Notes: generated by a model not told the origin, from the sequence alone. A stretch of 64,000 nt of DNA from Haloglomus litoreum (GCF_029338515.1 NZ_CP119988.1:4154001-4218000), one strand, 5' to 3'; shown: positions 1-64,000, counted from the first letter of the stretch. Made by a program: numbers and translations.

Positions 1-1849
1 CGAGCGCGGCGATCCGGTCGGAGTCGATCGCCTCCAGGGAATCGAGGAGGATGAACGGGACAGCCTCGTAGACCTCGTGGGTGAGGTAGCCAGCGAGCGC
101 GAACACGAGCCCGGTCACCTCCCGTTCGCTCTCGGAGAGGTGGCCGACGGTGTCCTGGTAGGTGGTCCCCGACGACGAGGTCCGGACGACGTGGAGTTCG
201 AAGCCCCCCTTGCTGACCTTCCGGCGTCCCTCGCGGACCTCGCGCTCGACGCGCTCGAGCCAGATGCGGTCCAGGTTCGCGTAGTCGAGGATGCCGAGGA
301 CGTTCTCCATGTGCTCGTTGAACTGCTCGACTGCGCCCCGCTCGAGCCGCTCGATCTTCGTCCGGAGCGCCTCGATCTCCTCGTTCAGGGCCTCGCGTTC
401 GGCCTCCAGGTCGTCCTGTTCGGCGACGCGAGTCTCGAGCTCCTCGAGTTCGGCGGTCACCTGCTCGAGGTTCGTCTCGAGCCGACCGAGTTCGTACTCC
501 AGCTGGTTCGCCTCCTTGTGTAGGTCGAGGATGGTGTTGTCCTCGTCCGCCTCCAGCTCCTCGATCTCGGCCTCGAGTGCCTCGATGTCCGTCATCAGCT
601 CCTCTCGCCGCTCCTGCAGCCGTTCGACGTTCGCCTCCCCCCGCTCGACCTCGTCGTCGATCTCGGAGCGTCGCCGCTCGATCCGGTCCTGCTCCCGCTG
701 GGCCCGCTCGAACTCCCGCTTCTGTGATGTCAGCTCGTCGATCCGCTCCTCGAGTTCGCTGACCTCGTTGACCTTCGATTGGCTGCGGTCGCGGAGGTGG
801 GCCAGCGTGGACTCGACCTGTTCCGCTTCGACCTGACTGCCACAGGTCCAGCAGGTCAGCTCCTCGTCGTCCAGCAACTGATCGGTGAGGTCACCGTCGG
901 CATCCGCGTCGGCCGTCGGCGCGTCGAAGGCCGTCGACGCACCGTCCTCGAGCATCTCCTCGTTGAACCCGATGACGCTCTGTAGCTCGTTGATCTCCCG
1001 CTCGAGCTGCTCTTTCTCCCCCCTGAGTCGTCGGATCTCCGACTCGACCTCCTGGAGCTCACCCATCGGCAGGTCCGGGAGCTCCGCTTCCTCGCCCTCG
1101 AGTTCCGAACGCTCCCGTTTCAGCGCCTCGAGGCTCTCGCGCTCGGTCTCGAGGTCGTACCGAACGTCGTCCAGCGTGGAGCGCTTCGCCCGGAGATCAT
1201 CGAACCGGGACTCCAGCTCGGATTTCCCCTCCCGGGCCTCCTCTACGTCCGCGTCCGCGGTCTCCAGTTCGGCTTCCTTCGCCTCGAGGTCGGCCTTCGT
1301 CTCCTCGATCTCGTCCTCCAGCCGTGTCTGCTCTGCCTCCAGGTCCGGGATCTCCTGCTTCAGGGAGTCGATCTCGTCGAGTTCCTCCGTGATGGACTCG
1401 CGCTTCCGGACGAGCCGCTGGATCTCCGATTCGATCTCCTCCGTGTCGACCGGCCGCATGATGAGTTCCCGGAGGTCCGCTCCCGTGGCGACGGCGCGGC
1501 GTGCCTCGTTCGACTCGAGCAGGAACGCGAACAGATCCGCGACCGTCGGGTCGTCGAGATACGGCTGCCCGTCGGTGACGATGCTGGTCCCCTGGCGGCG
1601 CAGTCGCCTGGTGTACGTCTCGCCGCCGAGCGCGAGTTCGACCTCGGCCTCGTCGGCGTCGCCCTTGATGGCGACGTTCTCGCTCCCGAGCGCGGCCGTC
1701 ACCGCCTGCAGGAACGAGGTCCGATTGGTCGCGTTCCGTCCCACGAGGAGCGTGATACCCCGCGAGAAGGTGACCGACGTATCCTCGATCCCGCCGACGT
1801 TCTGGACGTCGACCGTCGCCTCCGAAGACCTGGACAGGTTCTGTCCCAT
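1..1849 (-). CDS. sph3: Archaea-specific SMC-related coiled-coil protein (Sph3-like), 3' end outside window
   Basis: This is a Rad50/SMC-like protein of at least 616 residues. Its C-terminal end is cut off by the window. An N-terminal ATPase half is followed by long heptad-rich acidic helices (about 140-310 and 345-510), a zinc-hook-like CWTC near residue 333, and a C-terminal ATPase half. The nucleotide site is not canonical: the P-loop (37-45) reads GRNATNRTS with no GK, the signature reads LSESE, and the Walker B end reads FILLDS instead of a D-E pair. The start at 1849 has a TATA-like box (cttatg on the minus strand) about 25 nt upstream. It lies 102 bp downstream of rdfA, and the same pairing is known in Haloferax, where Sph3 and RdfA act in rod-shape determination. 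The exact Sph paralogue is uncertain. Confidence 0.75.
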   Translation of the reverse strand, partial: MGQNLSRSSEATVDVQNVGGIEDTSVTFSRGITLLVGRNATNRTSFLQAVTAALGSENVAIKGDADEAEVELALGGETYTRRLRRQGTSIVTDGQPYLDDPTVADLFAFLLESNEARRAVATGADLRELIMRPVDTEEIESEIQRLVRKRESITEELDEIDSLKQEIPDLEAEQTRLEDEIEETKADLEAKEAELETADADVEEAREGKSELESRFDDLRAKRSTLDDVRYDLETERESLEALKRERSELEGEEAELPDLPMGELQEVESEIRRLRGEKEQLEREINELQSVIGFNEEMLEDGASTAFDAPTADADADGDLTDQLLDDEELTCWTCGSQVEAEQVESTLAHLRDRSQSKVNEVSELEERIDELTSQKREFERAQREQDRIERRRSEIDDEVERGEANVERLQERREELMTDIEALEAEIEELEADEDNTILDLHKEANQLEYELGRLETNLEQVTAELEELETRVAEQDDLEAEREALNEEIEALRTKIERLERGAVEQFNEHMENVLGILDYANLDRIWLERVEREVREGRRKVSKGGFELHVVRTSSSGTTYQDTVGHLSESEREVTGLVFALAGYLTHEVYEAVPFILLDSLEAIDSDRIAAL

Positions 1850-1951
1850 TACGCCCAACTTCTACCCCCACCACATAAGAGCATTGCCCTCGGCGACCGA
1901 CTCCAATAACAGCCGTACGTTTGTTAACCATCACGTATCGAGGGAGCGCAC

Positions 1952-2575
1952 CTACGAGTTGCAGTCACACCCACCCTCCTCGATGAGCGTGGTGAATGCC
2001 TGCTGTGTCCCACAGTCCTCACAGACGACACGGAGATCGACGATGACGCGGAATTGACCGAGCGAAATCCGCCCCGCGGACCGGAGGCTTTGGAGGCGGT
2101 CCTCGGCGACAGTGACAAGCCGAGCGCGGAGGCGCTGAACGGTCTCGATCGCTTTCTGACCCCGGTCCACGTCGACAGTCCGGTGTTCTGCGCCGCGCTC
2201 GCTCTTGAGATACGTACGGATCGCCTGGTAGGAGGCGAAGTCCGACCTGAGCGACGCTACATCCACCCCTTGCCGTTCCAGCCGGCGTTCGACACGTCTC
2301 CGATCCCCGGACCCGACCGTATCGTCGGTCAACAGTTCGTACATGGTTTCGACCTCGCTCTGGACGACCGAGTCGCCGGCGTCGAGGAGCGCCGCTTCGA
2401 GTACCTGCTCGTTGAACCGCGTCGCCAGGTCACGGAGGCTCTCTCGTTCGTCCGGGTCCGCCGCTGTCCAGGCCCGCTCCAGCTCGTCACCGAGCCCTTC
2501 GAGTTCGTACTCATCGATCACCCGCTCGACCTTGCCCCGTCGTCCAGACCCGTCCGTCCGTATCTCTTCGTTCAT
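1952..2575 (-). CDS. rdfA: Rod-determining factor RdfA
   Basis: This 207-residue acidic protein is mostly helical and ends in a small cysteine cluster: CEDC near residues 185-188 and CDC near 203-205, suggesting one zinc site. The family is haloarchaeal and was described in Haloferax volcanii as needed for rod-shaped cells. It is typically encoded beside an SMC-like Sph gene, as here. It precedes the SMC-like gene on the same strand with a 102-bp gap, so co-transcription is likely, although the downstream gene has its own TATA-like box. No enzymatic motif is visible, and a regulatory or scaffolding role is inferred from the family. Haloarchaeal genomes carry several RdfA-like genes, so orthology to the studied one is not proven. 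Confidence 0.8.
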   Translation of the reverse strand: MNEEIRTDGSGRRGKVERVIDEYELEGLGDELERAWTAADPDERESLRDLATRFNEQVLEAALLDAGDSVVQSEVETMYELLTDDTVGSGDRRRVERRLERQGVDVASLRSDFASYQAIRTYLKSERGAEHRTVDVDRGQKAIETVQRLRARLVTVAEDRLQSLRSAGRISLGQFRVIVDLRVVCEDCGTQQAFTTLIEEGGCDCNS

Positions 2576-3238
2576 ACGACCCGACAGGACGCGACCCCAA
2601 ATGAATCATTCCCCGGAGGGCGGTCGACGGCCCGCTCGGCACCCCGCGATTCCAGGTATCATCGGCCCAGGAGCGGCGGATGTCGACCATGCAGGAGACC
2701 CTAACAGAAGTACATATGTTATTTCATACACCGGCGGGAGGCCTCCAGCCGCCCCCGTGCGCGAGTTCGAAGCGACCCGTCCGGTCGGGCAGGGCCACCC
2801 AGCAGCCCGGGGCACCCAGTAGCCCGGAGAGGTCGGGCAACGGACGCACCAGGGCTGAAGAGGTCCGGCCAGGGACTGCTCGACCGGTTACGGCACGTCA
2901 GCGGGGTCGTTAATGAACAACTACCAGATTCATCGACGGATCGGTTCCGGAGCATCTCATTCCACGCTCGAGTCTCGGTTCGATATTCGCGAACAGCGAT
3001 GGCCGGCGTCGTCGAGAGCCTATCTCGAGTGGAACGCAGCATCTGTACTGTTATCTCTCCATTCAAAAAATGCCTCGAATATTATCATAAAAATCTTCCT
3101 AACATTTTAATACCCTTGCTATAGGTCTTATTCCGTCATCGAACACACCAGAATCCCACCCACGGGGCTTCATTCACGCTCCCGAAGGAGTGTGAGAGTC
3201 TCTAGCGGAGTTCGGATGGTACCGGCTTCACCAAACGC
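2576..3238. other. Intergenic region, no gene recognised
   Basis: About 660 bp lie between rdfA and the IclR gene. The left two thirds are GC-rich, but the open frames there have no recognisable protein features. Positions 3062-3125 are strikingly AT-rich, with runs such as attcaaaaaat and acattttaatac that could serve as a promoter. No tRNA, repeat array or clear hairpin was found. A small untranslated RNA cannot be excluded. Confidence 0.5.
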
Positions 3239-3246
3239 TTTAATTG
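3236..3246 (+). promoter_or_regulatory. TATA/BRE-like box of the IclR gene
   Basis: The stretch aacgctttaat lies about 22-32 bases upstream of the ATG at 3268. This is the spacing expected for a leaderless haloarchaeal transcript and supports that ATG over the upstream in-frame TTG at 3244. Confidence 0.55.
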
Positions 3247-3267
3247 ACGTGCGGTCGTTCCGGACCT

Positions 3268-4023
3268 ATGAAACCGACCCGAGCGATAAAGACCGCAGAC
3301 ACGATCTTTGCCATCGTGCAGGAACTGCAGCGCCGGGACGGTGCGGGGGTGACGGAGCTGGCGAACGAGCTGGGACTGGCGAAGAGTACCGTGTACGACC
3401 ATCTCGCCACGCTCGAACAGGCCGAGTACGTGGTGAAAGAGGGTAGCATCTACCGTCTGGGACTCCGTTTTCTCGACCACGGGACGTACGTCAAGGACCA
3501 GTTCGGCATGGAGGAGATCGTCTCGCCCGTGATCGAACAGCTCGCCGAGGAGGTCAACGAGGCGGTCTGGTTCGTGGTCGAGGAGCACGGGCGAGCGGTG
3601 TTCCTCTACAGTGCGTTCGGTGAGCGGGCCGTCCAGACACACGCCCGCATCGGTCGGCGGTCGTACCTGCACCACCTCGCAGCGGGGAAGGCGATTCTGG
3701 CGATGCTCCCGGAGGAGCGCATCGAGGAGATCCTCTACCGACACGGCCTGCCCGAGCAGACATCGGGGACCATCACGGACCTGGACACGCTGTTCGAGGA
3801 GCTCGAGACGATCCGCGAATCGGGCATCGCGTACGAACAGGACGAGACCGTCCCGGGAGTCTCCTCCGTCGCAGCACCGGTCCTCTTCGAGGAGGAGGTC
3901 GTCGGAGCGATCATGGTCGTGGGCCCGTCGAGCCGCATCAACGGGGAGCGGCTTCGCGAGTCGCTTCCGGAACTGATTCAGGGGGCGACGAACGAGGTGG
4001 AGCTGAAGCTGACCTACGAATGA
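3268..4023 (+). CDS. IclR family transcriptional regulator
   Basis: This 251-residue DNA-binding regulator has an N-terminal winged helix (about 6-65, with GVTELANELGLAKSTVYDHL as the helix-turn-helix). An IclR effector domain follows (about 80-250), with the typical stretches YLHHLAAGKAILA and SGIAYEQDE. Family members bind small carboxylic or aromatic catabolites and control nearby catabolic genes. It heads the catabolic region and faces an amidohydrolase-fold gene, with the E2 gene just beyond, so these are plausible targets. An in-frame TTG at 3244 would add eight residues but lies inside the likely promoter, so the ATG is preferred. Confidence 0.85.
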   Translation: MKPTRAIKTADTIFAIVQELQRRDGAGVTELANELGLAKSTVYDHLATLEQAEYVVKEGSIYRLGLRFLDHGTYVKDQFGMEEIVSPVIEQLAEEVNEAVWFVVEEHGRAVFLYSAFGERAVQTHARIGRRSYLHHLAAGKAILAMLPEERIEEILYRHGLPEQTSGTITDLDTLFEELETIRESGIAYEQDETVPGVSSVAAPVLFEEEVVGAIMVVGPSSRINGERLRESLPELIQGATNEVELKLTYE

Positions 4024-4046
4024 GTGCTGTTCGATGTCATCGGACG

Positions 4047-4060
4047 CGGCGGAAACGCCG
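4047..4060 (+). terminator. GNRA-tetraloop hairpin after the IclR gene
   Basis: CGGCG-GAAA-CGCCG is a perfect 5-bp stem closed by a GAAA loop, 24 nt after the IclR stop. It lies between convergent genes. No U-tract follows, so a role in termination or RNA 3'-end stability is only inferred. Confidence 0.3.
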
Positions 4061-4198
4061 AATCGACGATTCCGGTCCGACGGATGATCGGACGGACCGT
4101 ATCAGAGGAACACCGCGAGGAGCAGGGCCGAACGGGGCCGTACAGCCCGTTCGTGACCGTCGTACCCTGCCTGTGAGATCGAGGGACCGAGCGGATGG

Positions 4199-5041
4199 CT
4201 ACAGGTCGAAGACCCGCCGGGCGTTCTCGGAGAGCAGTTTCCGCTCGATCTCCGGCCCCAGATTCATATCGGAGACGCTGGACAGCGTCCCCTCGAGGTC
4301 CAGTGTCGGATAGCTGGTCCCCCACATCACACTGCTCTTCCCGCGACCGCGGATGAAGTCGACGAACTCCCGCTCCCAGTGCTGGGGTGCGTGTCCCGTC
4401 GTCGCGATGGAGACGTTCGGATGTGTCCACGCCAGTGCGATGGCTTCGCTCGTCCAGGGCCACCCGATGTTCGCAGCGACGATCTCCAGGTCGGGGAACT
4501 CGAGTGCGATGTCGTCGATGTACTCCGGCCGACCGGGATCGTTCGGCATCCGGACCGCGGTATGGCCGATCTGGATCATCACCGGCACACCGAGTTCGGC
4601 ACACTTCGCGTAGAAGGGGTAGTACCGCCGATGGTTCGTCTCGAGGTCGAACCCGTGCGGGACGAGATGGGCGCCGACGAAGTCGTGGTCCACCACGTAC
4701 TCCTCGAGTCGTCGAACCCCCTCCATCCCATCGAACGGATCGATACCCACGAGCCCCCTGAATCGATCGGGAGCCTCGGAGCAGATCTCCGCGACGCTGC
4801 GCTCGGAGAGGTGGACGCCGTCTCGTGGCGAGGTGCGCCCATCGAACTTCAGCGCCGGGATGAGTGCCGTATCCACGCCGTGCGTGTCCATCCGGTCGAC
4901 GAACTCCGCCGGCGTCTGTCCTGCGCCCCGGTACAGCTCGTCGTCGCTGACGAGGTCCGCGATATCGTCGATCGCGGAGTCGGCCATCCGCGTCACGGCA
5001 TCGTCGGTGAACGGGTTGACCCAGACATCCACGACATCCAT
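4199..5041 (-). CDS. Amidohydrolase-fold protein lacking metal ligands
   Basis: This 280-residue protein has the amidohydrolase_2 TIM-barrel pattern (ACMSD/decarboxylase group), but every usual metal ligand position is changed. The opening DxHxH reads DVWVN, the PVxIHxG strand reads PVMIQIG, the AAHxGWPW strand reads AANIGWPW, and the terminal GTDxP reads GTSYP. The scaffold motifs around these positions are well preserved, so alignment is easy. It may be a metal-independent enzyme or a non-catalytic subunit. ATGs at 5041 and 5062 are both possible; 5041 begins directly on the first beta strand. It is convergent with the IclR gene and divergent from the E2 gene. Confidence 0.7.
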   Translation of the reverse strand: MDVVDVWVNPFTDDAVTRMADSAIDDIADLVSDDELYRGAGQTPAEFVDRMDTHGVDTALIPALKFDGRTSPRDGVHLSERSVAEICSEAPDRFRGLVGIDPFDGMEGVRRLEEYVVDHDFVGAHLVPHGFDLETNHRRYYPFYAKCAELGVPVMIQIGHTAVRMPNDPGRPEYIDDIALEFPDLEIVAANIGWPWTSEAIALAWTHPNVSIATTGHAPQHWEREFVDFIRGRGKSSVMWGTSYPTLDLEGTLSSVSDMNLGPEIERKLLSENARRVFDL

Positions 5042-5173
5042 CGTACCGTTTGTCAGGTTCATCACTGTCACATGGAATGAGAGGAGGTCACTTGAACCTC
5101 GCGCTGTTCGCGCTCGCTGGACCCCCACGCCCCGATACCGGCCGACGTGACGACTGGGTACACAGCCCAACAG

Positions 5174-5182
5174 TCTATATAC
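5174..5182 (+). promoter_or_regulatory. TATA box of the E2 gene
   Basis: The stretch tctatatac lies 25-33 bases upstream of the E2 ATG at 5207, typical spacing for a leaderless haloarchaeal promoter. Confidence 0.6.
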
Positions 5183-5206
5183 TAGGCGTGTCACCACGCA
5201 GGACAG

Positions 5207-6562
5207 ATGGCGTACCTAGTGAATATGCCCAAGCTCGAACAGGGCATGCAACAGGGGATACTGATGGAGTGGCTGGTCGACATCGGCGAGTCGGTGAGCG
5301 AGGGTGAACCGATCGCGGAGATCGAGTCCGAGAAGACGGTCGCGGAGATCGACGCCCGGGAGGACGGCGTTCTGCGCCAGACGTTCGTCGAAGCGGGCGA
5401 GACCGTCTCTCCTGGGACACCGCTCGGCGTCGTCGCCGGGGCCGACGAGTCCATCGACGACCTACTGGCCTCGGTGGACGTGGACACGAGCCCCGACGCC
5501 GGCGCGGAGCCGGACGACCCGGAGCCGGCCGTGGCGCCCCAGGGCGGCGGAGAACGCCCACAGGAGACGGGTGGCGGAAGCCAACAGGCAGTAGCGAGCA
5601 CCAGCGACTCGTCCGGGTCGGCCCCCGAACGGGTGAGCCCGGCGGCCCGACGACGGGCCGAGGAGCTCGGCGTCGATGTCTCGAGCGTCGACGGCACGGG
5701 CCCCGAGGGAGCGGTGATCTCCGACGACATCGAACGGCGGGCGGCCGCCGCGGGCGAGGCGACGGTCGACGCGAAACAGCGGGCCGCCGAACTCGGTATC
5801 GACCTCGGGTCGGTCGAGGGGACGGGGCCGCGGAACGCCGCGACGGTCGCCGATGTCGAGCGGGCCGCCGGCGACATCCGGGAGCGACGGGAGCTCTCGG
5901 GGATGCGCCAGACCATCGCCAGGCGACTGGGGCAGAGTCACCGGGACGCCCCCCACGTCACCGTCCATCGCGACATCGATGTCGAGGAGCTCCTCGAGGC
6001 GACCGGCGTCGCCGACCGGTACGCCGACGCGGACATCTCCATGACGGACCTCCTGTTGGTCGCGGTGTCGGCGACCCTCGCCGATCACCCCGAGTTCAAC
6101 GCCACGTTCGAGGACGGTGTCCATACCCTCCACGAGAGCCACCACATCGGCGTCGCGGTCGATATCGAGGGCGGGCTCGTCACTCCAGTCGTCGAGACCG
6201 TCGACTCGCTGGCGCTGGGCGACCTGGCCGAGCGGCGTCGGTCGCTCACCCAGACGGTGCTCGACGGCGAGTTCACGGGTGAAGATATCTCCGGTGGCAC
6301 GTTCACGGTCTCGAACCTCGGCGTCTTCGGCGTCGAGTCGTTCACCCCGATCATCAACCCGCCAGAGGTGGCGATCCTCGGGGTCGACACCATCTCCGAG
6401 AAGCCCGTCCGGGACGGGGACGACGTCGCGTTCCGGAAGCACATGGGGTTCGACCTCTCGTTCGACCATCGGGTCGTCGACGGGGCCGACGCGGCGCGGT
6501 TCCTCCAGACGCTCGACGAGTACATCCGCGAGCCCTGGCCGCTCCTCCTGGACCGCGCCTAG
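5207..6562 (+). CDS. Dihydrolipoamide acyltransferase (E2) of a 2-oxoacid dehydrogenase complex
   Basis: This is a 451-residue core acyltransferase. An N-terminal lipoyl domain (about 4-77) carries the acceptor lysine K43 in SEKT. Two peripheral-subunit-binding motifs follow (about 138-180 and 185-225, both with the DxxSVxGTGP pattern), and then the catalytic domain, whose DHRxxDG motif is at about 420-425 and has the active-site histidine near 421. Two binding motifs in series are less usual than one. It transfers acyl groups from E1-bound thiamine intermediates to CoA. It is convergent with E3, overlapping it by 4 bp, while E1alpha and E1beta lie beyond E3 on the other strand. Together they make a complete complex. 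Confidence 0.9.
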   Translation: MAYLVNMPKLEQGMQQGILMEWLVDIGESVSEGEPIAEIESEKTVAEIDAREDGVLRQTFVEAGETVSPGTPLGVVAGADESIDDLLASVDVDTSPDAGAEPDDPEPAVAPQGGGERPQETGGGSQQAVASTSDSSGSAPERVSPAARRRAEELGVDVSSVDGTGPEGAVISDDIERRAAAAGEATVDAKQRAAELGIDLGSVEGTGPRNAATVADVERAAGDIRERRELSGMRQTIARRLGQSHRDAPHVTVHRDIDVEELLEATGVADRYADADISMTDLLLVAVSATLADHPEFNATFEDGVHTLHESHHIGVAVDIEGGLVTPVVETVDSLALGDLAERRRSLTQTVLDGEFTGEDISGGTFTVSNLGVFGVESFTPIINPPEVAILGVDTISEKPVRDGDDVAFRKHMGFDLSFDHRVVDGADAARFLQTLDEYIREPWPLLLDRA

Positions 6563-7959
6563 ATGTGGACCGCCTCGTCGAGCGCGTCCGCCGCTGCCTC
6601 CATCACCGCCTCGGAGAGCGTCGGGTGGGCGTGGACGGTCCCGGCGAGTTCGTCGAGCGTGAGTCCGCCCCGCATCGCGACACCGACCTCACCGAGCAGT
6701 TCTGCGACCTCCTCACCGACCATCTGACAGCCGAGTATCTCTCCGGTTGCCGCGTCACCGACGAGGCGAACGAACCCGTCCGTCGCGTTCCGGGTGAGCG
6801 CCCGCCCGCTCGCCGTGAACGGGAACTCACCGACGACGGGGTTGTACCCCGCATCGATCGCCTCCTGCTCGGTTCGGCCGACGGTGCCGATCTCCGGATC
6901 GGTGAACACGACGGCCGGCACGGGCTGTTCGGCGGTTGCCGTGTCCATGCCAGCGATGGTCTCTGCAGCGACGAGCCCCTCGTGGGTCGCCTTGTGGGCC
7001 AGCATCGGCTCGCCAGCGACATCACCGACGGCGTAGACGTTCGCGACATCGGTCGCACCACGCTCGTCGGTCTCGATGAACCCCCGCTCGGTCGTCGAGA
7101 GCCCGAGGGCATCGAGCCCGAGCCCGTCGGTCACCGGCGCCCGTCCGACCGCGACAAGGGCCCTGTCGCCCTGGTACTCGTTCATCTCGCCGCCCTCGGT
7201 CTCCGTGAACACCGTGATGTCGTCCCCGTTCTCCCGCCAGTCGAGTGCCGCCTCGCCGAACCGGAAGGAGACACCAAGCGACCGGAGCTGTTTCACGACC
7301 GGTCGCGAGAGGTCATCGTCGTAGGCGGCCAGCGCCTCGTCGAGCATCTCGATGACGGTCACATCGGCGCCGAGCCGGGCGAACACGGTCGACAGCTCCA
7401 TGCCGATGTAGCCGGCGCCGATGACGAGGAGTCGGTCGGGGACCTCGGAGACTGAGAGCATCCCTCGCGAATCGAGGATCCGCTCGCCGTCGAACTCGAA
7501 GTTGGGGACGGTGATGGGCCGGCTGCCGGTCGCGACGATGGCCGCGTCGAAGGAGAGTTCGCGCTCCCCGTCCGGGCCGTCGATGATGCCGGTGGTCTCG
7601 TCGACGAACGTGACGTGGCCCTCGCGGATCGAGACCCCGTTGGCTCGACACAGGCCGCCGATCCCGTTCGTGAGCCCGTCGACGACCTCGTCCTTCCAGG
7701 CGACCATCGCCTCGGTGTCGGCGCTGGCGGTGGCCTGGATACCCATCCGCTCGGCGTTCCGCATGGCCTCCAGCCGTCCGGTTGCCGTGAGCAGTGCCTT
7801 CGAGGGGATACAGCCGTAGTTCAGGCAGGTTCCCCCGACGGCGTCCCGGTCGGCCAGGGTCGTCTCGACCCCGTTCTGTGCGGCCTTGATCGCAGCGGCG
7901 TAGCCGCCGGGACCAGCGCCAACGACGAGCAGTTCGGTCTCCTGTCGCTCTCCAGCCAT
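6559..7959 (-). CDS. lpdA: Dihydrolipoyl dehydrogenase (E3)
   Basis: This 466-residue flavoprotein disulfide reductase reoxidises the E2 lipoyl group with NAD+. The FAD-binding GxGxxG is at residues 14-19 and the redox-active disulfide motif GGTCLNYGCIPSK has C45 and C50. A second Rossmann motif, VIGAGYIGMELS, is near 178-189, and the interface histidine motif HAHPTLSE is near the C terminus. The length is normal for the family. It follows the E1beta gene by 57 bp but has its own TATA-like box (tttattac on the minus strand, about 7981-7992), so it may be transcribed both alone and with E1. Confidence 0.92.
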   Translation of the reverse strand: MAGERQETELLVVGAGPGGYAAAIKAAQNGVETTLADRDAVGGTCLNYGCIPSKALLTATGRLEAMRNAERMGIQATASADTEAMVAWKDEVVDGLTNGIGGLCRANGVSIREGHVTFVDETTGIIDGPDGERELSFDAAIVATGSRPITVPNFEFDGERILDSRGMLSVSEVPDRLLVIGAGYIGMELSTVFARLGADVTVIEMLDEALAAYDDDLSRPVVKQLRSLGVSFRFGEAALDWRENGDDITVFTETEGGEMNEYQGDRALVAVGRAPVTDGLGLDALGLSTTERGFIETDERGATDVANVYAVGDVAGEPMLAHKATHEGLVAAETIAGMDTATAEQPVPAVVFTDPEIGTVGRTEQEAIDAGYNPVVGEFPFTASGRALTRNATDGFVRLVGDAATGEILGCQMVGEEVAELLGEVGVAMRGGLTLDELAGTVHAHPTLSEAVMEAAADALDEAVHI

Positions 7960-8016
7960 GGCCGAGCGGTATCGGAGGAGAGTAATAAAGAACGGGGGTC
8001 GGCAAAACGGTGCGTT

Positions 8017-8982
8017 TCAGCCCATCACGTCGCGGATCGCCTCCGTTATCGTGTCCTCGCCGGGGATGACGAACTCCTCCTCCGGCGGACTGTACGAGAC
8101 GGGAACATCCGCTCGCGTCACGCGCTTGACCGGCGCATCCAGATGCCAGAAGGCCGCATCGGAGATACGGGCGGCGATATCACCGGCCGTCCCACAGGTG
8201 CGGTTCGTGGCGTCGACCACGACCGCCCGGTTCGTCTTCTCGACGCTCTCGAGGATGGTCTCCTCGTCGAGCGGGAGGAGCGTCCGAGGATCGACGACCT
8301 CGACGCTTATCTCCGGGTCGAGACGCTCGGCAACGGCCAGTACGTCCGGGACCTTCTCACCGATCGCGACGACGGTCACGTCCTCACCCTCGCGTTTGAC
8401 ATCGGCCTCGCCGAGCGGGATCGTGTAGTGCTCGTCCGGAACCTCCGACCGATTGCCGATCACGGGCGCGGGCCAGAACACCATCACCGGGTCGTCCTCG
8501 GCAACGGCGCTCCGGAACAGTCCCAGCTGGTCGTAGGGGGTGCTCGGCACGACGGTCTTGACACCGAGGTTGAGCAACGAGGGATACGGGTTGTCGGAGT
8601 GCTGGGCCGCACTTCCTCCGGGGGTCCCCGCCTGCGGGACGGTGATGGTGAGCGGAATCGAGACCTGTCCATGGGTCATGTGCCGGAGCTTCTGGGCGTT
8701 GTTGACGAGTTGGTCCATCGCCATGTACGCCATCGTGTTGATCTGGTACTCGATGATCGGCCGCTTGCCGTCCATCGCCGCCCCGATGGCCAGCCCGTGG
8801 AACCCCTGTTCGGAGATCGGCGCGTCCCACACCCGCTCCTCACCGAACTCGGCGACTAGGTCGCGGGTCGTCCCCATGAGTGCGTGCTGGATGTCCTCGC
8901 CGACGACGAAGGTGTCGTCGTAGTCGGCCAGCGATTCCTGATACGACTGGATGATCGTCGAGATGTAGCTCTGGTCACTCAT
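8017..8982 (-). CDS. 2-oxoacid dehydrogenase E1 component, beta subunit
   Basis: This 321-residue thiamine-pyrophosphate-dependent subunit pairs with the E1alpha encoded one base upstream. Transketolase-like pyrimidine-binding features are present (VVGEDI near 24-29 and the glutamate region DAPISEQG near 50-57), and a C-terminal transketolase domain ends the protein. The stretch GTPGGSAAQHSDNP resembles the acetoin/pyruvate dehydrogenase type rather than the branched-chain type. The ATG at 8982 is preferred because it directly follows the E1alpha stop and removes a long low-quality N-terminal extension. The oxoacid or acetoin substrate cannot be fixed from sequence alone. Confidence 0.85.
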   Translation of the reverse strand: MSDQSYISTIIQSYQESLADYDDTFVVGEDIQHALMGTTRDLVAEFGEERVWDAPISEQGFHGLAIGAAMDGKRPIIEYQINTMAYMAMDQLVNNAQKLRHMTHGQVSIPLTITVPQAGTPGGSAAQHSDNPYPSLLNLGVKTVVPSTPYDQLGLFRSAVAEDDPVMVFWPAPVIGNRSEVPDEHYTIPLGEADVKREGEDVTVVAIGEKVPDVLAVAERLDPEISVEVVDPRTLLPLDEETILESVEKTNRAVVVDATNRTCGTAGDIAARISDAAFWHLDAPVKRVTRADVPVSYSPPEEEFVIPGEDTITEAIRDVMG

Positions 8983-8983
8983 G

Positions 8984-10045
8984 TCAGTACTTCTCCGCGG
9001 GGAAGTCCGGGTACGACTGTTCGGCATAGGTGTACTCGGGGGCTCGGTCGCCAGGCGGGTAGTCGCTCTCGAGCGCGAACTCCGCTGCGTCCTCGATCCG
9101 TGCCTCGACATCGGCGTCGATCCCGTCGAGCGTCTCCTCGTCGAGCACGTCCGCTGCGACGAGGGCCTGCCGGAACGTGTCTATCGGGTCGCGCTCGTCG
9201 CGCCACCGCTCGATCTCGGCCTCGTCCCGGTACGGCCGGTCCCGGAGCAGGTCCTTCTCGCCCGAGAAGTGGCCCTCGTACCGGTACGTCTCGCACTCGA
9301 CCAGTCGCGGGCGGCTGGTCTCACGGGTCGTCTCGACGGCCTCGCGGACGGTGTCGTACACCTCGAGGACGTTTTGGCCGTTGATCGTCTCGCCCGCCAT
9401 GTCGTAGCTGGCAGCCCGGTCCGAGATGCGGTCACCAGCGACGGCGTCCTCCTGACTGGTGCTGACGCCGTACTGGTTGTTCTCACAGAGGAACACGACC
9501 GGTAGGTCCCAGATGGCGGCCATGTTCATCGTCTCGTGGACGACACCCTGGTTCGAGGCCCCGTCGCCGAAGAACGAGACAGACACCCGGTCGTCACCGT
9601 CCAGCTTCGAGCTGAACGCCGCCCCCGCCGCGTGGGGGACGCTGGCACCGACGATGGCGTTGCAGCCGAAGATACCCAGGGAGAAATCGACCATATGCAT
9701 CGATCCACCCCGGCCGCTGTTCAGCCCGGTCTCCTTCCCGGCCAGTTCCGCCATCATCCCGTCGATGTCCGCTCCCTTCGCGAGTACGTGCCCGTGCCCA
9801 CGGTGCGTACTCGCGATGACGTCGTCGTCACCGAGTGCCAGGGAGACGCCCGTCGCGACCGCCTCCTGACCGAGATAGAGGTGGATCGGGCCGGGGATCT
9901 CTCCAGCACTACTCAACTCGCTGGCCGTGTGTTCGAACTCGCGGATCTCGCGCATCATCCGGTACATGCGCCGCAACAGGTCCGGGTCCCGGTCCGACAG
10001 CCCGGCCTGCTGGCTTCGTACCTGTTCGGGAACGTCTTGGCTCAT
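8984..10045 (-). CDS. 2-oxoacid dehydrogenase E1 component, alpha subunit
   Basis: This 353-residue subunit binds thiamine pyrophosphate through the GDG-to-NN motif: GDGASNQG at 160-167, ending in ENN at 188-190. The conserved HRGHGH and GRGGSMH loops are present (81-86 and 111-117). The overall pattern matches acetoin or pyruvate dehydrogenase alpha subunits, which are shorter than homodimeric E1. The start at 10045 sits about 28 nt downstream of a strong TATA box. It is the first gene of the E1alpha-E1beta operon, with E3 next. The most likely role is oxidative decarboxylation of pyruvate, or cleavage of an acetoin-like product made by the surrounding pathway; this is inference. Confidence 0.85.
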   Translation of the reverse strand: MSQDVPEQVRSQQAGLSDRDPDLLRRMYRMMREIREFEHTASELSSAGEIPGPIHLYLGQEAVATGVSLALGDDDVIASTHRGHGHVLAKGADIDGMMAELAGKETGLNSGRGGSMHMVDFSLGIFGCNAIVGASVPHAAGAAFSSKLDGDDRVSVSFFGDGASNQGVVHETMNMAAIWDLPVVFLCENNQYGVSTSQEDAVAGDRISDRAASYDMAGETINGQNVLEVYDTVREAVETTRETSRPRLVECETYRYEGHFSGEKDLLRDRPYRDEAEIERWRDERDPIDTFRQALVAADVLDEETLDGIDADVEARIEDAAEFALESDYPPGDRAPEYTYAEQSYPDFPAEKY

Positions 10046-10071
10046 CTGGATTGGCCATTCCTCCCCGGCTG

Positions 10072-10080
10072 GTTTATAAT
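10072..10080 (-). promoter_or_regulatory. TATA box of the E1 operon
   Basis: The minus-strand stretch attataaac ends about 27 bases before the E1alpha ATG at 10045, which supports that start and a leaderless transcript. Confidence 0.6.
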
Positions 10081-10190
10081 TTGTGTGCCCCGGGGGAAGC
10101 GGAGATGAACACCGTCGGGCAGTAACGAGCCGCTCCTGCCACCGGGGAGCAGCCGAGGGGAATCCGGCCACGGCGCCCGTCCGCCCGCGG

Positions 10191-11099
10191 CTACCCCGAT
10201 AGTGACACCACCGTCGCGCCGACCACGACCACAGCGGCTGCAACGCCCAGGCGAACGGTGACCCGTTCGAGTCGCTGGGGGAGGAAGAGGAACGACAGGA
10301 CGACCACGAACAGCGGCATCGTCTGCAGGATCGGCACGACGATGACAACCGGAGCGACCTCGAGCGCGGCGTAATAGAGCGTCAGGCCGACCGATGCGGC
10401 GACGCCGGCACCGATGTACCACCGGAAGATGGGCTCGCCGATGGGAACCTCGAACGAGGAGTACAGCAGGACGTACGTACCGAAGCCGAGCGTCGCGGCC
10501 ACCACCTTCACCATCACCCCAGGGAGGACCTGTGTTCCCTCGGCGAACCCCTGTGCGGCGAGGACCGGCTCGATACCGATCGAGGCCGCAGCCGCCAGGG
10601 GAACGACGAGCGAGGCGCCGATCTGTCGAAGCGACTGGTTCGGGGCGGAGGTGGCCGCCGTCTCCCAGGAGATGAACGCCACCCCACCGACGATGAGCAG
10701 GATTCCGAGGAGATGCGGCATCGTCAGTGTCTCGCCGAGGAGGAGTATCGCGAGCGCCGAGGCGAAGAACACGTTCGACGAGATGATCGGTGTCGTGCGA
10801 CTCGCGCCGATCACCTCGATACTCTTGAACATCAGCACCCGCCCGACGAGCGAGCCGAACAGCCCCGCGCCCGCGAACGACGCCAACGAGATCGGCGTGA
10901 ACAGCCCCTGATACGGCGGCGGATAGAGAACGAGCACGATGGGGACCAGGACGACGACGTTACACACCAGCGAGACGAGCATGACACCGACGACATCACC
11001 CTCCTCCGTTCCGAGCCGGACACACAGGTTCTGGACCGCGAACAACAGCGCGGCGCCAACCGCGAGCACGATACCGAGCGAGGCGGTCGTCAGTTCCAT
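10191..11099 (-). CDS. EamA/DMT-superfamily permease
   Basis: This 302-residue integral membrane protein has ten predicted helices in two homologous halves, the normal EamA layout. The first half begins TTASLGIVLAVGAALLFAV and includes SRTTPIISSNVFFASALAILLLGE, the conserved helix 3-4 boundary. The second half has the similar EVAPVVIVVPILQTMPLFVVVLSF. Family members export or import metabolites such as amino acids or small carboxylates. The ATG at 11099 is chosen because upstream residues are not membrane-like. It may be co-transcribed with the universal stress protein gene 165 bp upstream. The substrate is unknown. Confidence 0.8.
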   Translation of the reverse strand: MELTTASLGIVLAVGAALLFAVQNLCVRLGTEEGDVVGVMLVSLVCNVVVLVPIVLVLYPPPYQGLFTPISLASFAGAGLFGSLVGRVLMFKSIEVIGASRTTPIISSNVFFASALAILLLGETLTMPHLLGILLIVGGVAFISWETAATSAPNQSLRQIGASLVVPLAAAASIGIEPVLAAQGFAEGTQVLPGVMVKVVAATLGFGTYVLLYSSFEVPIGEPIFRWYIGAGVAASVGLTLYYAALEVAPVVIVVPILQTMPLFVVVLSFLFLPQRLERVTVRLGVAAAVVVVGATVVSLSG

Positions 11100-11264
11100 G
11101 AGATTCCCGGAGGCGCACCATCGCTGCTGCTCGTCACCGTGTTCCTGGGGCGTTCTCTGCACCCCATCGATGGCGACCGACTCCCACCGGCGCCGCCGGG
11201 TCGACGGGAGACTCGCAACGAGCGACGAGAGACCGCGCACCCACACTCGGCGGCCGGTGTCGTC

Positions 11265-11696
11265 CTACGATGGAGCATGGACGACCGTCACGGGGATTTC
11301 GGCGTTGAGTAACACGCCCTGGGTCACACTCCCGAGGAGTACCTTCCCCACCGTCGATCGTTTCCGGCCGCACATGACGATCTGGTCCGCGTCGATCTCG
11401 TCGGCGACCCCGAGGATCTCCTGCGCGGGGTCCGCGTGTGCACGGCGGACCTCCGTCTCGACCCCCGCAGCCTCCAGGTGCGACCGGGCGCGCTCGACGG
11501 CCTCGGGGATGTTCGTCTCGTCGTACCAGTCCTCGGACTGTACGATTCCGGCCTCCGTCGACACCTCCATCTTCTCGGTGACGTTGAGGATCGTCACCCG
11601 AACCGTGTCGGCGGCGTTCGGTAGCGACGTAACGGCGTTCGCCGCAGCCAGAGCACGGTCCACGTCGGTGTCGACGGGCAGCAGGACCTGTAGCAT
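11265..11696 (-). CDS. Universal stress protein, UspA family
   Basis: This 143-residue single-domain protein opens MLQVLLPVDTDVDRALAAA. It carries the C-terminal ATP-binding pattern at about 114-137 (GRKRSTVGKVLLGSV followed by NAEIPVTVVH), matching the G-2x-G-9x-G(S/T) motif of ATP-binding Usp proteins. Such proteins accompany transport and catabolic genes in haloarchaea and modulate stress responses or transporter activity. The promoter carries a perfect inverted repeat (11715-11732). It lies upstream of the DMT permease on the same strand. Confidence 0.85.
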   Translation of the reverse strand: MLQVLLPVDTDVDRALAAANAVTSLPNAADTVRVTILNVTEKMEVSTEAGIVQSEDWYDETNIPEAVERARSHLEAAGVETEVRRAHADPAQEILGVADEIDADQIVMCGRKRSTVGKVLLGSVTQGVLLNAEIPVTVVHAPS

Positions 11697-11714
11697 GCCC
11701 CCCTCTTTCGTTCG

Positions 11715-11732
11715 GGACGATAAAAATCGTCC
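11715..11732 (-). promoter_or_regulatory. Inverted repeat over the usp TATA box
   Basis: GGACGAT-AAAA-ATCGTCC is a perfect 7-bp inverted repeat with a 4-bp spacer. It lies 19-36 nt upstream of the usp ATG and contains the A/T-rich TATA segment. A dimeric regulator bound here would block promoter recognition. Confidence 0.45.
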
Positions 11733-11885
11733 GGCAGTTCCATGCCGGCGGCTCCCTCGTGTGGCGCCCCTGCTCGGAGCGTGCGCATCCAGGGATGGGG
11801 ACCGTCGATGTACGGCTGGCGTAACTTCCGAGCAGAAATATTATATAGAGCGCGTGGTTTGTTGGCTGTGAAGGTATCACATACA

Positions 11886-13001
11886 ATGGAGCGGGACTCA
11901 GCAGAACGTGGTCAGAGCGACGTGTCGAATCGAATCAGTAGACGGCGATATCTCCAGGCAGCGGCGGCAGGCGGAGCACTGTCCCTCGCAGGATGTACCG
12001 GGGACGGTGGCGACGGCGGCGGTGATGGTGGCGACGGCGGCGGCGGTGATGGCGGCGGTGGCGGCGGTGGCGGCGGTGGCGGCGGTGGCGGCGGTGGCGG
12101 CGGTGGCGGCGGCCCGACGGAGCTCGTCATGAGTATCCACCAGCAGGGGACGAACGCGTTCGCTCAGGGACAGGCCCAGGCGACGGTCGTCAACGAGAAC
12201 AGCGACGAGGTCCAGCTGGACGTCCGCCCGAGTGGCAGCGTCCGCGAGAACATCGGGAAGTTCTCGCGGGACGAGGCCGACATCGCGTTCATCGGGAACT
12301 GGGAACTCGCCAATCTGCTCGCGGGGAACGAGCCGTACAGCGGGATCGATGTCAACCCCCAGCAGATGTTCAACTACAACTACGCGACCTGGCTCCTCAT
12401 CACGAACGACGAGAGCGTCGAGACGATCGAGGATCTCGACGGGAAGGCCATCGGGGCCGGGCCGGACGGTGCCGCCGTCAACCAGATCATCAAGCGGATC
12501 TGTGACAAGTACGGGGTCGACGCCGAGTTCCCGAGTCTCTCGTTCGGTGACTTCCAGGGCGCATTCAGCGAGGGCGTCATCGACGCCGCGGTGGTCACGC
12601 TCGTCAACTTCGAGGTCGTGGTGCCGTGGCTCGAACAGATCATGGCGGGTGAGAACACGTACGTCGTGGAGTGGCCCGACGGGGGCACCCAGATCCAGAA
12701 CGACAGCCTCATCTCCTCCGTCCAGTGGTCGCCGGACCAGATGCCGGACTTCGACAGGACGCCCGGCGGTGACTACACCGGCTGGGCGGTCGGGTTCTTC
12801 CTCGCCACGCAGGAAGACGTCCCCGAGAGCGCTGTCTCGGCGATCCTGAACACGACGAACGAGAACCTGGACGCACTGAAGGAAGCCAACAGCGCGTTCT
12901 CCTTCCACGAGAACATGGAGTACTGGACCAAGTCGTTCTACCCCGACGGCGACATCCACCCCGCCGCGGAGGCGTTCTACCAGGAGAACGGCGGACTGTA
13001 A
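11886..13001 (+). CDS. TAXI-family TRAP transporter solute-binding lipoprotein
   Basis: This 371-residue extracytoplasmic binding protein carries a twin-arginine lipoprotein signal (SRRRYLQAAAAGGALSLAGC), so it should be exported folded and lipid-anchored at the cysteine near residue 38. A roughly 38-residue Gly/Asp-rich low-complexity tether follows. The TAXI domain comes next (from PTELVMSIHQQG), including DIAFIGNWELANLL and TIEDLDGKAIGAGPDGAAVNQ. It captures an organic anion for the permease encoded next. A TATA-like aatattatata lies about 38-48 nt upstream of the ATG. The upstream in-frame ATG at 11742 would bury the export signal and is rejected. Confidence 0.85.
   Translation: MERDSAERGQSDVSNRISRRRYLQAAAAGGALSLAGCTGDGGDGGGDGGDGGGGDGGGGGGGGGGGGGGGGGGGGGPTELVMSIHQQGTNAFAQGQAQATVVNENSDEVQLDVRPSGSVRENIGKFSRDEADIAFIGNWELANLLAGNEPYSGIDVNPQQMFNYNYATWLLITNDESVETIEDLDGKAIGAGPDGAAVNQIIKRICDKYGVDAEFPSLSFGDFQGAFSEGVIDAAVVTLVNFEVVVPWLEQIMAGENTYVVEWPDGGTQIQNDSLISSVQWSPDQMPDFDRTPGGDYTGWAVGFFLATQEDVPESAVSAILNTTNENLDALKEANSAFSFHENMEYWTKSFYPDGDIHPAAEAFYQENGGL
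12000..12113 (+). repeat. GGC/GGT repeat coding a Gly/Asp tether
   Basis: Near-uninterrupted GGCGGT hexamers, preceded by GAC/GGC units, encode about 38 Gly/Asp residues between the lipidated cysteine and the binding domain. Short glycine tethers are common in haloarchaeal lipoproteins. This one is long and likely to vary in length by slippage. Confidence 0.8.
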
Positions 13002-13003
13002 CT

Positions 13004-13033
13004 GATTACGGCCGCTCCGTTTCGGGCGTAATC
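13004..13033 (+). terminator. Inverted repeat between binding protein and permease genes
   Basis: GATTACG and CGTAATC form a perfect 7-bp inverted repeat around a 16-nt loop, starting 2 nt after the binding-protein stop. A 3'-end hairpin here could partly terminate or stabilise the upstream message, giving more binding protein than permease. Confidence 0.35.
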
Positions 13034-13206
13034 GGCCTCGACGAGGCCCCCTGCTCGTTTCGGTGTCGTGGCCGGACGGCCCGGCTCCGAGAGATCGACC
13101 GAGCGACGCCGACACCGGCAGTGACACGGCTCCGTGGCGGGTCGGTTCCCGCGTCCGCCTGAGCACAAGTTTTAATCCCTCCGCAAGGAAGGAGTGAGTA
13201 CATCTC

Positions 13207-15198
13207 ATGATTAGTGACTCAGGTATCAGAGAGAGATTCGATTTGGACTCGCTTGGCAACGCGGTCATGTACCTCGTCAGCATCTACCTCGTCGGCCTGC
13301 TGCTCTGGTACGCCTTCACGCTCGGGATCAACCGGACCAGATATCTCAATCTCTTCCTCGGGCCCGGACTGTTCCTGTTCTACATCAGCCAGTTCCGGAG
13401 CGCCGACGTTTCCCTCACGGGGGATGGGGGAGTGATGCAACAGGTCTCGGCACGGCTTCCCGGTACGAACCTGGTCAGGAAACTCATCGTCTACTCCTAT
13501 CCGCTCCTTGGGCTCCTTTCGATCGCGTTCTCGGTGTACGTCGAGCTCAACTTCACTCGGATCCAGACGCGGGTCCCCCTCGCCGGCATGTCGACGGCCG
13601 ACCTCTACGTTGGCATCCTCATCATCCTGCTCACCCTCCACGCGACGAAGGCCGCCTTCGGATGGATCATCTCGATGTTCACCGTGACCGCGGTCGCGTA
13701 CGGCTTCCTCGGACCGTGGATGCCCGGAATCTTCCGGCACTCGGGGATGGACATCAGCCAGGTCGTGTTCCTCAACACGATGAGCCTCAACGGTGCGTAC
13801 GGGTTCATCCCACGGGTCGGGACGACGTGGGTCGCGATCTTCATCGTCTTCGCGGGGATGGCCAAATCGCTCGGCCTGCTGGACTACGTCATGGATATCG
13901 GGGAGGAGATGGGCTCGAAGGTCCGCACCGGGATCACCCACGTCGCGGTGGTCTCGAGTTTCATCGTCGGGTCGATGACCGGGGCTGCCGCAGCCAACAC
14001 CGCGACGACCGGGACCTTCACCATCCGACTCATGAAGAATCAGGGCGTCAAGGACCAGTACGCTGCTGCGATCGAGAGTGTCGCCTCCTCCGGGTCGCAG
14101 ATCCTGCCGCCCGTGATGGGCATCGCCGCGTTCCTGATGGCACAGATCATCGGGGTCCCCTATCTGGAGGTCATCCGAGCGGCCATCCTTCCCGCGCTCC
14201 TGTTCTTCCTGTCGGTCGCGATCATCATCCACCTGTTGATACTCCGACACGACTGGACCATCGAGGTGTCGGAGGAACCGATCGACTACGATGTGTTCAA
14301 GCGGGGCTTCCACTTCATCATCCCCATCGGCGTGTTGCTGTTCACGCTCGTCGTGATCCGGATGACCCCGCTGGGTGCTGGCCTGTACACGATCCTGTCG
14401 CTGCTCGTCGTGCAGTTCCTCTGGACGGTCTACGACGACGGCATCAAGGTCGATACGTTCATCGACCTGGCAGCCTCGTATCTCGAGGGGATCAAGGAGG
14501 GAGCGCTGGAGATGGTGCCACTGCTCGGCGTCCTGGGTGCCCTCGGTATCGTCGTTCAGATGATCACGCAGACCGGGCTCTCCGGAAAGATCAGTGCCCG
14601 GATGCTCGGGCTGGCTGGCGGGGTGTTCCTGCTCCTGCTCGTGTTCGCGATGCTCACGAGCCTCCTGTTCGGCCTCGGGATGCCGACGCCGGCCGCCTAC
14701 ATCCTGGTCGTGTTCCTCGTCGCACCGTCACTGGTCGAGTTCGGCGTCCAGCAACTCACCGGACACCTGTTCGTGTTCTACTTCGCGATGCTCTCGGCAA
14801 TCACGCCGCCCGTCGCCCTCTGTTGTGCGATCGCCTCTCGGATCGCGGACTGTAGTTTCATGGGCACCTGCAAGCAGGCCCTCCGGATCGGCGCCCCCGC
14901 CTTCGTGCTGCCGTTCGTGTTCGTCTTCAACGACTCCCTGATCTTCTGGACGATCCCCCGGACCCCCGTCGTGTTCCTGGCGGCCGTCTTCGGATTCGCG
15001 CTGCTCGCCATCGGGATGGCGGGCCACAACTCCGTGAAGCGGATCTCACTGGTTCCGAGGGTACTGTACATCGCGCTCGGGATGGGCATCCTCCTCGGTC
15101 CGGACATGGTGATGCTGGGTGCGGGCGTGGCCGCGATCGTCCTCCTGATCGGTGACCTGGTCGGCGTCACGAAGGTCCAGGGGATACTGAGCAGATAG
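13207..15198 (+). CDS. TRAP transporter fused permease (4TM-12TM)
   Basis: This 663-residue multi-spanning membrane protein fuses the small (DctQ-like) and large (DctM-like) TRAP subunits, as is usual for TAXI systems. The N-terminal helices (about 18-170) are followed by the DctM part with VGSMTGAAAANTATTGTFTIRLMK near 257-280, and by the symmetric C-terminal half with FGLGMPTPAAYILVVFLVAP. It drives sodium- or proton-coupled uptake of the carboxylate bound by the upstream lipoprotein. A TATA-like box aagttttaat (about 13168-13177) precedes the ATG by about 30 nt, so it is expressed from its own promoter 205 bp after the binding-protein gene. Confidence 0.88.
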   Translation: MISDSGIRERFDLDSLGNAVMYLVSIYLVGLLLWYAFTLGINRTRYLNLFLGPGLFLFYISQFRSADVSLTGDGGVMQQVSARLPGTNLVRKLIVYSYPLLGLLSIAFSVYVELNFTRIQTRVPLAGMSTADLYVGILIILLTLHATKAAFGWIISMFTVTAVAYGFLGPWMPGIFRHSGMDISQVVFLNTMSLNGAYGFIPRVGTTWVAIFIVFAGMAKSLGLLDYVMDIGEEMGSKVRTGITHVAVVSSFIVGSMTGAAAANTATTGTFTIRLMKNQGVKDQYAAAIESVASSGSQILPPVMGIAAFLMAQIIGVPYLEVIRAAILPALLFFLSVAIIIHLLILRHDWTIEVSEEPIDYDVFKRGFHFIIPIGVLLFTLVVIRMTPLGAGLYTILSLLVVQFLWTVYDDGIKVDTFIDLAASYLEGIKEGALEMVPLLGVLGALGIVVQMITQTGLSGKISARMLGLAGGVFLLLLVFAMLTSLLFGLGMPTPAAYILVVFLVAPSLVEFGVQQLTGHLFVFYFAMLSAITPPVALCCAIASRIADCSFMGTCKQALRIGAPAFVLPFVFVFNDSLIFWTIPRTPVVFLAAVFGFALLAIGMAGHNSVKRISLVPRVLYIALGMGILLGPDMVMLGAGVAAIVLLIGDLVGVTKVQGILSR

Positions 15199-15221
15199 TG
15201 GTCCAGGGCTAACACCTTCCG

Positions 15222-15235
15222 TCCCCTTGCGGGGA
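15222..15235 (+). terminator. Hairpin after TRAP permease
   Basis: TCCCC-TTGC-GGGGA is a 5-bp perfect stem with a 4-nt loop, starting 24 nt after the permease stop codon. No U-tract follows. Confidence 0.3.
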
Positions 15236-15287
15236 GATTCGCAGGCCACTCGAAATCTATTTGGTGCCATGCCCTGACACGGTTCGT

Positions 15288-16469
15288 ATGAGTGGAGAGC
15301 TCACAGCCGAGCAGCAGATGCTGGTGGACATCGCACACGACATCACCGAGGACTTCGGTGAGTCGTACTTCCGCGAGAAACGGCTCGAGGACGAGGAGCC
15401 GCTCGAGTACATCGACGCACTCGCGGACGCGGGCTTCTTCGGGATCCCCATCCCGACCGAGTACGGTGGCGAGGGGATGGGCATCGAGGAGCTGGTCTAC
15501 GCGATCGAGGCCCTCTCGGAAGCCGGCGGCTGGATCATCGGGAGCCGGTTCACGCTCAACACCGTCTTCGGCGGCATCGTGCTCTCGAAGTACGGAACCG
15601 AGGAGCAGAAGGAGGACCACCTGTCGGCGCTGGCGAGCGGCGAGCGGAGCTGGGCACTGGGCGTAACCGAGCAGAAGGCCGGTTCGAACATGCTCAACAC
15701 GCAGACGTTCGCCGAGCGGGACGGCGACGAGTTCGTCATCAACGGCGAGAAGATCTTCAACTCCGGACTCGACCACGCCGAGGGGTACACCTTCCTCGCC
15801 CGGACGAAGAAACCCGAGGAGGCAGACAGTCGAACGGACGGCCTCACGGTGTTCCTGGTCGACCCGGACGCGGACGGGATCGAGTACGAGCCCGTCGGAC
15901 TCGACATCTACTGGCCGGCCGGTGAGCGGACGTTCACCGTCCACATCGACGACCTGCGGGTCCACGAATCACAGGTCATCGGGGAGGTGCACGGCGGAAT
16001 CCAGCCCATCTTCGACGTGCTCAATCCGGAGCGTATCAGCGTCGCTGCCGAGCACATCGGACGGGGACGCTGGGTGCTGGACCAGGCAGTCCAGCGGGCG
16101 AAGGACCGGGAGGTCTGGGGCGAGCCCATCGGGGCCCACCAGTCTATCCAGCACCCGCTAGCGAAGTCCTACGCGAACCTCGAGACGGCGATGACGATGA
16201 CGACGCGGGCCGCCCGCGCCTTCGACAACGGCTACGACAACGTCGGCGAACTATCCAACATCGCCCACTACAAGGCCGGCGAGGCCGGCTTCGAGGCTGC
16301 CGACAGCGCACTCGAAACGTTCGGTGGAGCGAGTGCGACGGAGGACTACGGGATCGCTGCGGTCTGGAGCTACGCTCGCCACCAGCAGATCGCCCCCGTG
16401 ACCGATCAGATGAAGCTGAACTACATCGCGAACAACGTCCTCGGACTGCCTCGGTCGTACGGAACCTGA
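15288..16469 (+). CDS. Acyl-CoA dehydrogenase family protein (atypical active site)
   Basis: This 393-residue flavoprotein follows the acyl-CoA dehydrogenase plan. A helical N-terminal domain contains AGFFGIPIPTEYGGEGMG. A middle beta domain has VTEQKAGSNMLNT and GEKIFNSG, and a C-terminal helical domain has AKDREVWGEPIGAHQSIQHPLAKSYANLE. The usual catalytic-glutamate segment near the C terminus (RDxxxxxIYEGT) instead reads RHQQIAPVTDQM, placing aspartate where glutamate is expected. The substrate may therefore be unusual. The ATG at 15288 is preferred, with an A/T-rich box (aaatctattt) about 27-36 nt upstream. It probably oxidises the CoA ester made by the ligase encoded at 22.2 kb. Confidence 0.85.
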   Translation: MSGELTAEQQMLVDIAHDITEDFGESYFREKRLEDEEPLEYIDALADAGFFGIPIPTEYGGEGMGIEELVYAIEALSEAGGWIIGSRFTLNTVFGGIVLSKYGTEEQKEDHLSALASGERSWALGVTEQKAGSNMLNTQTFAERDGDEFVINGEKIFNSGLDHAEGYTFLARTKKPEEADSRTDGLTVFLVDPDADGIEYEPVGLDIYWPAGERTFTVHIDDLRVHESQVIGEVHGGIQPIFDVLNPERISVAAEHIGRGRWVLDQAVQRAKDREVWGEPIGAHQSIQHPLAKSYANLETAMTMTTRAARAFDNGYDNVGELSNIAHYKAGEAGFEAADSALETFGGASATEDYGIAAVWSYARHQQIAPVTDQMKLNYIANNVLGLPRSYGT

Positions 16470-16505
16470 GACCGCGAACCAGGGAGGAACGCGCGGTCGC
16501 GCGAG

Positions 16506-17354
16506 TCAGAGATCGAGGATCTCCCGAGCCTCGTCCGGCGTCGCCACGGGGCGGTTGAGTTCGTCGGCGATCCTCGCGGCACGGCGGACGAACTGGGCGT
16601 TGCTCTCCACCGGTTCCCCCCTGTCGTAGAAGACGTTGTCCTCCATCCCGACGCGAACGTGCCCCCCCATCGACATGGCCATCGTGGTCAGCGGGAGCTG
16701 GTGCCGGCCGACAGCCAGACACTGCCACTCCGCCTCGTCCGGCAGGTTGTCCACCGTGTTGACCAGATTCCGTGGCTTCGCCGGGATACCGTTCTGCATG
16801 CCGAAGACGAGTGAACACCAGTACGGCTCGGCGAGGAGCCCTTCCTCGATCAGGTGGTTCATCTCGGGGATGTTCCCGTTGTTGAAGATCTCCAGCTCGG
16901 GCCTGATACCGTGGTCGAGCATCCTCTCGGCGTACAGTTCGTTCTGCTCTCGCGTGTTGAGGGCGTAGGTGTCGTAGCCGAAGTTGAGCGGGCCGAGGTC
17001 GATCGTCGCGAGGTCCGGCTGGGGCTCGACCTCCAGCGCGGGACGGAGCCGGTGTTCGCCGAGTTCGAACCCGCCGGTGGTGAAGTTGACGAGGATATCG
17101 TCGCAGTGGTTGTCGATCAGGTCACGGATCTCTTGGAACTTCTCGACGGAGGTCGTCGGCTCGCCATCCTCGTCCCGGGCGTGGATATGCGCTATCGACG
17201 CCCCGGCCTCCTCACAGGCGGCGAGATCGGTCGCGATCTCCTCGGGTTGCTCCGGGAGGTTCGGGTTGGCTTCCTTCCCCTGCGCACCGCCCGTCAGCGC
17301 GACACTGAGGATGACCGGCTTCTCGAAGTAGTCGCTGTACCCGTTGTACGGCAT
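16506..17354 (-). CDS. Beta-keto acid cleavage enzyme (BKACE, DUF849)
   Basis: This 282-residue TIM-barrel enzyme condenses a beta-keto acid with acetyl-CoA and splits the product to acetoacetate plus a new acyl-CoA. The zinc motif HIHAR is at 56-60 (H56 and H58), preceded by the opening VILSVALTGGAQGK. The conserved C-terminal GGHVRVGMEDN stretch carries the usual glutamate. The keto-acid specificity residues cannot be read reliably. ATGs at 17354 and 17369 are both possible; the former is used because the conserved part begins soon after. Its position between acyl-CoA dehydrogenase and DUF59/amidohydrolase genes suggests a carbon-carbon cleavage step in the same pathway. Confidence 0.9.
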   Translation of the reverse strand: MPYNGYSDYFEKPVILSVALTGGAQGKEANPNLPEQPEEIATDLAACEEAGASIAHIHARDEDGEPTTSVEKFQEIRDLIDNHCDDILVNFTTGGFELGEHRLRPALEVEPQPDLATIDLGPLNFGYDTYALNTREQNELYAERMLDHGIRPELEIFNNGNIPEMNHLIEEGLLAEPYWCSLVFGMQNGIPAKPRNLVNTVDNLPDEAEWQCLAVGRHQLPLTTMAMSMGGHVRVGMEDNVFYDRGEPVESNAQFVRRAARIADELNRPVATPDEAREILDL

Positions 17355-17499
17355 GGGTAGATGGTACATATGCAGCAGTATCAGTATTTCCATCAGATGT
17401 CTGTCGTATCCATCACGGAGTCAGTGGCTCGCCGGGAGGCAGGCACCAGCACTCACCGTGGATGTGGGAAAACGGTAGGATCTCTCGCGTGGCCGGCAC

Positions 17500-17883
17500 T
17501 CAGGAACCGCTCGACTCTGCGGGGCTGTTCTTGATGAGCTGGCCGTCGTCCCGTGCCTCCTTGAGTTCGTCCGAGAGCCGCTCGGGCCGCCACATCTTCT
17601 CCGTGGAGTTGATCATCTCGAGTTCCACGTCCTGGACGCACTCGATCTCCAGTATCTCCCGTTCTGCGTCCTTCATGATCTGGCCCATGTACAGACACAT
17701 CGGCGACGTCGGGAGCAGGCGGACCGACACCGACTCGTCATCGACCGACACCTCCTCGACCAGTCCGAGTTCGACGATACTGACCGGACTCGCAGTATTG
17801 CAACTGCACGGGTCGAGGACGTTGTCCAGCCGCTGGACGACGCGGTCCTGGGTCGAGCGACCCTCCACCGACATATCAGTCAT
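17500..17883 (-). CDS. DUF59/MIP18-like metal-sulfur assembly factor (copy 1)
   Basis: This 127-residue protein has the MIP18/PaaD-like (DUF59) fold seen in iron-sulfur carrier and maturation factors. Conserved features are DPCSC near 28-32, VELGLVEEVSV, and PTSPMC near 64-69, whose cysteine is the family's cluster-binding residue. It overlaps the upstream amidohydrolase gene by 8 bp; a second ATG at 17874 would remove the overlap. A close paralogue follows a paralogous amidohydrolase at 27282. The repeated pairing indicates the two proteins work together, perhaps by inserting or handling a metal or cluster. Confidence 0.85.
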   Translation of the reverse strand: MTDMSVEGRSTQDRVVQRLDNVLDPCSCNTASPVSIVELGLVEEVSVDDESVSVRLLPTSPMCLYMGQIMKDAEREILEIECVQDVELEMINSTEKMWRPERLSDELKEARDDGQLIKNSPAESSGS

Positions 17884-18979
17884 CACCCGCTGCTGGCTGG
17901 TTGGTCCCGGCACCGTGTTCGACATCGACTCCGGCACACGCCCAGGGGTCGGGGCGCCCCTCCTTCTCGAGTCGCTTGGCCCACTTGTCGTTCTGGACGT
18001 GGTCCCGGAGTTCGTCGGCGTCCCAGTCGTAGAGGTCGAGCAGGTTCTCGCCCAGGATTCCCCGTTTCATCTCGTCGGTCAGTTCGGGATAGCCGTACTC
18101 CTCCTGCATATCTTCGGGGAACTGGTAGTCCCAGAAGGCCTCGATGTACTGCTGGCCGTGCACGAGCGGGACGCCCGTCGCCCAGATGATCTTGCTCGGG
18201 TCGCCGTGCAGAACCAGTTCGCCGAGCACCTCGGCGAACCGCCTGGGCTGGAGCGCGAGGATGCCCAGCGAGAGTTCGAGATTGAGCCAGATGTTGTCGA
18301 AGTTCGCCGTCATCGGCTTGATCTCGTGGATGTAGTGGATGTCCGGGTGGAGCAGTTCGAACTGGATATCCGGGTACATCGCGGCGATCTCGGCGACGTC
18401 GTTCGGGTCGACGTTGTGGATACCGACCGGACCGAGGGGCAGCACCTTGTGGGAACCGATGTGTTCGATGCCCAGTTCGTGGGCCTTCTCTACGATGGGG
18501 AGCAGGTCGTCGTCGAGTCGCAGTTCCCGGACCCGGCCGTCGCTCCGGTAGTACGTCGGATACGTTTTGAACCCGTCAACGTCGTACTCCTCGACCTGGC
18601 GCTCCATCTCCTCGATCGCGTTCGACGCCAACGGGTCGACATCGCCCAGGAGTTTCACGCGCTTCGGGTTGTTCTCCTTCAGTTTGACGCCGGTCTCCAG
18701 CGACGAGTACCCGTCGCGGAACAGGTCGTAGATCGGCGTCGAGTGGTACACCCCGAAGTCGATGTCGGTCTCGAGGAAGGTCGCCTCCTGGATCTCCTCG
18801 GCGCTCCAGTTCCGGCACCACTGTTCCCTGGAGTGAGCGAGCTCCGGGTCCAGGGCCTGTCCCTTCTGGAGCTCCACGATGTTCTCCATCAGTCGTTCCG
18901 CCTGTTCGTTCCGTAGGTTCTCGGAGGAGTTGTTCAGGGAGTGGAGTACCCCGTCTCCGATGAGCATGTCCTTGTACAT
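17876..18979 (-). CDS. Amidohydrolase-fold protein of an amidohydrolase/DUF59 pair (copy 1)
   Basis: This 367-residue protein is a divergent amidohydrolase_2 barrel. The N terminus reads GDGVLHSLNN where DxHxH is usual, so one histidine is kept. The strand 5 and 6 histidines appear kept (GSHKVLPLGPVG and FELLHPDIH), but the terminal GTDxP aspartate is lost (WATGVPLVH). It is about 65% alike by eye to the protein at 26209, including MYxDML, GVYHSTPI and RRFAEVLGEL. Similar amidohydrolase + DUF59 neighbours are, as I recall, found in actinobacterial propane monooxygenase-type clusters, but no monooxygenase is visible here. The promoter shares a motif with copy 2 (18990-19001). Confidence 0.75.
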   Translation of the reverse strand: MYKDMLIGDGVLHSLNNSSENLRNEQAERLMENIVELQKGQALDPELAHSREQWCRNWSAEEIQEATFLETDIDFGVYHSTPIYDLFRDGYSSLETGVKLKENNPKRVKLLGDVDPLASNAIEEMERQVEEYDVDGFKTYPTYYRSDGRVRELRLDDDLLPIVEKAHELGIEHIGSHKVLPLGPVGIHNVDPNDVAEIAAMYPDIQFELLHPDIHYIHEIKPMTANFDNIWLNLELSLGILALQPRRFAEVLGELVLHGDPSKIIWATGVPLVHGQQYIEAFWDYQFPEDMQEEYGYPELTDEMKRGILGENLLDLYDWDADELRDHVQNDKWAKRLEKEGRPDPWACAGVDVEHGAGTNQPAAGDD

Positions 18980-18989
18980 CTTACTGCCT

Positions 18990-19001
18990 CGTGCTAACGT
19001 T
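18990..19001 (-). promoter_or_regulatory. Shared promoter motif, amidohydrolase copy 1
   Basis: The minus-strand motif AACGTTAGCACG begins 22 nt before the ATG at 18979. The paralogue at 26209 has AACGCTAACACG 23 nt before its ATG (10 of 12 identical). It lies within an inverted repeat CCTCGT-N11-ACGAGG at 18987-19009. A TTAAG-type A/T box lies farther upstream in both. Confidence 0.4.
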
Positions 19002-19220
19002 TAACGAGGATGTCTTAAACCCACAGGTTATCGGAGGTTTTTTCATTACATTCATCCAGGCAGCGTTCTCGGTCAGGGTCGCTCCTCCCCACGCCGACGG
19101 GTGGAGAGCTCGCCGCGAACGTTCCGTGACCCCCCAACTGCACTGACGGAATCGTACTAGCGACCCCATCGGTGAGCCGGGGAAACATATTTGATGGCGT
19201 GATTCCACGTTCGATGTGTA

Positions 19221-20264
19221 ATGGTTCACGATACCAAGCCCTCGGAAGTTCCTGAGGACGGTCCGGATTCCGAGGGTGACGAACCAGGGGAGACGGAGGA
19301 ACAGCGAGAGGAGATTCATTCGAGGCGAATCGACGGTCCGGATTCGTTCCTCAACGACCCCACGGAGCTCACCGATGGGGTCTATATCCTGGAGGAGTGT
19401 ACGATCAACCCGCACCTCCGTGAGCTCAAGGCTGCGCAGAACCCGCAGTGGTTCAAACGTGGACACGAGTTCCACACCCCCATCAACACGTACCTCCTCA
19501 CCGGGGAGGACGAGGCACTCCTGTTCGACACCTCCTCCCCGAACGTTCGGGACGCGATCACCACGGGAGTCAGAGCGGTGCTCGAGAAAGAGGACGTCGA
19601 GCTGTCCTACATCGTGCTCTCCCATGATGAGGCGGCACACGTGGGGAACGCGTATCCGATCAGTCGGGAAGCAGCCATGATCCACCCGGATTACCAGGAG
19701 AACGCGGATGACGTCTACGAACTCCAGCAGGAGCTGCACGCGACGTTGATCGCGCGGAAGCCGTCCCGGGTCGCCCCCGAGTTCCACTACTTCGACGACG
19801 CGAAACTGGTCGACCCCGGATACACGATCGACCTGGGCGGGCGCACCCTCGAGTTCATCGAACCGGTCTGGCAGGATGGGGCACCCACGCTGTGGATGTA
19901 CGATCACAAGGACAAGGGGCTCTACTGTGTCGACTCCTACGGGTTCCCCCACTGTAGCGGCGATTGCACGAAGTGGGCCGACGAACTCGAGTTCCGGGTC
20001 TCACAGGACCAGATGATGGAGTACAACGGGCGGGCCTTCCGGTACATCCCGAACTGCAATCCGTGGAAGATCATCGACCAGCACAATCACCTGCACGACA
20101 GCTACGATATCGACTACATCTTCCCCGCTCATGGACAGCCGATCCGGGAGGAGATCGACCGATACCGTGGGCTGATGGATTCGATGGTCGAGCGCATCGC
20201 GAGGGACGGGTCCCTCGGAACCGAGTACGTCAGTGCTGAAGAACTGACCGACATTTCATTCTGA
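19221..20264 (+). CDS. Metallo-beta-lactamase-fold protein, ODP-like (tandem copy A)
   Basis: This 347-residue protein starts with an acidic, disordered 50-residue leader. An MBL domain related to the oxygen-binding di-iron (flavodiiron/ODP) type follows. The metal motif is SHDEAAHVG near 134-142, i.e. HxExxH rather than HxHxDH. Later ligands are the aspartate region of VDSYGFPHCSGD and the histidine of FPAHGQPI near 302-309. A full set for a di-iron site is plausible. It is followed after 4 bp by a degenerate homologue, so the two probably form one complex. A TATA-like acatattt lies about 27-34 nt upstream of the ATG. The reaction is unknown; oxygen reduction, or hydrolysis of a pathway intermediate, are options. 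Confidence 0.75.
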   Translation: MVHDTKPSEVPEDGPDSEGDEPGETEEQREEIHSRRIDGPDSFLNDPTELTDGVYILEECTINPHLRELKAAQNPQWFKRGHEFHTPINTYLLTGEDEALLFDTSSPNVRDAITTGVRAVLEKEDVELSYIVLSHDEAAHVGNAYPISREAAMIHPDYQENADDVYELQQELHATLIARKPSRVAPEFHYFDDAKLVDPGYTIDLGGRTLEFIEPVWQDGAPTLWMYDHKDKGLYCVDSYGFPHCSGDCTKWADELEFRVSQDQMMEYNGRAFRYIPNCNPWKIIDQHNHLHDSYDIDYIFPAHGQPIREEIDRYRGLMDSMVERIARDGSLGTEYVSAEELTDISF

Positions 20265-20268
20265 TACA

Positions 20269-21051
20269 ATGGCCAGACAAATCACCGACAGCCTGTACTG
20301 GATTCACGAATGCACCGAGGCGCCCGACGCGGACCACCACGTCCACTCCTCGCTGTACATCCTCGAACACGAGGACCGTCATATCCTCCTCGACGACGGG
20401 CCCTTCCTGCACGCTGAAGGACTGAAGGAGAGTGTCGAGGACATCACGGGGCCGGAGGGGCCGGACGCGAACTTCGTGTTCAAACCCCACACTCCCCACT
20501 CCGGGAACACGGGCCACTTCAAGGAGACGTGGGAGAACATGGAGGTCGTCTTCCCGATCGGCGGCGCCAAGGTGTCCGGAATCCCCACCCCGGTGACCGG
20601 CTTCGACGAACTCGTCGGCCCCATCTCCATCGAGGGCCGGGAGATGTCCCTCACCGAGGTTCCGATCATCGACGTCCAGACGACGACCTGGGTCTTCGAC
20701 GAGGTCGACAACATCTGGTTCACGCTCGAGGGCTTCGGCTACTTCCACGAGGGGGACCAGTGCAACCTCGTCTCCAACGAGTACGGTGAGGGGATCCAGT
20801 ACCCGTACGTCGCGGACTACTACGCGGACGATTTCGTCGCCTGGGCGAAGTACGTCGATGCCGAGCGGTGCGTCTCGCGCATCCAGTCACTGCTCGAGAA
20901 ATACGAACCCGAGGTCATCGCCCCCGCACACGGCGCTCCGCTCGTCGGCGACGATATCGACCACTACATGCGCCAGTTCGCCGAGGCGATGGAGGTCAAG
21001 GACGAGGCGTTCGAACTTCCACCCTACGGTGAGTACCAGACGAAGGCCTAG
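20269..21051 (+). CDS. Metallo-beta-lactamase-fold protein with degraded metal site (tandem copy B)
   Basis: This 260-residue protein has the same fold and strand order as the preceding gene product, from which it is separated by 4 bp. The metal motif is broken. KPHTPHSGN replaces SHDEAAHVGN, two residues shorter and without the acidic ligand, and the aspartate strand reads FTLEGFGYFHEGD. The late APAHGAPL histidine is kept. This looks like a non-catalytic partner or an altered single-metal enzyme. The gene order (complete copy, then degenerate copy) suggests a heteromeric assembly with the upstream protein. Confidence 0.7.
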   Translation: MARQITDSLYWIHECTEAPDADHHVHSSLYILEHEDRHILLDDGPFLHAEGLKESVEDITGPEGPDANFVFKPHTPHSGNTGHFKETWENMEVVFPIGGAKVSGIPTPVTGFDELVGPISIEGREMSLTEVPIIDVQTTTWVFDEVDNIWFTLEGFGYFHEGDQCNLVSNEYGEGIQYPYVADYYADDFVAWAKYVDAERCVSRIQSLLEKYEPEVIAPAHGAPLVGDDIDHYMRQFAEAMEVKDEAFELPPYGEYQTKA

Positions 21052-21233
21052 TAGCCGTTCTGCTCGGGAAGGGACAGCGAGGCCAGGCATCCCCGAACTC
21101 CCCACTCGTCGATTGTCGCTGGGGACCGGGGCTGTGCCGATCGACCGGGAGCGACGACAGGCGGCGGCGCTGAGGGCCTCTCGGCAGTATCACCCCCCAG
21201 ATTTATCGGTCAGTATGAGAACAGTCCTCTGTA

Positions 21234-21572
21234 ATGCCAGAACAAGACAACGGTGAGCGACTCTCCAACCCGTCCATACTCAAATCGCGGTTCGAGGAGA
21301 CGGAGGCGGGGAAACGATTCCTGGGCGTCCACAGACGCGGCCCGAACAAGGTCGAGAACGAGTACGTCGTCACGGACGGCGGAGAAACGCTCCGGCTGAC
21401 CACCCGAAGATACAACGAGGAGGGCGAGGTCGTCGAGGAAGCGTCCAGGGAGTGGGAACTCGCTGCGGACTCACAGCATGTCGCGGAGTCCGGCGAACCG
21501 GTCAAGGTCTTCTGTCAGTCCGACCATTTCTCGGGGGAGTTCTTCGGCCTCGCTGGCGGAGGCGTCGAGTAA
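21234..21572 (+). CDS. Small protein of unknown function
   Basis: This 112-residue acidic soluble protein has no motif I recognise. It contains a probable beta-rich centre (NEYVVTDGGETLRLTTRRYNEEGEVVEEASREWEL) and ends FGLAGGGVE. A TATA-like gatttatcgg lies about 27-36 nt upstream of the ATG, so it appears to be expressed independently. It sits between the tandem MBL genes and the thioesterase gene, so a part in the same pathway is possible. There are no signal peptide or membrane segments. Confidence 0.6.
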   Translation: MPEQDNGERLSNPSILKSRFEETEAGKRFLGVHRRGPNKVENEYVVTDGGETLRLTTRRYNEEGEVVEEASREWELAADSQHVAESGEPVKVFCQSDHFSGEFFGLAGGGVE

Positions 21573-21678
21573 GCCAGGTTCGATCTCGGACGGATCCATC
21601 GGCGGTGACGCACGTTCGAACACGCCATGGCCGCTGCATGTGGGTACCGGCGTTCCTCGGAGCGGCAGACCCGTCGGG

Positions 21679-22074
21679 TTACCAGCCGTGTGCGTCGTAG
21701 ACGCCCCTGACAACGGCGATCTTCGTCTCCTCGTCGTCGAAGACCTCCACGTGGACGGTCCCCGCCGACCGGGAGACGCGCTCCACTTCGGCCTCGGCGA
21801 ACAGGACGCCGGTTCCAGCGTCCAGGTAGTCCACCCGCATGTCGATGGTCGGTGGAGGGCTCTCTATCAGCGACATCATCGCCGCACCACCCACGGTGTC
21901 CGCGAGGGCGAAGGTGACACCACCGTGAGCGATCGTCCTGTCCGAATGGCCGGAGAGCTCCCGGCGCAGATCCAGTCGGCCCGCTGCCTCTCCGTCACCG
22001 ATGGCGGTGATCTCGATGCCGAGAAGACTCACTAGCGGGGTCGAGTTGATGAACTCCTTCGTACTGTCTTCCAT
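21679..22074 (-). CDS. PaaI-family hotdog thioesterase
   Basis: This 131-residue single hotdog domain has the PaaI/YdiI pattern: LRRELSGHSDRTIAHGGVTFALADTVGGAAM (about 36-66), with the catalytic region at HGGV and the acidic residue of ALADTVGG, followed by PPPTIDMRVDYLDAG. It hydrolyses acyl- or aroyl-CoA thioesters and often relieves CoA trapping in degradation pathways. The start at 22074 is chosen because upstream in-frame residues are not protein-like. It is divergent from the acyl-CoA ligase gene, with a 155-bp shared promoter region. Confidence 0.85.
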   Translation of the reverse strand: MEDSTKEFINSTPLVSLLGIEITAIGDGEAAGRLDLRRELSGHSDRTIAHGGVTFALADTVGGAAMMSLIESPPPTIDMRVDYLDAGTGVLFAEAEVERVSRSAGTVHVEVFDDEETKIAVVRGVYDAHGW

Positions 22075-22229
22075 GGCGAGGTACTGCAACAGACCGCATA
22101 CTCTGCCTAAAGGTTTGTCGTCACCCCCCACCCAGGCCGACCGATCCGACCAACCCGCGAATGCATAAGTGAGATTATACATCTTCGCTGTCAAAAAAGA
22201 TTTAATATGTGATTGGGCATTCGACTTCC

Positions 22230-23783
22230 ATGGACTTCGTATCCGGTGGAACCATCCGTAAGCTGTGGAGCGACCGAGTGACCACCTCGGGAGACGACCT
22301 GTTCCTGATCTACGAATCGGCCGAGGGCGACGAGGCAGCGTTCTCCTACGAGGAGTTCAACGACCGCATCGACCGGACGGCACGGGCGTTGCACGACGAA
22401 CTCGGCGTCCGGAAGGGCGACCACGTGGCCATCCACCTCCCGAACTGCCCGCAGTACCTCCAGGCCTGGTTCGCGCTGATGAAACTCGGAGCGGTGACGG
22501 TCCACTCGAGCACCCAGCACACGCCCCGCGAGATCGAGCACACGCTCGACATCGCGGATGCGGAGCTGCTGATCACGGAACCGGATTTCGAGGACGATAT
22601 CCGGGCAGGGATCGAGAACACGGGGATCGACGAGATCGTGTGGGCGCGTGAGGAGAAGATCGAGGAGGAGCGGGACCTGCAGTTCTCGTCCCTCGTCGAG
22701 GGTGCCAGCGCGGACCTGCCGGAGGTGGAACTGGCGACGGAGGACCACGCCCAGATCCTGTTCACGTCGGGGACGACGAGCATGCCGAAGCCGGCACTCC
22801 ACACCCACGCCAACCTGCTGTCGGGGGGTGAGCGAATCGCGAAGCACCTGGCCCTGCAGCCCTCCGACCGCAACCTGTCGTCGCTGCCACTCTACCACGG
22901 GAGCCCCCAGATCCTGTCGGTGTTCTGCTCGCTGACAGCGGGGGCGACCGCCATCTCCTACGAGGAGTTCAAGGCCTCGAAGTTCATGGATCAGGTCCGG
23001 AAGCACCGGGCGACGGTGACCACCTGCATCGGCACGCAGGTCCGCGCGCTGATGGCCACCACCGAGGAGGACACCGACGGCGACAACGACCTGCGCCACG
23101 CCTTCACCGCGTTCAACGTGCCCCAGGACGTGAAGGAGGGGTTCGAGGACCGGTTCGATGTCACCCTGCTCAACTCCTACGGGTGCACCGAGGCCCTCAT
23201 CCTGTTCACGCTCGCCCCGCTGTACAACGAGCGGAAGTGGCCGTCCATCGGTCGGCCCCTACAGGGACGGGACCTCTACATCCTGGACGATGACGGGAAC
23301 GAGGTCGAAACCGGGGAGCGCGGAGAGATCGCGGTCGACGGGAAGCGGGGCCGGACGGTGCTGAAGCGGTACTACAACATGCCCGAGAAGACCGAGGAGG
23401 CGTTCACCGAGGAGGGGTGGTTCCTCACCGGTGACTTCGGCCGCTTCGACGAAGACGGGTTCCTGTACTTCGTCGACCGCAAGAAGAACATCATCGAGAC
23501 CCGCGGAGAGAACGTGAGCGAGGCCGAAGTCGAGGAGGTTCTCGAGGAACACACCGGCATCGAGGAGGTCGCAGCGGTGGGGATTCCCCACGAGATCTAC
23601 GGGGAGGTCGTGAAGGTCCACGTCAAGCTGCTCGATGAGAGTCTCACCGAGGCCGACGTCCGGGAGTACGCAGAGGAGAACCTGGCGAGCTTCAAGATCC
23701 CCGAAGAGATCGAGTTCGTCGACGAGTTCCCGCGGACCAGTATCGGGAAGATCGAGAAGAGCGAGCTCCGCGGCGAGAAGTAG
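22230..23783 (+). CDS. Acyl-CoA synthetase / CoA ligase (ANL superfamily)
   Basis: This 517-residue adenylate-forming enzyme activates a carboxylic acid with ATP and CoA. The phosphate-binding loop (about 182-194) reads LFTSGTTSMPKPA, a slight variant of SGTTGxPKG. Motif A5 is LLNSYGCTEA, A7 is the aspartate of GWFLTGDFG, A8 is DRKKNIIETRGENVSEAEVE, and the catalytic A10 lysine is in SIGKIEKSEL near the end. The ATG at 22230 has a TATA box (gatttaatat) about 24-33 nt upstream. It is the likely entry step for the acid taken up by the TRAP transporter. The substrate chain or ring is not predictable. Confidence 0.9.
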   Translation: MDFVSGGTIRKLWSDRVTTSGDDLFLIYESAEGDEAAFSYEEFNDRIDRTARALHDELGVRKGDHVAIHLPNCPQYLQAWFALMKLGAVTVHSSTQHTPREIEHTLDIADAELLITEPDFEDDIRAGIENTGIDEIVWAREEKIEEERDLQFSSLVEGASADLPEVELATEDHAQILFTSGTTSMPKPALHTHANLLSGGERIAKHLALQPSDRNLSSLPLYHGSPQILSVFCSLTAGATAISYEEFKASKFMDQVRKHRATVTTCIGTQVRALMATTEEDTDGDNDLRHAFTAFNVPQDVKEGFEDRFDVTLLNSYGCTEALILFTLAPLYNERKWPSIGRPLQGRDLYILDDDGNEVETGERGEIAVDGKRGRTVLKRYYNMPEKTEEAFTEEGWFLTGDFGRFDEDGFLYFVDRKKNIIETRGENVSEAEVEEVLEEHTGIEEVAAVGIPHEIYGEVVKVHVKLLDESLTEADVREYAEENLASFKIPEEIEFVDEFPRTSIGKIEKSELRGEK

Positions 23784-23843
23784 GCAACAGCCCCGTCCCG
23801 AGTCGGGCTCACCGATCGCTGTTCCGGCAGACCGCCGGCCCCA

Positions 23844-24251
23844 TCACTCCTCGAAGACGAAGGCCGCTGTCCCGTCCGCACACCGGCCATCGTCGGATTC
23901 GGTCCACACGTCGAACTCGATGCGACCCGCGTTCTCGTCGATGGCGGTGACCTCGGCGTTGGCGACCAGCGTCTCGTCGGGCATCGCCCGGCCGACGTTA
24001 CTCCAGCCGAGTTCGGCCAGCCGGCCCTCGGCTGGCAGGCGGTCGAGGAGCAGCTGCTGGATCGAGGCGCCGTGGAGATGCGCCTGAACCAGCACATCAG
24101 GGTGTCCCTCCACCTCCCGTGCGTACTTCGCGTCGTAGTGGATCCGGTGGGGGTTCCACGTCATCGCACTGAACCGGAACAGCTGTGGCCGCGTCGGCTC
24201 CTTCTCGAGACGGAGACGGTCACCCACCGCGAAATCGTCGAGGTGACTCAT
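23844..24251 (-). CDS. MaoC-like dehydratase, C-terminal-type partner
   Basis: This 135-residue hotdog protein opens HLDDFAVGDRL and has FRFSAMTWNPHRIHYD (about 26-41), which carries the hydratase-2-type histidine and asparagine, then HPDVLVQAHLHGASIQQLL. It is the second gene of a two-gene enzyme: the upstream FAS1-like half overlaps it by 4 bp (ATGA). Such pairs hydrate enoyl-CoA or dehydrate hydroxyacyl-CoA. Here they would act after the acyl-CoA dehydrogenases. It is convergent with the CoA ligase gene, and a short AGCCC/GGGCT hairpin (about 23789-23809) lies between the two stops. Confidence 0.8.
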   Translation of the reverse strand: MSHLDDFAVGDRLRLEKEPTRPQLFRFSAMTWNPHRIHYDAKYAREVEGHPDVLVQAHLHGASIQQLLLDRLPAEGRLAELGWSNVGRAMPDETLVANAEVTAIDENAGRIEFDVWTESDDGRCADGTAAFVFEE

Positions 24252-24757
24252 TGCCGGTCCCCCACGATGACGGTCTCGTCGCAGCTCATCACGCGAGTAT
24301 CGCCGTCGGTGAAGTACTCCGAATGCAGTTCGATGAACGTGAGCTGTCCCATCGAATCACTGTCGCGCTGGTAGATGTCGGTGAGTGTCTCGTGGACCGT
24401 TATCTCCGCGCCAGCCGTAGCGTACGCGTCGATCGTCAGGTCCTGTCCGCCGCCCATGAGAATCGCATCCGGCGGCAGCTCGATGGGATACAGGTTCGGG
24501 TCGAGTCCGTCCTCGCGGAGGTCGTCGGCAGGGCTACCGGTCGACCGTTCGATGATGGCCGGCAGGAAGTTCGGCGGGACGACCAGGTCGTCGTAGCCGT
24601 GCTCGCGGGCCGCGTCCACGTCGTGGAAGAGGGGGTTCTCATCCTCCACCGCGCGTGCGTATCGACGGACATCCCGCCGGGTGATAGCTCCCACCTCGTG
24701 TTCTCTGGTCGTCCCGATCTCGTCCTCGTGCGCGTCAGGAACGAGCTGGGAGCTCAT
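24248..24757 (-). CDS. FAS1-like MaoC N-terminal dehydratase domain protein
   Basis: This 169-residue hotdog protein of the MaoC N-terminal (FAS1-like dehydratase) group has RRDVRRYARAVEDENPLFHD and VPPNFLPAI, and then a long strand region ending FTDGDTRVMSCDETVIV. This half usually shapes the substrate pocket, while the partner holds catalytic residues. The start at 24757 is used because earlier in-frame residues are arginine-rich and unlike the rest. It is translationally coupled to the downstream MaoC gene by an ATGA overlap. Confidence 0.8.
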   Translation of the reverse strand: MSSQLVPDAHEDEIGTTREHEVGAITRRDVRRYARAVEDENPLFHDVDAAREHGYDDLVVPPNFLPAIIERSTGSPADDLREDGLDPNLYPIELPPDAILMGGGQDLTIDAYATAGAEITVHETLTDIYQRDSDSMGQLTFIELHSEYFTDGDTRVMSCDETVIVGDRQ

Positions 24758-25169
24758 CGGCCCCCCTCCGTTCGTCCTTCCGGTCCGTAACCCGTCTCCA
24801 TCAGGGAGCAGCCGCCCATGCGTCCGGGCGCGGGACGCTCTCCGACACGGTCGCCACACTCGGGAGTCGAGCCGTCGACGTTCACTGGCATCAACAACAT
24901 CGATGAGTCGCCCCAACCAAAAGCGTTCACCCCACACCGCCCGATCTCCGCGCCCGGAGTGATGGGTCCAGCTCACGCTCACCAATCGTCCTGCACTGGG
25001 AGTCGCGATGGATGGGGGACGGGGCGACGCTGACGACGGGCGTGCGAAGACTTAGCACAGACCCCCAACAATCGCTGGTGGAGAACCGATGCGGGTTCGG
25101 ACAGCAGACGGTGAGGGCGGCCCGTCCAGTAGCCACGGGACTGAACAATGTATCGACTCCACACCAACA
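24758..25169. other. Divergent intergenic region
   Basis: About 410 bp separate the dehydratase pair from the SDR gene. No gene-like frame, repeat or strong TATA box stands out. It presumably holds two divergent promoters. Confidence 0.5.
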
Positions 25170-25988
25170 ATGCCAGAGTACGACTTCGACGGGCAGGTCG
25201 CCTTCGTGACCGGCTCAGCACACGGAATCGGGCGTTCGATTGCACAGTACTACGCGAAGAACGGAGCGGACGTCGTCGCGACCGACCTCGCCGGGAACAC
25301 CGACACGGTCCTGTACGACCAGGGTACCAACGAGGAACTGGAGGAGACGGCCAGCCTCGTCGAGAGCGAGGGGCAGGACGTTCTCACGCTCGGGATGGAC
25401 GTCCGGGACGGTGCCCAGGTGGAGGCCGCCGTCGAGGAAGCGATCGACCATTTCGGACGAATCGACATCCTCGCGAACAACGCGGGTATCATCCAGTTCG
25501 AGTACCTGACGGAGCTGGACGAGGCGGAGTGGGACGACACGCTCGACACCAATCTGAAAGGCGCCTGGCTCTGTTCGAAGCACGTCGCCAACCACTTCAT
25601 CGAGCGCGGCGGGGGCGGGAAGATCGTCTCGACGGCGTCGACCGCTGCACACGTCGGCCAGCTGGGCTGTGGCCACTACGCCGCCTCGAAACACGGGCTC
25701 AGTGGCCTGACGAAGACGTTCGCGATCGAGCTGGCCGAACACGACGTCAACGTCAACGCCGTCTCGCCGACGGCGACCGGGACACCGATGATCCCGGGGC
25801 TGATGGAGAGCTACGGCGAAGACACGCTGGAGAAGATCACCGATATCGGGGGCCCGTTCAATCTGTTCGACGTCGACGTGATCGAGCCCAGCGATATCAG
25901 CGAGGCGTACATGTGGCTCTCGAGCGACGCTGCGCGCTACGTCACCGGCGTCACCCTGCCCGTCGACGGCGGGTTCTCGGCGAAGTAA
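25170..25988 (+). CDS. SDR-family NAD(P)-dependent oxidoreductase, mycofactocin-coupled-like
   Basis: This 272-residue short-chain dehydrogenase has the cofactor motif TGSAHGIG at 14-21, NNAG at 103-106, and the catalytic Ser region STAS near 154-157 with Y170 and K174. After the second strand it has an extra segment, about residues 41-62 (AGNTDTVLYDQGTNEELEET), like the insertion typical of mycofactocin-associated SDRs, which hold NAD(H) tightly. The most likely role is oxidation of a hydroxyacyl-CoA or alcohol intermediate. No mycofactocin biosynthesis genes occur in the window. The start at 25170 places the Rossmann motif at the usual distance from the N terminus. Confidence 0.85.
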   Translation: MPEYDFDGQVAFVTGSAHGIGRSIAQYYAKNGADVVATDLAGNTDTVLYDQGTNEELEETASLVESEGQDVLTLGMDVRDGAQVEAAVEEAIDHFGRIDILANNAGIIQFEYLTELDEAEWDDTLDTNLKGAWLCSKHVANHFIERGGGGKIVSTASTAAHVGQLGCGHYAASKHGLSGLTKTFAIELAEHDVNVNAVSPTATGTPMIPGLMESYGEDTLEKITDIGGPFNLFDVDVIEPSDISEAYMWLSSDAARYVTGVTLPVDGGFSAK

Positions 25989-26185
25989 CGGCGTACGAAC
26001 GGACACTCGGCCATCCGGTCGCTGTGTCGCCGGCGACACGCGACCGATTCCCTTCCTTTCGACGACTGGGATGCTGGGGCCTCTCGGTGCCGGAACAGTC
26101 CGGAGCCCCGGTTGTTGCGTCGTCCCGAGTCAGGGGAGGACCTCCTGTCAATCAGCATCAAAAATAGTTAAGCTCCCGACTGTGC

Positions 26186-26197
26186 AACGCTAACACG
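26186..26197 (+). promoter_or_regulatory. Shared promoter motif, amidohydrolase copy 2
   Basis: AACGCTAACACG begins 23 nt before the ATG at 26209 and matches 10 of 12 bases of the motif before copy 1. An A/T box (aaatagttaag) lies upstream at 26162-26172. Confidence 0.4.
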
Positions 26198-26208
26198 GTT
26201 CATGATGT

Positions 26209-27279
26209 ATGTACAACGACATGCTGGTCGGCGACGGAGTACTGCACGCGTACAATAACTCGTTCGAGAACGCACGGAACGAGACCGCCGAGAAGGTACT
26301 GGGGGACATCATGGGGCTTGCGAACGGAGGGTGTGCCCCCGGAACGGAGCATTCGGAGGCGCAGTGGTTCCGCAACTTCACCGCCGACGAGGTCGCGGAA
26401 GCCACGTTCCTCGAGAGCGATGTCGACTTCGGGGTGTACCACTCGACGCCCATCTTCGACTACTTCAAGGACGGCTACTCGTCGCTCGAGAGTGGCATCG
26501 AGATGCGCAACAACAACCCGAAGCGGGTGAAGTGCCTGGGCTGTGTCGACCCGCTCAGCTCGGACGCCACCGACGAGATGGAGCGGCAGGTCGAGGAGCT
26601 CGACGTGGACGGGTTCAAGTTCTATCCCTCGTTCTACCGCAACGGGGGGAAGGTCAAACCACTCCGCCTGGACGACGGCCTCCTGCCGCTGGTCGAGAAG
26701 GCCGACGAGCTGGGCGTGGAGAACGTCGCAGTCCACAAGGTGTTCCCGGTCGGTCCGGTCGGGCAACATCATCTGAGCGTCGGCGACGTGGCGGATACGG
26801 CGTCGATGTTCCCCGATCTGAAGTTCGAACTCCTCCACCCAGACCTGGCGTTCATCGAGGAGATCAAGCTGATGCTGGCGACCCACGACAACGTCTGGGC
26901 GAACCTGGAGTTCTCGACCGTGTTCATGTTCCTGCAGCCCCGGCGGTTCGCGGAGATCCTCGGGGAGCTGCTTCTCTGGGGGGATGCCGAGCGGATCCTG
27001 TTCAGCACCGGCGTCCCACTGGTCCACCCGCAGGCGCATATCGAGGCGTTCTGGAACTTCGAGTACCCGGACGATATGAAGGACGAGTACCCCGAGTTGA
27101 CGGACGATCTCAAGCGGAAGCTCATGTCCGAGAACCTGCTCGACCTCTACGGCTGGGACGCCGACGAACTCAGAGCCCACGTCCAGGAGGACGGATGGGC
27201 GCAGCGACGTGAGGCAGAGGGCCGTCCGGAGCCGTGGTCGGGCGTCGAACTCGAAGCCGAAGCCGCGGCGGACGACTGA
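26209..27279 (+). CDS. Amidohydrolase-fold protein of an amidohydrolase/DUF59 pair (copy 2)
   Basis: This 356-residue paralogue of the 17876-18979 protein is colinear throughout. The N-terminal motif is GDGVLHAYNN, with a single histidine. Barrel histidines are kept in VHKVFPVGPVG and FELLHPDLAF, and the terminal motif is FSTGVPLVHP in place of the canonical GTDxP. It ends in an acidic tail. The DUF59 gene follows after 2 bp. Both copies conserve the GVYHSTPI and QPRRFAEILGELLL segments, suggesting retained function rather than decay. Candidate activities include hydration, decarboxylation or ring opening of a pathway intermediate; none can be chosen from sequence. Confidence 0.75.
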   Translation: MYNDMLVGDGVLHAYNNSFENARNETAEKVLGDIMGLANGGCAPGTEHSEAQWFRNFTADEVAEATFLESDVDFGVYHSTPIFDYFKDGYSSLESGIEMRNNNPKRVKCLGCVDPLSSDATDEMERQVEELDVDGFKFYPSFYRNGGKVKPLRLDDGLLPLVEKADELGVENVAVHKVFPVGPVGQHHLSVGDVADTASMFPDLKFELLHPDLAFIEEIKLMLATHDNVWANLEFSTVFMFLQPRRFAEILGELLLWGDAERILFSTGVPLVHPQAHIEAFWNFEYPDDMKDEYPELTDDLKRKLMSENLLDLYGWDADELRAHVQEDGWAQRREAEGRPEPWSGVELEAEAAADD

Positions 27280-27281
27280 CC

Positions 27282-27632
27282 ATGACGGAGCTCCAGCAAC
27301 GCGTCGTCGGCCAGCTCGAAACGGTGCTCGACCCGTGTAGCTGTATGACCGAACACCCGGTGAACATCGTCGATCTGGGACTGGTCGAAGCCATCGAGAT
27401 CGACGGGGACTCCGTCGAGATCGAGCTCCTCCCGACGACCCCCATGTGCATGTACATGACCCAGATCATGGACGAGGTCGAGGACGAGGTCTCGAAGCTC
27501 GACCGCGTCGGAACAGTCACGGTGACACAGAACGTCGAAGACCTGTGGCGCCCGGACCGGATGGACGAGGACCTCCAGCAGGCCCGGGAGGAGCGGTTCG
27601 CCTCGGAGTTCCGGGAGCTCGGTGATTCGTAG
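27282..27632 (+). CDS. DUF59/MIP18-like metal-sulfur assembly factor (copy 2)
   Basis: This 116-residue protein is closely similar to the 17500-17883 product, with DPCSCMTEHPVNIVDLGLVEAIEI, PTTPMCMYMTQIMDEVEDEV and the shared tail LWRPDRMDEDLQQAREER. The CSC and PMC cysteines are candidate cluster ligands. It starts 2 bp after the amidohydrolase stop, so the two are almost certainly translated together. PaaD and MIP18 relatives help mature iron-sulfur or di-iron enzymes, which suggests that the neighbouring barrel, or another oxygenase or hydratase, receives a metal centre. Confidence 0.85.
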   Translation: MTELQQRVVGQLETVLDPCSCMTEHPVNIVDLGLVEAIEIDGDSVEIELLPTTPMCMYMTQIMDEVEDEVSKLDRVGTVTVTQNVEDLWRPDRMDEDLQQAREERFASEFRELGDS

Positions 27633-27773
27633 GCAACGAAGCACGAGCGGCTGGCCCCCGACCAGTGGGAGTCCCCGTGACACGGACCGCGCTCTCCCGG
27701 TTCCGTCCGTCGGTGCGCTGCCGACGACCGCCACGGCAAAGAGTTAATGTGGGTTGTTGGCGAACGTCGGTTC

Positions 27774-28910
27774 ATGCTTGACCTGAACGACGAGCAGCGG
27801 ATGATCGTATCATCCCTCAGAGATATCTGCGAGGACAAGTTCGAGAAGACGGCGGCGGACTGGAACGGTGAGATGCCATGGGAGAACCTGCGGATCCTGG
27901 CCGACCAGGGGTTCTACGGCATCAACCTGGCCGAGGAGTACGGCGGCGGCGGGATGACCGAGTTCGAGGCCATCCTCGCGACGGAGGTCATCGGGCGCGT
28001 GTGTCCGCTGACGGCCTGGCAGTACGGCGATCAGCACCTCATCTCGCCACGGGCCATCGAGCACTTCGGCTCCGAGGCCGCGAAGGAGCGGTACCTGCCG
28101 CCCATCGTCAGGGCCGAGGAGCGCATCGGGGTCGGGATGTCGGAACCACAGGCAGGGTCGGACCTGAAGGCGATGGAGACGACGTTCGAGGACCGCGACG
28201 ACGGGGACATCCTCGTGAACGGGGAGAAGATCTGGATGAGTTCGGCGCCCGAGTGCGTGGCCACCATCGTCTGGGGGATGTTCCCCGAGGGGATGGGAAC
28301 CGTCATCATGGATCTGGACTCCGAGGGGGTCGAGTTCATCGGTGACTTCACGAACATGGCCGGGGAGGTGCAGTCACAGGTGGCGATGGACGACGTGGTC
28401 GTCCCGGAGGAGAACGTGCTGGTCCGCGGAGAGGACATGTTCAAGCGCCAGATGGAGGCCCTGAACTGGGAACGACTCGCCGGGGCGACCATCGCCAACG
28501 CCACGGCGCTGTGTGCGCTGGACCAGGCGATCCAGTACGCCAAGGACCGGGAGCAGTTCGGCCAACCCATCGGCGAGTTCCAGGGTGTCGGCTTCAAGCT
28601 CGCGGAGATGGTCACCGAACTCCAGGCTTCACGACAGCTCCTCTTCCAGACAGCCAAGAACGCCGTCGAACAGGGTCGGGTCCCCGACCCGATGGAGACA
28701 CTGATGGCGAGCCTGTACGCCGCCCAGACCGCCGGAAAGGTCGTCGACGAGGCGGTCCAGATCCACGGCGCGAACGGCTACATGCAGGGCCACGACATCG
28801 AGTACCTGTACCGGTTCGCCCGCGGGTTCCGTATCGGCGGGGGCACGGACGAGATCCACAAGCGAGAGATCTCGAAGTTCGTACAGCGGGAGGGAGCTCC
28901 ACGGCTCTGA
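27774..28910 (+). CDS. Acyl-CoA dehydrogenase
   Basis: This 378-residue flavoprotein has the standard layout. The helical N-terminal domain contains GFYGINLAEEYGGGGM. The beta domain has MSEPQAGSDLKAMETTF and GEKIWMSSAP. The C-terminal helices have AKDREQFGQPIGEFQGVGFKLAEM, QIHGANGYMQGHDIE and RIGGGTDEIHKREI. The usual YEGT glutamate position near the C terminus is glycine (IGGGT), so the base may lie elsewhere, as in isovaleryl- or long-chain-type enzymes. A TATA-like gagttaatgt lies 27-36 nt upstream of the ATG. It probably catalyses an alpha,beta-dehydrogenation in the local pathway. Confidence 0.9.
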   Translation: MLDLNDEQRMIVSSLRDICEDKFEKTAADWNGEMPWENLRILADQGFYGINLAEEYGGGGMTEFEAILATEVIGRVCPLTAWQYGDQHLISPRAIEHFGSEAAKERYLPPIVRAEERIGVGMSEPQAGSDLKAMETTFEDRDDGDILVNGEKIWMSSAPECVATIVWGMFPEGMGTVIMDLDSEGVEFIGDFTNMAGEVQSQVAMDDVVVPEENVLVRGEDMFKRQMEALNWERLAGATIANATALCALDQAIQYAKDREQFGQPIGEFQGVGFKLAEMVTELQASRQLLFQTAKNAVEQGRVPDPMETLMASLYAAQTAGKVVDEAVQIHGANGYMQGHDIEYLYRFARGFRIGGGTDEIHKREISKFVQREGAPRL

Positions 28911-28990
28911 GTCCACCACGCGTGGAAGCGTCCGTGAAGAACTGACCGGACAGGACGAGGCCGGGAACCCCGGTGCAGCAGTGCCTCCGT

Positions 28991-30697
28991 TCAGGCGAGT
29001 CCGATTTTCTCCTGGTAGGCGCCGTACTGGGTCTCGAAGACCTCCATGATCTCGCCCATCGTGGCGTAGGCTTTGACCGCATCGACGATGTACGGCATCG
29101 TGTTCTCGTCGCTCTCGATGGCTTCGGCCAGTGCCTCCAGCGTCGTTTCGACCTCCTCGTCGTCGCGCTCGTCCTTGACCCGCTCCAGGCGGGCGAGCTG
29201 GCGGTCTCTGGTTTCGTCGTCGACGTGCAGGATATCCAGGTCGGGGTCGTCGTCGATCTGGTACTGGTTGACGCCGACGACCACCTCATCGCCGGCGTCG
29301 ACGCGCTGCTGGTACTCGTAGCTCGCCTCCTGGATCTCCCGGTGGAAATAGCCCGTGTCGATGCCCGCCAGCACCCCATCACGTACGGAGCCGTCGCCCA
29401 TCTCGCGGATCTCCTCGATGTAAGCCATGATCTCCGCCTCCATCTCGTCCGTGAGTTTCTCGATCGCGAAGCTCCCGCCCAGCGGGTCCACCGTGTCGCC
29501 CACACCCGACTCCTCGGCCAGAATCTGCTGGGTCCGCAGGGCAACCCGCACCGCGTCCTCGCTCGGCAGCGCCAGCGCCTCATCGTAGGAATTGGTATGG
29601 AGACTCTGTGTGCCGCCCAGCACCGCGGCCATCGCCTGGACGGTCGTCCGGACGATGTTGTTGAGCGGCTGCTGGGCGGTGAGTGACTGTCCGGCGGTCT
29701 GGGTGTGGAACTTCAGGCGCTTCGACGCGTCCGCGTCGGCCTCGTACCACTCGTCCATGATGCGGGCGTACACCCGCCGGGAGGCGCGGAACTTCGCGAC
29801 CTCCTCGAGCATCGAGTTGTGCGAGTTGAAGAAGAACGATAGCTGCGGCGCCACCTCGTCGACCTCGAGCCCACGGTCCATGGCATCCTCCACGTAGGCG
29901 AACCCGTCCGCCAGCGTGAACGCCGCCTCCTGCGCGGCCGTCGAGCCAGCCTCACGGATGTGATAACCCGACACCGACACTGGGTAGAACTTCGGCGTGT
30001 TCTCGACAGCGAATTCGATAGTGTCGGTCACGAGGTCGAGCGAGGGTTCGGGCGGGATGACCCACTCCTTCTGCGCGATGAACTCTTTCAGCATGTCATT
30101 CTGGAGGGTGCCACGCACCTGCTCGCGCGGCACGCCCTGCTGATCCGCCAGCGCCAGGTACATCCCGTAGATGACCGCCGCGCTCGGATTGATGGTGAAA
30201 CTCGTCGAGACCTCGCCCACGTCGATACCGTCGAACAGCACTTCCATGTCCGCCAGCGTGTCGACCGCGACCCCCTCCTTGCCCACCTCGCCCAGACTCA
30301 TCGGGTCGTCCGAATCCAGGCCCATGAGGCTGGGCATATCGAACGCGGTCGAGAGCCCCGTCTGCCCTTCGTCGATGAGATAGTGGAACCGCTCGTTGGT
30401 CTCCTCGGCCGTCCCGAACCCGGCGAACTGCCGCATCGTCCACGTTCGCCCGCGGTACATCGTCGGGTACGGGCCGCGGGTATAGGGCGGCTCACCCGGG
30501 TTGCCGAGGTCCGCCTCGTAATCCAGGTCTTCGACGTCCTCGGGCGTGTACAGCCGGTCGATCTCGTGGTTCGAGACAGTGACGAAGTCGTCCTTGCGCT
30601 CGCCGCCACGCTCCAACCACGGGTCCAGCGTCTCGGACTCCCACTCCGCACGGGACTCGCGGATGGAGTCCAGGTCCTCCTCGTCGAACATGTTCAT
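28991..30697 (-). CDS. Methylmalonyl-CoA mutase family, large (alpha) subunit
   Basis: This 568-residue catalytic TIM-barrel subunit contains YPTMYRGRTWTMRQFAGFGTAEETNERF (about 76-103), FDMPSLMGLDSDDP, SFTINPSAAVIYGMYLA, SGYHIREAGSTAAQEAAFTLADG and HTNSYDEALALPSEDAVRVALRTQQ, all typical of mutase large subunits. It lacks the cobalamin-binding domain, which archaeal systems encode separately; that small subunit is not in this window. It would convert methylmalonyl-CoA to succinyl-CoA, or isomerise isobutyryl- or hydroxyisobutyryl-type esters. The first-shell residues were not checked, so specificity is open. The ATG at 30697 is used; 30691 is also possible. Confidence 0.88.
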   Translation of the reverse strand: MNMFDEEDLDSIRESRAEWESETLDPWLERGGERKDDFVTVSNHEIDRLYTPEDVEDLDYEADLGNPGEPPYTRGPYPTMYRGRTWTMRQFAGFGTAEETNERFHYLIDEGQTGLSTAFDMPSLMGLDSDDPMSLGEVGKEGVAVDTLADMEVLFDGIDVGEVSTSFTINPSAAVIYGMYLALADQQGVPREQVRGTLQNDMLKEFIAQKEWVIPPEPSLDLVTDTIEFAVENTPKFYPVSVSGYHIREAGSTAAQEAAFTLADGFAYVEDAMDRGLEVDEVAPQLSFFFNSHNSMLEEVAKFRASRRVYARIMDEWYEADADASKRLKFHTQTAGQSLTAQQPLNNIVRTTVQAMAAVLGGTQSLHTNSYDEALALPSEDAVRVALRTQQILAEESGVGDTVDPLGGSFAIEKLTDEMEAEIMAYIEEIREMGDGSVRDGVLAGIDTGYFHREIQEASYEYQQRVDAGDEVVVGVNQYQIDDDPDLDILHVDDETRDRQLARLERVKDERDDEEVETTLEALAEAIESDENTMPYIVDAVKAYATMGEIMEVFETQYGAYQEKIGLA

Positions 30698-32072
30698 CGA
30701 TAACAAGCAGTACCCGAGTGAAGTATCCTTCTACTCCCACAGCGATTCGACTCACTGGAGACGGACCTCAGAGGGCAGAAGGCGAGTGGGGAATGACCGG
30801 TACCTTCCACCCGCCGGCTAACGACGGAAGCGGTACCGGTAGACACGAGGGACGTCGTATCTGCTGGTAGCAGGTGCTTGCGCCCTGCAGATAGCAAACT
30901 ATTCGCATAGCGTATAAACTTACTCCCGAACGCCCGGGAGAGGTCCGCTTCGGGATGTCGGAGACGGGGAACGGAGCACACGATTCCCCTCGTGAGCCGC
31001 CACGAGCCGGGAGCACGTCTATCTCCCTCGCCGGTGTCCGTGGACGAACGGGCGATGGTCTTCGGGAGGTCGTGATGGTCGGCTCGTAACCGAGGGAGCC
31101 GGCCACCCACCCAGCACGACGAGTCAAGGGGTCGACGGCATAGCCAGCCCCCGGAGGGCGCCGAAAGCGTGGCGGTTGCGGTGGCCGTGGTAGGAGGAGG
31201 ACTCGGCCAGCCGGTAGGCGTCGAGGGACTCGCAGACGCCGTGGACATGCTCGATTCGTCCGAGGCTCCTCGGACCGGAGCCCGACACCAGAAAATATGT
31301 TGAATCCGTCAGGTATTACTTTTGTTCAGATAGCAATTATATTCTGTCGACATCTCTCGATCGAGAATCGAGCACCCACATGTTTCAGCTTTTCACTTAC
31401 TCAGAACGGATGCAACGCGAGATGCAACGACATGAGACCGGAGACCGAATCGGCCATGTTCGATATAACCCAACAGTCGTAACCAATACATATATTACTC
31501 ATTTATAAACACAAATCGAGACATTTATTTTTTATATCTACTATTTCTTATTTCTACCGATGATACAGCCGGTAATTCCGACTATACGATGGCACTCGAA
31601 ATCGAATTTGACACTAGCAAGTAATAGATAGATATCCAATATTAATCGGCTGGGGACTCACCAGGTCGGCAGGTGGCCACCCCCAGTAGCGGACGCACCG
31701 GCCGGGGAGAGTCATGGCCCTGCCAGGGAAGCGTGTCGGCGAGCGTCCAGGGTGGGGCGGGTCGTAGAGGCCCCAGACGATCCCCTTCGAGTGGTCCAGC
31801 TGCCCCACCTCGTAGACGAGCGCCCCCACCACCCCACGGGAGGTCGAGTCACCGGGTCCACCGCGCAGGCCGCCCGCCAGAGGACATCGACGGTATGGTA
31901 CTGCCGACGGCGGCGGCCGTTGTCGCACTCCCCGGGAGCACACCGCACGAGTCGAGGACGATCCCGTGGACGGCCTCCGCGACTACTTCGCCGACGCACC
32001 ACCCGACCGCCCGCTGACGCGGGAGGGGGCCCGCGAGCGGATGCAGGAGGTGCCACCCCACAATCCCCTATG
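30698..32072. other. Long intergenic region with AT-rich block and possible gene remnants
   Basis: About 1.4 kb contain no intact gene. Positions 31290-31640 are far more AT-rich than the surroundings and carry a 9-bp direct repeat GATGCAACG (31409-31417 and 31421-31429). On either side are short stretches with protein-like residue order but no start, suggesting decayed genes or an old insertion scar. No tRNA was found. Confidence 0.5.
31124..31315 (-). pseudogene. Possible C-terminal gene remnant
   Basis: This open stretch of 63 codons without a convincing start has haloarchaeal-style codon choice and plausible protein order (RIEHVHGVCESLDAYRLAES, then YHGHRNRHAFGALRGLAM). It ends in TGA. 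It could be the tail of a gene whose 5' part was lost at the AT-rich block. The family is not recognised. Confidence 0.25.
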
Positions 32073-32076
32073 TTAA
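31945..32076 (+). pseudogene. Possible C-terminal gene remnant
   Basis: This plus-strand open stretch without a start encodes a plausible acidic C terminus (VDGLRDYFADAPPDRPL then TREGARERMQEVPPH) ending at TAA 32074-32076. It overlaps the end of the following MBL gene by a few bases. The family is unknown and this may be coincidental. Confidence 0.2.
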
Positions 32077-33035
32077 CGCAGTGCATACTTGCGGATGGCC
32101 TCCTCCTCGATGATCTCGACCCGGTTCTCGTCCTCGAGCAGGTCGAGATGGCCGATCACCTCGGACATGCCGGGGAAGACCTCGGTCGCGGGGAGGTCGG
32201 GGAACAGCTCCTGCATGAGGTCGTAGGCCGTGACCGGCCCCAGTTCCCCAATCAAGTTCGCGATGCGCTCCTCTCGCTGGCGGTGGTGGTCGATGATGTC
32301 ACCGATTCGAACGTCGAGATCCTCGATGCGCTCGCCGTGGCCCCCGTACCCGGTATCGGCGTCGGCCGCCCGGAGCCGCTCGAGCGAGTCGAGGTAGTCC
32401 GGGAGACTCCGCGTCCGCTCGTCCTCGGTGCCCGGGGCGACCGTGAGCAGCGGGTTCGGGGAGATGTGCTGGAGGACGTGATCACCGGTGAAGGCGACGG
32501 GGGCGGTCTCCGGAACGAAGCAGACCGACCCCGGGGCGTGCCCAGGCGAGTGGACCGCGGTCAGGTCGACCCCAACGTCGACGCTGTCGCCGTCGCGAAC
32601 CTCGTAGTCGACCGCGAGCGGTTCCTGATAGTCGGTGTACGCCTCCGGAAGCGTCACGGCGGTTTCCGCGACCTGCTCCGGAACGCCCATCGACTGCAGG
32701 AATGGGCGGAAGAATGCCTGCTCACGGTCGAAATGGTCGAGCGGCTCCGCGAGTGGCCGCATCGCGTCCCGGTGGGCGACGGCCCGGCCGCCGGACTCTT
32801 TGATCACGCGGGCAGCAATCCCGAAGTGATCCATGTGCGGATGCGTGATGAGGACCTGCTCCACGTCGGCGACTGTGAACCCGAGGTCGTTCAGCCCCGC
32901 CGAGAGCTCCGCGTACGCCGCCTCCGTCGCCGGTCCTGGATCCAACAGCGACAGGCCATCCGCGACGAAGGCGTAACAATTCACCCGACCCACGTCGAAC
33001 GGCGTCGGAATTTCGATTCGGTGAACGTCGTCCAT
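32073..33035 (-). CDS. MBL-fold metallo-hydrolase
   Basis: This 320-residue protein has the complete canonical zinc motif HPHMDHFG (about 65-72), a later HSPGHAPGS histidine near 160-167, the aspartate of AFTGDHVL near 180-187, and GGHGERI near 236-242. A C-terminal helical extension (about 245-320) follows, which could be a winged-helix-like cap, as in LACTB2/glyoxalase-II-like proteins. It likely hydrolyses a thioester or similar ester. The ATG at 33035 starts directly before the first strand. It is the last chromosomal-type gene before the integrase end of the integrated element. Confidence 0.85.
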   Translation of the reverse strand: MDDVHRIEIPTPFDVGRVNCYAFVADGLSLLDPGPATEAAYAELSAGLNDLGFTVADVEQVLITHPHMDHFGIAARVIKESGGRAVAHRDAMRPLAEPLDHFDREQAFFRPFLQSMGVPEQVAETAVTLPEAYTDYQEPLAVDYEVRDGDSVDVGVDLTAVHSPGHAPGSVCFVPETAPVAFTGDHVLQHISPNPLLTVAPGTEDERTRSLPDYLDSLERLRAADADTGYGGHGERIEDLDVRIGDIIDHHRQREERIANLIGELGPVTAYDLMQELFPDLPATEVFPGMSEVIGHLDLLEDENRVEIIEEEAIRKYALR

Positions 33036-33080
33036 ACACTGCAGGTCCCTTCCCACGGGTAAATCAGTAGGGCCGCCCGT

Positions 33081-33090
33081 CCAGTAGTCT
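33081..33090. repeat. Candidate left att core
   Basis: CCAGTAGTCT, 29 bp beyond the integrase stop, recurs at 50831-50840 between the element's last gene and chromosomal-type sequence. Confidence 0.3.
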
Positions 33091-33118
33091 TTGAGAGTGG
33101 AAGAGTAGAACCGGAGTC

Positions 33119-34234
33119 CTACTCCTGTACCTCCAGCAACGAGTAGATGTCTCGGCGATAGCGTGAAGCGATGTCCTCGTAGAACGTGTGGATGTACTCG
33201 TCGATGCCCGCTTTCTCCTGAATCGACTTGGTTCCGGGAACATCCCCTCGCAGGTACTTCACGAGCGGGCGGGGCAGGTCCTGCTCGACGCGCCAGAACG
33301 TGGTGAATCGGTGTCGACCGTAGTGGCTCGTCACGGCACGTCGTCGCTTGGTCTCCTCGTAGAGTGGCTGGAACGCATCGGTCCAGACGCCGGTTACGTC
33401 CTGATGAGCGAGCTTCGAGTTCGTCTGCTTCGCGAGGAACAGATACGGCGAGTCAGCGGTCGGCCGTCGGCGGAGATACTGCCGGGTGAGCGTCCGAGTT
33501 TCGTCGTCGAGTGGAAGCACTCGGGGATTGCCCGACTTGTTCCGCGCCCGGTCGTGCGGGATGTAGAGTGCGTTCGGCCGGCCGGCAAGGGCCCAATGTG
33601 CGCCCAGGTCCTCATAGTAGGCAGCGGCCTCTGGGGCGTGCAGCGACAGGTCTCGAAGCTTGATATTGCAGAGTTCGCTCGCACGGAGCCCGAGCTTCAA
33701 CTGCAACAGGATAATCAGCCGGTCCCGGATTTGGGTCACCGACTGGAGCACAGCCCGGATCTCGCCGAGGGTGAGATCCGGTGGTGTTTTCTCCGCCTCG
33801 TCGGGTTCGAAATCGTTCCGTGAGAGGACAAGCTGGACCGGGTTGAATGCCTGTGAGTGGGGAAAGGCCGGGTGGTCCTGCCAGAACTCGTACACGGCGT
33901 TGAGGCGACCCAACTTCTGCCGAACCGTCGTGAGATGGTTCCCCCGCTCCTGCTGAAGGTACGTCATGAATGCCTCGACGTGTGGGGGCGCTGGGCACGC
34001 AGGATGTCGGCCGACCGTCGTCGTCATGAACGCCTGCCAGTCGTCGAACACGCCGCGATACGTGTTCAGGGTCGACGCCGCCAGGTCGCGCTCTGCGAGG
34101 TGCTCATCGACGAACATCGCGAACGGGTCCACGTCAAGGGCATCGAAGGCCGCCTCGTGCTCGGCCAACGGGTCTCGCGAGCGGTCGAAGGCCTCAGCTA
34201 CCGAGTCAGCGGGCTGATCTGATCCGTCGCTCAT
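33119..34234 (-). CDS. Tyrosine recombinase / integrase, catalytic protein
   Basis: This 371-residue XerC/D-like recombinase has an N-terminal SAM-like arm (about 28-130, with TYLQQERGNHLTTVRQKLG) and a catalytic domain. The first arginine is in LGLRASELCN, the HxxR box is SHYGRHRF, and the nucleophile tyrosine is probably in EYIHTFYEDI close to the C terminus. The step between the HxxR box and the tyrosine is longer than in XerD. Its start overlaps the stop of the preceding gene by 4 bp (ATGA), and that gene encodes only a SAM-like domain, so the two are coupled. It should catalyse integration and excision of the element. Confidence 0.88.
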   Translation of the reverse strand: MSDGSDQPADSVAEAFDRSRDPLAEHEAAFDALDVDPFAMFVDEHLAERDLAASTLNTYRGVFDDWQAFMTTTVGRHPACPAPPHVEAFMTYLQQERGNHLTTVRQKLGRLNAVYEFWQDHPAFPHSQAFNPVQLVLSRNDFEPDEAEKTPPDLTLGEIRAVLQSVTQIRDRLIILLQLKLGLRASELCNIKLRDLSLHAPEAAAYYEDLGAHWALAGRPNALYIPHDRARNKSGNPRVLPLDDETRTLTRQYLRRRPTADSPYLFLAKQTNSKLAHQDVTGVWTDAFQPLYEETKRRRAVTSHYGRHRFTTFWRVEQDLPRPLVKYLRGDVPGTKSIQEKAGIDEYIHTFYEDIASRYRRDIYSLLEVQE

Positions 34235-34698
34235 TGGTCTCTGAGTTCCATCTTCGTCTCCCAGACGGTCCCCGCGGCCTCCCGATTGGCTGCCGCCATC
34301 AGGAACGGGTTGTACACGTGCGGGTGGTCGGTGTGCCACCGGAGCCACTCGTAGAAGCGCTCCAACTTCGCCCAGTGGGTCTTGTAGACCGTCTGTACCG
34401 CGACCTCGTCGAGCAGGGCAGCGCACCACGACTCGACATCCCCCGGCGTCGCGAGGGCGTGATGTCGGCCGCGGGCCTGGACGTGCTCCTTCCACCGCCG
34501 GGCCGCCTGGCGAGCGGTCTGTTTGAACTGGTAGGAGTTGTGCGTGGGGAGGAGTTCAGTCACGAGGAACTCACTCCAGGGGTCCGCGTTCGCGTAGCGC
34601 TCCGCGTAGTTCGAGAGTCGGTGCTCCTCGGGGACGTCGTCCAGTCGTTTGAACACGCCAATCCGATCGGCTGGCGCAGTCGATTTCGAGTGAGTCAT
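34231..34698 (-). CDS. Stand-alone integrase core-binding (SAM-like) domain protein
   Basis: This 155-residue protein resembles only the N-terminal core-binding domain of tyrosine recombinases: FKQTARQAARRWKEHVQARG, then AVQTVYKTHWAKLERFYEWL, with no catalytic residues. It is translationally coupled to the complete recombinase, so it may pair with it on DNA as a directionality or accessory factor. Other uses, such as competing for the att site, are possible. The start at 34698 is used because earlier in-frame codons give an arginine- and proline-rich non-protein-like sequence. Confidence 0.75.
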   Translation of the reverse strand: MTHSKSTAPADRIGVFKRLDDVPEEHRLSNYAERYANADPWSEFLVTELLPTHNSYQFKQTARQAARRWKEHVQARGRHHALATPGDVESWCAALLDEVAVQTVYKTHWAKLERFYEWLRWHTDHPHVYNPFLMAAANREAAGTVWETKMELRDQ

Positions 34699-34881
34699 CG
34701 GTCGTGTGCCGCCGCATCTTGCGGCTGGCACCCGTCTCGGCAGCCAACAAACCCTACGGGGCGGTGCTGCTGAAGTTCCCAGAAGCAGACAGTATCGGCG
34801 TGACCGATACAGAGGATGAGTCAAGCAGGATTCAGGCTATGAATTAGATGGTAAACGAGACAGACTGCCGTTGGGGGACGA

Positions 34882-35109
34882 TTATTCGACTATAATATCG
34901 TCTGCCCCTCGAATTACTACAGTATATCCACTATAAGAAAATTCCACCTTCAAGTCGGTACCCCCAATTTTCGTTTCGTGGTTGAATAGTTCGTCAAGAG
35001 CGTCAGGCTCAACAGATTCAAACAACGGAGGAAGGGCTCCCTCATTGACCCCCTCACGGTCTGCAATTTTTAATACGATATTTTCAGCTACCCCACCCTC
35101 TCTTGGCAT
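34882..35109 (-). CDS. HalOD1 output-domain protein (stand-alone)
   Basis: This 75-residue protein matches the haloarchaeal HalOD1 domain, usually the output module of sensor or response proteins: VAENIVLKIADREGVNEGALPPLFESV, then VKFSYSGYTV-like strands and a terminal DDIIVE. Here the domain stands alone. Base composition is more AT-rich than neighbouring genes, suggesting recent acquisition. A/T-rich upstream sequence (around 35165-35180) could hold the promoter. A similar stand-alone HalOD1 gene lies at 53601. Confidence 0.8.
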   Translation of the reverse strand: MPREGGVAENIVLKIADREGVNEGALPPLFESVEPDALDELFNHETKIGGTDLKVEFSYSGYTVVIRGADDIIVE

Positions 35110-35296
35110 AGTGAGAAACGAAGGATGCTGATACTAAAGACCAATCCCTAGTTCCCACGGCTTGATTTAAAACCATATATTGAATATTGGCCGATCGCGC
35201 TATAGGTCGGTCACGACGGGGGGGGAACTATCACCGTCAGAGGATTTCAACAGAGCCGACGAATCCCAATCTGACGCCGGTGCAAACCGATGCCGC

Positions 35297-35773
35297 TCAC
35301 CCGGAGCAATCTTCCGAGAGATGCGTCTGCAAATCAGTGATCCGGTCCCCACACCGCCAGCACTCGACTGGTTGTGGCTCACCCTCACCCGACGACGAAT
35401 CCACGTCGCTCAGGAGGTCGAACTCCTCGCTCATGACTGTCCGCGCTGCATCCCGCCACGCCGACCCGTGCCCGCCGAATCGACGGACGAGGCCCTTCGG
35501 CGTGGCCTCGTCAACGAGGCGAGGGTTGGTCTCGAGAAACGTCGCGATGACAGCCCGCGGTGAGTGCTCATCGAGATAGTACACGGCTTCCAGTGGCTGC
35601 CCGAGGTCGATGCCTTCGGTGCCAGAGCCACCCTGAATCGAAAACGAGTGGACACCGACTGCTCTGTGTCGCGTCGCGACTTCCGTCGGGAGTTCGCTGG
35701 CCGGGGCTGGACCGTTCTCGAGCAAGTACTCGACGGTCTGGTAGGGGACATCGTCGCCGGGCTCGGGAGCCAT
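35297..35773 (-). CDS. Hypothetical protein with C-terminal zinc-finger-like motif
   Basis: This 158-residue protein begins with a region that looks like a winged-helix half (VPYQTVEYLLENGPAPASEL). It ends with CWRCGDRITDLQTHLSEDC, a likely single zinc finger (C, C, H, C). It lies 41 bp downstream of the VirB4-type gene on the same strand and may be the last gene of that operon. It probably binds nucleic acid; the function is unknown. Confidence 0.65.
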   Translation of the reverse strand: MAPEPGDDVPYQTVEYLLENGPAPASELPTEVATRHRAVGVHSFSIQGGSGTEGIDLGQPLEAVYYLDEHSPRAVIATFLETNPRLVDEATPKGLVRRFGGHGSAWRDAARTVMSEEFDLLSDVDSSSGEGEPQPVECWRCGDRITDLQTHLSEDCSG

Positions 35774-35814
35774 CTGACAGGCAGGTGGCTGGGTGGAAGT
35801 AGAATAAATGTTGA

Positions 35815-37962
35815 CTACTCACGCCCACCATCGGTGAGCGGCGGCCCCTCGACAGCCGCCTCGGAGTCCGTCGAGTCGCCATCGGAATCGACGATGGCCG
35901 ACACGTCGGGAGTGTCCGTCGTCGGATCGAAGTCGATGACCTGCTTCTCCTTCGGGAGCGCCTGAATCTCCATCCCGCGCCACTCACCGTCGACGCCGAG
36001 AAGTGCCTGCGAGTAGCCCTCCTGCTCGTTCCCCGGAATCGCATCCTGCACGTAGCGCATCTGCGCGTAGTTCAGGCCGAACTCGTTGGCCCACTCCTCG
36101 TCCATCCCGTCGAGTTTGTGGAACTGCTTGATCGCACACTGGTCGAGGATCATCTCTGCTTCGGGCCACTGGAAGAACTCGTCGACGGTCTGCGTGATGA
36201 GGCGAATCGAGAGGTCGTGGTGCCGATGGTGCCGGAAGATGGTCTCGAGATACGAGAGCGTCGCTGCATCGGACATCAGGTAGCGGGCCTCGTCGACGAC
36301 GAGGACGACGCGCTTGTCGGTCTCCTTGGCCCGCTCGTACACCAGCGAGATGAGCAGCTCCATCAGCAGGCTCGTGTGCCCGCCGAGGTTGCCGCCCTGC
36401 TGGACCAGGTCGAGATAGATGAGCTTCTCGTCGCGGATGTCGAACTCGCTCTCGCGGCCCAGGTTCTCGAACTGGCCCCCCTCGGTGAACGGCCGGAGCT
36501 GGTCCAGTAGCCAGACCGCATCGTCAGCGAGTTTCTCCCCCTCCGCATCCGCTCGGACGACGAACGATTCCGGGTCTTCGCTCATCTCCTCCAGGATATC
36601 CAGCATATCACGGACGGTCGGGCTCTCGCGATCGTGGGTGCTCACGTCGTCCGTGATGCCCTTGCGCTCGTAGGCCTCATCGAGTGCGAGTTCCAGCGTC
36701 GTCCGGCGGTCGCCCAGGCTCACGTCGCGCAACGCGAAGAAGTTCGTGAAGAAGCTGATCGCCCGCTCGCGGCGCTCCTTGAGCGGACTCGCATCGTCGC
36801 CGCGACGCTGGAGGACCCGTTCGGGCGTCGGCTTGATCTCCAGCGGGTTCAGCCCCATCGTTCCGCCGACGGTGACGCGTTGGCCACCGAGCGCCTCCGT
36901 GACGCCGGTCCAGTTGTTGAGCGGTTCGAGGACGACGCCGATACAGTCCGGGTCCTGTTCGATCGTCCGGATGAAGTTCTGCTTCGCACCGAACGACTTC
37001 CCGCTCCCCGGGTCGCCAACGGTGAACATCGCGTAGCCGTCCTCACGGGCGAACGGGTCCAGTACGAGCGGGCTGCGCGTGTCCTTGTGGATACCGAACT
37101 CGACGCCGCCTTCCTCGAGAATCGTCGCGTTGTGTGGCGAGGCGAGCAGGGCCCCGACCGCGCCACCCAGGACGATCGCATCGCGGCCGAACACGTTCGG
37201 ACCAACTGGGGCGGCCGACTGGAGTGAGAGGTCCTGTGTGCAGATGGCGGTCTTGGGCTCCAGTCCAGCGGGCTGTTCACGCAGCGCGGCACGGACCTCC
37301 CGCACCGATTCGCGGAGGTCCTCTTTCGTCTCGCCACGGACCGTGACGAACATGCCCTGATCGAAGACGCGCTGGCCGTTCTCGACGGCCTTGTACGTCG
37401 CCGTGGCCTCGTTGGCACGCTCCTGCAGGTAGGCACCCCGGACGCTTCGCTCGAGGTCCGCGTCGGCCTGGATATCGTCCGCCGTCCGCTGGAGGGCGTC
37501 CCGCGCCTGGGACTGGTTCTTCGGGTCGATATGGACGGTCAGGTCGAACCGGACATCCGTCAGTTCGAACAGTCCACTCAGATAGCCGTCCGATGGATAG
37601 TCCGGGTAGCCGGCGACGTACAGCGTGGTCGTCCAGTCCGCACCGACGCGGGCCGCCCGGGTCTCCCACTCGATCGCCGACGGTGCCATCGTCGACTGCT
37701 GCCGCTCCGCGATATCGTCGAACAGCGCTTCTTCGCGGGCACCCGCATCCAGCGTCTCCTCGTCCAGCAGATCGGCCAGTACCACGTCATCGGCCTGTCG
37801 GTCGCGATACCACGTGAGCAGGTTCGCGATCGCGATGAGGAGGACCACCCCGCCGACACCGTAGACCAGCAGCCCCTCCGGTGAGACGAGGGGTGGCAGT
37901 GACGCGAGGGCGTCCTGCAGGGCCGGGGGCAGGGCTGCGAGCTGCTCCACGACACTACCCAT
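35815..37962 (-). CDS. VirB4-family type IV secretion ATPase
   Basis: This 715-residue ATPase powers a conjugation-type membrane machine. One transmembrane helix (about 30-48) precedes a VirB4 N-terminal domain with TLYVAGYPDYPSDGYLSGL. The motor domain has Walker A GDPGSGKSFGAKQ near 322-334, Walker B RVVLVVDEARYL near 540-551, and a later sensor stretch RLITQTVDEF. The ATG at 37962 overlaps the stop of the PrgI-like gene (ATGGGTAG), giving translational coupling. An ATG at 37983 is possible but less likely. VirB4 is the one universal ATPase of type IV systems. No VirD4 partner is visible here. Confidence 0.88.
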   Translation of the reverse strand: MGSVVEQLAALPPALQDALASLPPLVSPEGLLVYGVGGVVLLIAIANLLTWYRDRQADDVVLADLLDEETLDAGAREEALFDDIAERQQSTMAPSAIEWETRAARVGADWTTTLYVAGYPDYPSDGYLSGLFELTDVRFDLTVHIDPKNQSQARDALQRTADDIQADADLERSVRGAYLQERANEATATYKAVENGQRVFDQGMFVTVRGETKEDLRESVREVRAALREQPAGLEPKTAICTQDLSLQSAAPVGPNVFGRDAIVLGGAVGALLASPHNATILEEGGVEFGIHKDTRSPLVLDPFAREDGYAMFTVGDPGSGKSFGAKQNFIRTIEQDPDCIGVVLEPLNNWTGVTEALGGQRVTVGGTMGLNPLEIKPTPERVLQRRGDDASPLKERRERAISFFTNFFALRDVSLGDRRTTLELALDEAYERKGITDDVSTHDRESPTVRDMLDILEEMSEDPESFVVRADAEGEKLADDAVWLLDQLRPFTEGGQFENLGRESEFDIRDEKLIYLDLVQQGGNLGGHTSLLMELLISLVYERAKETDKRVVLVVDEARYLMSDAATLSYLETIFRHHRHHDLSIRLITQTVDEFFQWPEAEMILDQCAIKQFHKLDGMDEEWANEFGLNYAQMRYVQDAIPGNEQEGYSQALLGVDGEWRGMEIQALPKEKQVIDFDPTTDTPDVSAIVDSDGDSTDSEAAVEGPPLTDGGRE

Positions 37963-39076
37963 CGGCCTCACCTCCGGCCGCATCAGCACGGGCAGCACGC
38001 GAGACGGCTGCTTCGTCACGAATCAGCTCCGCGGCGGTGTCCGAATCGTATTCTTCGCCGTTCCAGAACTCCATGTTGAGCAGGAACAACTCGAGCGTTC
38101 TGAGCCGGGTCGCCGACCAGCCGGAGACGTTCTCGACGAACTCCGAGCGGACGGTCCGAATCCGCTCGTCCAGTTTCTCGAACATCGCCGCCTGAACCTC
38201 GGCATCGTCGAGGTCGTGCTGGCGGGCCACGAACGGTTGGAACAGGAGCCCCACGAGTGGAATCTCGGCGAGCTTCTCGCCCGGCGTTCGCTCCTGCTCG
38301 TATCGGTTGAACACCTCCAGTCGGTCGACCTCCACGCCGATGTAGTAGTGGACCTGCTGGGTGTCTGCGAGGTCCGCCGGCCGACGGTCACGATACTCTT
38401 CGAGCAGTTCCTGGAACGCCGGGTTGTCGCGAACGTCCGGGTCGCTCAGGCGGTCATCGAGCTGTTCCACGACCTGTCCAACCGGGAACGAGCGGGTCGT
38501 CGCGTGGACGGTGAGCGGGAACTCCAGCTCCGAGTTGGCGAACTCGGCACCGGCCTCTTGGACGGCCTGCCAGTCCCCCGACATGGCGAAATCCATGTTC
38601 GCCGGGTCGATCTCGAGGAACGCCTCCATCGTGCCGTCCGTTCGCTGGATGGCGCCAGCGCCGGGCCACGCCCGTTCGACGTGTGTGAGGTCCTGCGTCC
38701 GCTCGTCGGGGGTGAACGGCGTGTACTGGACGAGGCCGCCCTCGGTCGCCTCGTGGTCGCTGTCCGTCGGGTGGCTATGCGTCACGCGGGGACGACCGAG
38801 ATAGAACCGGCCGACATCCCGGAGCCATTGCCACGCGGTGAGCTGTGCCGGGGCGGCGTAGACGGCTGCCGTCCCGACGGTCACGCCGAGCAGCACGAGC
38901 GGCAGGAGGAGGACATCGACGCCGAGGAGACTGGCGATGAACAACCCTGCAATCGGAAAGCCGAACAGGACGCCGATATCTCCCTCCGGGATGTTGAACA
39001 CCGGAATCCGGTTCTCCTCCCCGAGCTGGTTCATGATGCGACGCGTCGCTGCGGAGTGGTTGGAGTCAGCACTCAT
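37955..39076 (-). CDS. PrgI/VirB3-like membrane protein with extra soluble domain
   Basis: This 373-residue protein has two adjacent membrane helices near the N terminus (about 34-50 and 55-75: GVLFGFPIAGLFIASLLGV, LLLPLVLLGVTVGTAAVYA), as in the PrgI/TcpE-like subunits encoded just before VirB4 in Gram-positive conjugation operons. A large acidic cytoplasmic domain (about 110-373) resembles a VirB4 amino-terminal domain without the motor. It is coupled to the VirB4 gene by overlap and follows the VirB6-like gene by 2 bp. It is probably a platform component of the channel. Confidence 0.65.
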   Translation of the reverse strand: MSADSNHSAATRRIMNQLGEENRIPVFNIPEGDIGVLFGFPIAGLFIASLLGVDVLLLPLVLLGVTVGTAAVYAAPAQLTAWQWLRDVGRFYLGRPRVTHSHPTDSDHEATEGGLVQYTPFTPDERTQDLTHVERAWPGAGAIQRTDGTMEAFLEIDPANMDFAMSGDWQAVQEAGAEFANSELEFPLTVHATTRSFPVGQVVEQLDDRLSDPDVRDNPAFQELLEEYRDRRPADLADTQQVHYYIGVEVDRLEVFNRYEQERTPGEKLAEIPLVGLLFQPFVARQHDLDDAEVQAAMFEKLDERIRTVRSEFVENVSGWSATRLRTLELFLLNMEFWNGEEYDSDTAAELIRDEAAVSRAARADAAGGEADG

Positions 39077-39078
39077 TG

Positions 39079-40206
39079 TCAGTAGTAGGCTGGATCGTTC
39101 TCGGAGCGACGGTAGGCCGGGACGCCACCGCCACCACCGCCATCACCATCTTCGTCGTCAGCGATGTTGTCCTGTTTCGTGCCGCCCGACGCACCCGGAC
39201 GACTGCGGCCACCATCAGTTGCGGCCTGTACTGCCCCAGCCGTGCGGCCGTACCGGGCAGTTGTCAGCGCTGCCCGTTTGCCACCGAGGTAGCCGATGCC
39301 TGCGACCGAGCCGATAGTGGCCGCCGCCTGCGTCCCGCGGCGAAGGGCCTTCGCGGTCAGCGGGCTCGCATACCGGAACGTCTTCCAGGTGACGTAGAGC
39401 GCCACCAGCGGCAGCGAGATGACCACGAAATACGCCAGGAACTTGCTCCCCGGCGTCACGACCTGGTCACCAACGAAGACCAGCCCGTACCCCCGGAAGA
39501 GGAGGGTGGCCGGCAGCGGGAGGATGGCAAGCGGGATGAACTGGCGGCAAAGTCGTCGAGCAACGTGGGACACGACCGGGATGTTCCCGAAGGCGATCGC
39601 GATGCCCAGCGGCATCGTGTAGAGGTAGACGTACAGCAACACCTCACGGATGAAGTAGAGCGCCTTCAGCGCGAGCATCGCAACCGCACCGAGGAAAGCC
39701 ATGATCGCCGTGATTCCGGGATTGCCAACCGCGGTCGGCATGATATCGATCAGGGCAGCTCCGAGCCGGCTCAGATCCGGAATGAGAGCGATGGTGAACC
39801 CGTCGACGAAGTAGAGGAGGAGTACTGCGACCCAGTACCAGGCCACGATGAGGACCGCGCCAGTCCAGGCTGACCGGCGTGTTCGCCGCTCGTCGTAGGC
39901 GCTACTGAAATCGAAGATCCGGACGAAGTGGCGGCCCTGCACGGCGACGAACAGCAGTAGCAGGGCGAATACCATGATCTCCCCAGCGACGACCGATTCG
40001 TAGATGCTGTGCCACGGCTCGTCACCTGCTGCGGGCGCCCGGAAGATGACCTCCGTCCCCGACCCCTCGGGGAGTGGAGTTCCGAAGAAGCCCTGCTGAA
40101 ACTGCTCGTACCCAGCAGTGATTTCATGACTAAACCATTCGGTGATCTTCCCGACGATATCCTCAAACCACTTTACACCGAAGTCAGCGAACGGAATACT
40201 GGGCAT
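39079..40206 (-). CDS. VirB6/TrbL-like polytopic membrane protein
   Basis: This 375-residue protein has a soluble N-terminal part (about 1-70), then six or more hydrophobic helices (about 73-91, 114-135, 160-182, 183-206, 222-240, 250-272). The C-terminal tail is disordered, with a glycine run and DPAYY. This is the general plan of VirB6/TrbL channel proteins, and the position next to PrgI-like and VirB4 genes agrees. It starts 1 bp after the stop of the lipoprotein gene. The assignment rests on topology and context, not on a recognisable motif. Confidence 0.65.
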   Translation of the reverse strand: MPSIPFADFGVKWFEDIVGKITEWFSHEITAGYEQFQQGFFGTPLPEGSGTEVIFRAPAAGDEPWHSIYESVVAGEIMVFALLLLFVAVQGRHFVRIFDFSSAYDERRTRRSAWTGAVLIVAWYWVAVLLLYFVDGFTIALIPDLSRLGAALIDIMPTAVGNPGITAIMAFLGAVAMLALKALYFIREVLLYVYLYTMPLGIAIAFGNIPVVSHVARRLCRQFIPLAILPLPATLLFRGYGLVFVGDQVVTPGSKFLAYFVVISLPLVALYVTWKTFRYASPLTAKALRRGTQAAATIGSVAGIGYLGGKRAALTTARYGRTAGAVQAATDGGRSRPGASGGTKQDNIADDEDGDGGGGGGVPAYRRSENDPAYY

Positions 40207-40207
40207 C

Positions 40208-41038
40208 TCAGTCGTCACCACCCAGGATTGTAATATCGCACTGGTCAGGCTCCTCGGATGCAGAATACCGAATCGAGTATTGCTCGCTCAGCGATGAATC
40301 GTCTACCCTAGTTATTGCCTCGAGATTGAACTCACCACGCTGAGTACGAGATTTGCACTCAATTCCGTCGGCAGTGAACAAGAATGGCTTCGAGGTCGTG
40401 AAGACTACCTTAGAGTCCCTTGCAGGGATTACCAGTTGCTCCAAGTCCCCAAAACCATCCTCCATGTCATAGATTCCAGACGTATCGTTCCCCTCTTGCG
40501 CTAGTTCCCTCGTAGGATTCGGGACTTCACCGAGGAGGATAACCTGCTCAACAATCCCCGGGCCACTACCTCTATTAGTGATTTCAACGACCGCCTGTTC
40601 GTCTGAGTAATTGAGATTTTCTGGCATCCGTTCGGGATGGTTCGCCCCAACCCCGACCTCGGTAATCGCCAAGTCGGGAGCGATTGTGAGGGCCGTCTCC
40701 GCCACAGTCGAGTCGCCGGCGCTGGCGACCACGCGATACTCCCCTGGCGGATAGGAGAGCCCGATATCGAACTCGACGCGCGTCGCCCCCTGGGCAACAC
40801 TCGTCGACGCATAGGCCGACCCGTCCGGAGCGATCACGTTCACCCGCTCGGCGGTACCCGACCCGAGTTCGACAACGAGCGTCCGCCCATCGACCCGCAC
40901 CTGGTCGAAACTCCCACTACCGCCGTCGCCTCCATCCGATGCCCCATCAGGGTCGGAATCAGAGGGAAGCGAGCAGCCCGCTAGCGGAACGCTTGCAGCA
41001 GCGATACCACCAAGCAGTGTGCGGCGAGTCCATTGCAT
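40208..41038 (-). CDS. Twin-arginine lipoprotein of the secretion operon
   Basis: This 276-residue protein has a twin-arginine signal and lipobox (TRRTLLGGIAAASVPLAGCS), so it should be lipid-anchored outside the membrane at the cysteine near residue 22. An acidic linker is followed by two probable beta-sandwich domains (about 45-120 and 125-270). It may be an extracellular or periplasmic-like structural part of the secretion apparatus. Its ATG overlaps the preceding stop by one base. The 3' half is more AT-rich than neighbouring genes, hinting at mosaic origin. Confidence 0.7.
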   Translation of the reverse strand: MQWTRRTLLGGIAAASVPLAGCSLPSDSDPDGASDGGDGGSGSFDQVRVDGRTLVVELGSGTAERVNVIAPDGSAYASTSVAQGATRVEFDIGLSYPPGEYRVVASAGDSTVAETALTIAPDLAITEVGVGANHPERMPENLNYSDEQAVVEITNRGSGPGIVEQVILLGEVPNPTRELAQEGNDTSGIYDMEDGFGDLEQLVIPARDSKVVFTTSKPFLFTADGIECKSRTQRGEFNLEAITRVDDSSLSEQYSIRYSASEEPDQCDITILGGDD

Positions 41039-42894
41039 CAGAGGTCACCTCGATAGCGGAACAGCCCACCCAGTCGTCGCCCCGCGAACAGCGCAACCGC
41101 GAACGGCAGGAACCACTGCAGCAGCTGGACTCCGAATGCGATCCAGGCGGAGACCGTTGTCAGCGGGTGCCACCGAACCGTGGTGGCCGTACTCGTGTAG
41201 GATGGGTCGTGCGTCAGCCACGTGGACGGGTGATAGCGCACCGTGTACACGCCACTCTCCTCGATACGAACGGTGGTCGTCCCGGAGAGATTGGTCCGGA
41301 CACGGCGGTCGCCGACGGTCAGGTAGGCGGATTCCTCCTCGACGAACAGGTCGCCGTACCACAGTCGGTCCGAGGCCGTCAGCCCGATCGGCTCTCCCGT
41401 GGCCGCATCGCGGAGGGTGATTCGGAGCGTGAGGCCGGAGTCGTTCGCTCGGAGCCGTTCTACCGTCAGATTACTGCGACGGATAGTCCGCTCTCGACCC
41501 GCGGCCGCTGGCCGGAGCGTTCGGTTCACGCCGTGGACGATTCCATGGACCGTAATCGGCGTACTGGCGTTCCCGTCGTAGCGAGCAGCCAATCCGTAGG
41601 ACGGCTCGTACGCGTCCGTGACGACCTCGACAGACACGTTCTCGCCGAGCGTACCGCCAGGCGACGCTTTCGGCCGCCCCCATCGAGCCAGCAACTCCGG
41701 TCCCCGACCCGCCGGCTCGATTCGCGGCCCGATACGTGACGGATACGCGTGAACCACCACCGGGAGCGCGTCCGAACGGTTCCGAGTCACCCCGGTTGCG
41801 TTCGAACGCACCAGCATCTCCCATCCGGTATCGCGAGCGGTGTAGAATCGCCAGACACCACGGACACGAACCTCCCGCTCGCCCACCAGCCGGTACCCCT
41901 GCCACGGGACCTGCTGGAAGGCAGCGACACCGAGGTCACCGTCCGGATAGCGGGCATACTGGAGCGACGGATCGAGGCCGTAGACGCGCCCCGCCACGCT
42001 GTCGGACACGGTCACGGCGTCCGTCACGACGGTAGCGTTGTGGCGCTGCTTCCGCACGCCGCGGGTCGTCTCGTTCTGGGATGAGCGGTTCGTGAATCGA
42101 GTGACCGTGGCGTTCCGGACCAACCGTACCTCGATATCCGCTTCGAGCGTCAGCGTGGCCCGCCCATCAGCGAGTTCGTAGGGGATTCGTGGACGATGGG
42201 ACCCGTTCGTTCGAGCGACCACCTCGCCGTCGCGCTCGAGTCGAATCTCTTCGATCTCGTGGTTCTGGAGCGACCACGAGACACGACGTGTCGTCCGGAT
42301 CAGCGTCTGATTTCCGGGGACGACGGTCGTGCGATTCCCCGTCTCATTTCCGATTTGAACCTCCCCTCGGCGAACCGATCGGGACATCGTCGAGTCCGGG
42401 ACCGCGACACGGTAATCGACCGTCCCGAGGACCGTGCCACGGGGGGCGAAGTAGTGCGTCGTCGTCCCCGGTTCAGTGTGCGCCACCGTCGACGGAGTGA
42501 CCGCGAATATCGTCGCGTGGGCATCTCGGATCAGCGTCGAGTTCGTCCGGTTGGCCGACGGCGGAAAGACGGAAACGCTGGCGTTGCCGGGCGTGTAGTC
42601 GACCAAATCGTTTCGCGTCCAGATGCCCGCCGTGGCGGGCGGGCGCCGGAACGTCAGGTCCGTCCCGTTGGCCGCTTGCTGGATCGCCGTCCGGCGCTCA
42701 CCGTACGCCCGTCGATATTCGGCGTTCGTAATGTACCGGCTATCGTTGTCGCGGGACCACAGCGTGGCCGACTCGTTCTCCGAAAGCCCGTTGCCTTCCG
42801 TCCCCGGTCGGGGCGGCGTCGCGGACGCAACGCTGACGAACCCAGCCACAACGAGGCTGAGGATGACCACCAGCGTGAGTCCGCGCCCGGGCAT
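41038..42894 (-). CDS. Large secreted, densely glycosylatable surface protein
   Basis: This 618-residue protein has a signal sequence (LTLVVILSLVVAGFVSVASA), a long beta-rich ectodomain, and one C-terminal membrane helix (about 585-607: VQLLQWFLPFAVALFAG). I count 22 N-x-S/T sequons, an unusually high density, arguing for heavy N-glycosylation and cell-surface exposure. It may form an extracellular part of the mating or secretion machine or shield the cell surface. It lies between the VirB2-like and lipoprotein genes with gaps of 5 and -1 bp, so it belongs to the same operon. The ATG at 42894 gives a good signal peptide. Confidence 0.75.
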   Translation of the reverse strand: MPGRGLTLVVILSLVVAGFVSVASATPPRPGTEGNGLSENESATLWSRDNDSRYITNAEYRRAYGERRTAIQQAANGTDLTFRRPPATAGIWTRNDLVDYTPGNASVSVFPPSANRTNSTLIRDAHATIFAVTPSTVAHTEPGTTTHYFAPRGTVLGTVDYRVAVPDSTMSRSVRRGEVQIGNETGNRTTVVPGNQTLIRTTRRVSWSLQNHEIEEIRLERDGEVVARTNGSHRPRIPYELADGRATLTLEADIEVRLVRNATVTRFTNRSSQNETTRGVRKQRHNATVVTDAVTVSDSVAGRVYGLDPSLQYARYPDGDLGVAAFQQVPWQGYRLVGEREVRVRGVWRFYTARDTGWEMLVRSNATGVTRNRSDALPVVVHAYPSRIGPRIEPAGRGPELLARWGRPKASPGGTLGENVSVEVVTDAYEPSYGLAARYDGNASTPITVHGIVHGVNRTLRPAAAGRERTIRRSNLTVERLRANDSGLTLRITLRDAATGEPIGLTASDRLWYGDLFVEEESAYLTVGDRRVRTNLSGTTTVRIEESGVYTVRYHPSTWLTHDPSYTSTATTVRWHPLTTVSAWIAFGVQLLQWFLPFAVALFAGRRLGGLFRYRGDL

Positions 42895-42899
42895 CGACC

Positions 42900-43349
42900 T
42901 CAGAACGGGATGAGGTCGACACACTGGGCGATGGGCAGCCCCATCGTCGAGCCAGCGACGGAGAACAGCGGGCCCAGTACGACGAGCACGCCCGCCGAAC
43001 GCATGGCCCCGCGTTTGTGCTCCTTGATCTTCGCCTTCTGTTCACGGCTGAGCGTGAACATCTCCATCAGCGAATCCGCTTGCCAGACCACGAGCAGGCC
43101 CATCAGCCCGATCGCCGTCGTGATCTGGATGAATCCCTCGATCATCTGGGCCAGCGTATCGGAGCTGTCCTGGCAGATCGGGTTCGTGGCTCCACTCCCG
43201 GAGTTGTCCTGGGCTGCGGCAGGCTGGACGGCACCCATACCGAGCCCGAGCAAGAGGACGAACAGGAGAGACCAGCGAGCAATAGCACGAGTACGATGCC
43301 CTTCCGAAGCCGTGGGAGAGTGATACGAGTCCATGGTTGGAGCGAACAT
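42900..43349 (-). CDS. Small two-helix membrane protein, VirB2-like pilin candidate
   Basis: This is 149 residues from the ATG at 43349, or 144 from 43334. A signal sequence (WSLLFVLLLGLGMGAVQPAAAQ) precedes a short loop with a cysteine. Two hydrophobic helices separated by a basic loop follow (IQITTAIGLMGLLVVW; EQKAKIKEHKRGAM; AGVLVVLGPLFSVAG). This signal plus two-helix layout is that of VirB2/TrbC pilins. It is the first gene of the operon leading to VirB6- and VirB4-like genes. Length and topology fit, but sequence identity to known pilins is not evident. Confidence 0.6.
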   Translation of the reverse strand: MFAPTMDSYHSPTASEGHRTRAIARWSLLFVLLLGLGMGAVQPAAAQDNSGSGATNPICQDSSDTLAQMIEGFIQITTAIGLMGLLVVWQADSLMEMFTLSREQKAKIKEHKRGAMRSAGVLVVLGPLFSVAGSTMGLPIAQCVDLIPF

Positions 43350-43470
43350 CTGATTTCGAATGTACGCTAACCGGAGACAACATCCGACGCCGGACCACCT
43401 TTGACCATAAATTCTGCTATCGAAATTAACGAGTATTCGTTCAGCCAACTCGCGTCTCTGTAGGGAAATT

Positions 43471-43485
43471 ATCACCAGATAATGG
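43471..43485 (+). repeat. Direct repeat TATCACCA(G/T)ATAATG, copy 1
   Basis: First of two 15-bp copies with one mismatch, 37 bp apart start to start, in the orc1 upstream region. Possible initiator-protein or operator sites. Confidence 0.5.
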
Positions 43486-43507
43486 ACGTAACAAATATCC
43501 GCTGTAT

Positions 43508-43522
43508 ATCACCATATAATGT
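43508..43522 (+). repeat. Direct repeat TATCACCA(G/T)ATAATG, copy 2
   Basis: Second copy, differing from the first only at position 9 (T for G). Confidence 0.5.
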
Positions 43523-43602
43523 CGCACGTGTATCAACCTGAACCCGAGCAAATCCCGTCTTCTGGGGAAACCACCAGCCGGCAGACACCGCCTCGGCAGT
43601 AT

Positions 43603-43618
43603 CGGAACTATCGGAAGC
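43603..43618 (+). promoter_or_regulatory. 16-bp motif upstream of orc1
   Basis: CGGAACTATCGGAAGC begins 61 bp before the orc1 ATG and lies just upstream of its TATA-like catttatca (about 43629-43637). An identical copy begins 58 bp before the small HTH gene at 48458. Each copy contains the half-sites CGGAA and CGGAA. Confidence 0.55.
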
Positions 43619-43663
43619 CCCCCAGCGCCATTTATCAAGACGCGACCAGAACGCCGTACCTGA

Positions 43664-44680
43664 ATGATTCGAGACGCGCGTGTCCTCGATCCGGAGTTCG
43701 TTCCTCGGGACATCGTTCACCGGGACGCCGAGGTCAACGCGCTCTCCAACGCACTCGATCCAATTACCGAGGGTGAACACGGGAAGACGACGTTCCTGTT
43801 CGGTCCCTCGGGGACGGGGAAGACGTGCATCGCACGGTACACAGTCGAGCAGCTCCGCGAGGCGGTCATCGACATCACGACCCAGTATATCAACTGCTGG
43901 CAGAACTACTCGCGCTTCCGAGTGCTGTACGAAATCCTCTCTGCCATCGGGCGAACGGTCGATATCCATCGCCAGTCCACGCCGGCTGATCTGTTACTGG
44001 AGCGAATCCAGAACCACGACGGCTCCCCGTACGTGATTGTGCTCGACGAGGTCGACCAACTCGAGGACAAGGACGTACTCTACGACCTCTACATGACCCG
44101 CGGTATCTCGATCGTGATGATCGCCAACCGCGAGGAGGACCTGTTCGCCCAACTCGACGAGCGGCTGGTAAGTCGGCTCCACGCGAGCCGCCGCATCCGA
44201 TTCGAGCGCTACGGGATGGATGATCTGGTCGCGATTCTACAGGCGCGGGTTGACCGCGGGCTGACGCCGGACGCGATCGACGACGAGGATCTCCGTTTCA
44301 TCGCCGATGCTGCAGCAGGGGATGCCCGCATCGCGATCGCCACGCTTCGAGAGGCCGCCCGGACGGCTGACCGGGATGGGTTGACGCACATCCCGAGCGA
44401 GACGGTTCGTGAGGCGCTCCCGAACGCTCGGGAAACGCTCCAGCAGAAGAGTCTCGACCGACTCAAGCCCCATCAGCGGACGCTCTACGAGATCATCGAG
44501 GAATGCGGAGAGATCGACCCGGGAGAACTGTACGGACAGTACCAGGAGCGGACCTCGAGTCCCAAGAGCAAGCGAACGATTCGGAAATACCTGCAGAAGC
44601 TGGCCGCGTACGACCTGATCGTCGCGGAGGGGGAGAAACGGGGACGGACATATCGCCTCTCAGGTAGTGTGGAGAGGTAG
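43664..44680 (+). CDS. orc1: Orc1/Cdc6 family replication initiator
   Basis: This 338-residue AAA+ initiator has Walker A GPSGTGKT near 47-54 and Walker B VIVLDEVD near 124-131. A sensor-type segment reads VMIANRE, the arginine region LVSRLHASRRIRF follows, and the C terminus is a winged helix (about 265-335: KPHQRTLYEIIEEC and KSKRTIRKYLQKLA). It is shorter than chromosomal paralogues (about 400), typical of plasmid and element copies. A TATA box about 26-34 nt upstream fits a leaderless message. It probably initiates replication of the element from the adjacent intergenic region. Confidence 0.92.
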   Translation: MIRDARVLDPEFVPRDIVHRDAEVNALSNALDPITEGEHGKTTFLFGPSGTGKTCIARYTVEQLREAVIDITTQYINCWQNYSRFRVLYEILSAIGRTVDIHRQSTPADLLLERIQNHDGSPYVIVLDEVDQLEDKDVLYDLYMTRGISIVMIANREEDLFAQLDERLVSRLHASRRIRFERYGMDDLVAILQARVDRGLTPDAIDDEDLRFIADAAAGDARIAIATLREAARTADRDGLTHIPSETVREALPNARETLQQKSLDRLKPHQRTLYEIIEECGEIDPGELYGQYQERTSSPKSKRTIRKYLQKLAAYDLIVAEGEKRGRTYRLSGSVER

Positions 44681-44729
44681 CTGGACGTATCGACGGTAGA
44701 TACTTGCCTTCGAGAGGAAGAAACCCGGT

Positions 44730-45128
44730 ATGACACAGTCAGAGGCTAGCATTCGGGAGGCATTATGCCGGACGGATATGCCAAAGGGCCAGGTGACGCT
44801 GCTGAAATTCCTCTACGAAAGCAGGGCTCCTGTAAGCACGGAGGATCTCGCGAAAGGGATTCGGGGCGGTGACACCGGTAGTTGTACCAGCATCCTCGGG
44901 CCGTTCAGCCAGCGAGTCAACAACACTCCCGAAATAACGGGTAGTCCAGGCTACAGGGCCATCGTGAAGAAGACCAGCAAGGACGGCGAAACACACTACG
45001 AGTTACACGAGAAGGCCCGGAGAGTGATCGACGAGGTTCCACGACTCCTCGAAGAATTTGAAAGAGATATGGACGAACTGCGGGAGGAGACGAATCCAGT
45101 AATCGAGCAACAGGAATTCGATTCGTAA
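44730..45128 (+). CDS. Hypothetical winged-helix-like protein
   Basis: This 132-residue acidic protein has a probable N-terminal HTH (QVTLLKFLYESRAPVSTEDLAKGI, about 21-44). A middle region may hold a wing (YRAIVKKTSKDGETHYELHEKARRVIDE). The C-terminal helix is highly acidic. It follows orc1 by 49 bp but has a TATA-like agatacttgc about 24-33 nt upstream of its ATG. It may be a regulator of element replication or copy number. The family is not recognised. Confidence 0.65.
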   Translation: MTQSEASIREALCRTDMPKGQVTLLKFLYESRAPVSTEDLAKGIRGGDTGSCTSILGPFSQRVNNTPEITGSPGYRAIVKKTSKDGETHYELHEKARRVIDEVPRLLEEFERDMDELREETNPVIEQQEFDS

Positions 45129-45329
45129 TCCAGATCTCCAAGAACCCGTTCACGCGACTCGCCAGAAGCCTACTTCTCGACTTCCCGTCCGAAACGCGAG
45201 GGTATCGGAGATGCCAGATATTCAGGTAGACGGCTGCTCAGGAACCGCATTCGCTCCTTCGGGAGCATATCGGCCGTTTCGGAACGACCGCACTCGCGTA
45301 TATCAGTTCAGTAGCAGCTTCGTATTCCC
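45129..45329. other. Intergenic region before the RecA-like/PolB operon
   Basis: This 200-bp region contains a UUCG-loop hairpin (45253-45266) and a TATA box (gtatatcag, about 45299-45307) about 23-31 nt before the ATG at 45330. The small open frames across it show no protein-like features. Confidence 0.5.
45253..45266 (+). terminator. UUCG-tetraloop hairpin
   Basis: GCTCC-TTCG-GGAGC is a perfect 5-bp stem with a C(UUCG)G loop, an exceptionally stable RNA fold. It lies 125 nt after the preceding stop and about 30 nt upstream of the next TATA box, so it may end the upstream transcript or be an operator. Confidence 0.35.
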
Positions 45330-46010
45330 ATGGGCACAACTCCCACCAGGGCTGTCTCGACACCGGTCCCCTCACTACCGCGACTTGACCCGGGCGTAAC
45401 GCTGCTCGAAACGGAGACCCACGCAGTCGGCCCTATCGACTCGCTCGTACTCGACCATCTGCTCGGACAGGACGGAACGGCCGTCTGGGTCGACAGTCAC
45501 GACCACGCGACCACCCAGCAACTCGCACGACTCGCACCGAGTCGCCGGCTCCTCGAACGCGTTCGGGTGGCTCGCGGCTTTACGCCGTTCCAGCATTACG
45601 AGCTGGTCGATAGACTGGGTGCGGAGATAGGACCCGAAACGGCACTCGTCGTCGTCCCCTGGGCCGATGCTCCCTACCGTGACGACAGCCTCGGACGCGG
45701 GGACACCGCGTCGATGATGCGGGGGGTCGCCGACCGACTCACGACGCTCGCCGACCGCGCATCGGTGCCGGTGCTGGTGACGCTGAAGAAGACGGACAGC
45801 GTGACCGAACCGTTCGATGCGCTATCGACACGCGATCTCCTCTACGAGGCGACGGATCTGGGCCCCCGATTCGTGGGGGACTCGTTCGAGACGCTCGTCT
45901 ACCCAGTCGACAACGGCGGCGTGCAGACGACACTCGCGTTCTGGGAACGCGTTCTCCAGCGCCGGCACGCGCTCGCGGAGAGCGAGACGCCGCGACCGGG
46001 GGTGGCGTAG
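45330..46010 (+). CDS. Degenerate RecA/RadA-like protein without Walker A
   Basis: This 226-residue protein follows the RecA/RadA core order but the P-loop region reads GPIDSLVLDHLLGQD, with no GxxxxGKT. Later parts align with RadA: AVWVDSHDHATTQQLARLA in place of the YIDTEGTFRPERI strand, then LERVRVARGFTPFQHYELVDRL. The Walker B region ALVVVPWADAPYRDD lacks a clear acidic pair, and SLGRGDTASMMRGVADRLTTLADRASVPVLVTLKK matches RadA's GRGxLAxRQxxL stretch. It is thus a probable non-ATPase RecA-fold protein. It is directly joined (0 bp) to a small DUF gene, which leads into PolB, a layout reminiscent of ImuA in bacterial translesion cassettes. Confidence 0.6.
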   Translation: MGTTPTRAVSTPVPSLPRLDPGVTLLETETHAVGPIDSLVLDHLLGQDGTAVWVDSHDHATTQQLARLAPSRRLLERVRVARGFTPFQHYELVDRLGAEIGPETALVVVPWADAPYRDDSLGRGDTASMMRGVADRLTTLADRASVPVLVTLKKTDSVTEPFDALSTRDLLYEATDLGPRFVGDSFETLVYPVDNGGVQTTLAFWERVLQRRHALAESETPRPGVA

Positions 46011-46262
46011 ATGGGCCGCACGAATGCCACCTACCGCGACCTGCTCACGGGCATCGAAGAGCGCTGGCAGCCGTACCGCCGGGCGCTCCGCCACCGGAAC
46101 AAGCCCTACTTCGACCAACTCTTCGAGCACGCACGGGCACACGCCGACGCCGGCGGATATCTGAACCACGACGAGCCGCTGTTCCCGATACTCGTCTCGA
46201 TGCTGCTGGAGCAGGAGCGGCGAATCCAGCACCTCGAGAACCAGCTGGCCGATAGTGAGTGA
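46011..46262 (+). CDS. Small haloarchaeal DUF protein linking RecA-like and PolB genes
   Basis: This 83-residue, mostly helical protein (YRDLLTGIEERWQPYRRALR, then FDQLFEHARAHADAGGYL and LLEQERRIQHLENQLADSE) is of a family I recall as a haloarchaeal DUF seen beside such genes. It begins exactly after the RecA-like stop and ends 4 bp before the PolB ATG. A bridging role between the two larger proteins is inferred from gene order alone. Confidence 0.65.
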   Translation: MGRTNATYRDLLTGIEERWQPYRRALRHRNKPYFDQLFEHARAHADAGGYLNHDEPLFPILVSMLLEQERRIQHLENQLADSE

Positions 46263-46266
46263 ACCG

Positions 46267-48369
46267 ATGCCGTTCACGTTCGACTTCCTCGACGGCGACG
46301 TCCTTCGGTGGACGGTCACCGAAGACGGTGCTGAGTACGAACGCGATACCGACTACACGCCGACACTCTACGTCACCGCGGACACCCAGGAACGGTTGAC
46401 CGCCATCCAGCCACACGTCGAGCGGTTCACCGAAGTGGTTGCCACAGCCTTCGAGTCCTGGCGGCGGGGGTTCCGACACGAGGTAGAGTCCGTCCTCCGA
46501 GTCGATGTGGACTCAATCGATGCGGTCACCAGCGTCGCGAGCGATATCCGGGGCTGGGGAACCCCCGGCGAGTACCGACTCTACAACGTGGATTTCTCAC
46601 GAGAGTTCCGCTACTGTCTGGAGCAGAAGCTCAACCCCACGCCGGACCAGTCGCTGCGTGTGTTGGCACTCGAAGCGGCTGCCCCGAATATCGCGGGCGA
46701 CCCTGGACTATCGACAGTCACGGTCGATGGAGCAGTAATCGAGGGCGACCCACCGGACGTGACCGCGACCGTCGAGGAGCGAGTCCAGGCAACCGACCCG
46801 GACGTACTCCGTATCTCGGAAAGCGACCTCCTCGCGCAACTCCACGCAGTCGCTGACGAGCAGGAGTGGGACTACCAACTCGGGCGAGTCCCGGGCTTCC
46901 AGCAACTCGCCGGGCGGTCCACCTTCGAGAGCTACGGACGGGTCGGGCACTCGCCAGCCCGCTACAACGTGCCGGGGCGAGCCATCGTCGACGAGTCGAA
47001 CACGTTCTTCCTCCGCGAGGCGAACCTCGACGGCTGTCTGGATCTGGTCGCTCGCTCCCGGAAGCCGCTGCAGGAGACGGCCTGGGCCTCGATCGGCAAC
47101 ATCCTCACAGCGATTCAGATTCGCAAGGCTCGCCAGCGGAACGTCCTCGTACCGTGGAAGGCATGGCGGCCGGAGCAGTTCAAAACGATGCGACAACTGG
47201 ACGACGCTGACCGAGGCGGATTCACCTTCGCTCCTGATGTCGGGCTCCACGAGGACGTTCACGAGCTCGATTTCTCGTCGCTCTACCCCTCCATCATGAT
47301 CACGCGGAACATCAGTCCGGAGACGATTCGTTGCGAATGTCATCGGGGACGAGAGGACGTTCCTGGGCTGGGCTACTGCATCTGTGACGAGCCGGGCTAT
47401 CTCCCGGAGGTACTCGAGCCACTGGTGTCCGACCGTGAGCGTATCAAGACGGAGTTGGCCGAGTGTAGCGACCCCGAACGGCGAGCGGACCTAGAGGGTC
47501 GGTCGGACGCTATCAAGTGGATTCTCGTCTCTTGCTTCGGCTATCAGGGATTCAACAACGCGAAGTTCGGCCGCATCGCGTGCCATGAAGCGATCAATGC
47601 GTTCGCGAGAGAGATTCTCCTCGACGCGAAGGAACAGCTCGAAGCGAACGGGTGGCGGGTCGTCCACGGCATCGTCGACAGTATCTGGGTCACGCCAGCG
47701 ACGGCGGAGCCGACTGCACTCGAAACGGTGGCGAACGAGATTACCGACGCGATCGGCATCGAACTCGAGTACGAGGCCGCCTACGATTGGGTCGCGTTCG
47801 TCCCGCTCCGGAACAGCGACACTGGAGCGCTGACGAAGTACTTCGGCCGCGTCGCAGGGGAGGACCGCTACAAGTACCGCGGCATCGAGTGCCGCCAGCA
47901 CAGCACGCCGCCGTTCATCGCCGAGGCCCAGCAGGAGCTCATCCGAACGCTCGATACCACCCGCTCGCCGGAGGCCGTCTGCGACCGGCTGGCTCGGTTC
48001 CGGTCGTCACTCAGGAGTGGTGAGATCGACACGGACCAGTTGCTGGTCGAGAAGCGCGTCTCGAAGGGACCGGATGACTACGAGCAGTTCACCCAGACCG
48101 CGGCGGCACTCGATCGGGCCGCGAGCGAGGGCCTCGACTGCCATCCGGGACAGCGGACAGCCTACGTGGTCGTCGACGATGACGCGACGACGGCCGACCG
48201 TGTCCGACTCGCTCACGAGGACGGCGACCGATACGATGCCGATTACTACGACGATCTGCTGTGCCGGGCAGCCGAGAGCGTCCTCTCACCACTCGGGTGG
48301 CGAGAGGCAGGCATTCGGCAGTACTGCAGCGATATGCGAGAGCCGACGCTCACGGCCTTCAGAAACTGA
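46267..48369 (+). CDS. B-family DNA polymerase, PolB2-like, exonuclease motifs absent
   Basis: This 700-residue polymerase has a degraded proofreading domain and an altered palm. Motif A is intact (DFSSLYPSIM near 335-344). Motif B is KWILVSCFGYQGFNNAKFG. Motif C reads HGIVDSIWV, keeping the second, metal-binding aspartate but not the first of DTDS. The exonuclease I DxE motif appears as ALE (residue region about 139-141), and no clear exo II or III aspartates were found. This fits the archaeal PolB2 lineage, linked to damage tolerance. ATG 46267 is used; a GTG at 46255 would overlap the previous gene by 8 bp. It is short compared with replicative PolB (about 780-900 plus inteins). Confidence 0.85.
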   Translation: MPFTFDFLDGDVLRWTVTEDGAEYERDTDYTPTLYVTADTQERLTAIQPHVERFTEVVATAFESWRRGFRHEVESVLRVDVDSIDAVTSVASDIRGWGTPGEYRLYNVDFSREFRYCLEQKLNPTPDQSLRVLALEAAAPNIAGDPGLSTVTVDGAVIEGDPPDVTATVEERVQATDPDVLRISESDLLAQLHAVADEQEWDYQLGRVPGFQQLAGRSTFESYGRVGHSPARYNVPGRAIVDESNTFFLREANLDGCLDLVARSRKPLQETAWASIGNILTAIQIRKARQRNVLVPWKAWRPEQFKTMRQLDDADRGGFTFAPDVGLHEDVHELDFSSLYPSIMITRNISPETIRCECHRGREDVPGLGYCICDEPGYLPEVLEPLVSDRERIKTELAECSDPERRADLEGRSDAIKWILVSCFGYQGFNNAKFGRIACHEAINAFAREILLDAKEQLEANGWRVVHGIVDSIWVTPATAEPTALETVANEITDAIGIELEYEAAYDWVAFVPLRNSDTGALTKYFGRVAGEDRYKYRGIECRQHSTPPFIAEAQQELIRTLDTTRSPEAVCDRLARFRSSLRSGEIDTDQLLVEKRVSKGPDDYEQFTQTAAALDRAASEGLDCHPGQRTAYVVVDDDATTADRVRLAHEDGDRYDADYYDDLLCRAAESVLSPLGWREAGIRQYCSDMREPTLTAFRN

Positions 48370-48399
48370 TGGGTCGCGAATCGACCGGAGGCTGGGATT

Positions 48400-48415
48400 C
48401 GGAACTATCGGAAGC
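48400..48415 (+). promoter_or_regulatory. 16-bp motif upstream of small HTH gene
   Basis: CGGAACTATCGGAAGC, identical to the copy at 43603-43618, begins 58 bp before the ATG at 48458. A/T-rich promoter sequence (cctagccccatatg, 48422-48435) follows. Confidence 0.55.
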
Positions 48416-48457
48416 GCCACTCCTAGCCCCATATGCGGTCCATTCGGAGGAGCAGTC

Positions 48458-48691
48458 ATGAGTGAGCTACAACAGGCCGTCACGCGCATCGCGCGGAATC
48501 GGGTCCGGAACGCACTCCTCGAGTTGACGCGCGATGGCCCCAAGGAGGTTCGACTGGAAACGGTCGCCGCACAGGCCGGACTCGAGCCGGCCGTCGCCGC
48601 GCCGTTGCTCGATGAATTGGAGTCGTCGGGGCCCTTCGACGTGGAGCCTGTCGCGAGCGACCACGAGAATCTGTGCTGGAGGGTCGCGTAG
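48458..48691 (+). CDS. Small HTH protein
   Basis: This 77-residue protein has a probable helix-turn-helix (VRLETVAAQAGLEPAVAAPLLDELE, about 31-55) and an N-terminal helix QAVTRIARNRVRNALLEL. It is probably a DNA-binding regulator or a small partner of the polymerase upstream. Its promoter region shares a 16-bp motif with orc1, suggesting joint control. It is followed after 1 bp by a zinc-ribbon microprotein gene. Confidence 0.65.
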   Translation: MSELQQAVTRIARNRVRNALLELTRDGPKEVRLETVAAQAGLEPAVAAPLLDELESSGPFDVEPVASDHENLCWRVA

Positions 48692-48692
48692 G

Positions 48693-48809
48693 ATGGCCCG
48701 AGAACAGTGCCCGGACTGTGGGCACCAGCAGCTCACGCCGCGTGGTGGCTGTCACGTCTGCCCGGCGTGCGGCTGGAGTGCCTGCGAGTACGCCGGTCGG
48801 GGGCAGTGA
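48693..48809 (+). CDS. Zinc-ribbon microprotein (38 aa)
   Basis: This tiny protein contains two CxxC pairs (CPDCG near 6-10 and CPACG near 23-27) plus two further cysteines, giving a compact zinc ribbon. It starts 1 bp after the HTH gene stop and is followed 3 bp later by another zinc-ribbon gene, so the three are one transcription unit. Such haloarchaeal microproteins are often missed in annotation. Its role is unknown; nucleic acid or protein binding is likely. Confidence 0.65.
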   Translation: MAREQCPDCGHQQLTPRGGCHVCPACGWSACEYAGRGQ

Positions 48810-48812
48810 CCG

Positions 48813-48965
48813 ATGCGGGTCACGGACTGGACCAATTGCCCGGCATGTGGGTATCGCTACGTCAGGGTCGTGCAACTCGCCGACGGTCGCGTCGGATTCG
48901 CCTGTGACCGCTGTGAGATCCGGGAGGCCTACGCAGTCGTGCGCCTCGAACCGCGGCCGGCATAG
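48813..48965 (+). CDS. Zinc-ribbon microprotein (50 aa)
   Basis: This 50-residue protein has two CxxC knuckles, CPACG near 9-13 and CDRCE near 31-35, separated by a beta hairpin (YRYVRVVQLADGRVGFA). This is a textbook short zinc ribbon. It is the third gene of the HTH/ribbon/ribbon unit and ends 7 bp before the convergent DUF3006 gene. The function is not known. Confidence 0.65.
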   Translation: MRVTDWTNCPACGYRYVRVVQLADGRVGFACDRCEIREAYAVVRLEPRPA

Positions 48966-48971
48966 CCCCAC

Positions 48972-49256
48972 TCAGGGGTCGTCGTCATCACTCGGTGGGC
49001 GCTTCGAGAGCCGATCGAAGCGGTCCTGCGCATCGTCGATTCGTTGCTCCGATTCCGCGGGTTTGTAATCCGCATCGACGAGTGCTCCGTCGGCAACCTC
49101 GATTTCGAGGACCGCATCCGCGTGCTGTGCTGGTTGCGGGAGGTCGTGCTGGTCGACGGCCAGTTCGTACCGCTCGTCCTCGCCCGCGACCTCCAGCACC
49201 GCCAGGTCGTCTTCGAAGCGATCCAGGACCGCCGTGTAGGTGCCATCGGGAATCAT
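48972..49256 (-). CDS. DUF3006 domain protein
   Basis: This 94-residue acidic protein of the DUF3006 type opens MIPDGTYTAVLDRFEDDLAVLEV and carries a beta-barrel-like first half and a charged helix EQRIDDAQDRFDRL. DUF3006 genes commonly follow ComEC/Rec2-like metallo-beta-lactamase genes in bacteria and archaea. Here the start overlaps that gene's stop by 4 bp. It is probably a partner or immunity-like modulator of the upstream secreted hydrolase. Confidence 0.8.
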   Translation of the reverse strand: MIPDGTYTAVLDRFEDDLAVLEVAGEDERYELAVDQHDLPQPAQHADAVLEIEVADGALVDADYKPAESEQRIDDAQDRFDRLSKRPPSDDDDP

Positions 49257-50677
49257 GAGTACGCCTCGTTGAGTACTGTTGACCCATCATCGTCCGTGAC
49301 GATGACCGTATCGCCGCCGTTGTTCCAAATCGGGCTGCCCGACCCCCAGTAGAGGTCCGTCTCCGTATCGGTCCCGCTCCCGGTGTGGATCGTGATCGTA
49401 GCGCCGGCCGCGAGCGTGGTGCCATCGGGGATGGTGTAGGTGGCGCCGGCCTCGTCGCTGAGCGTCCACCCCGACATGTCGAGCGGCCCGTCGCCGGTGT
49501 TCTCGAGGACGATGTACTCGTCGTTGAGATTGTCTCTGTCGCTCCCCTCGGCATCGGCGTGAACCGACGCGAGGGCGAGCTCACCTGAACCAGAACCTTG
49601 CCCCGTCGTGGTGGTCCCGCCGTCGGTGGCGACGGGTGAGGCCGTGCTCGTCGCGTCCACGACACCACCACCGCTGATGACGGCGCGGCGCTCGACCGCC
49701 GTCGTCGTTCCCACCTCGACGGGCGACCCATCACGGATACTCGTCGGGTCTGTCGGGGCCTCCTGCTGGGATGCGACCGTCACCTCGGTCCCGTCGCTCC
49801 GCAGGACGACGTGGCCCTGCGTCGCCGTCCAGTAGGCCGGGATCTCGCGCTCGGCCAGCCGCTGGAGCGTCTCCTCGTTCGGGTGGCCGTACCGCGAATC
49901 GTACGCGCTCGAGATGACGACCGCCTTCGGCTGGGCGGCATCCAACAGCGCCCCACTGGTCGAACTCTTGCTTCCGTGGTGGCCCGCCTTCATCACGGTC
50001 GCCCGGAGCTGCGAGCCGTACTGGTCGACGAGATACGCCTCCTGGTCGTCCTCGGCGTCACCGGTGAACAGGAAGCTCGTCTGGCCGTAGGTCAGCTTGA
50101 GAACGATGCTGTTCTCGTTGCGGGCCTCATCTTCGAGGTACGGCTCCGGCGGGCCCATGACCTGGACGCTGACGTTCTCGAACGGGATGCGGTCGCCCTC
50201 GCGGGTCTCATAGAGGGTGACCTCGTGGGCTTCGATCGCGTCGAGGTACTCGCTGTAGGTCTCGGTGCCGGCGGCGATACCGGGGTCGTAGACGGCGCCG
50301 ATGCCGTCGGCGTCGGTCTCGAAGTACTCGATGACGGCCGCGTTCCCACCGATGTGGTCAGCGTCGTTGTGGCTCGTGACGAGGTAGTCGATGCGCTCGA
50401 TGTTCTGTTGTTGCAGATACTGGAGGACGTACTCACCGTCGTCGTTGAAGTGGCCGCTATCGATGAGCATCGTCTCGCCTGTCGGGCCAACGACGAGCGT
50501 CGCGACGGACTGGCCGACATTGATGAAATGAACCTCGAGGGAGCCCTCGACCGGAGTGGCGTTATCCCCCGGCGGTGACTGTGGGCTGCTATCGCCGATG
50601 CCCGCTGGACCCGTACAGCCAGCGACGAGTACCAATCCAGCACAAAGGACGATGACAGCCCGGGCGGAGTGTGTCAC
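49253..50677 (-). CDS. ComEC/Rec2-like MBL lipoprotein with lamin-tail domain
   Basis: This 474-residue secreted lipoprotein has a signal and lipobox (VIVLCAGLVLVAGCTG). A competence-type metallo-beta-lactamase domain (about 46-295) has SHNDADHIGGN near 101-111, FTGDAEDD near 199-206 and GHHGSKSS near 227-234. A linker and a C-terminal lamin-tail domain (about 360-474, LNDEYIVLENTGDGPLDMSGWTLSDEAG) follow. The catalytic domain resembles the nuclease-like part of ComEC, and lamin-tail domains often accompany extracellular nucleases. A surface DNA-processing role would suit a DNA-transfer element. Confidence 0.85.
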   Translation of the reverse strand: MTHSARAVIVLCAGLVLVAGCTGPAGIGDSSPQSPPGDNATPVEGSLEVHFINVGQSVATLVVGPTGETMLIDSGHFNDDGEYVLQYLQQQNIERIDYLVTSHNDADHIGGNAAVIEYFETDADGIGAVYDPGIAAGTETYSEYLDAIEAHEVTLYETREGDRIPFENVSVQVMGPPEPYLEDEARNENSIVLKLTYGQTSFLFTGDAEDDQEAYLVDQYGSQLRATVMKAGHHGSKSSTSGALLDAAQPKAVVISSAYDSRYGHPNEETLQRLAEREIPAYWTATQGHVVLRSDGTEVTVASQQEAPTDPTSIRDGSPVEVGTTTAVERRAVISGGGVVDATSTASPVATDGGTTTTGQGSGSGELALASVHADAEGSDRDNLNDEYIVLENTGDGPLDMSGWTLSDEAGATYTIPDGTTLAAGATITIHTGSGTDTETDLYWGSGSPIWNNGGDTVIVTDDDGSTVLNEAYS

Positions 50678-50993
50678 GTGTGCCTCTCGTTGGGCGGTGG
50701 ACGGTATGAAACTGTGCCAGGAGCGAAGACACAGGTGCCGAAGCCCCGGTAGTCTCGTCGTCGTTCACGGAACCCAGGATGAATGCGCTCGGGGTAGTCG
50801 ACGGACTCGCGACGGGAGGGAAACTCGGTCCCAGTAGTCTCGACGCATTCCCTTCTGATGACGAATCGTCCCAGTAAATCGCCAGGGAAGCCACTCCGCC
50901 CCGTCACTTTATGCTGGCTGCTAACGAAGCACACAGCGCCCGTCACACACCGTGCGTTCTCTGGTGGCGAGGGGCGCAATACGGCACCAGACA
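50678..50993. other. Intergenic region at the right end of the element
   Basis: About 315 bp with no gene. It holds the candidate right att copy CCAGTAGTCT (50831-50840) and a related GGTAGTCTCG at about 50746. It also contains the promoter area of the split SCP2-hydrolase gene. Confidence 0.4.
50831..50840. repeat. Candidate right att core
   Basis: CCAGTAGTCT in the same orientation as the left copy. A near-copy GGTAGTCTCG lies about 85 bp upstream, so its significance is uncertain. Confidence 0.3.
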
Positions 50994-51321
50994 ATGACTA
51001 ATGCAACATTCGCAAGTGAGGATTGGTGGAACAGCTATCAGAACGTCGTAGAGGCGGACCCCGAAATGACACTCCACGGCCGGGATGCGTTCGAGACGAA
51101 CTTCGTCGTCGCCATCGGCGAGGATAACCATCTCATCGAGATGCACGAGGGGACTGTCGAGGACGTGCGCACCCCGGGCCTGGATGACGAGTGGTCGTTC
51201 ACCATCGCGGGGAGTCGTGACGCGTGGGAGCGGTTCATCGAAGAAGTGCCACCGCCGCATCACAACGAACTGTTCGCCTCCTTCTACCGGAACGCTGTGA
51301 AGGCCGAAGAGGGGTATTTCG
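50994..51321 (+). pseudogene. 5' part of split SCP2-like/alpha-beta hydrolase gene
   Basis: These 109 codons encode an SCP2-like domain (SEDWWNSYQNVVEADPEM, FVVAIGEDNHLIEMHEGTVE and WERFIEEVPPPHHNELFASF). Translation runs into the insertion and stops after GYFGLC at 51332. The codons continue in the same frame from 54248 once the 51322-54247 segment is removed: Y-F then D-I-I-G-N-H-K. The restored gene would be 1368 bp (455 aa). A small truncated SCP2 protein could still be made. Confidence 0.8.
51314..51321. repeat. Target-site duplication, left copy
   Basis: GTATTTCG immediately precedes the left terminal repeat; the same 8 bases follow the right one at 54240-54247. Confidence 0.8.
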
Positions 51322-51373
51322 GGCTCTGTTGAAATCCTCAGAGAGTTACAGGACCGAGCAGTAGTTTGACCGA

Positions 51374-52231
51374 ATGCAGGCCCTCCCGAAGTCTCGGTTG
51401 CTCCGGTTCGTTGAGCAGGCGTATCACTTTGCTCGTCGAGCAACCGCTCGATACTCTTCGAAGTTCTCGAAACGACGGTACACACTCCACCAACACATCG
51501 TTTTACTCTGCCTCAAAGTCCGGAAGAACACGACGTATCGGATGCTTCTCGACGAACTCATCGAGATGCCTCGGATTCGACGTGCCATCGATCTTGAAGA
51601 ACTCCCCTCTCCTTCGACGTTGTGTAAAGCGTTCAACCGGCTCAATATGGCTGTCTGGCGGGTTCTCCTCAACCTCTCCGTTACGCTTCTCCCGACCAAC
51701 GGTATCGTCGGGATCGACGCCTCCGGATTCGACCGCAGTCATGCCTCAAAACACTACACGAAGCGAACGAAATTGACGATTCAGCAGTTGAAAGTCACGC
51801 TTCTCGTAGACACGAGAGCGAACGCGATTATCGACGTACACGTGACGACGACACGGAAACACGACTCGCAAATCGCACCGTCGCTCATCAAGCGAAATAC
51901 CGACGAAGTAGTTGTTCTCCTCGGAGATAAAGGGTACGACGACCAGAAAATTCGAACGCTTGCCCACGAGCAGGATGTTCGTCCGCTCATTAAGCACCGC
52001 ACGTTTTCGTCGCTCCACAAGGCGTGGAACGCTCGGATCGACGCCAATCTCTACGGGCAGCGTAGTCAGAATGAGACGGTAAACTCTCGGCTCAAACGCA
52101 AGTACGGTGCCTTCGTCCGGTCACGACGCTGGTGGAAGCAGTTCCGTGAGCTCGTCATCAAATGCGTTGTTCACAACGTGGAACGCGCCCTCGCAATTTC
52201 AGGCGATGAGTACGAGCGTCTGGGATTCTGA
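51374..52231 (+). CDS. IS5-family DDE transposase
   Basis: This 285-residue basic transposase has an N-terminal DNA-binding region (SRLLRFVEQAYHFARRATAR) and a DDE core. The first aspartate is in GIVGIDASGFDRSHASKHYT (near 114-118), the second in LLGDKGYDD (near 183-191), and the glutamate in NETVNSRLKRKYGAFVRSR (near 235). The length is normal for haloarchaeal IS5 members and no frameshift is seen, so it may be active. The start is 53 bp inside the left terminal repeat. Confidence 0.88.
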   Translation: MQALPKSRLLRFVEQAYHFARRATARYSSKFSKRRYTLHQHIVLLCLKVRKNTTYRMLLDELIEMPRIRRAIDLEELPSPSTLCKAFNRLNMAVWRVLLNLSVTLLPTNGIVGIDASGFDRSHASKHYTKRTKLTIQQLKVTLLVDTRANAIIDVHVTTTRKHDSQIAPSLIKRNTDEVVVLLGDKGYDDQKIRTLAHEQDVRPLIKHRTFSSLHKAWNARIDANLYGQRSQNETVNSRLKRKYGAFVRSRRWWKQFRELVIKCVVHNVERALAISGDEYERLGF

Positions 52232-52422
52232 GAGGAGCGGACTGCTGAATAGAACGGGTGCTGGTACCGACGTCGGATCCCGTATCGGTGAACCCACTGG
52301 TTGGGCCGGGGTGGAGCATGTACCGAATACGGGGCCGAGAGATGATGCGTCCGCGAACGGTGGTCGAGAACACGAGGCAATCAGTAGCAGGCCTTTACAA
52401 GTGGAAGCCCAAGGTATAGACA

Positions 52423-53079
52423 ATGGCTACTGAAGCGACGTTCACGGTTCCGTCAGACCAGTTCCCGCTGGGGACAATTTTCAAGCAACTGCCGAACGTG
52501 ACGGTCGAGCTGGAGCGACTCGTCCCCGCACAGGAGGTGGTGATTCCCTACTTCTGGGTGCGGGGAACCGAAGTCGACAACATCGTGGGCGCGTTCACCG
52601 AGCACCCCGGCGTGAAGGAGATTCGGCTCGTCGACTCCGTCGAGGACGAGTACCTGTTACGCGTCGAGTGGACGACAGCCTACGACGACGTGCTAACCGT
52701 ACTGGCCGAGACAAAGGTTCCACTGATCGACGCCACCGGGACAAACCAAGAGTGGACGTTCGAAATCCGCGGCGACGATCGAAGTGACATCTCCGCATTC
52801 CAACGACGGTGTCGAGAGCTGGACATCCCGGTCACGCTGGCGGCAATGCACGCACTCACACCCGTCGAGAAGGAGACCGAAGCCGTCCTCACGAACACCC
52901 AGCTAGAGGCACTGGTCCTCGCCTACGACCGTGGGTACTTCGAGTCGCCCCGCGAGGTCACGCTGGAAGCCCTCGGTGAGGAACTCGGCATCTCACAGCA
53001 AGCCGTCGGCTCCCGTCTCCGGGGAGGGATCAAGCAGGTTCTCGGCAACACGCTCTCCGCTCTCACAGTCCGACCCTGA
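52423..53079 (+). CDS. Bacterio-opsin-activator-type HTH-10 regulator (insertion cargo)
   Basis: This 218-residue protein has a sensor-like N-terminal region (about 1-150, with RLVDSVEDEYLLRVEW) and the conserved C-terminal HTH-10 domain: LTNTQLEALVLAYDRGYFESPREVTLEALGEELGISQQAVGSRLRGG (about 154-200). This is the haloarchaeal Bat-like regulator class. It lies inside the insertion, 190 bp after the transposase, in the same orientation. It may control the cargo or chromosomal genes. A second family member is at 62613. Confidence 0.85.
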   Translation: MATEATFTVPSDQFPLGTIFKQLPNVTVELERLVPAQEVVIPYFWVRGTEVDNIVGAFTEHPGVKEIRLVDSVEDEYLLRVEWTTAYDDVLTVLAETKVPLIDATGTNQEWTFEIRGDDRSDISAFQRRCRELDIPVTLAAMHALTPVEKETEAVLTNTQLEALVLAYDRGYFESPREVTLEALGEELGISQQAVGSRLRGGIKQVLGNTLSALTVRP

Positions 53080-53177
53080 GTGAATAGAAAACTGGCTTGT
53101 ATATCATAAACCCATAATGCTAAGTTGCATATGAAAGGTGGTTTGGGGGATTTGCATGTACTAGCCCAAGTATTGTC

Positions 53178-53188
53178 TGTACATGAAA
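53178..53188 (+). repeat. TGTACATGAAA repeat, copy 1
   Basis: First of two identical 11-bp direct repeats, 28 bp apart start to start, in the AT-rich region before the DUF7344-like gene. A third, partial, inverted version (gcatgtac) lies at 53154-53161. Possible operator sites. Confidence 0.4.
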
Positions 53189-53205
53189 TACATTCAAGGG
53201 AGGTT

Positions 53206-53216
53206 TGTACATGAAA
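53206..53216 (+). repeat. TGTACATGAAA repeat, copy 2
   Basis: Second copy, about 40 bp upstream of the ATG at 53256. Confidence 0.4.
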
Positions 53217-53255
53217 AAGTCAGCGTGATTCCTCTTGGGTGTTTGTGTTAGGATA

Positions 53256-53549
53256 ATGAGTACAGATTCAGCATTCGAGGCACTCACGCACGAACAGCGC
53301 CGTACACTCTTGCTCGCTCTTCTCGAATCGAATCCGCAGGAGGCAGGGGTTGCGTCACTCACAGGAAAATCAGAGCTGACTGACGCCGAGCAACGAGAGC
53401 AGATCGAAATGTTTCACGTTCACTTGCCAAAGCTCGAAGACTACGGCTACATCGAGTGGAACAAAGAGACAGATCAAATCATCAAAGGGCCGCAGTTCGA
53501 CGAGATTCGGCCATTGCTCGAATGTATCGCGTCCAACGATGCGGAGTGA
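53256..53549 (+). CDS. DUF7344-like winged-helix protein (insertion cargo)
   Basis: This 97-residue protein opens FEALTHEQRRTLLLALLE, the typical start of haloarchaeal DUF7344/ArsR-like domains. It continues FHVHLPKLEDYGYIEWNKETDQIIKGPQFDEIRPLLECI, a recognition helix and wing. Such proteins act as small transcription regulators, often beside HTH-10 or HalOD1 genes, as here. Two upstream direct repeats may be its operators. The ATG at 53256 is preferred over the upstream GTG. Confidence 0.75.
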   Translation: MSTDSAFEALTHEQRRTLLLALLESNPQEAGVASLTGKSELTDAEQREQIEMFHVHLPKLEDYGYIEWNKETDQIIKGPQFDEIRPLLECIASNDAE

Positions 53550-53600
53550 CGAAGAAGAGATGATGGCTTTCGTAGGCGTAGTCGCATACCCACACTATAC

Positions 53601-53843
53601 ATGAGTCCGTCATCTCCCACTTCATCAGCCAATGCGTGGAGCCACGCCGTAATCGAGGCTGTCGCCAAGGAGATGGATGTTCACCCCACTGAACTGCCCG
53701 AGAAACTATACGACGTGGTCGACCCCGGCTCATTAGATTCGTTGTTCGCAAACAAAAACCCGACAGCCGGCACTGTGATGTTCACGTACTGCGACTACAC
53801 AGTCACTGTCACCGCAAACGGCGACGTGAGTCTCGAAAAATAG
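53601..53843 (+). CDS. HalOD1 output-domain protein (insertion cargo)
   Basis: This 80-residue stand-alone HalOD1 domain reads WSHAVIEAVAKEMDVHPTELPEKLYDVVDPGSLDSLFA, then GTVMFTYCDYTVTVTANGDVSLE. It has the same architecture as the protein at 34882 but different sequence. It lies 51 bp after the DUF7344-like gene, so the two may be co-transcribed as a small regulatory module. No enzymatic site is present. Confidence 0.8.
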   Translation: MSPSSPTSSANAWSHAVIEAVAKEMDVHPTELPEKLYDVVDPGSLDSLFANKNPTAGTVMFTYCDYTVTVTANGDVSLEK

Positions 53844-53847
53844 CGGG

Positions 53848-53970
53848 TCATCCGGCGCTACGACACCCCCAGAGACGGACCCCCGTCCCATCGCCACACG
53901 CGCCCTCGATGCCGTCGTCCGTCTCGCATTCGTCACGCAGCCACGTCTTCGCACTGGCAATCTCGGTATC
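53848..53970 (-). pseudogene. Possible C-terminal gene fragment in the insertion
   Basis: This 40-codon minus-strand stretch with protein-like order (ASAKTWLRDECETDDGIEGA then VRLWGCRSAG) ends in TGA and has no start. It may be a gene remnant captured with the cargo. The family is unknown. Confidence 0.25.
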
Positions 53971-54217
53971 TCATCCTGGTTGGCAAGTAGGCATATCCCG
54001 GGGTTCTTGTCCTGTTCGTCTATATCCCCTTATTCGTCGCCGTCGTCTGAAACAACTGGGAGGGTCACAAGCCCATTCTAACAGTTGTTCAACGGTAAAG
54101 TTGAACTTCGATCACTGGGTCCTGCTGAGTACACCTCTGTACGTAACACCGAGTGCCGGAAAGTCACGTGATCGACGCTTCCTCCTCTATTCAGCGCGGG
54201 TGCTGAAACCTATCATC
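53971..54217. other. Non-coding right part of the insertion
   Basis: This 250-bp stretch has no gene. It holds a perfect 7-bp inverted repeat GTTCAAC-N6-GTTGAAC (54087-54106) and a TTCAGC/GCTGAA hairpin (54189-54203). The 10-mer tctattcagc at 54187-54196 is the reverse complement of the sequence at the possible IS right end near 52246. Confidence 0.5.
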
Positions 54218-54239
54218 GTTTGATGGTTTCAACAAGGCC

Positions 54240-54247
54240 GTATTTCG
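54240..54247. repeat. Target-site duplication, right copy
   Basis: GTATTTCG directly follows the right terminal repeat and continues into the hydrolase coding frame. Confidence 0.8.
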
Positions 54248-55287
54248 ATATCATCGGCAATCACAAGGCCGTCTTCCAGAACTTCCGACCGCTCCAGCGT
54301 GCTCTCGACCTGATGCGAACGACGGAGAACGGCGGGGAGCCACGAACGGAAGGCTCCACCCGGCCGGTCGAAGCGGAGAAAGGCGACGTGACCGGTCAGT
54401 ACGTCACGGTCGAGTTGGACGGAGTCGGCCACCGGATCTACTACGAGGCCGCCGGGCCGGAGGATGGGATTCCGCTGCTCTGCCAGCACACCGCCGGCTG
54501 TAACAACCAGCAGTGGCGCCACGTCCTTCGCGATGAGGAGATCACCGAGCACTACCGGGTCATCGCCTACGACCTCCCGCGACACGGGAAATCGGTTCCC
54601 CCCTCCAGCGAATCATGGTGGGCCGAACAGTACGACCTCACGGCCGAACGGTTCACCGACACCATCGTCGGCATCGCCGACGCACTCGACCTCGAGGACC
54701 CCGTGTTCATCGGTTCGAGTATGGGCGGGACCATCACGCTCGAACTCGGTGACTGGTATCCCGAGCGGTTCCGGGCCCTCATCGGGTTGGAGGCAGGCCT
54801 GTTCACGCCCGGCTACTACATCCAGTGGCTCGACCATCCCCACGTCAACGCGAACGACATCATCTCCCATGCGACGTGGGGGCTGATGGCTCCCCACTCA
54901 CCGGAGTGGGCTCGTCGGGAGACGCTCTACAACTACGAGCAAGGGGCCAACGGCGTCCTCAAGGGCGACCTGTACTACTACTCGATGGAACACGATTACC
55001 GGGACTCCGCGGATGACATCGACGCCACGGAGACGCGAATGTATCTCATGAACGGCGAGTACGATTACCTCACGAACCCCGACGACGCTCGCGAAGCGGC
55101 CGCAGCAATCGGCGACGGCGCGACGGCCCATGAGATGAAAGCCGTCGGGCACTTCCCGATGGCGGAGGGGCCGGGCCTCTTCCGGGCCTACATCAAGCCG
55201 GTCCTCGACGACATCCGTGGCGTCCGGGACGAGCCCGTTCCCGAGGTCCTCCGGCCGGAGGATTTCGGACTCGAGGCGAATCGATAG
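54248..55287 (+). CDS. Alpha/beta hydrolase, 3' part of split SCP2-hydrolase gene
   Basis: The first 30 codons (DIIGNHKAVFQNFRPLQRAL) complete the SCP2-like domain begun at 50994. After a linker comes an alpha/beta hydrolase with the oxyanion stretch HTAGCNNQQW, nucleophile motif FIGSSMGG, and the histidine in AVGHFPMAEGP; the acid is probably in EYDYLTNPDD. The hydrolase domain is complete. ATG 54223, inside the insertion's right end, is in frame and could restart translation, so the domain may still be expressed without its N-terminal SCP2 part. The intact gene likely hydrolysed an ester in the chromosomal catabolic neighbourhood. Confidence 0.75.
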
Positions 55288-55353
55288 GTTGGATCAAGCG
55301 AGCTGTTCCTCAAGTCAACAAGTCGAGAGCGAGGAAACACCGACTCGCCGCGC

Positions 55354-56502
55354 TCAGTCCGCTTCAGCCTCGAACCGGGCTCGTAACTGTGCCTCTCGTT
55401 TCTCAAACTGGTCGGCACGCTCCTGGACCGCCTCGCTCACGCGCTCGATCTGGGCCAGCCCGTTCGCTCCCTCCAGCGACCGCTGGCCGTCGTGGTCCGA
55501 TTCCTCCGCAACCCGCTGCTCGTAGGCCTGCTCGACGCGGTCGATCGTCGCCTCCGGATTGAACAGGATGTCGTTAGCCAGCCGGGTGTACCGCTCCAGC
55601 GCACTCCCCTCCTTACCGCGGAAGAAGTGCGTGAGCGCGTACGTCGCACCCGAGTGGAGCGTCCACATGTCCGGCTCGAACGGATCATCCGCGTTCATGC
55701 GGGCGTCCTCGGCAGCGTGCTCGGCGAGATACTCGGGAAAGCCCAGCAGGGTGTAGAACTCCGCGTGGTCGAACGGCATCGCCGCGATGTCGATCGTCAC
55801 GTCTGCCGCGTCGCGGATGAACCCGTACAGGTCGTTCGCGACGAGTTCCAGTTGGCCGAGGATGTCCTCCCACCACGCCTCGAAGTCCTCGATATCGCCG
55901 ACGTGGCGGATAGACTGCCGGTCGGTGAGTGCCCGAATCGAGTTCGCACACGCCGTGTCGCGAGCGAACCCCTCGACGTAGACCGCGTTGTTGCCGAAGA
56001 AGTCATAGCCAGTAGTGACGCCCATCGTGATCGGCTCACGCTCGCCGGGCAGCGTGACCGAGAGCCCGTCGAACATGATATCCATATGGACCTCGCCGCC
56101 GCCCCGGTACTGGCGCATCTCGCCGAAGGTGACCTCCGAAAGTGGTGTGCCGTCGACGTCCGTCTCGCGGAGGACATCCTCGAGTGGACCGTAGACGTCA
56201 GTCGGGTTGATGATCGAGTAGCTGTCCGATGGCACGTGAAAGAGGGCGCTCTCGTCGTCCGCCTCGGTCATCAGCCGTTCGGGCTCGACGAGAGCGTTGA
56301 ACCGGTCAGTGTCGACCCACTCGTCGGTATACGGATTCTTGAACGCGACCGTCGTCTCCGTGGCCCGCGGAAGTTGTCGAATCGCCCGCGAGAAGGGAAC
56401 CGTTTCGGGACCATCGTGGAGCTGATCGAACCACGTCGGGAGGTCGGTGTCGGTACGTCCGTCGAGGCCGGCGAAGGCCGTTCTCGTCTCGGCGTCTTCC
56501 AT
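55354..56502 (-). CDS. DUF932-like protein
   Basis: This 382-residue acidic protein has the plan of the DUF932/phage-plasmid family. The N-terminal part has VPSDSYSIINPTDVYGPLEDVL. A conserved centre has GGEVHMDIMFDG and TTGYDFFGNNAVYVEGFARDTACANSIR. The helical C terminus is rich in Gln and Glu and may form a coiled coil (about 330-382). Such genes are common on haloarchaeal plasmids and integrated elements. The function is unknown. It lies between the split hydrolase and the second integrase island. Confidence 0.7.
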   Translation of the reverse strand: MEDAETRTAFAGLDGRTDTDLPTWFDQLHDGPETVPFSRAIRQLPRATETTVAFKNPYTDEWVDTDRFNALVEPERLMTEADDESALFHVPSDSYSIINPTDVYGPLEDVLRETDVDGTPLSEVTFGEMRQYRGGGEVHMDIMFDGLSVTLPGEREPITMGVTTGYDFFGNNAVYVEGFARDTACANSIRALTDRQSIRHVGDIEDFEAWWEDILGQLELVANDLYGFIRDAADVTIDIAAMPFDHAEFYTLLGFPEYLAEHAAEDARMNADDPFEPDMWTLHSGATYALTHFFRGKEGSALERYTRLANDILFNPEATIDRVEQAYEQRVAEESDHDGQRSLEGANGLAQIERVSEAVQERADQFEKREAQLRARFEAEAD

Positions 56503-56677
56503 TCGAGATCACGAGCGGCGCGTCTGCAGGCGCCCCTCGCCCGTCAGGGGCCCAGAAACCCCACAGAGCGTGAACTGTTGTCGACCTGACCGCTCGACAC
56601 GATTCGGACGGTGTACGACACGTCTCCAAGCCAGTGACTGGAATGTGGGCTCACAACTGGCAGAGTACGCGTTGGCG

Positions 56678-57145
56678 CTACGGGAGCCGATTCTGAGTGT
56701 TCAAGACGCCCTCGTCGCTCGCTTTGACCGCAGCCCACCAGGTCGCCAGCACGGCAAGCGTGACACGTTCCGGTGGCCCCGGCTCGATACAGGAGGGTTC
56801 GTGCGTTGTCAGATCGTTCGGGGGATGGAAATGGCGAATCGGGGTGTTGGTACCGGAGTTGGCGGCCTCTCGCCCGAATCGGAACTCCAGTCCCTGCTCC
56901 CGGTAGTGATACTTGTAGTCGCCATTCTCCCACCACTGGATATCTAAGTATCCGGCAGGCTGGTGAATACCAGGTGCGACGGTCACTCGTGCGACACGAG
57001 GCCGCAGTTTTCGCTGCTCGAACTGGCCGTGTCTGGTATTCTTGTACCGAACCTCTCGGAACCCCTGACCCAGTTGATTGGCCAGCACGTTCACGCTGTC
57101 GAGAATCGCGTCCGGATCAAGCCCGGAACCATCACCCATCCCCAT
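56678..57145 (-). CDS. Hypothetical protein paired with DUF7342-like regulator
   Basis: This 155-residue protein has a credible domain centred on AGYLDIQWWENGDYKYHYREQG and GTNTPIRHFHPPNDL, and then a C-terminal helix RVTLAVLATWWAAVKASDEG. Its ATG lies 1 bp after the stop of the upstream HTH gene, so they are translated together, in the manner of toxin-antitoxin or regulator-effector pairs. The conserved His and Trp could be functional. The family is not recognised with certainty. Confidence 0.6.
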   Translation of the reverse strand: MGMGDGSGLDPDAILDSVNVLANQLGQGFREVRYKNTRHGQFEQRKLRPRVARVTVAPGIHQPAGYLDIQWWENGDYKYHYREQGLEFRFGREAANSGTNTPIRHFHPPNDLTTHEPSCIEPGPPERVTLAVLATWWAAVKASDEGVLNTQNRLP

Positions 57146-57146
57146 C

Positions 57147-57809
57147 CTACTGCGTGGGACGGCGCCTGGATTCGGTACCTACCTGGTTGTCAGTCTCGTG
57201 GACGCGCTCTTTCGCTTCCTGAATCCGATACGCGGCCCGCAGGTAGTCCAAATCGCGCTCGGCCGTCCGCCAGTGTGAGATATCAGTGAGTTCCTCGTGC
57301 CCGAGATGACGATCCGAGAGAAGCACGTCCTCAGGGGAGTCCGTCTCGTATTCGTCCTGATACTCACCGATTTCGGCCTTCACCGCCTGCAGTTGCTCAA
57401 GCAGCCCACCGGAAGACGCCAGTCGGTGGAGTTGCTCGATAAGATGCCGGTCGGAATCCCGCCGGTACAGCGTCCCAGAAGCGCCCTGAGTGGTCTCGGC
57501 GACCCCCTCATCGACAAGCGACTTCAGCGCCGACCGAGCCTTGCTCTCCGAGACAGCAGCGATGTCGGCGATCTCACTCGCCATCTTCGCCGTCGCAGTC
57601 CGCGAGATGACGGCCCGAATCCGCTCGTCGGCTGTCGTCGTTGCTTTCCACTCGGCCGTCGCGAGCTCGTTGATATCGTCGTACTCGTCCGTATCGGTGG
57701 TGAATGGAGCAATGTCGGCAGCGTTGAGTGGCTGCTCCGGAGCCTCGGCCGAGTCGGGAAACACCTCCGGGCCGTCCGGTGGGCCGTCGGTAGGGGCATC
57801 ATCGGACAT
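57147..57809 (-). CDS. DUF7342-like HTH regulator
   Basis: This 220-residue protein has a disordered acidic N terminus, then a winged helix (about 60-120: TTADERIRAVISRTATAKMASEIADIAAVSESKARSALKSLVDEG). A helical C-terminal half (RTAERDLDYLRAAYRIQEAKERV) follows. It is typical of haloarchaeal regulators found next to small effector genes on plasmids. A TATA-like acatatatg (about 57838-57846 on the minus strand) sits about 30 nt upstream of the ATG at 57809. The ATG at 57824 is an alternative. Confidence 0.7.
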   Translation of the reverse strand: MSDDAPTDGPPDGPEVFPDSAEAPEQPLNAADIAPFTTDTDEYDDINELATAEWKATTTADERIRAVISRTATAKMASEIADIAAVSESKARSALKSLVDEGVAETTQGASGTLYRRDSDRHLIEQLHRLASSGGLLEQLQAVKAEIGEYQDEYETDSPEDVLLSDRHLGHEELTDISHWRTAERDLDYLRAAYRIQEAKERVHETDNQVGTESRRRPTQ

Positions 57810-57896
57810 TGTATGCGTGTTCATACTCGTTGACGACACATATATGTTTCTAGCGCAGATATCTGTGGAGAGGCTGGCCCAAGTACGGTGTTCGAA

Positions 57897-59087
57897 TCAC
57901 TCATCGGTATCCTCGAGATGGCGGTCAAGCTGTTCCCGTCGCTCTTCCGCGTCGATATGCTGGTAGGCCTTCTGCGTCGTCGAGAGGTCGTCGTGCCGGA
58001 GGATATCCTGTGCGTGTCCCCGGTCGATTCGGTAGAGGAGGTCGCCCAGTCCCCGGCGACCACCGTGGAGTTTGAGGTACTCGCCGTCGACGTCGAGATC
58101 TGCCTCGTCCGTGAGGCGTTTCATCACCGAGCGGGCACCTGCAGTCGTTAGCGGTGGGGGCGAGAGGTTCTGCACCCGGAACAGTTGCCAGATGTCTCCG
58201 TGCTCGTCAGCGAGGAGGCGGTCGAATCGGTCGCCCAGCTCCGCCCGTGCTTTCTCGTAGAGCGATGGGGAATGGCCCGAGGGAAACACCGGCCACTGCC
58301 CATCTTCAGGGGCGAGGGCGCTGTGGAGCTCCCGGACAGCGGGGAGGCACTTCGACGGAAGGGGTGTTCGTTCCCAGGTCTGGTTCTTTCCGAAAATCAG
58401 CATCGTCCCGGCATCGAAATCCACGTTTTCCCACCGGAGGCCGTTGCGACCCTCCCGGTCGTCTTTCGTGTGGGAGAGAATCTCGGCGCCACGAACCCCA
58501 GAATATGCGAGGATGCGAACCAGCGCACGGTTTCGGCACTCCATCAGTGCAGCATCGGGAGCAGCCGCCGCTCGTTCATCGACGAACTCCACGATGGCTT
58601 CCCGCTGAACTGCTGTCCAGAACTGCTGGTCCGTCCGGTCCGAACGTTGCTGCTGTGGAAGCGATTCGGAGGCAGCCTCGGCGAGTGCTGGATTGCGATC
58701 AAGGGCCCCCTGCCGGACACCGAACGAGAGACACGCCGAGACGATTGCGAAGTATCGCTCTGCTGTGGCCGCTACCAGTTCATCGTTGGCTACACGCTCG
58801 GCCAACTGGAGGGCGTATTCGTTCAGTACTCGGGCACCCGTTTGGGGATCGTTCAGCTCGTCCAGTTCGTGGGACTCCGTAGCCATCCATGCTTCCCAGC
58901 GGTTGAGGACCGAAGCCGCCGTGCTCGCATAGGCCTGGCTTCCGGTAGTGCGCTGGGAGGTAAGGTAGCGGTCGACGAGCGCTCGAAGGTCGCTGTCGAG
59001 AGCCGGGCAAGACTCCTCAGCGTCGGAAGTGCTATCGAAGTCCTCCGTGAGTGCAGTCTGTTGATGGTCGTTGTCTTCTGACCCCAT
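57897..59087 (-). CDS. Tyrosine recombinase / site-specific integrase
   Basis: This 396-residue recombinase has an N-terminal core-binding domain (about 30-150). The catalytic domain has R in AYSGVRGAEILS near 203, lysine region GKNQTWERTPL, H-x-x-R in LKLHGGRRGLGDLL, second histidine in ILRHDDLSTTQKAYQHI, and the nucleophile Y in AYQHI. All key residues appear present. It differs from the 33119 integrase and is single-gene, so it marks either a second element or a recombined end of the first. Confidence 0.85.
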   Translation of the reverse strand: MGSEDNDHQQTALTEDFDSTSDAEESCPALDSDLRALVDRYLTSQRTTGSQAYASTAASVLNRWEAWMATESHELDELNDPQTGARVLNEYALQLAERVANDELVAATAERYFAIVSACLSFGVRQGALDRNPALAEAASESLPQQQRSDRTDQQFWTAVQREAIVEFVDERAAAAPDAALMECRNRALVRILAYSGVRGAEILSHTKDDREGRNGLRWENVDFDAGTMLIFGKNQTWERTPLPSKCLPAVRELHSALAPEDGQWPVFPSGHSPSLYEKARAELGDRFDRLLADEHGDIWQLFRVQNLSPPPLTTAGARSVMKRLTDEADLDVDGEYLKLHGGRRGLGDLLYRIDRGHAQDILRHDDLSTTQKAYQHIDAEERREQLDRHLEDTDE

Positions 59088-59205
59088 CGAGGGCTAGTCG
59101 CCGCGTTTTCCCGGATAAGGTATTGCCAGGACCCCTCGACAGGCGGGGGCCAGCAGTCTCTACAACCCCCTGCTCTGTTAGCGCCAGTAGCACCACGCTT
59201 AATTG

Positions 59206-59222
59206 TGTGTACCGAATACACA
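59206..59222 (+). promoter_or_regulatory. Operator of the toxin-antitoxin operon
   Basis: TGTGTA-CCGAA-TACACA is a perfect inverted repeat with 6-bp arms, directly between the TATA-like cttaattg (59198-59205) and the antitoxin ATG at 59228. Autoregulation by the antitoxin is likely. Confidence 0.55.
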
Positions 59223-59227
59223 TCCAT

Positions 59228-59464
59228 ATGGAACGCAAGAACATCACCATTCGTGAGGACCAGGCAGAATGGGTCGAACAGGCTGGAATCAACCTCTCAC
59301 AACTCGTGCAAGAGACAATTGATGAAGAGATGGGACCGAGCGAAGAGGACCTTGCCGCTGCGTACGCGGAAAATGCTGAACAGGCAGCCGAGATCGCGGA
59401 AGAGTGGTCCGAGGCATCGCGTGAAGCAAACGAACACCTCGATCCGAACCCGAACGCTGAATGA
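59228..59464 (+). CDS. Ribbon-helix-helix antitoxin (CcdA/MazE-like)
   Basis: This 78-residue protein begins MERKNITIREDQAEWVEQAGINLSQLVQETIDEEM, a ribbon-helix-helix DNA-binding start. An acidic C-terminal helix (AAAYAENAEQAAEIAEEWSEASREANEH) would wrap and neutralise the toxin. The stop overlaps the toxin start by 4 bp (ATGA). It probably represses its own promoter through the inverted repeat 6 bp upstream of the start. Confidence 0.8.
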   Translation: MERKNITIREDQAEWVEQAGINLSQLVQETIDEEMGPSEEDLAAAYAENAEQAAEIAEEWSEASREANEHLDPNPNAE

Positions 59465-59817
59465 ATATTTCTCGCGGAGATATCGTGGAGGTCGACCTTG
59501 GTGGCCCCTCTGACGATGACTCCCGGGGCGCAGAGATGTACAAACAGCGTCCAGCAGTCGTTATTCAGAACGATACTGGAAACCAGTATAGCGCGACCAC
59601 GATTATCGCCCCAATCTCTGGTGGCCGATCGAGCTATCCATTTCAGGTGAACCTTCCCGCCTCTACTCCTGGGTTGAGTAAGCATTCCTACGTGATGCTA
59701 GACCAAATCCGGACGGTAGACATCCAGAAGCGGATTGCCCAGCAGCTTGGCCAGATACGCGACTCGCAGAAAATGACCGAGATTGACGACGCAATCCGCG
59801 TCTCTCTCGGATTGTAA
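59461..59817 (+). CDS. MazF/PemK-type mRNA interferase toxin
   Basis: This 118-residue single-domain toxin has the family opening SRGDIVEVDLGG, then QRPAVVIQNDTGNQYSATTIIAPIS with the conserved RP-VV and T-x-I-A-P segments. The later SYVMLDQIRTVDIQKRI holds the conserved D-Q-I-R-T. The catalytic arginine and threonine positions appear intact. It would cut mRNA when the labile antitoxin is lost, stabilising the surrounding island. Confidence 0.88.
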   Translation: MNISRGDIVEVDLGGPSDDDSRGAEMYKQRPAVVIQNDTGNQYSATTIIAPISGGRSSYPFQVNLPASTPGLSKHSYVMLDQIRTVDIQKRIAQQLGQIRDSQKMTEIDDAIRVSLGL

Positions 59818-59887
59818 GATAGTCTCGTCTGCAGGTAGTCCGTCATCCCCCTCTACAGTAGCCCGAAATCCCCGCGACTCAGGAGCC

Positions 59888-61237
59888 TCACTCGTGGGCT
59901 GCCAGTTGCCGAAGGACGGACCGGAGGTCCGTCCCGCGGCCAGCCAGCTGCCGCACCCGCAGTCGGAATGCGATGTATCCGAGGGCTATGTGACCGAGGA
60001 AGACGCCGAGGAGTTGGGGGAGCTGTGTGGCGACGACGAACACCAACACCAGTGACGTGAGCACACCAAGAACCGCCACGGTCTTGAGCACTCCCCGGGG
60101 GAGCGTCACCGGCGCCTCCGCGTAGCGGTCCGGATACACCGACGGGAGTCGCCATAGTGCGACGGCCTTGAGCGTCCCAGCCGTGAGCACCGCGAGTGCA
60201 ATCCAGATCGAGAGGATCACTGGCGAGGGGCGAACAGGCGCAACCACCAACGGTGGGATTCCGAGAACCAGTAGTGCCACATGTGGCGTTCCGAACTCAG
60301 AGTGGATATCCGCAATCCGACGAGGGAGCAACTCGTCTCGAGCCGCTCGCATCAGTGACCGTGAGAATCCGGTGTACGTGGTGCTGAGCGATGTGAGTCC
60401 GCCGACGACGGGGCCGACCGCTACGGCCAGGATCACCGGGTCGGGAAGGAATGTCCGAGCGGCGACGAGCACGGCAGCGTCGACGCCAGCGAGCGACTGC
60501 CAATTGACAACACCGACGAGGACGGCCACCAGCGAGACGAACATCGTCAGCGAGATGGCCGCACTGTAGCCGAGCACCCGTGGAATGTTTCGTGCGGGCT
60601 CGGTGAGCTCCTCGCCCAGATCGGTTATCAGTCCGAACCCACGAAGGGGGAAGTACAGCGAGACCACGGCGACAGCGAAGGGAGCGACACCGTTCGGCAG
60701 CGCGGGGGTGTAGTTCGACGGCTCAAGTGAGAACGCCCCAGGAACGATGAACACCAGCATACTCGCGAACAAGACGCCGACGAGTGTGAGTTGGACGCGG
60801 GCCAGGGGTCGAATCCCGACGATGTTCAACACCAGGAACGGCACGAGCAGGGCGTAGACCAGGACCAGGTCAGGAACCGATAGGAAGACGCCGACGTACT
60901 CCGCGAACCCGTCGCCGATGAACAGGAGGCCGGCCCACACACCGGGGAGAATCAGCCACGGAATCAGGAACCCCGCGAACGGGTGAACCAACCGGCTCGC
61001 GTACACGTAGTTTCCACCCGCAACGGGGATGGCGCTCCCGAGTTGGAAGCTGATCAGAATCCCGAACCCGAGCGGAATCGCCGCCAACAGAATCCCAATC
61101 GCGACAATCGGTCCGGCGTCAGCAGCGAGTGGCCCCGGCAGCGTGAAGATGCTGATTCCGATGACATTCCCGACGAGTAGGGCCGTCGCTTCCGCCACAC
61201 CGATACGCCCCGAGAGCAGGTCGAAATCCCTAGGCAT
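59888..61237 (-). CDS. APC-superfamily amino acid permease
   Basis: This 449-residue transporter has about twelve helices. The first helix carries the substrate-binding GNVIGISIFTLPG motif (near 22-34), followed by PVAGGNYVYASRLVHP and the helix-6 region FAVAVVSLYFPLRGFGLITDLGEEL. It likely imports amino acids or amines. It lies 27 bp downstream of the alkylsulfatase-like gene on the same strand, so the two are probably an operon, perhaps using sulfonated or sulfated amines. The substrate is uncertain. Confidence 0.85.
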   Translation of the reverse strand: MPRDFDLLSGRIGVAEATALLVGNVIGISIFTLPGPLAADAGPIVAIGILLAAIPLGFGILISFQLGSAIPVAGGNYVYASRLVHPFAGFLIPWLILPGVWAGLLFIGDGFAEYVGVFLSVPDLVLVYALLVPFLVLNIVGIRPLARVQLTLVGVLFASMLVFIVPGAFSLEPSNYTPALPNGVAPFAVAVVSLYFPLRGFGLITDLGEELTEPARNIPRVLGYSAAISLTMFVSLVAVLVGVVNWQSLAGVDAAVLVAARTFLPDPVILAVAVGPVVGGLTSLSTTYTGFSRSLMRAARDELLPRRIADIHSEFGTPHVALLVLGIPPLVVAPVRPSPVILSIWIALAVLTAGTLKAVALWRLPSVYPDRYAEAPVTLPRGVLKTVAVLGVLTSLVLVFVVATQLPQLLGVFLGHIALGYIAFRLRVRQLAGRGTDLRSVLRQLAAHE

Positions 61238-61264
61238 GGTGGCCTCCGGTGAAACGCTTCAGCG

Positions 61265-62518
61265 TCATCTGAACGAGCGCCCCTCACTTGCGTACGCCGC
61301 CGCCGACGCATAGACGTTCCCCGACATGAGGTTACGTTCGTCCTCGGCGCGACGACTGTAGATATCTACAACAGCCGCTTGCACGGTCTCGTTCTCCGGT
61401 GCTGCCTCGAGCGCGAAGTCGGCGAGGTGACAGGACAGTCGAATATCCTCGTTCGCTAACGCGAGCGCCCGGTCGGCCAGCACGTCGGCGCCGCCCGCCA
61501 GCGAGGCGAGCTCCGACGCGAGCCGCTCGCGCGGTGCGGGTTTGAGTTCCGATGGACGTCCCGACCACCAGCCGCCGTAGCGCCGAATCAGGTTCCGCGC
61601 GATGAACTCGCTCTCGTCGTATGTTTCCGCGAGCCAGGGCGCGTCGCAATCGGGCGCTTCGACCTCGTGGACGATGTCGACGTGCGGTGGCGAGCCGTCG
61701 TTCAGCGCGCCAATGGTCTGCTCGACGATCGATTCGAGGTAGTCGGCCGAATTCCCCAAGCAGTCCTGGATCTCCTCGGGCGCGTCGACGAATGGTTCCC
61801 CGTGACCCGGACAGAGGTGGCGCGGCGCCAACGCTGCCATCTCGCGGAGCGTTTCGGCCCACTCCCCAGGGTAGCGCTGGACCTTCTGTGGGTTGCCCGC
61901 GTTCGGCGCGACGTTGATCTGGAAGTCGCCAGTACAGAGTACGTCTTTCTCGGGACAGTACACCCATGAGTGGTCGTCCGTCTCACCTCTGGAATGGCGA
62001 ATCTCGAAGGTGAGGCCGCCGACGGTGGGCGTCAGTTCGTCACGGTAGCAGGTGGTCGGCGGGTATTCAGGCCACTGGAACTGGCTCTCGCCGTCGTTGG
62101 TGGACTGTTCGGTTGCGGCTGCAGTGCCGCCGAACTGACGTGCGTTTATCGCCTCGTTGTGGCCAGAGGTCCGCTCGTAGCGGTCGAATCGAGCCGGCAT
62201 GTTCTCGTGAGCGATGACCTCCGGGTCCGACTGGTCTTCGAGCAGGAACGCCTCCAATCCGAAGGCATGGTCGAGGTGTCCGTGCGTGTAGACGGCGGTG
62301 TCGACGGGTTGGTCGGTTTCAGTACGGATGGCCTCGGCGAGGGCCTGGCCGTTATCCTCGAGACCGGTATCGACGAGAACGAGGCCGTCCTCGGTCTCGA
62401 AGGCGGTCACGCCGCTGAACTCCGCGTAGTAGTAGACGCCGTCAGTCACCTCGACGGGGCCATCGAGATGGCCGACGAACATGTCGATCTCGAATGGGCT
62501 GATGCCGGATTCTGGCAT
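61265..62518 (-). CDS. Alkyl/aryl-sulfatase-like MBL hydrolase
   Basis: This 417-residue protein has an MBL domain with THGHLDHAFG near 78-87, acidic metal region LCTGDFQINVAPN near 193-205 and LCPGHGEP near 235-242. A helical dimerisation domain follows, with the sulfatase signature RYGGWWSGRPSELKPAPRE (near 315-333). It lacks the C-terminal SCP2 domain of SdsA1-type alkylsulfatases, so it is a short form. It may hydrolyse alkyl sulfates or a related ester. A perfect 11-bp inverted repeat lies immediately before its start. A sulfatase gene is nearby. Confidence 0.82.
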   Translation of the reverse strand: MPESGISPFEIDMFVGHLDGPVEVTDGVYYYAEFSGVTAFETEDGLVLVDTGLEDNGQALAEAIRTETDQPVDTAVYTHGHLDHAFGLEAFLLEDQSDPEVIAHENMPARFDRYERTSGHNEAINARQFGGTAAATEQSTNDGESQFQWPEYPPTTCYRDELTPTVGGLTFEIRHSRGETDDHSWVYCPEKDVLCTGDFQINVAPNAGNPQKVQRYPGEWAETLREMAALAPRHLCPGHGEPFVDAPEEIQDCLGNSADYLESIVEQTIGALNDGSPPHVDIVHEVEAPDCDAPWLAETYDESEFIARNLIRRYGGWWSGRPSELKPAPRERLASELASLAGGADVLADRALALANEDIRLSCHLADFALEAAPENETVQAAVVDIYSRRAEDERNLMSGNVYASAAAYASEGRSFR

Positions 62519-62519
62519 A

Positions 62520-62556
62520 GGAATGGGTGTGAGGGTATGTGGCTAACACCCATTCC
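62520..62556 (-). promoter_or_regulatory. Perfect 11-bp inverted repeat before alkylsulfatase gene
   Basis: GGAATGGGTGT-N15-ACACCCATTCC ends 2 nt before the ATG and spans the position expected for the TATA box of a leaderless promoter. It is a strong candidate operator for a dimeric regulator. Confidence 0.6.
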
Positions 62557-62612
62557 TCCGTATGCAAAGACATTCATATCCGGGTAGATGTTCGGACAGA
62601 GACGGGACGGAA

Positions 62613-63296
62613 TCAGGCAGCGTTGTCAGACACGGACCCGAACTGTGCGGTCATTATCTCGCCGATGATGTTGTTCTCGATACGGCGGAGGATGTCACCG
62701 ACGTTCGACGGCGTACAATCCAGTTCGCTGGCGATATCCTGATGGGTGACCTGACGCGGATCCTGATAGTATCCGAGTTCGTGGGCCGTCCGGAGCACTT
62801 CACGCTGGCGCTCACTCAGATTCGTGAACAGCTGCTCTGCACCGGGATGGTAGTCGCCGACGCGCTTGACTGATGCCGTGAGATCGTCGGGGGGCGAGGA
62901 GAATGCCTTCCTGATGTCTTCCTCCTCGCCGACGAGCGTGATCTCCAGCGTTCCGTCGTCTCGGACAGTCACCGGTCCATCGATGAGGAGACCATACTCT
63001 GCCGGTGCCCGGAGGAGTTGCTCGACGGTCGGCGTCGGCTCGAAGTGGATATACGCGAACACGGACTCCGTCCCCTGGACCACCTGGTAGCTGGTGGTGA
63101 TCTCGGTTTCGTCGAGGATGTCGCGGACAGCCCCAGCATCCCCCACGAGTTCATACAGGTAGATCGCCTGCCCGTCGTCGAGCAATCGCTGGGAGTGGAC
63201 CGCGACCCGGGCCACGTCATCGGCACGGGCGAAGGCCCTGCCGAGCGATTGCAGCCCCCCGTCGGAATGCCGGAACGTGAACGTGGCAAATCGCAT
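62613..63296 (-). CDS. Bacterio-opsin-activator-type HTH-10 regulator
   Basis: This 227-residue protein has a sensor-like N-terminal domain (about 1-150: TFTFRHSDGG, VFAYIHFEPTPTVEQLL). The HTH-10 domain lies about 165-215: LSERQREVLRTAHELGYYQDPRQVTHQDIASELDCTPSNVGDILRRIE. It lies upstream of the alkylsulfatase/permease genes on the same strand and is a natural candidate to control them. The conserved spacing of the HTH helices supports the family call. Confidence 0.85.
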   Translation of the reverse strand: MRFATFTFRHSDGGLQSLGRAFARADDVARVAVHSQRLLDDGQAIYLYELVGDAGAVRDILDETEITTSYQVVQGTESVFAYIHFEPTPTVEQLLRAPAEYGLLIDGPVTVRDDGTLEITLVGEEEDIRKAFSSPPDDLTASVKRVGDYHPGAEQLFTNLSERQREVLRTAHELGYYQDPRQVTHQDIASELDCTPSNVGDILRRIENNIIGEIMTAQFGSVSDNAA

Positions 63297-63372
63297 GGTG
63301 CCCGATTATCTCCAGGGCCCATCAACGCTCGGGCGGACGAGCAATCGGGCATGAGTGATTCGTACGACCATC

Positions 63373-64000
63373 TCACCGAGCGATTCCGTACTGCTCGAAG
63401 ACTTCCTCGGGTGCCGCCATGGTCTCGAGCGCGTCCTGCAGTAGGTCCTCCATCTCCGCCGTCACCGACGGTGATTCGGCCACGATATTGTCGGACTGGC
63501 CCGGATCAGCGTCGGTATCGTACAGTCTGGGTTGCCGAACCAGGGATGCCGAGGGATACTGCTGTCGCCAGACCGGCACGTCGGTGTACGGGAGGAACGC
63601 CCCTGACTCCGCACCCTCGTAGCCGCTCGTCGGGGTGAATGGACTCTGTGCGCTCATCTGCATCGTCGAGTAGTTGTACAGCGGGACGTCCTCCTGTATG
63701 GGCGCCATGTAGGTGTGCGTCCCGTCGGTGACGTTGATGTCCGAGTGCCACCAGCCGTAGAGCGCCCAGTCCCGGTGGTCAGTGACTTCTCCTTGGATGA
63801 TCGGGAGCAGGCTCTCGCTGTGTGTCCCCGCATCGCTCTCAGCATCCAGCAGATCGAGAATCGTAGCGTGCAGATCGACAGCCGAGGTCAGTGCCTCGAC
63901 AGTCGAGCCCGACTCGGAGGTATCCGGGTGCCAGACGAACAGCGGCGTCTTCGCGACGAGGTCGAAGTCCGGACTCATCTTTCCGATCCAGCCGTGTTCG
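63373..64000 (-). CDS. Sulfatase-family protein, 5' part outside window
   Basis: This is the C-terminal 208 codons of an alkaline-phosphatase-superfamily sulfatase. The segment begins EHGWIGKMSPDFDLVAKTPLFVWHP, the usual stretch after the metal-binding D-H of the core. It continues with SAVDLHATILDLL and the C-terminal subdomain (RDWALYGWWHSDINVTDG, QPRLYDTDADPGQSDNIV). The catalytic cysteine/serine and formylglycine motif lie outside the window. With the adjacent alkylsulfatase-like gene it hints at sulfate-ester use. Confidence 0.8.
   Translation of the reverse strand, partial: EHGWIGKMSPDFDLVAKTPLFVWHPDTSESGSTVEALTSAVDLHATILDLLDAESDAGTHSESLLPIIQGEVTDHRDWALYGWWHSDINVTDGTHTYMAPIQEDVPLYNYSTMQMSAQSPFTPTSGYEGAESGAFLPYTDVPVWRQQYPSASLVRQPRLYDTDADPGQSDNIVAESPSVTAEMEDLLQDALETMAAPEEVFEQYGIAR

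Follow-up and report, generated by a model that had tools for sequence, protein, structure and literature searches.

A passenger-carrying IS5-type transposon with a three-gene regulatory cargo interrupts a hydrolase-type gene in Haloglomus litoreum

Within the window, the whole 64-kb stretch of Haloglomus litoreum DNA analysed here, a hydrolase-type gene is interrupted by a segment encoding a transposase and three small regulators, which raises the question of whether this segment moves as one transposon or is a simple insertion sequence (IS) to which unrelated genes were added. The segment occupies positions 51322-54239 (2918 bp), has IS5-type ends and lies between exact copies of GTATTTCG, an octamer whose only two + strand copies in the window start at 51314 and 54240 and directly abut the ends of the unit (Table 1). 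The terminal repeats, GGCTCTGTTGAAATCCTCAG and GGCCTTGTTGAAACCATCAA, agree at 15 of their first 20 positions. The exact target duplication, the imperfect repeats and the gene content between them had all been proposed by the first-pass annotation, and the transposase and the three regulators (HTH-10, DUF7344-like and HalOD1) are each supported by Pfam.

When the unit and one octamer are removed, the host gene becomes an open frame of 454 aa, in agreement with the earlier prediction of an in-frame rejoining to 455 aa. Among 194 sampled class genomes, the gene was found uninterrupted and without stops, as a single gene of approximately 454 aa, in about seven (no fewer than six) other haloarchaeal genomes (G005, G168, G143, G193, G025, G107 and G091 have full-length homologues), with 78-81% identity to the joined window gene over nearly its full length; the two gene parts are not separate in these relatives. 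The homologues run unbroken through the junction (EGYFDLIGNHK), four aligned ones reading E(E/G)GYFDLIGNHK(K/T)IFQNFR where the joined window gene reads EEGYFDIIGNHKAVFQNFR. Of the SCP2-hydrolase fusion originally suggested, the C-terminal alpha/beta hydrolase stands (PF12697, 2.6e-15 on the ORF at 54220-55287) and the SCP2 label is not supported: the N-terminal part gave no Pfam match, and none to SCP2 even at E=1. The unit is inserted into this hydrolase-type gene, duplicating 8 bp. The upstream neighbour (49253-50677) encodes a metallo-beta-lactamase-fold protein with a lamin-tail domain, which is probably exported.

Table 1. Features of the transposable unit and of the interrupted host gene (window coordinates).
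Feature	Position	Strand	Basis or remark
5' part of interrupted hydrolase-type host gene	50994..51321	+	Start ATG at 50994; in frame with 54248-55287
Left 8-bp target duplication, GTATTTCG	51314..51321	.	Exact copy at 54240-54247
Left terminal inverted repeat, GGCTCTGTTGAAATCCTCAG	51322..51341	+	15/20 against right end; nearly all relatives have the same left end
IS core module	51322..52254	+	Common to cargo-bearing and differently loaded relatives
IS5-type DDE transposase, 285 aa	51374..52231	+	Intact frame; PF01609, 2.1e-15
Cargo block	52255..54134	+	Orientation as here in H. limi, N. caseinilyticum and G274; G028 has it inverted
Passenger 1, BAT + HTH_10 transcription regulator, 218 aa	52423..53079	+	PF15915, 4.3e-17; PF04967, 1.8e-15
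Passenger 2, DUF7344 (winged-helix-like) protein, 96 aa	53259..53549	+	PF24035, 2.4e-8
Passenger 3, single-domain HalOD1 protein, DdfA-like, 80 aa	53601..53843	+	PF18545, 7.5e-22
Right-end module, about 106 bp, terminal inverted repeat last	54134..54239	+	Shared as q2813-2918 with G028 and G056, there arranged differently
Right terminal inverted repeat	54220..54239	-	Reads GGCCTTGTTGAAACCATCAA on the - strand
Right 8-bp target duplication, GTATTTCG	54240..54247	.	Exact match to left copy
3' part of interrupted host gene, alpha/beta hydrolase domain	54248..55287	+	N-terminal part continuous in homologues

No second right end was found within 4 mismatches over 52150-54300, the only match being 54225-54239, and there is thus no hidden 0.93-kb IS in the window; the possibility raised by the first-pass annotation, that an IS of that size alone would prove to be the mobile unit, therefore finds no right end near 0.93 kb. 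With q denoting positions within the unit (q1-2918 spans all of it), locus L008 has only q1-939 in common with the unit, and a breakpoint lies at q932/934 in genome G028. The occurrence of CGGGTGCTG at both cargo edges was considered as the duplication of a second insertion and dropped, as the inverted G028 copy sets the breakpoints at q932-935 and q2813-2815. The interval 51322-54239 is one transposable unit, consisting of an IS5-type transposase module and a three-gene regulatory cargo, set between the left end of the element and the sole right end that it has. The unit occurs once in the H. litoreum genome, where no other close transposase was found and other end-like sites are unpaired by a duplication, so that comparison within this genome is not possible.

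The transposase scored 218 bits against the NCBIfam IS5 model NF033579 (cut-off 140), and the unit combines this DDE transposase with the 15/20 inverted repeat and an exact 8-bp duplication, a length also seen in its paired relatives. A target duplication of 8 bp is that of the ISH1 group of the IS5 family, whose ordinary members are compact single-gene units. Like ISH1-like haloarchaeal IS, the unit has an NF033579-type DDE transposase, short inverted ends beginning GGC and an 8-bp duplication, but with 2918 bp and three further genes it is not compact (the smallest paired relative is 1160 bp), and it is therefore an IS5-type transposon rather than a plain IS. BAT/HTH_10, DUF7344 and HalOD1 genes, unrelated to transposition, lie between the ends of a single IS, as in transporter IS, while the intact transposase separates the unit from the transposase-free MIC type, which its relatives L113 and L115 match in make-up. 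We file the window unit as an IS5-type passenger-carrying transposon. By comparison, a 46%-identical IS of the same genome (L131), with ATTCAAGA on both sides, has 938 bp and lacks the three additional genes. Repeated segments were also observed in the genome of the window (G000:C1) near 3258203/3300585 (42 kb apart) and near 1223285/1323024 (100 kb apart), the former pair including a 938-bp related IS with ATTCAAGA flanking both sides of both copies.

A copy of the whole unit with a different 8-bp duplication, as the first-pass annotation would have it, lies on a plasmid of Natrinema caseinilyticum, where the entire q1-2918 is found within 2900 bp at 91.3% identity, has an exact duplication of ATCTAGCC on both sides and is annotated as IS5 transposase, HTH protein, hypothetical protein and HalOD1 protein. 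Near-complete copies are present in Halogeometricum limi (92-93%), in G274 (locus L106), where an IS605-type TnpB insertion interrupts the transposase, and in G028, whose cargo block is inverted and whose transposase is damaged. The TnpB/IS605-type gene, at 10484-11773 of L106, probably leaves the G274 transposase dead unless helped in trans. Matched duplications were absent around the H. limi and G028 copies, which may therefore have been moved or reshuffled by recombination. Judged by the two different exact duplications, GTATTTCG in the window and ATCTAGCC in N. caseinilyticum, on unrelated replicons, the unit appears to have inserted as a whole at least twice. The transposase region of the window is 97-100% (about 99%) identical to the H. 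limi, N. caseinilyticum and G274 copies, identity to these three over 52322-53400 is 57-96% and mostly below 90%, and the right third is back up to 94-100%, whereas the three copies are mutually about 91-100% identical throughout. On this pattern, the window copy, or its ancestor, is read as a mosaic whose cargo middle was exchanged for a diverged allele, a sign of recombination between element copies, and some copies may owe their cargo to gene conversion rather than to joint transposition.

The cargo frames are open in all copies of the unit, and their dN/dS values (0.26-0.61 overall; 0.26-0.40 for passenger 1 against the other copies and 0.31-0.55 for passenger 2 between copies), although noisy in such short genes, suggest moderate constraint. 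The HalOD1 passenger scored 67.5 bits against the NCBIfam DdfA model NF053557, just under the cut-off of 70. Haloferax volcanii requires DdfA to form disks (PMC10869688) and to respond to a density signal in shape and motility (PMC12240190); the passenger is also a small HalOD1 protein but falls below the model cut-off and resides on a mobile element, and a role for it in shape or quorum sensing is putative. Chromosomal HTH_10 relatives in G045 and G078 have CTGTACGTAACAC upstream, as passenger 1 does, without an adjoining element end, and in free chromosomal relatives of this gene a different DUF7344 gene often comes next. The DUF7344-HalOD1 pair of the window is closest to the pairs of L115 and of a distal module in L106; the cargo thus seems to have been put together from two sources. 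At L110, L112, L114, L118, L119 and L120, a BAT/HTH_10 gene precedes a DUF7344 gene and paired IS ends are absent around them; the two are possibly a conserved regulatory pair.

A transposase scan yielded 80 haloarchaeal loci; of 116 class genomes sampled, 46 have a close transposase, and relatives were not found in viral contigs or phage records. Within 1.18 Mb of loci, an exact octamer was common to 47 end pairs, compared with 6 of 15,531 random cross-locus pairs, a low rate of chance matches. Thirty-five transposase-bearing relatives have an exact 8-bp duplication flanking the end pair and measure 1160-5124 bp (median 1614), against a family transposase that ends near 870 bp; two of the 35 (L042 and L043) look like one insertion in two records. 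One further end pair (L039) has a single mismatch in its duplication, and a matched pair is missing in over half of the relatives read. Most duplication-matched relatives contain an additional 0.3-4 kb, which frequently includes genes, and recognisable passengers, both regulators and enzymes, are present in nine or more duplication-bounded relatives: RibD_C (L007), HTH_10 + hydrolase (L029), DUF7344 (L033), SnoaL (L038), DUF1801 (L039), a methyltransferase (L045), BAT + DUF7344 (L046), CNNM/CorC (L068) and a Mac acetyltransferase (L081). In members that have an end and no matched duplication, the passengers are PALP, PS decarboxylase, TrmO and TrmB + AsnC. Regulators account for 4 of the 11 passenger genes identified in the transposase-selected, duplication-bounded relatives, a proportion that looks high as a raw count without a background rate.

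Similarity to the cargo, rather than to the transposase, identified L113 (1519 bp, duplication ACAAGTCC), which carries BAT/HTH_10 + DUF7344, and L115 (2910 bp, duplication TCCCTTCC), which carries AsnC + DUF7344 + HalOD1 and an ORF of unknown type; neither has a transposase. Members of the family differ in what lies from the transposase stop to the right end, and at times beyond the left end; this interchangeable DNA often includes genes, and the family also has transposase-free gene carriers. The earlier view of a transposon that moves regulatory cargo thus holds, whereas cargo as such is not unusual in this IS group. Public annotation names these elements only 'IS5 family transposase', so that the cargo boundaries are missed. 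Elements of about 140 bp with GGCCTTGTTTAGACGC ends were observed in the genome of the window (L130 3678-3818 and L134 1612-1752) and probably form a separate MITE family; the GGCCTTGTTTAGACGC motif also occurs near 6900 in L008, after the IS core in Haloferax larsenii.

Three loci suggest a route of cargo capture through the use of distal ends past an intact proximal end. The duplication ATTCTTTA in L106 flanks the left end and the farther of two right ends, which lies 1.9 kb past the intact first one, and the element so bounded takes in an additional AsnC-DUF7344-HalOD1 module. In both L064 and L077, the right end is matched through the duplication to a distal left end, and the transposase-proximal left end is intact. 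For single cases of this type, nested insertion followed by loss of the inner duplication is an alternative. We propose that the transposase may act on any suitably oriented GGCYYTGTTGAAAYC end pair within a few kb and would thereby carry along the DNA that separates the core from a solo end or MITE nearby. Alternative ends could come from the end-only elements, 125-647 bp long, that occur in the same loci. Recombination between copies that have cores and ends in common would then swap and invert the cargo, and the regulator genes may be retained for being expressed and for the effect on host signalling that their domains suggest.

The mosaic identity, showing that recombination did replace the cargo middle in the window copy or its ancestor, could also be accommodated if a plain, cargo-free IS had hit the hydrolase gene and the cargo had arrived later by a second insertion or by recombination among copies of the IS, in which case the 2.9-kb unit would never have transposed as such; the inverted G028 cargo block and the H. 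limi and G028 copies without matched duplications would likewise fit. This account is nevertheless improbable, given that the whole unit stands between two different exact duplications on two unrelated replicons, that a right end near the core is absent and that copies from several genera agree in core end, cargo and right end. Still more remote, to the point of being negligible, is a composite transposon in which two separate IS copies flank and co-move the regulators: there are end-like repeats on both sides, but the unit has a single transposase and a single end of each type, left and right, and a second IS copy, sought at the right (54134-54239), was not found, so that this structure was rejected for the window.

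The DNA between core and right end might instead be chance-caught, decaying flank with no role, similar to Pack-MULE-type gene-fragment capture. Several relatives have extra DNA without a recognisable gene, and positions 3428-3988 of L105, in a 1518-bp paired relative, hold only a C-terminal amine oxidase fragment, that is, a captured gene fragment. We nonetheless consider this rather unlikely, in view of the window passengers, which stay open in every copy under the dN/dS values given above, and of the full-length domains in many relatives (RibD_C, SnoaL, Mac, PALP and PS decarboxylase). Taken as a whole, and as far as sequence comparison can tell, the best explanation is, with high probability, a transposon that moves as a whole unit and belongs to a family with interchangeable cargo, which end choice and recombination would shape and in which regulators may be retained.

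Carriage of passengers by a single IS is best known from bacterial IS231. The IS231/MIC231 elements of Bacillus cereus (IS4 family) vary in length, have passengers between an end and the transposase and include MIC231 cassettes; in 2008 no other IS family was said to have shown this modularity, perhaps because it had not been looked for systematically (PMC2266710). The present family similarly comprises transposase-bearing elements that vary in length and carry passenger genes, as well as related transposase-free cassettes; it differs in its IS5-type transposase, its haloarchaeal hosts, its cargo mostly downstream of the transposase and its 8-bp duplications. The unit works like these bacterial modular elements, with an IS5-type transposase in archaea. 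Haloarchaeal MITEs have IS-like ends and target duplications but no transposase and are thought to be mobilised in trans; four of five families surveyed in Haloquadratum are non-coding and shorter than 500 bp, only an ISH2-type element having a likely coding ORF (PMC3119063). L113 and L115 are likewise transposase-free but carry two and three recognisable genes, respectively. Hlac_3088 of Halorubrum lacusprofundi has been called a transposon passenger gene (PMC10544981); it is also haloarchaeal but a single case, likened here by its description. The literature searched (ISfinder and most subscription papers, including a 2007 archaeal IS review, lay outside it) contained no description of this family with cargo.

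We tentatively suggest, as a possibility short of an even chance, a class-wide haloarchaeal IS5-type gene-capture system that tolerates alternative ends and loads, swaps and spreads small signalling regulators (BAT/HTH_10, DUF7344, HalOD1/DdfA-like and AsnC) across species, with the result that host control of, for instance, cell shape or density sensing is rewired. The presence of the unit at other sites in other haloarchaea, together with relatives that carry different genes, marks a widespread natural gene shuttle. Passenger carriage as a habit of this IS5-type group suggests that archaeal genes also flow by a route so far unappreciated, and with small regulators as frequent cargo, one of them near a cell-shape and quorum-sensing factor, the spread of regulatory circuits by transposition becomes testable.
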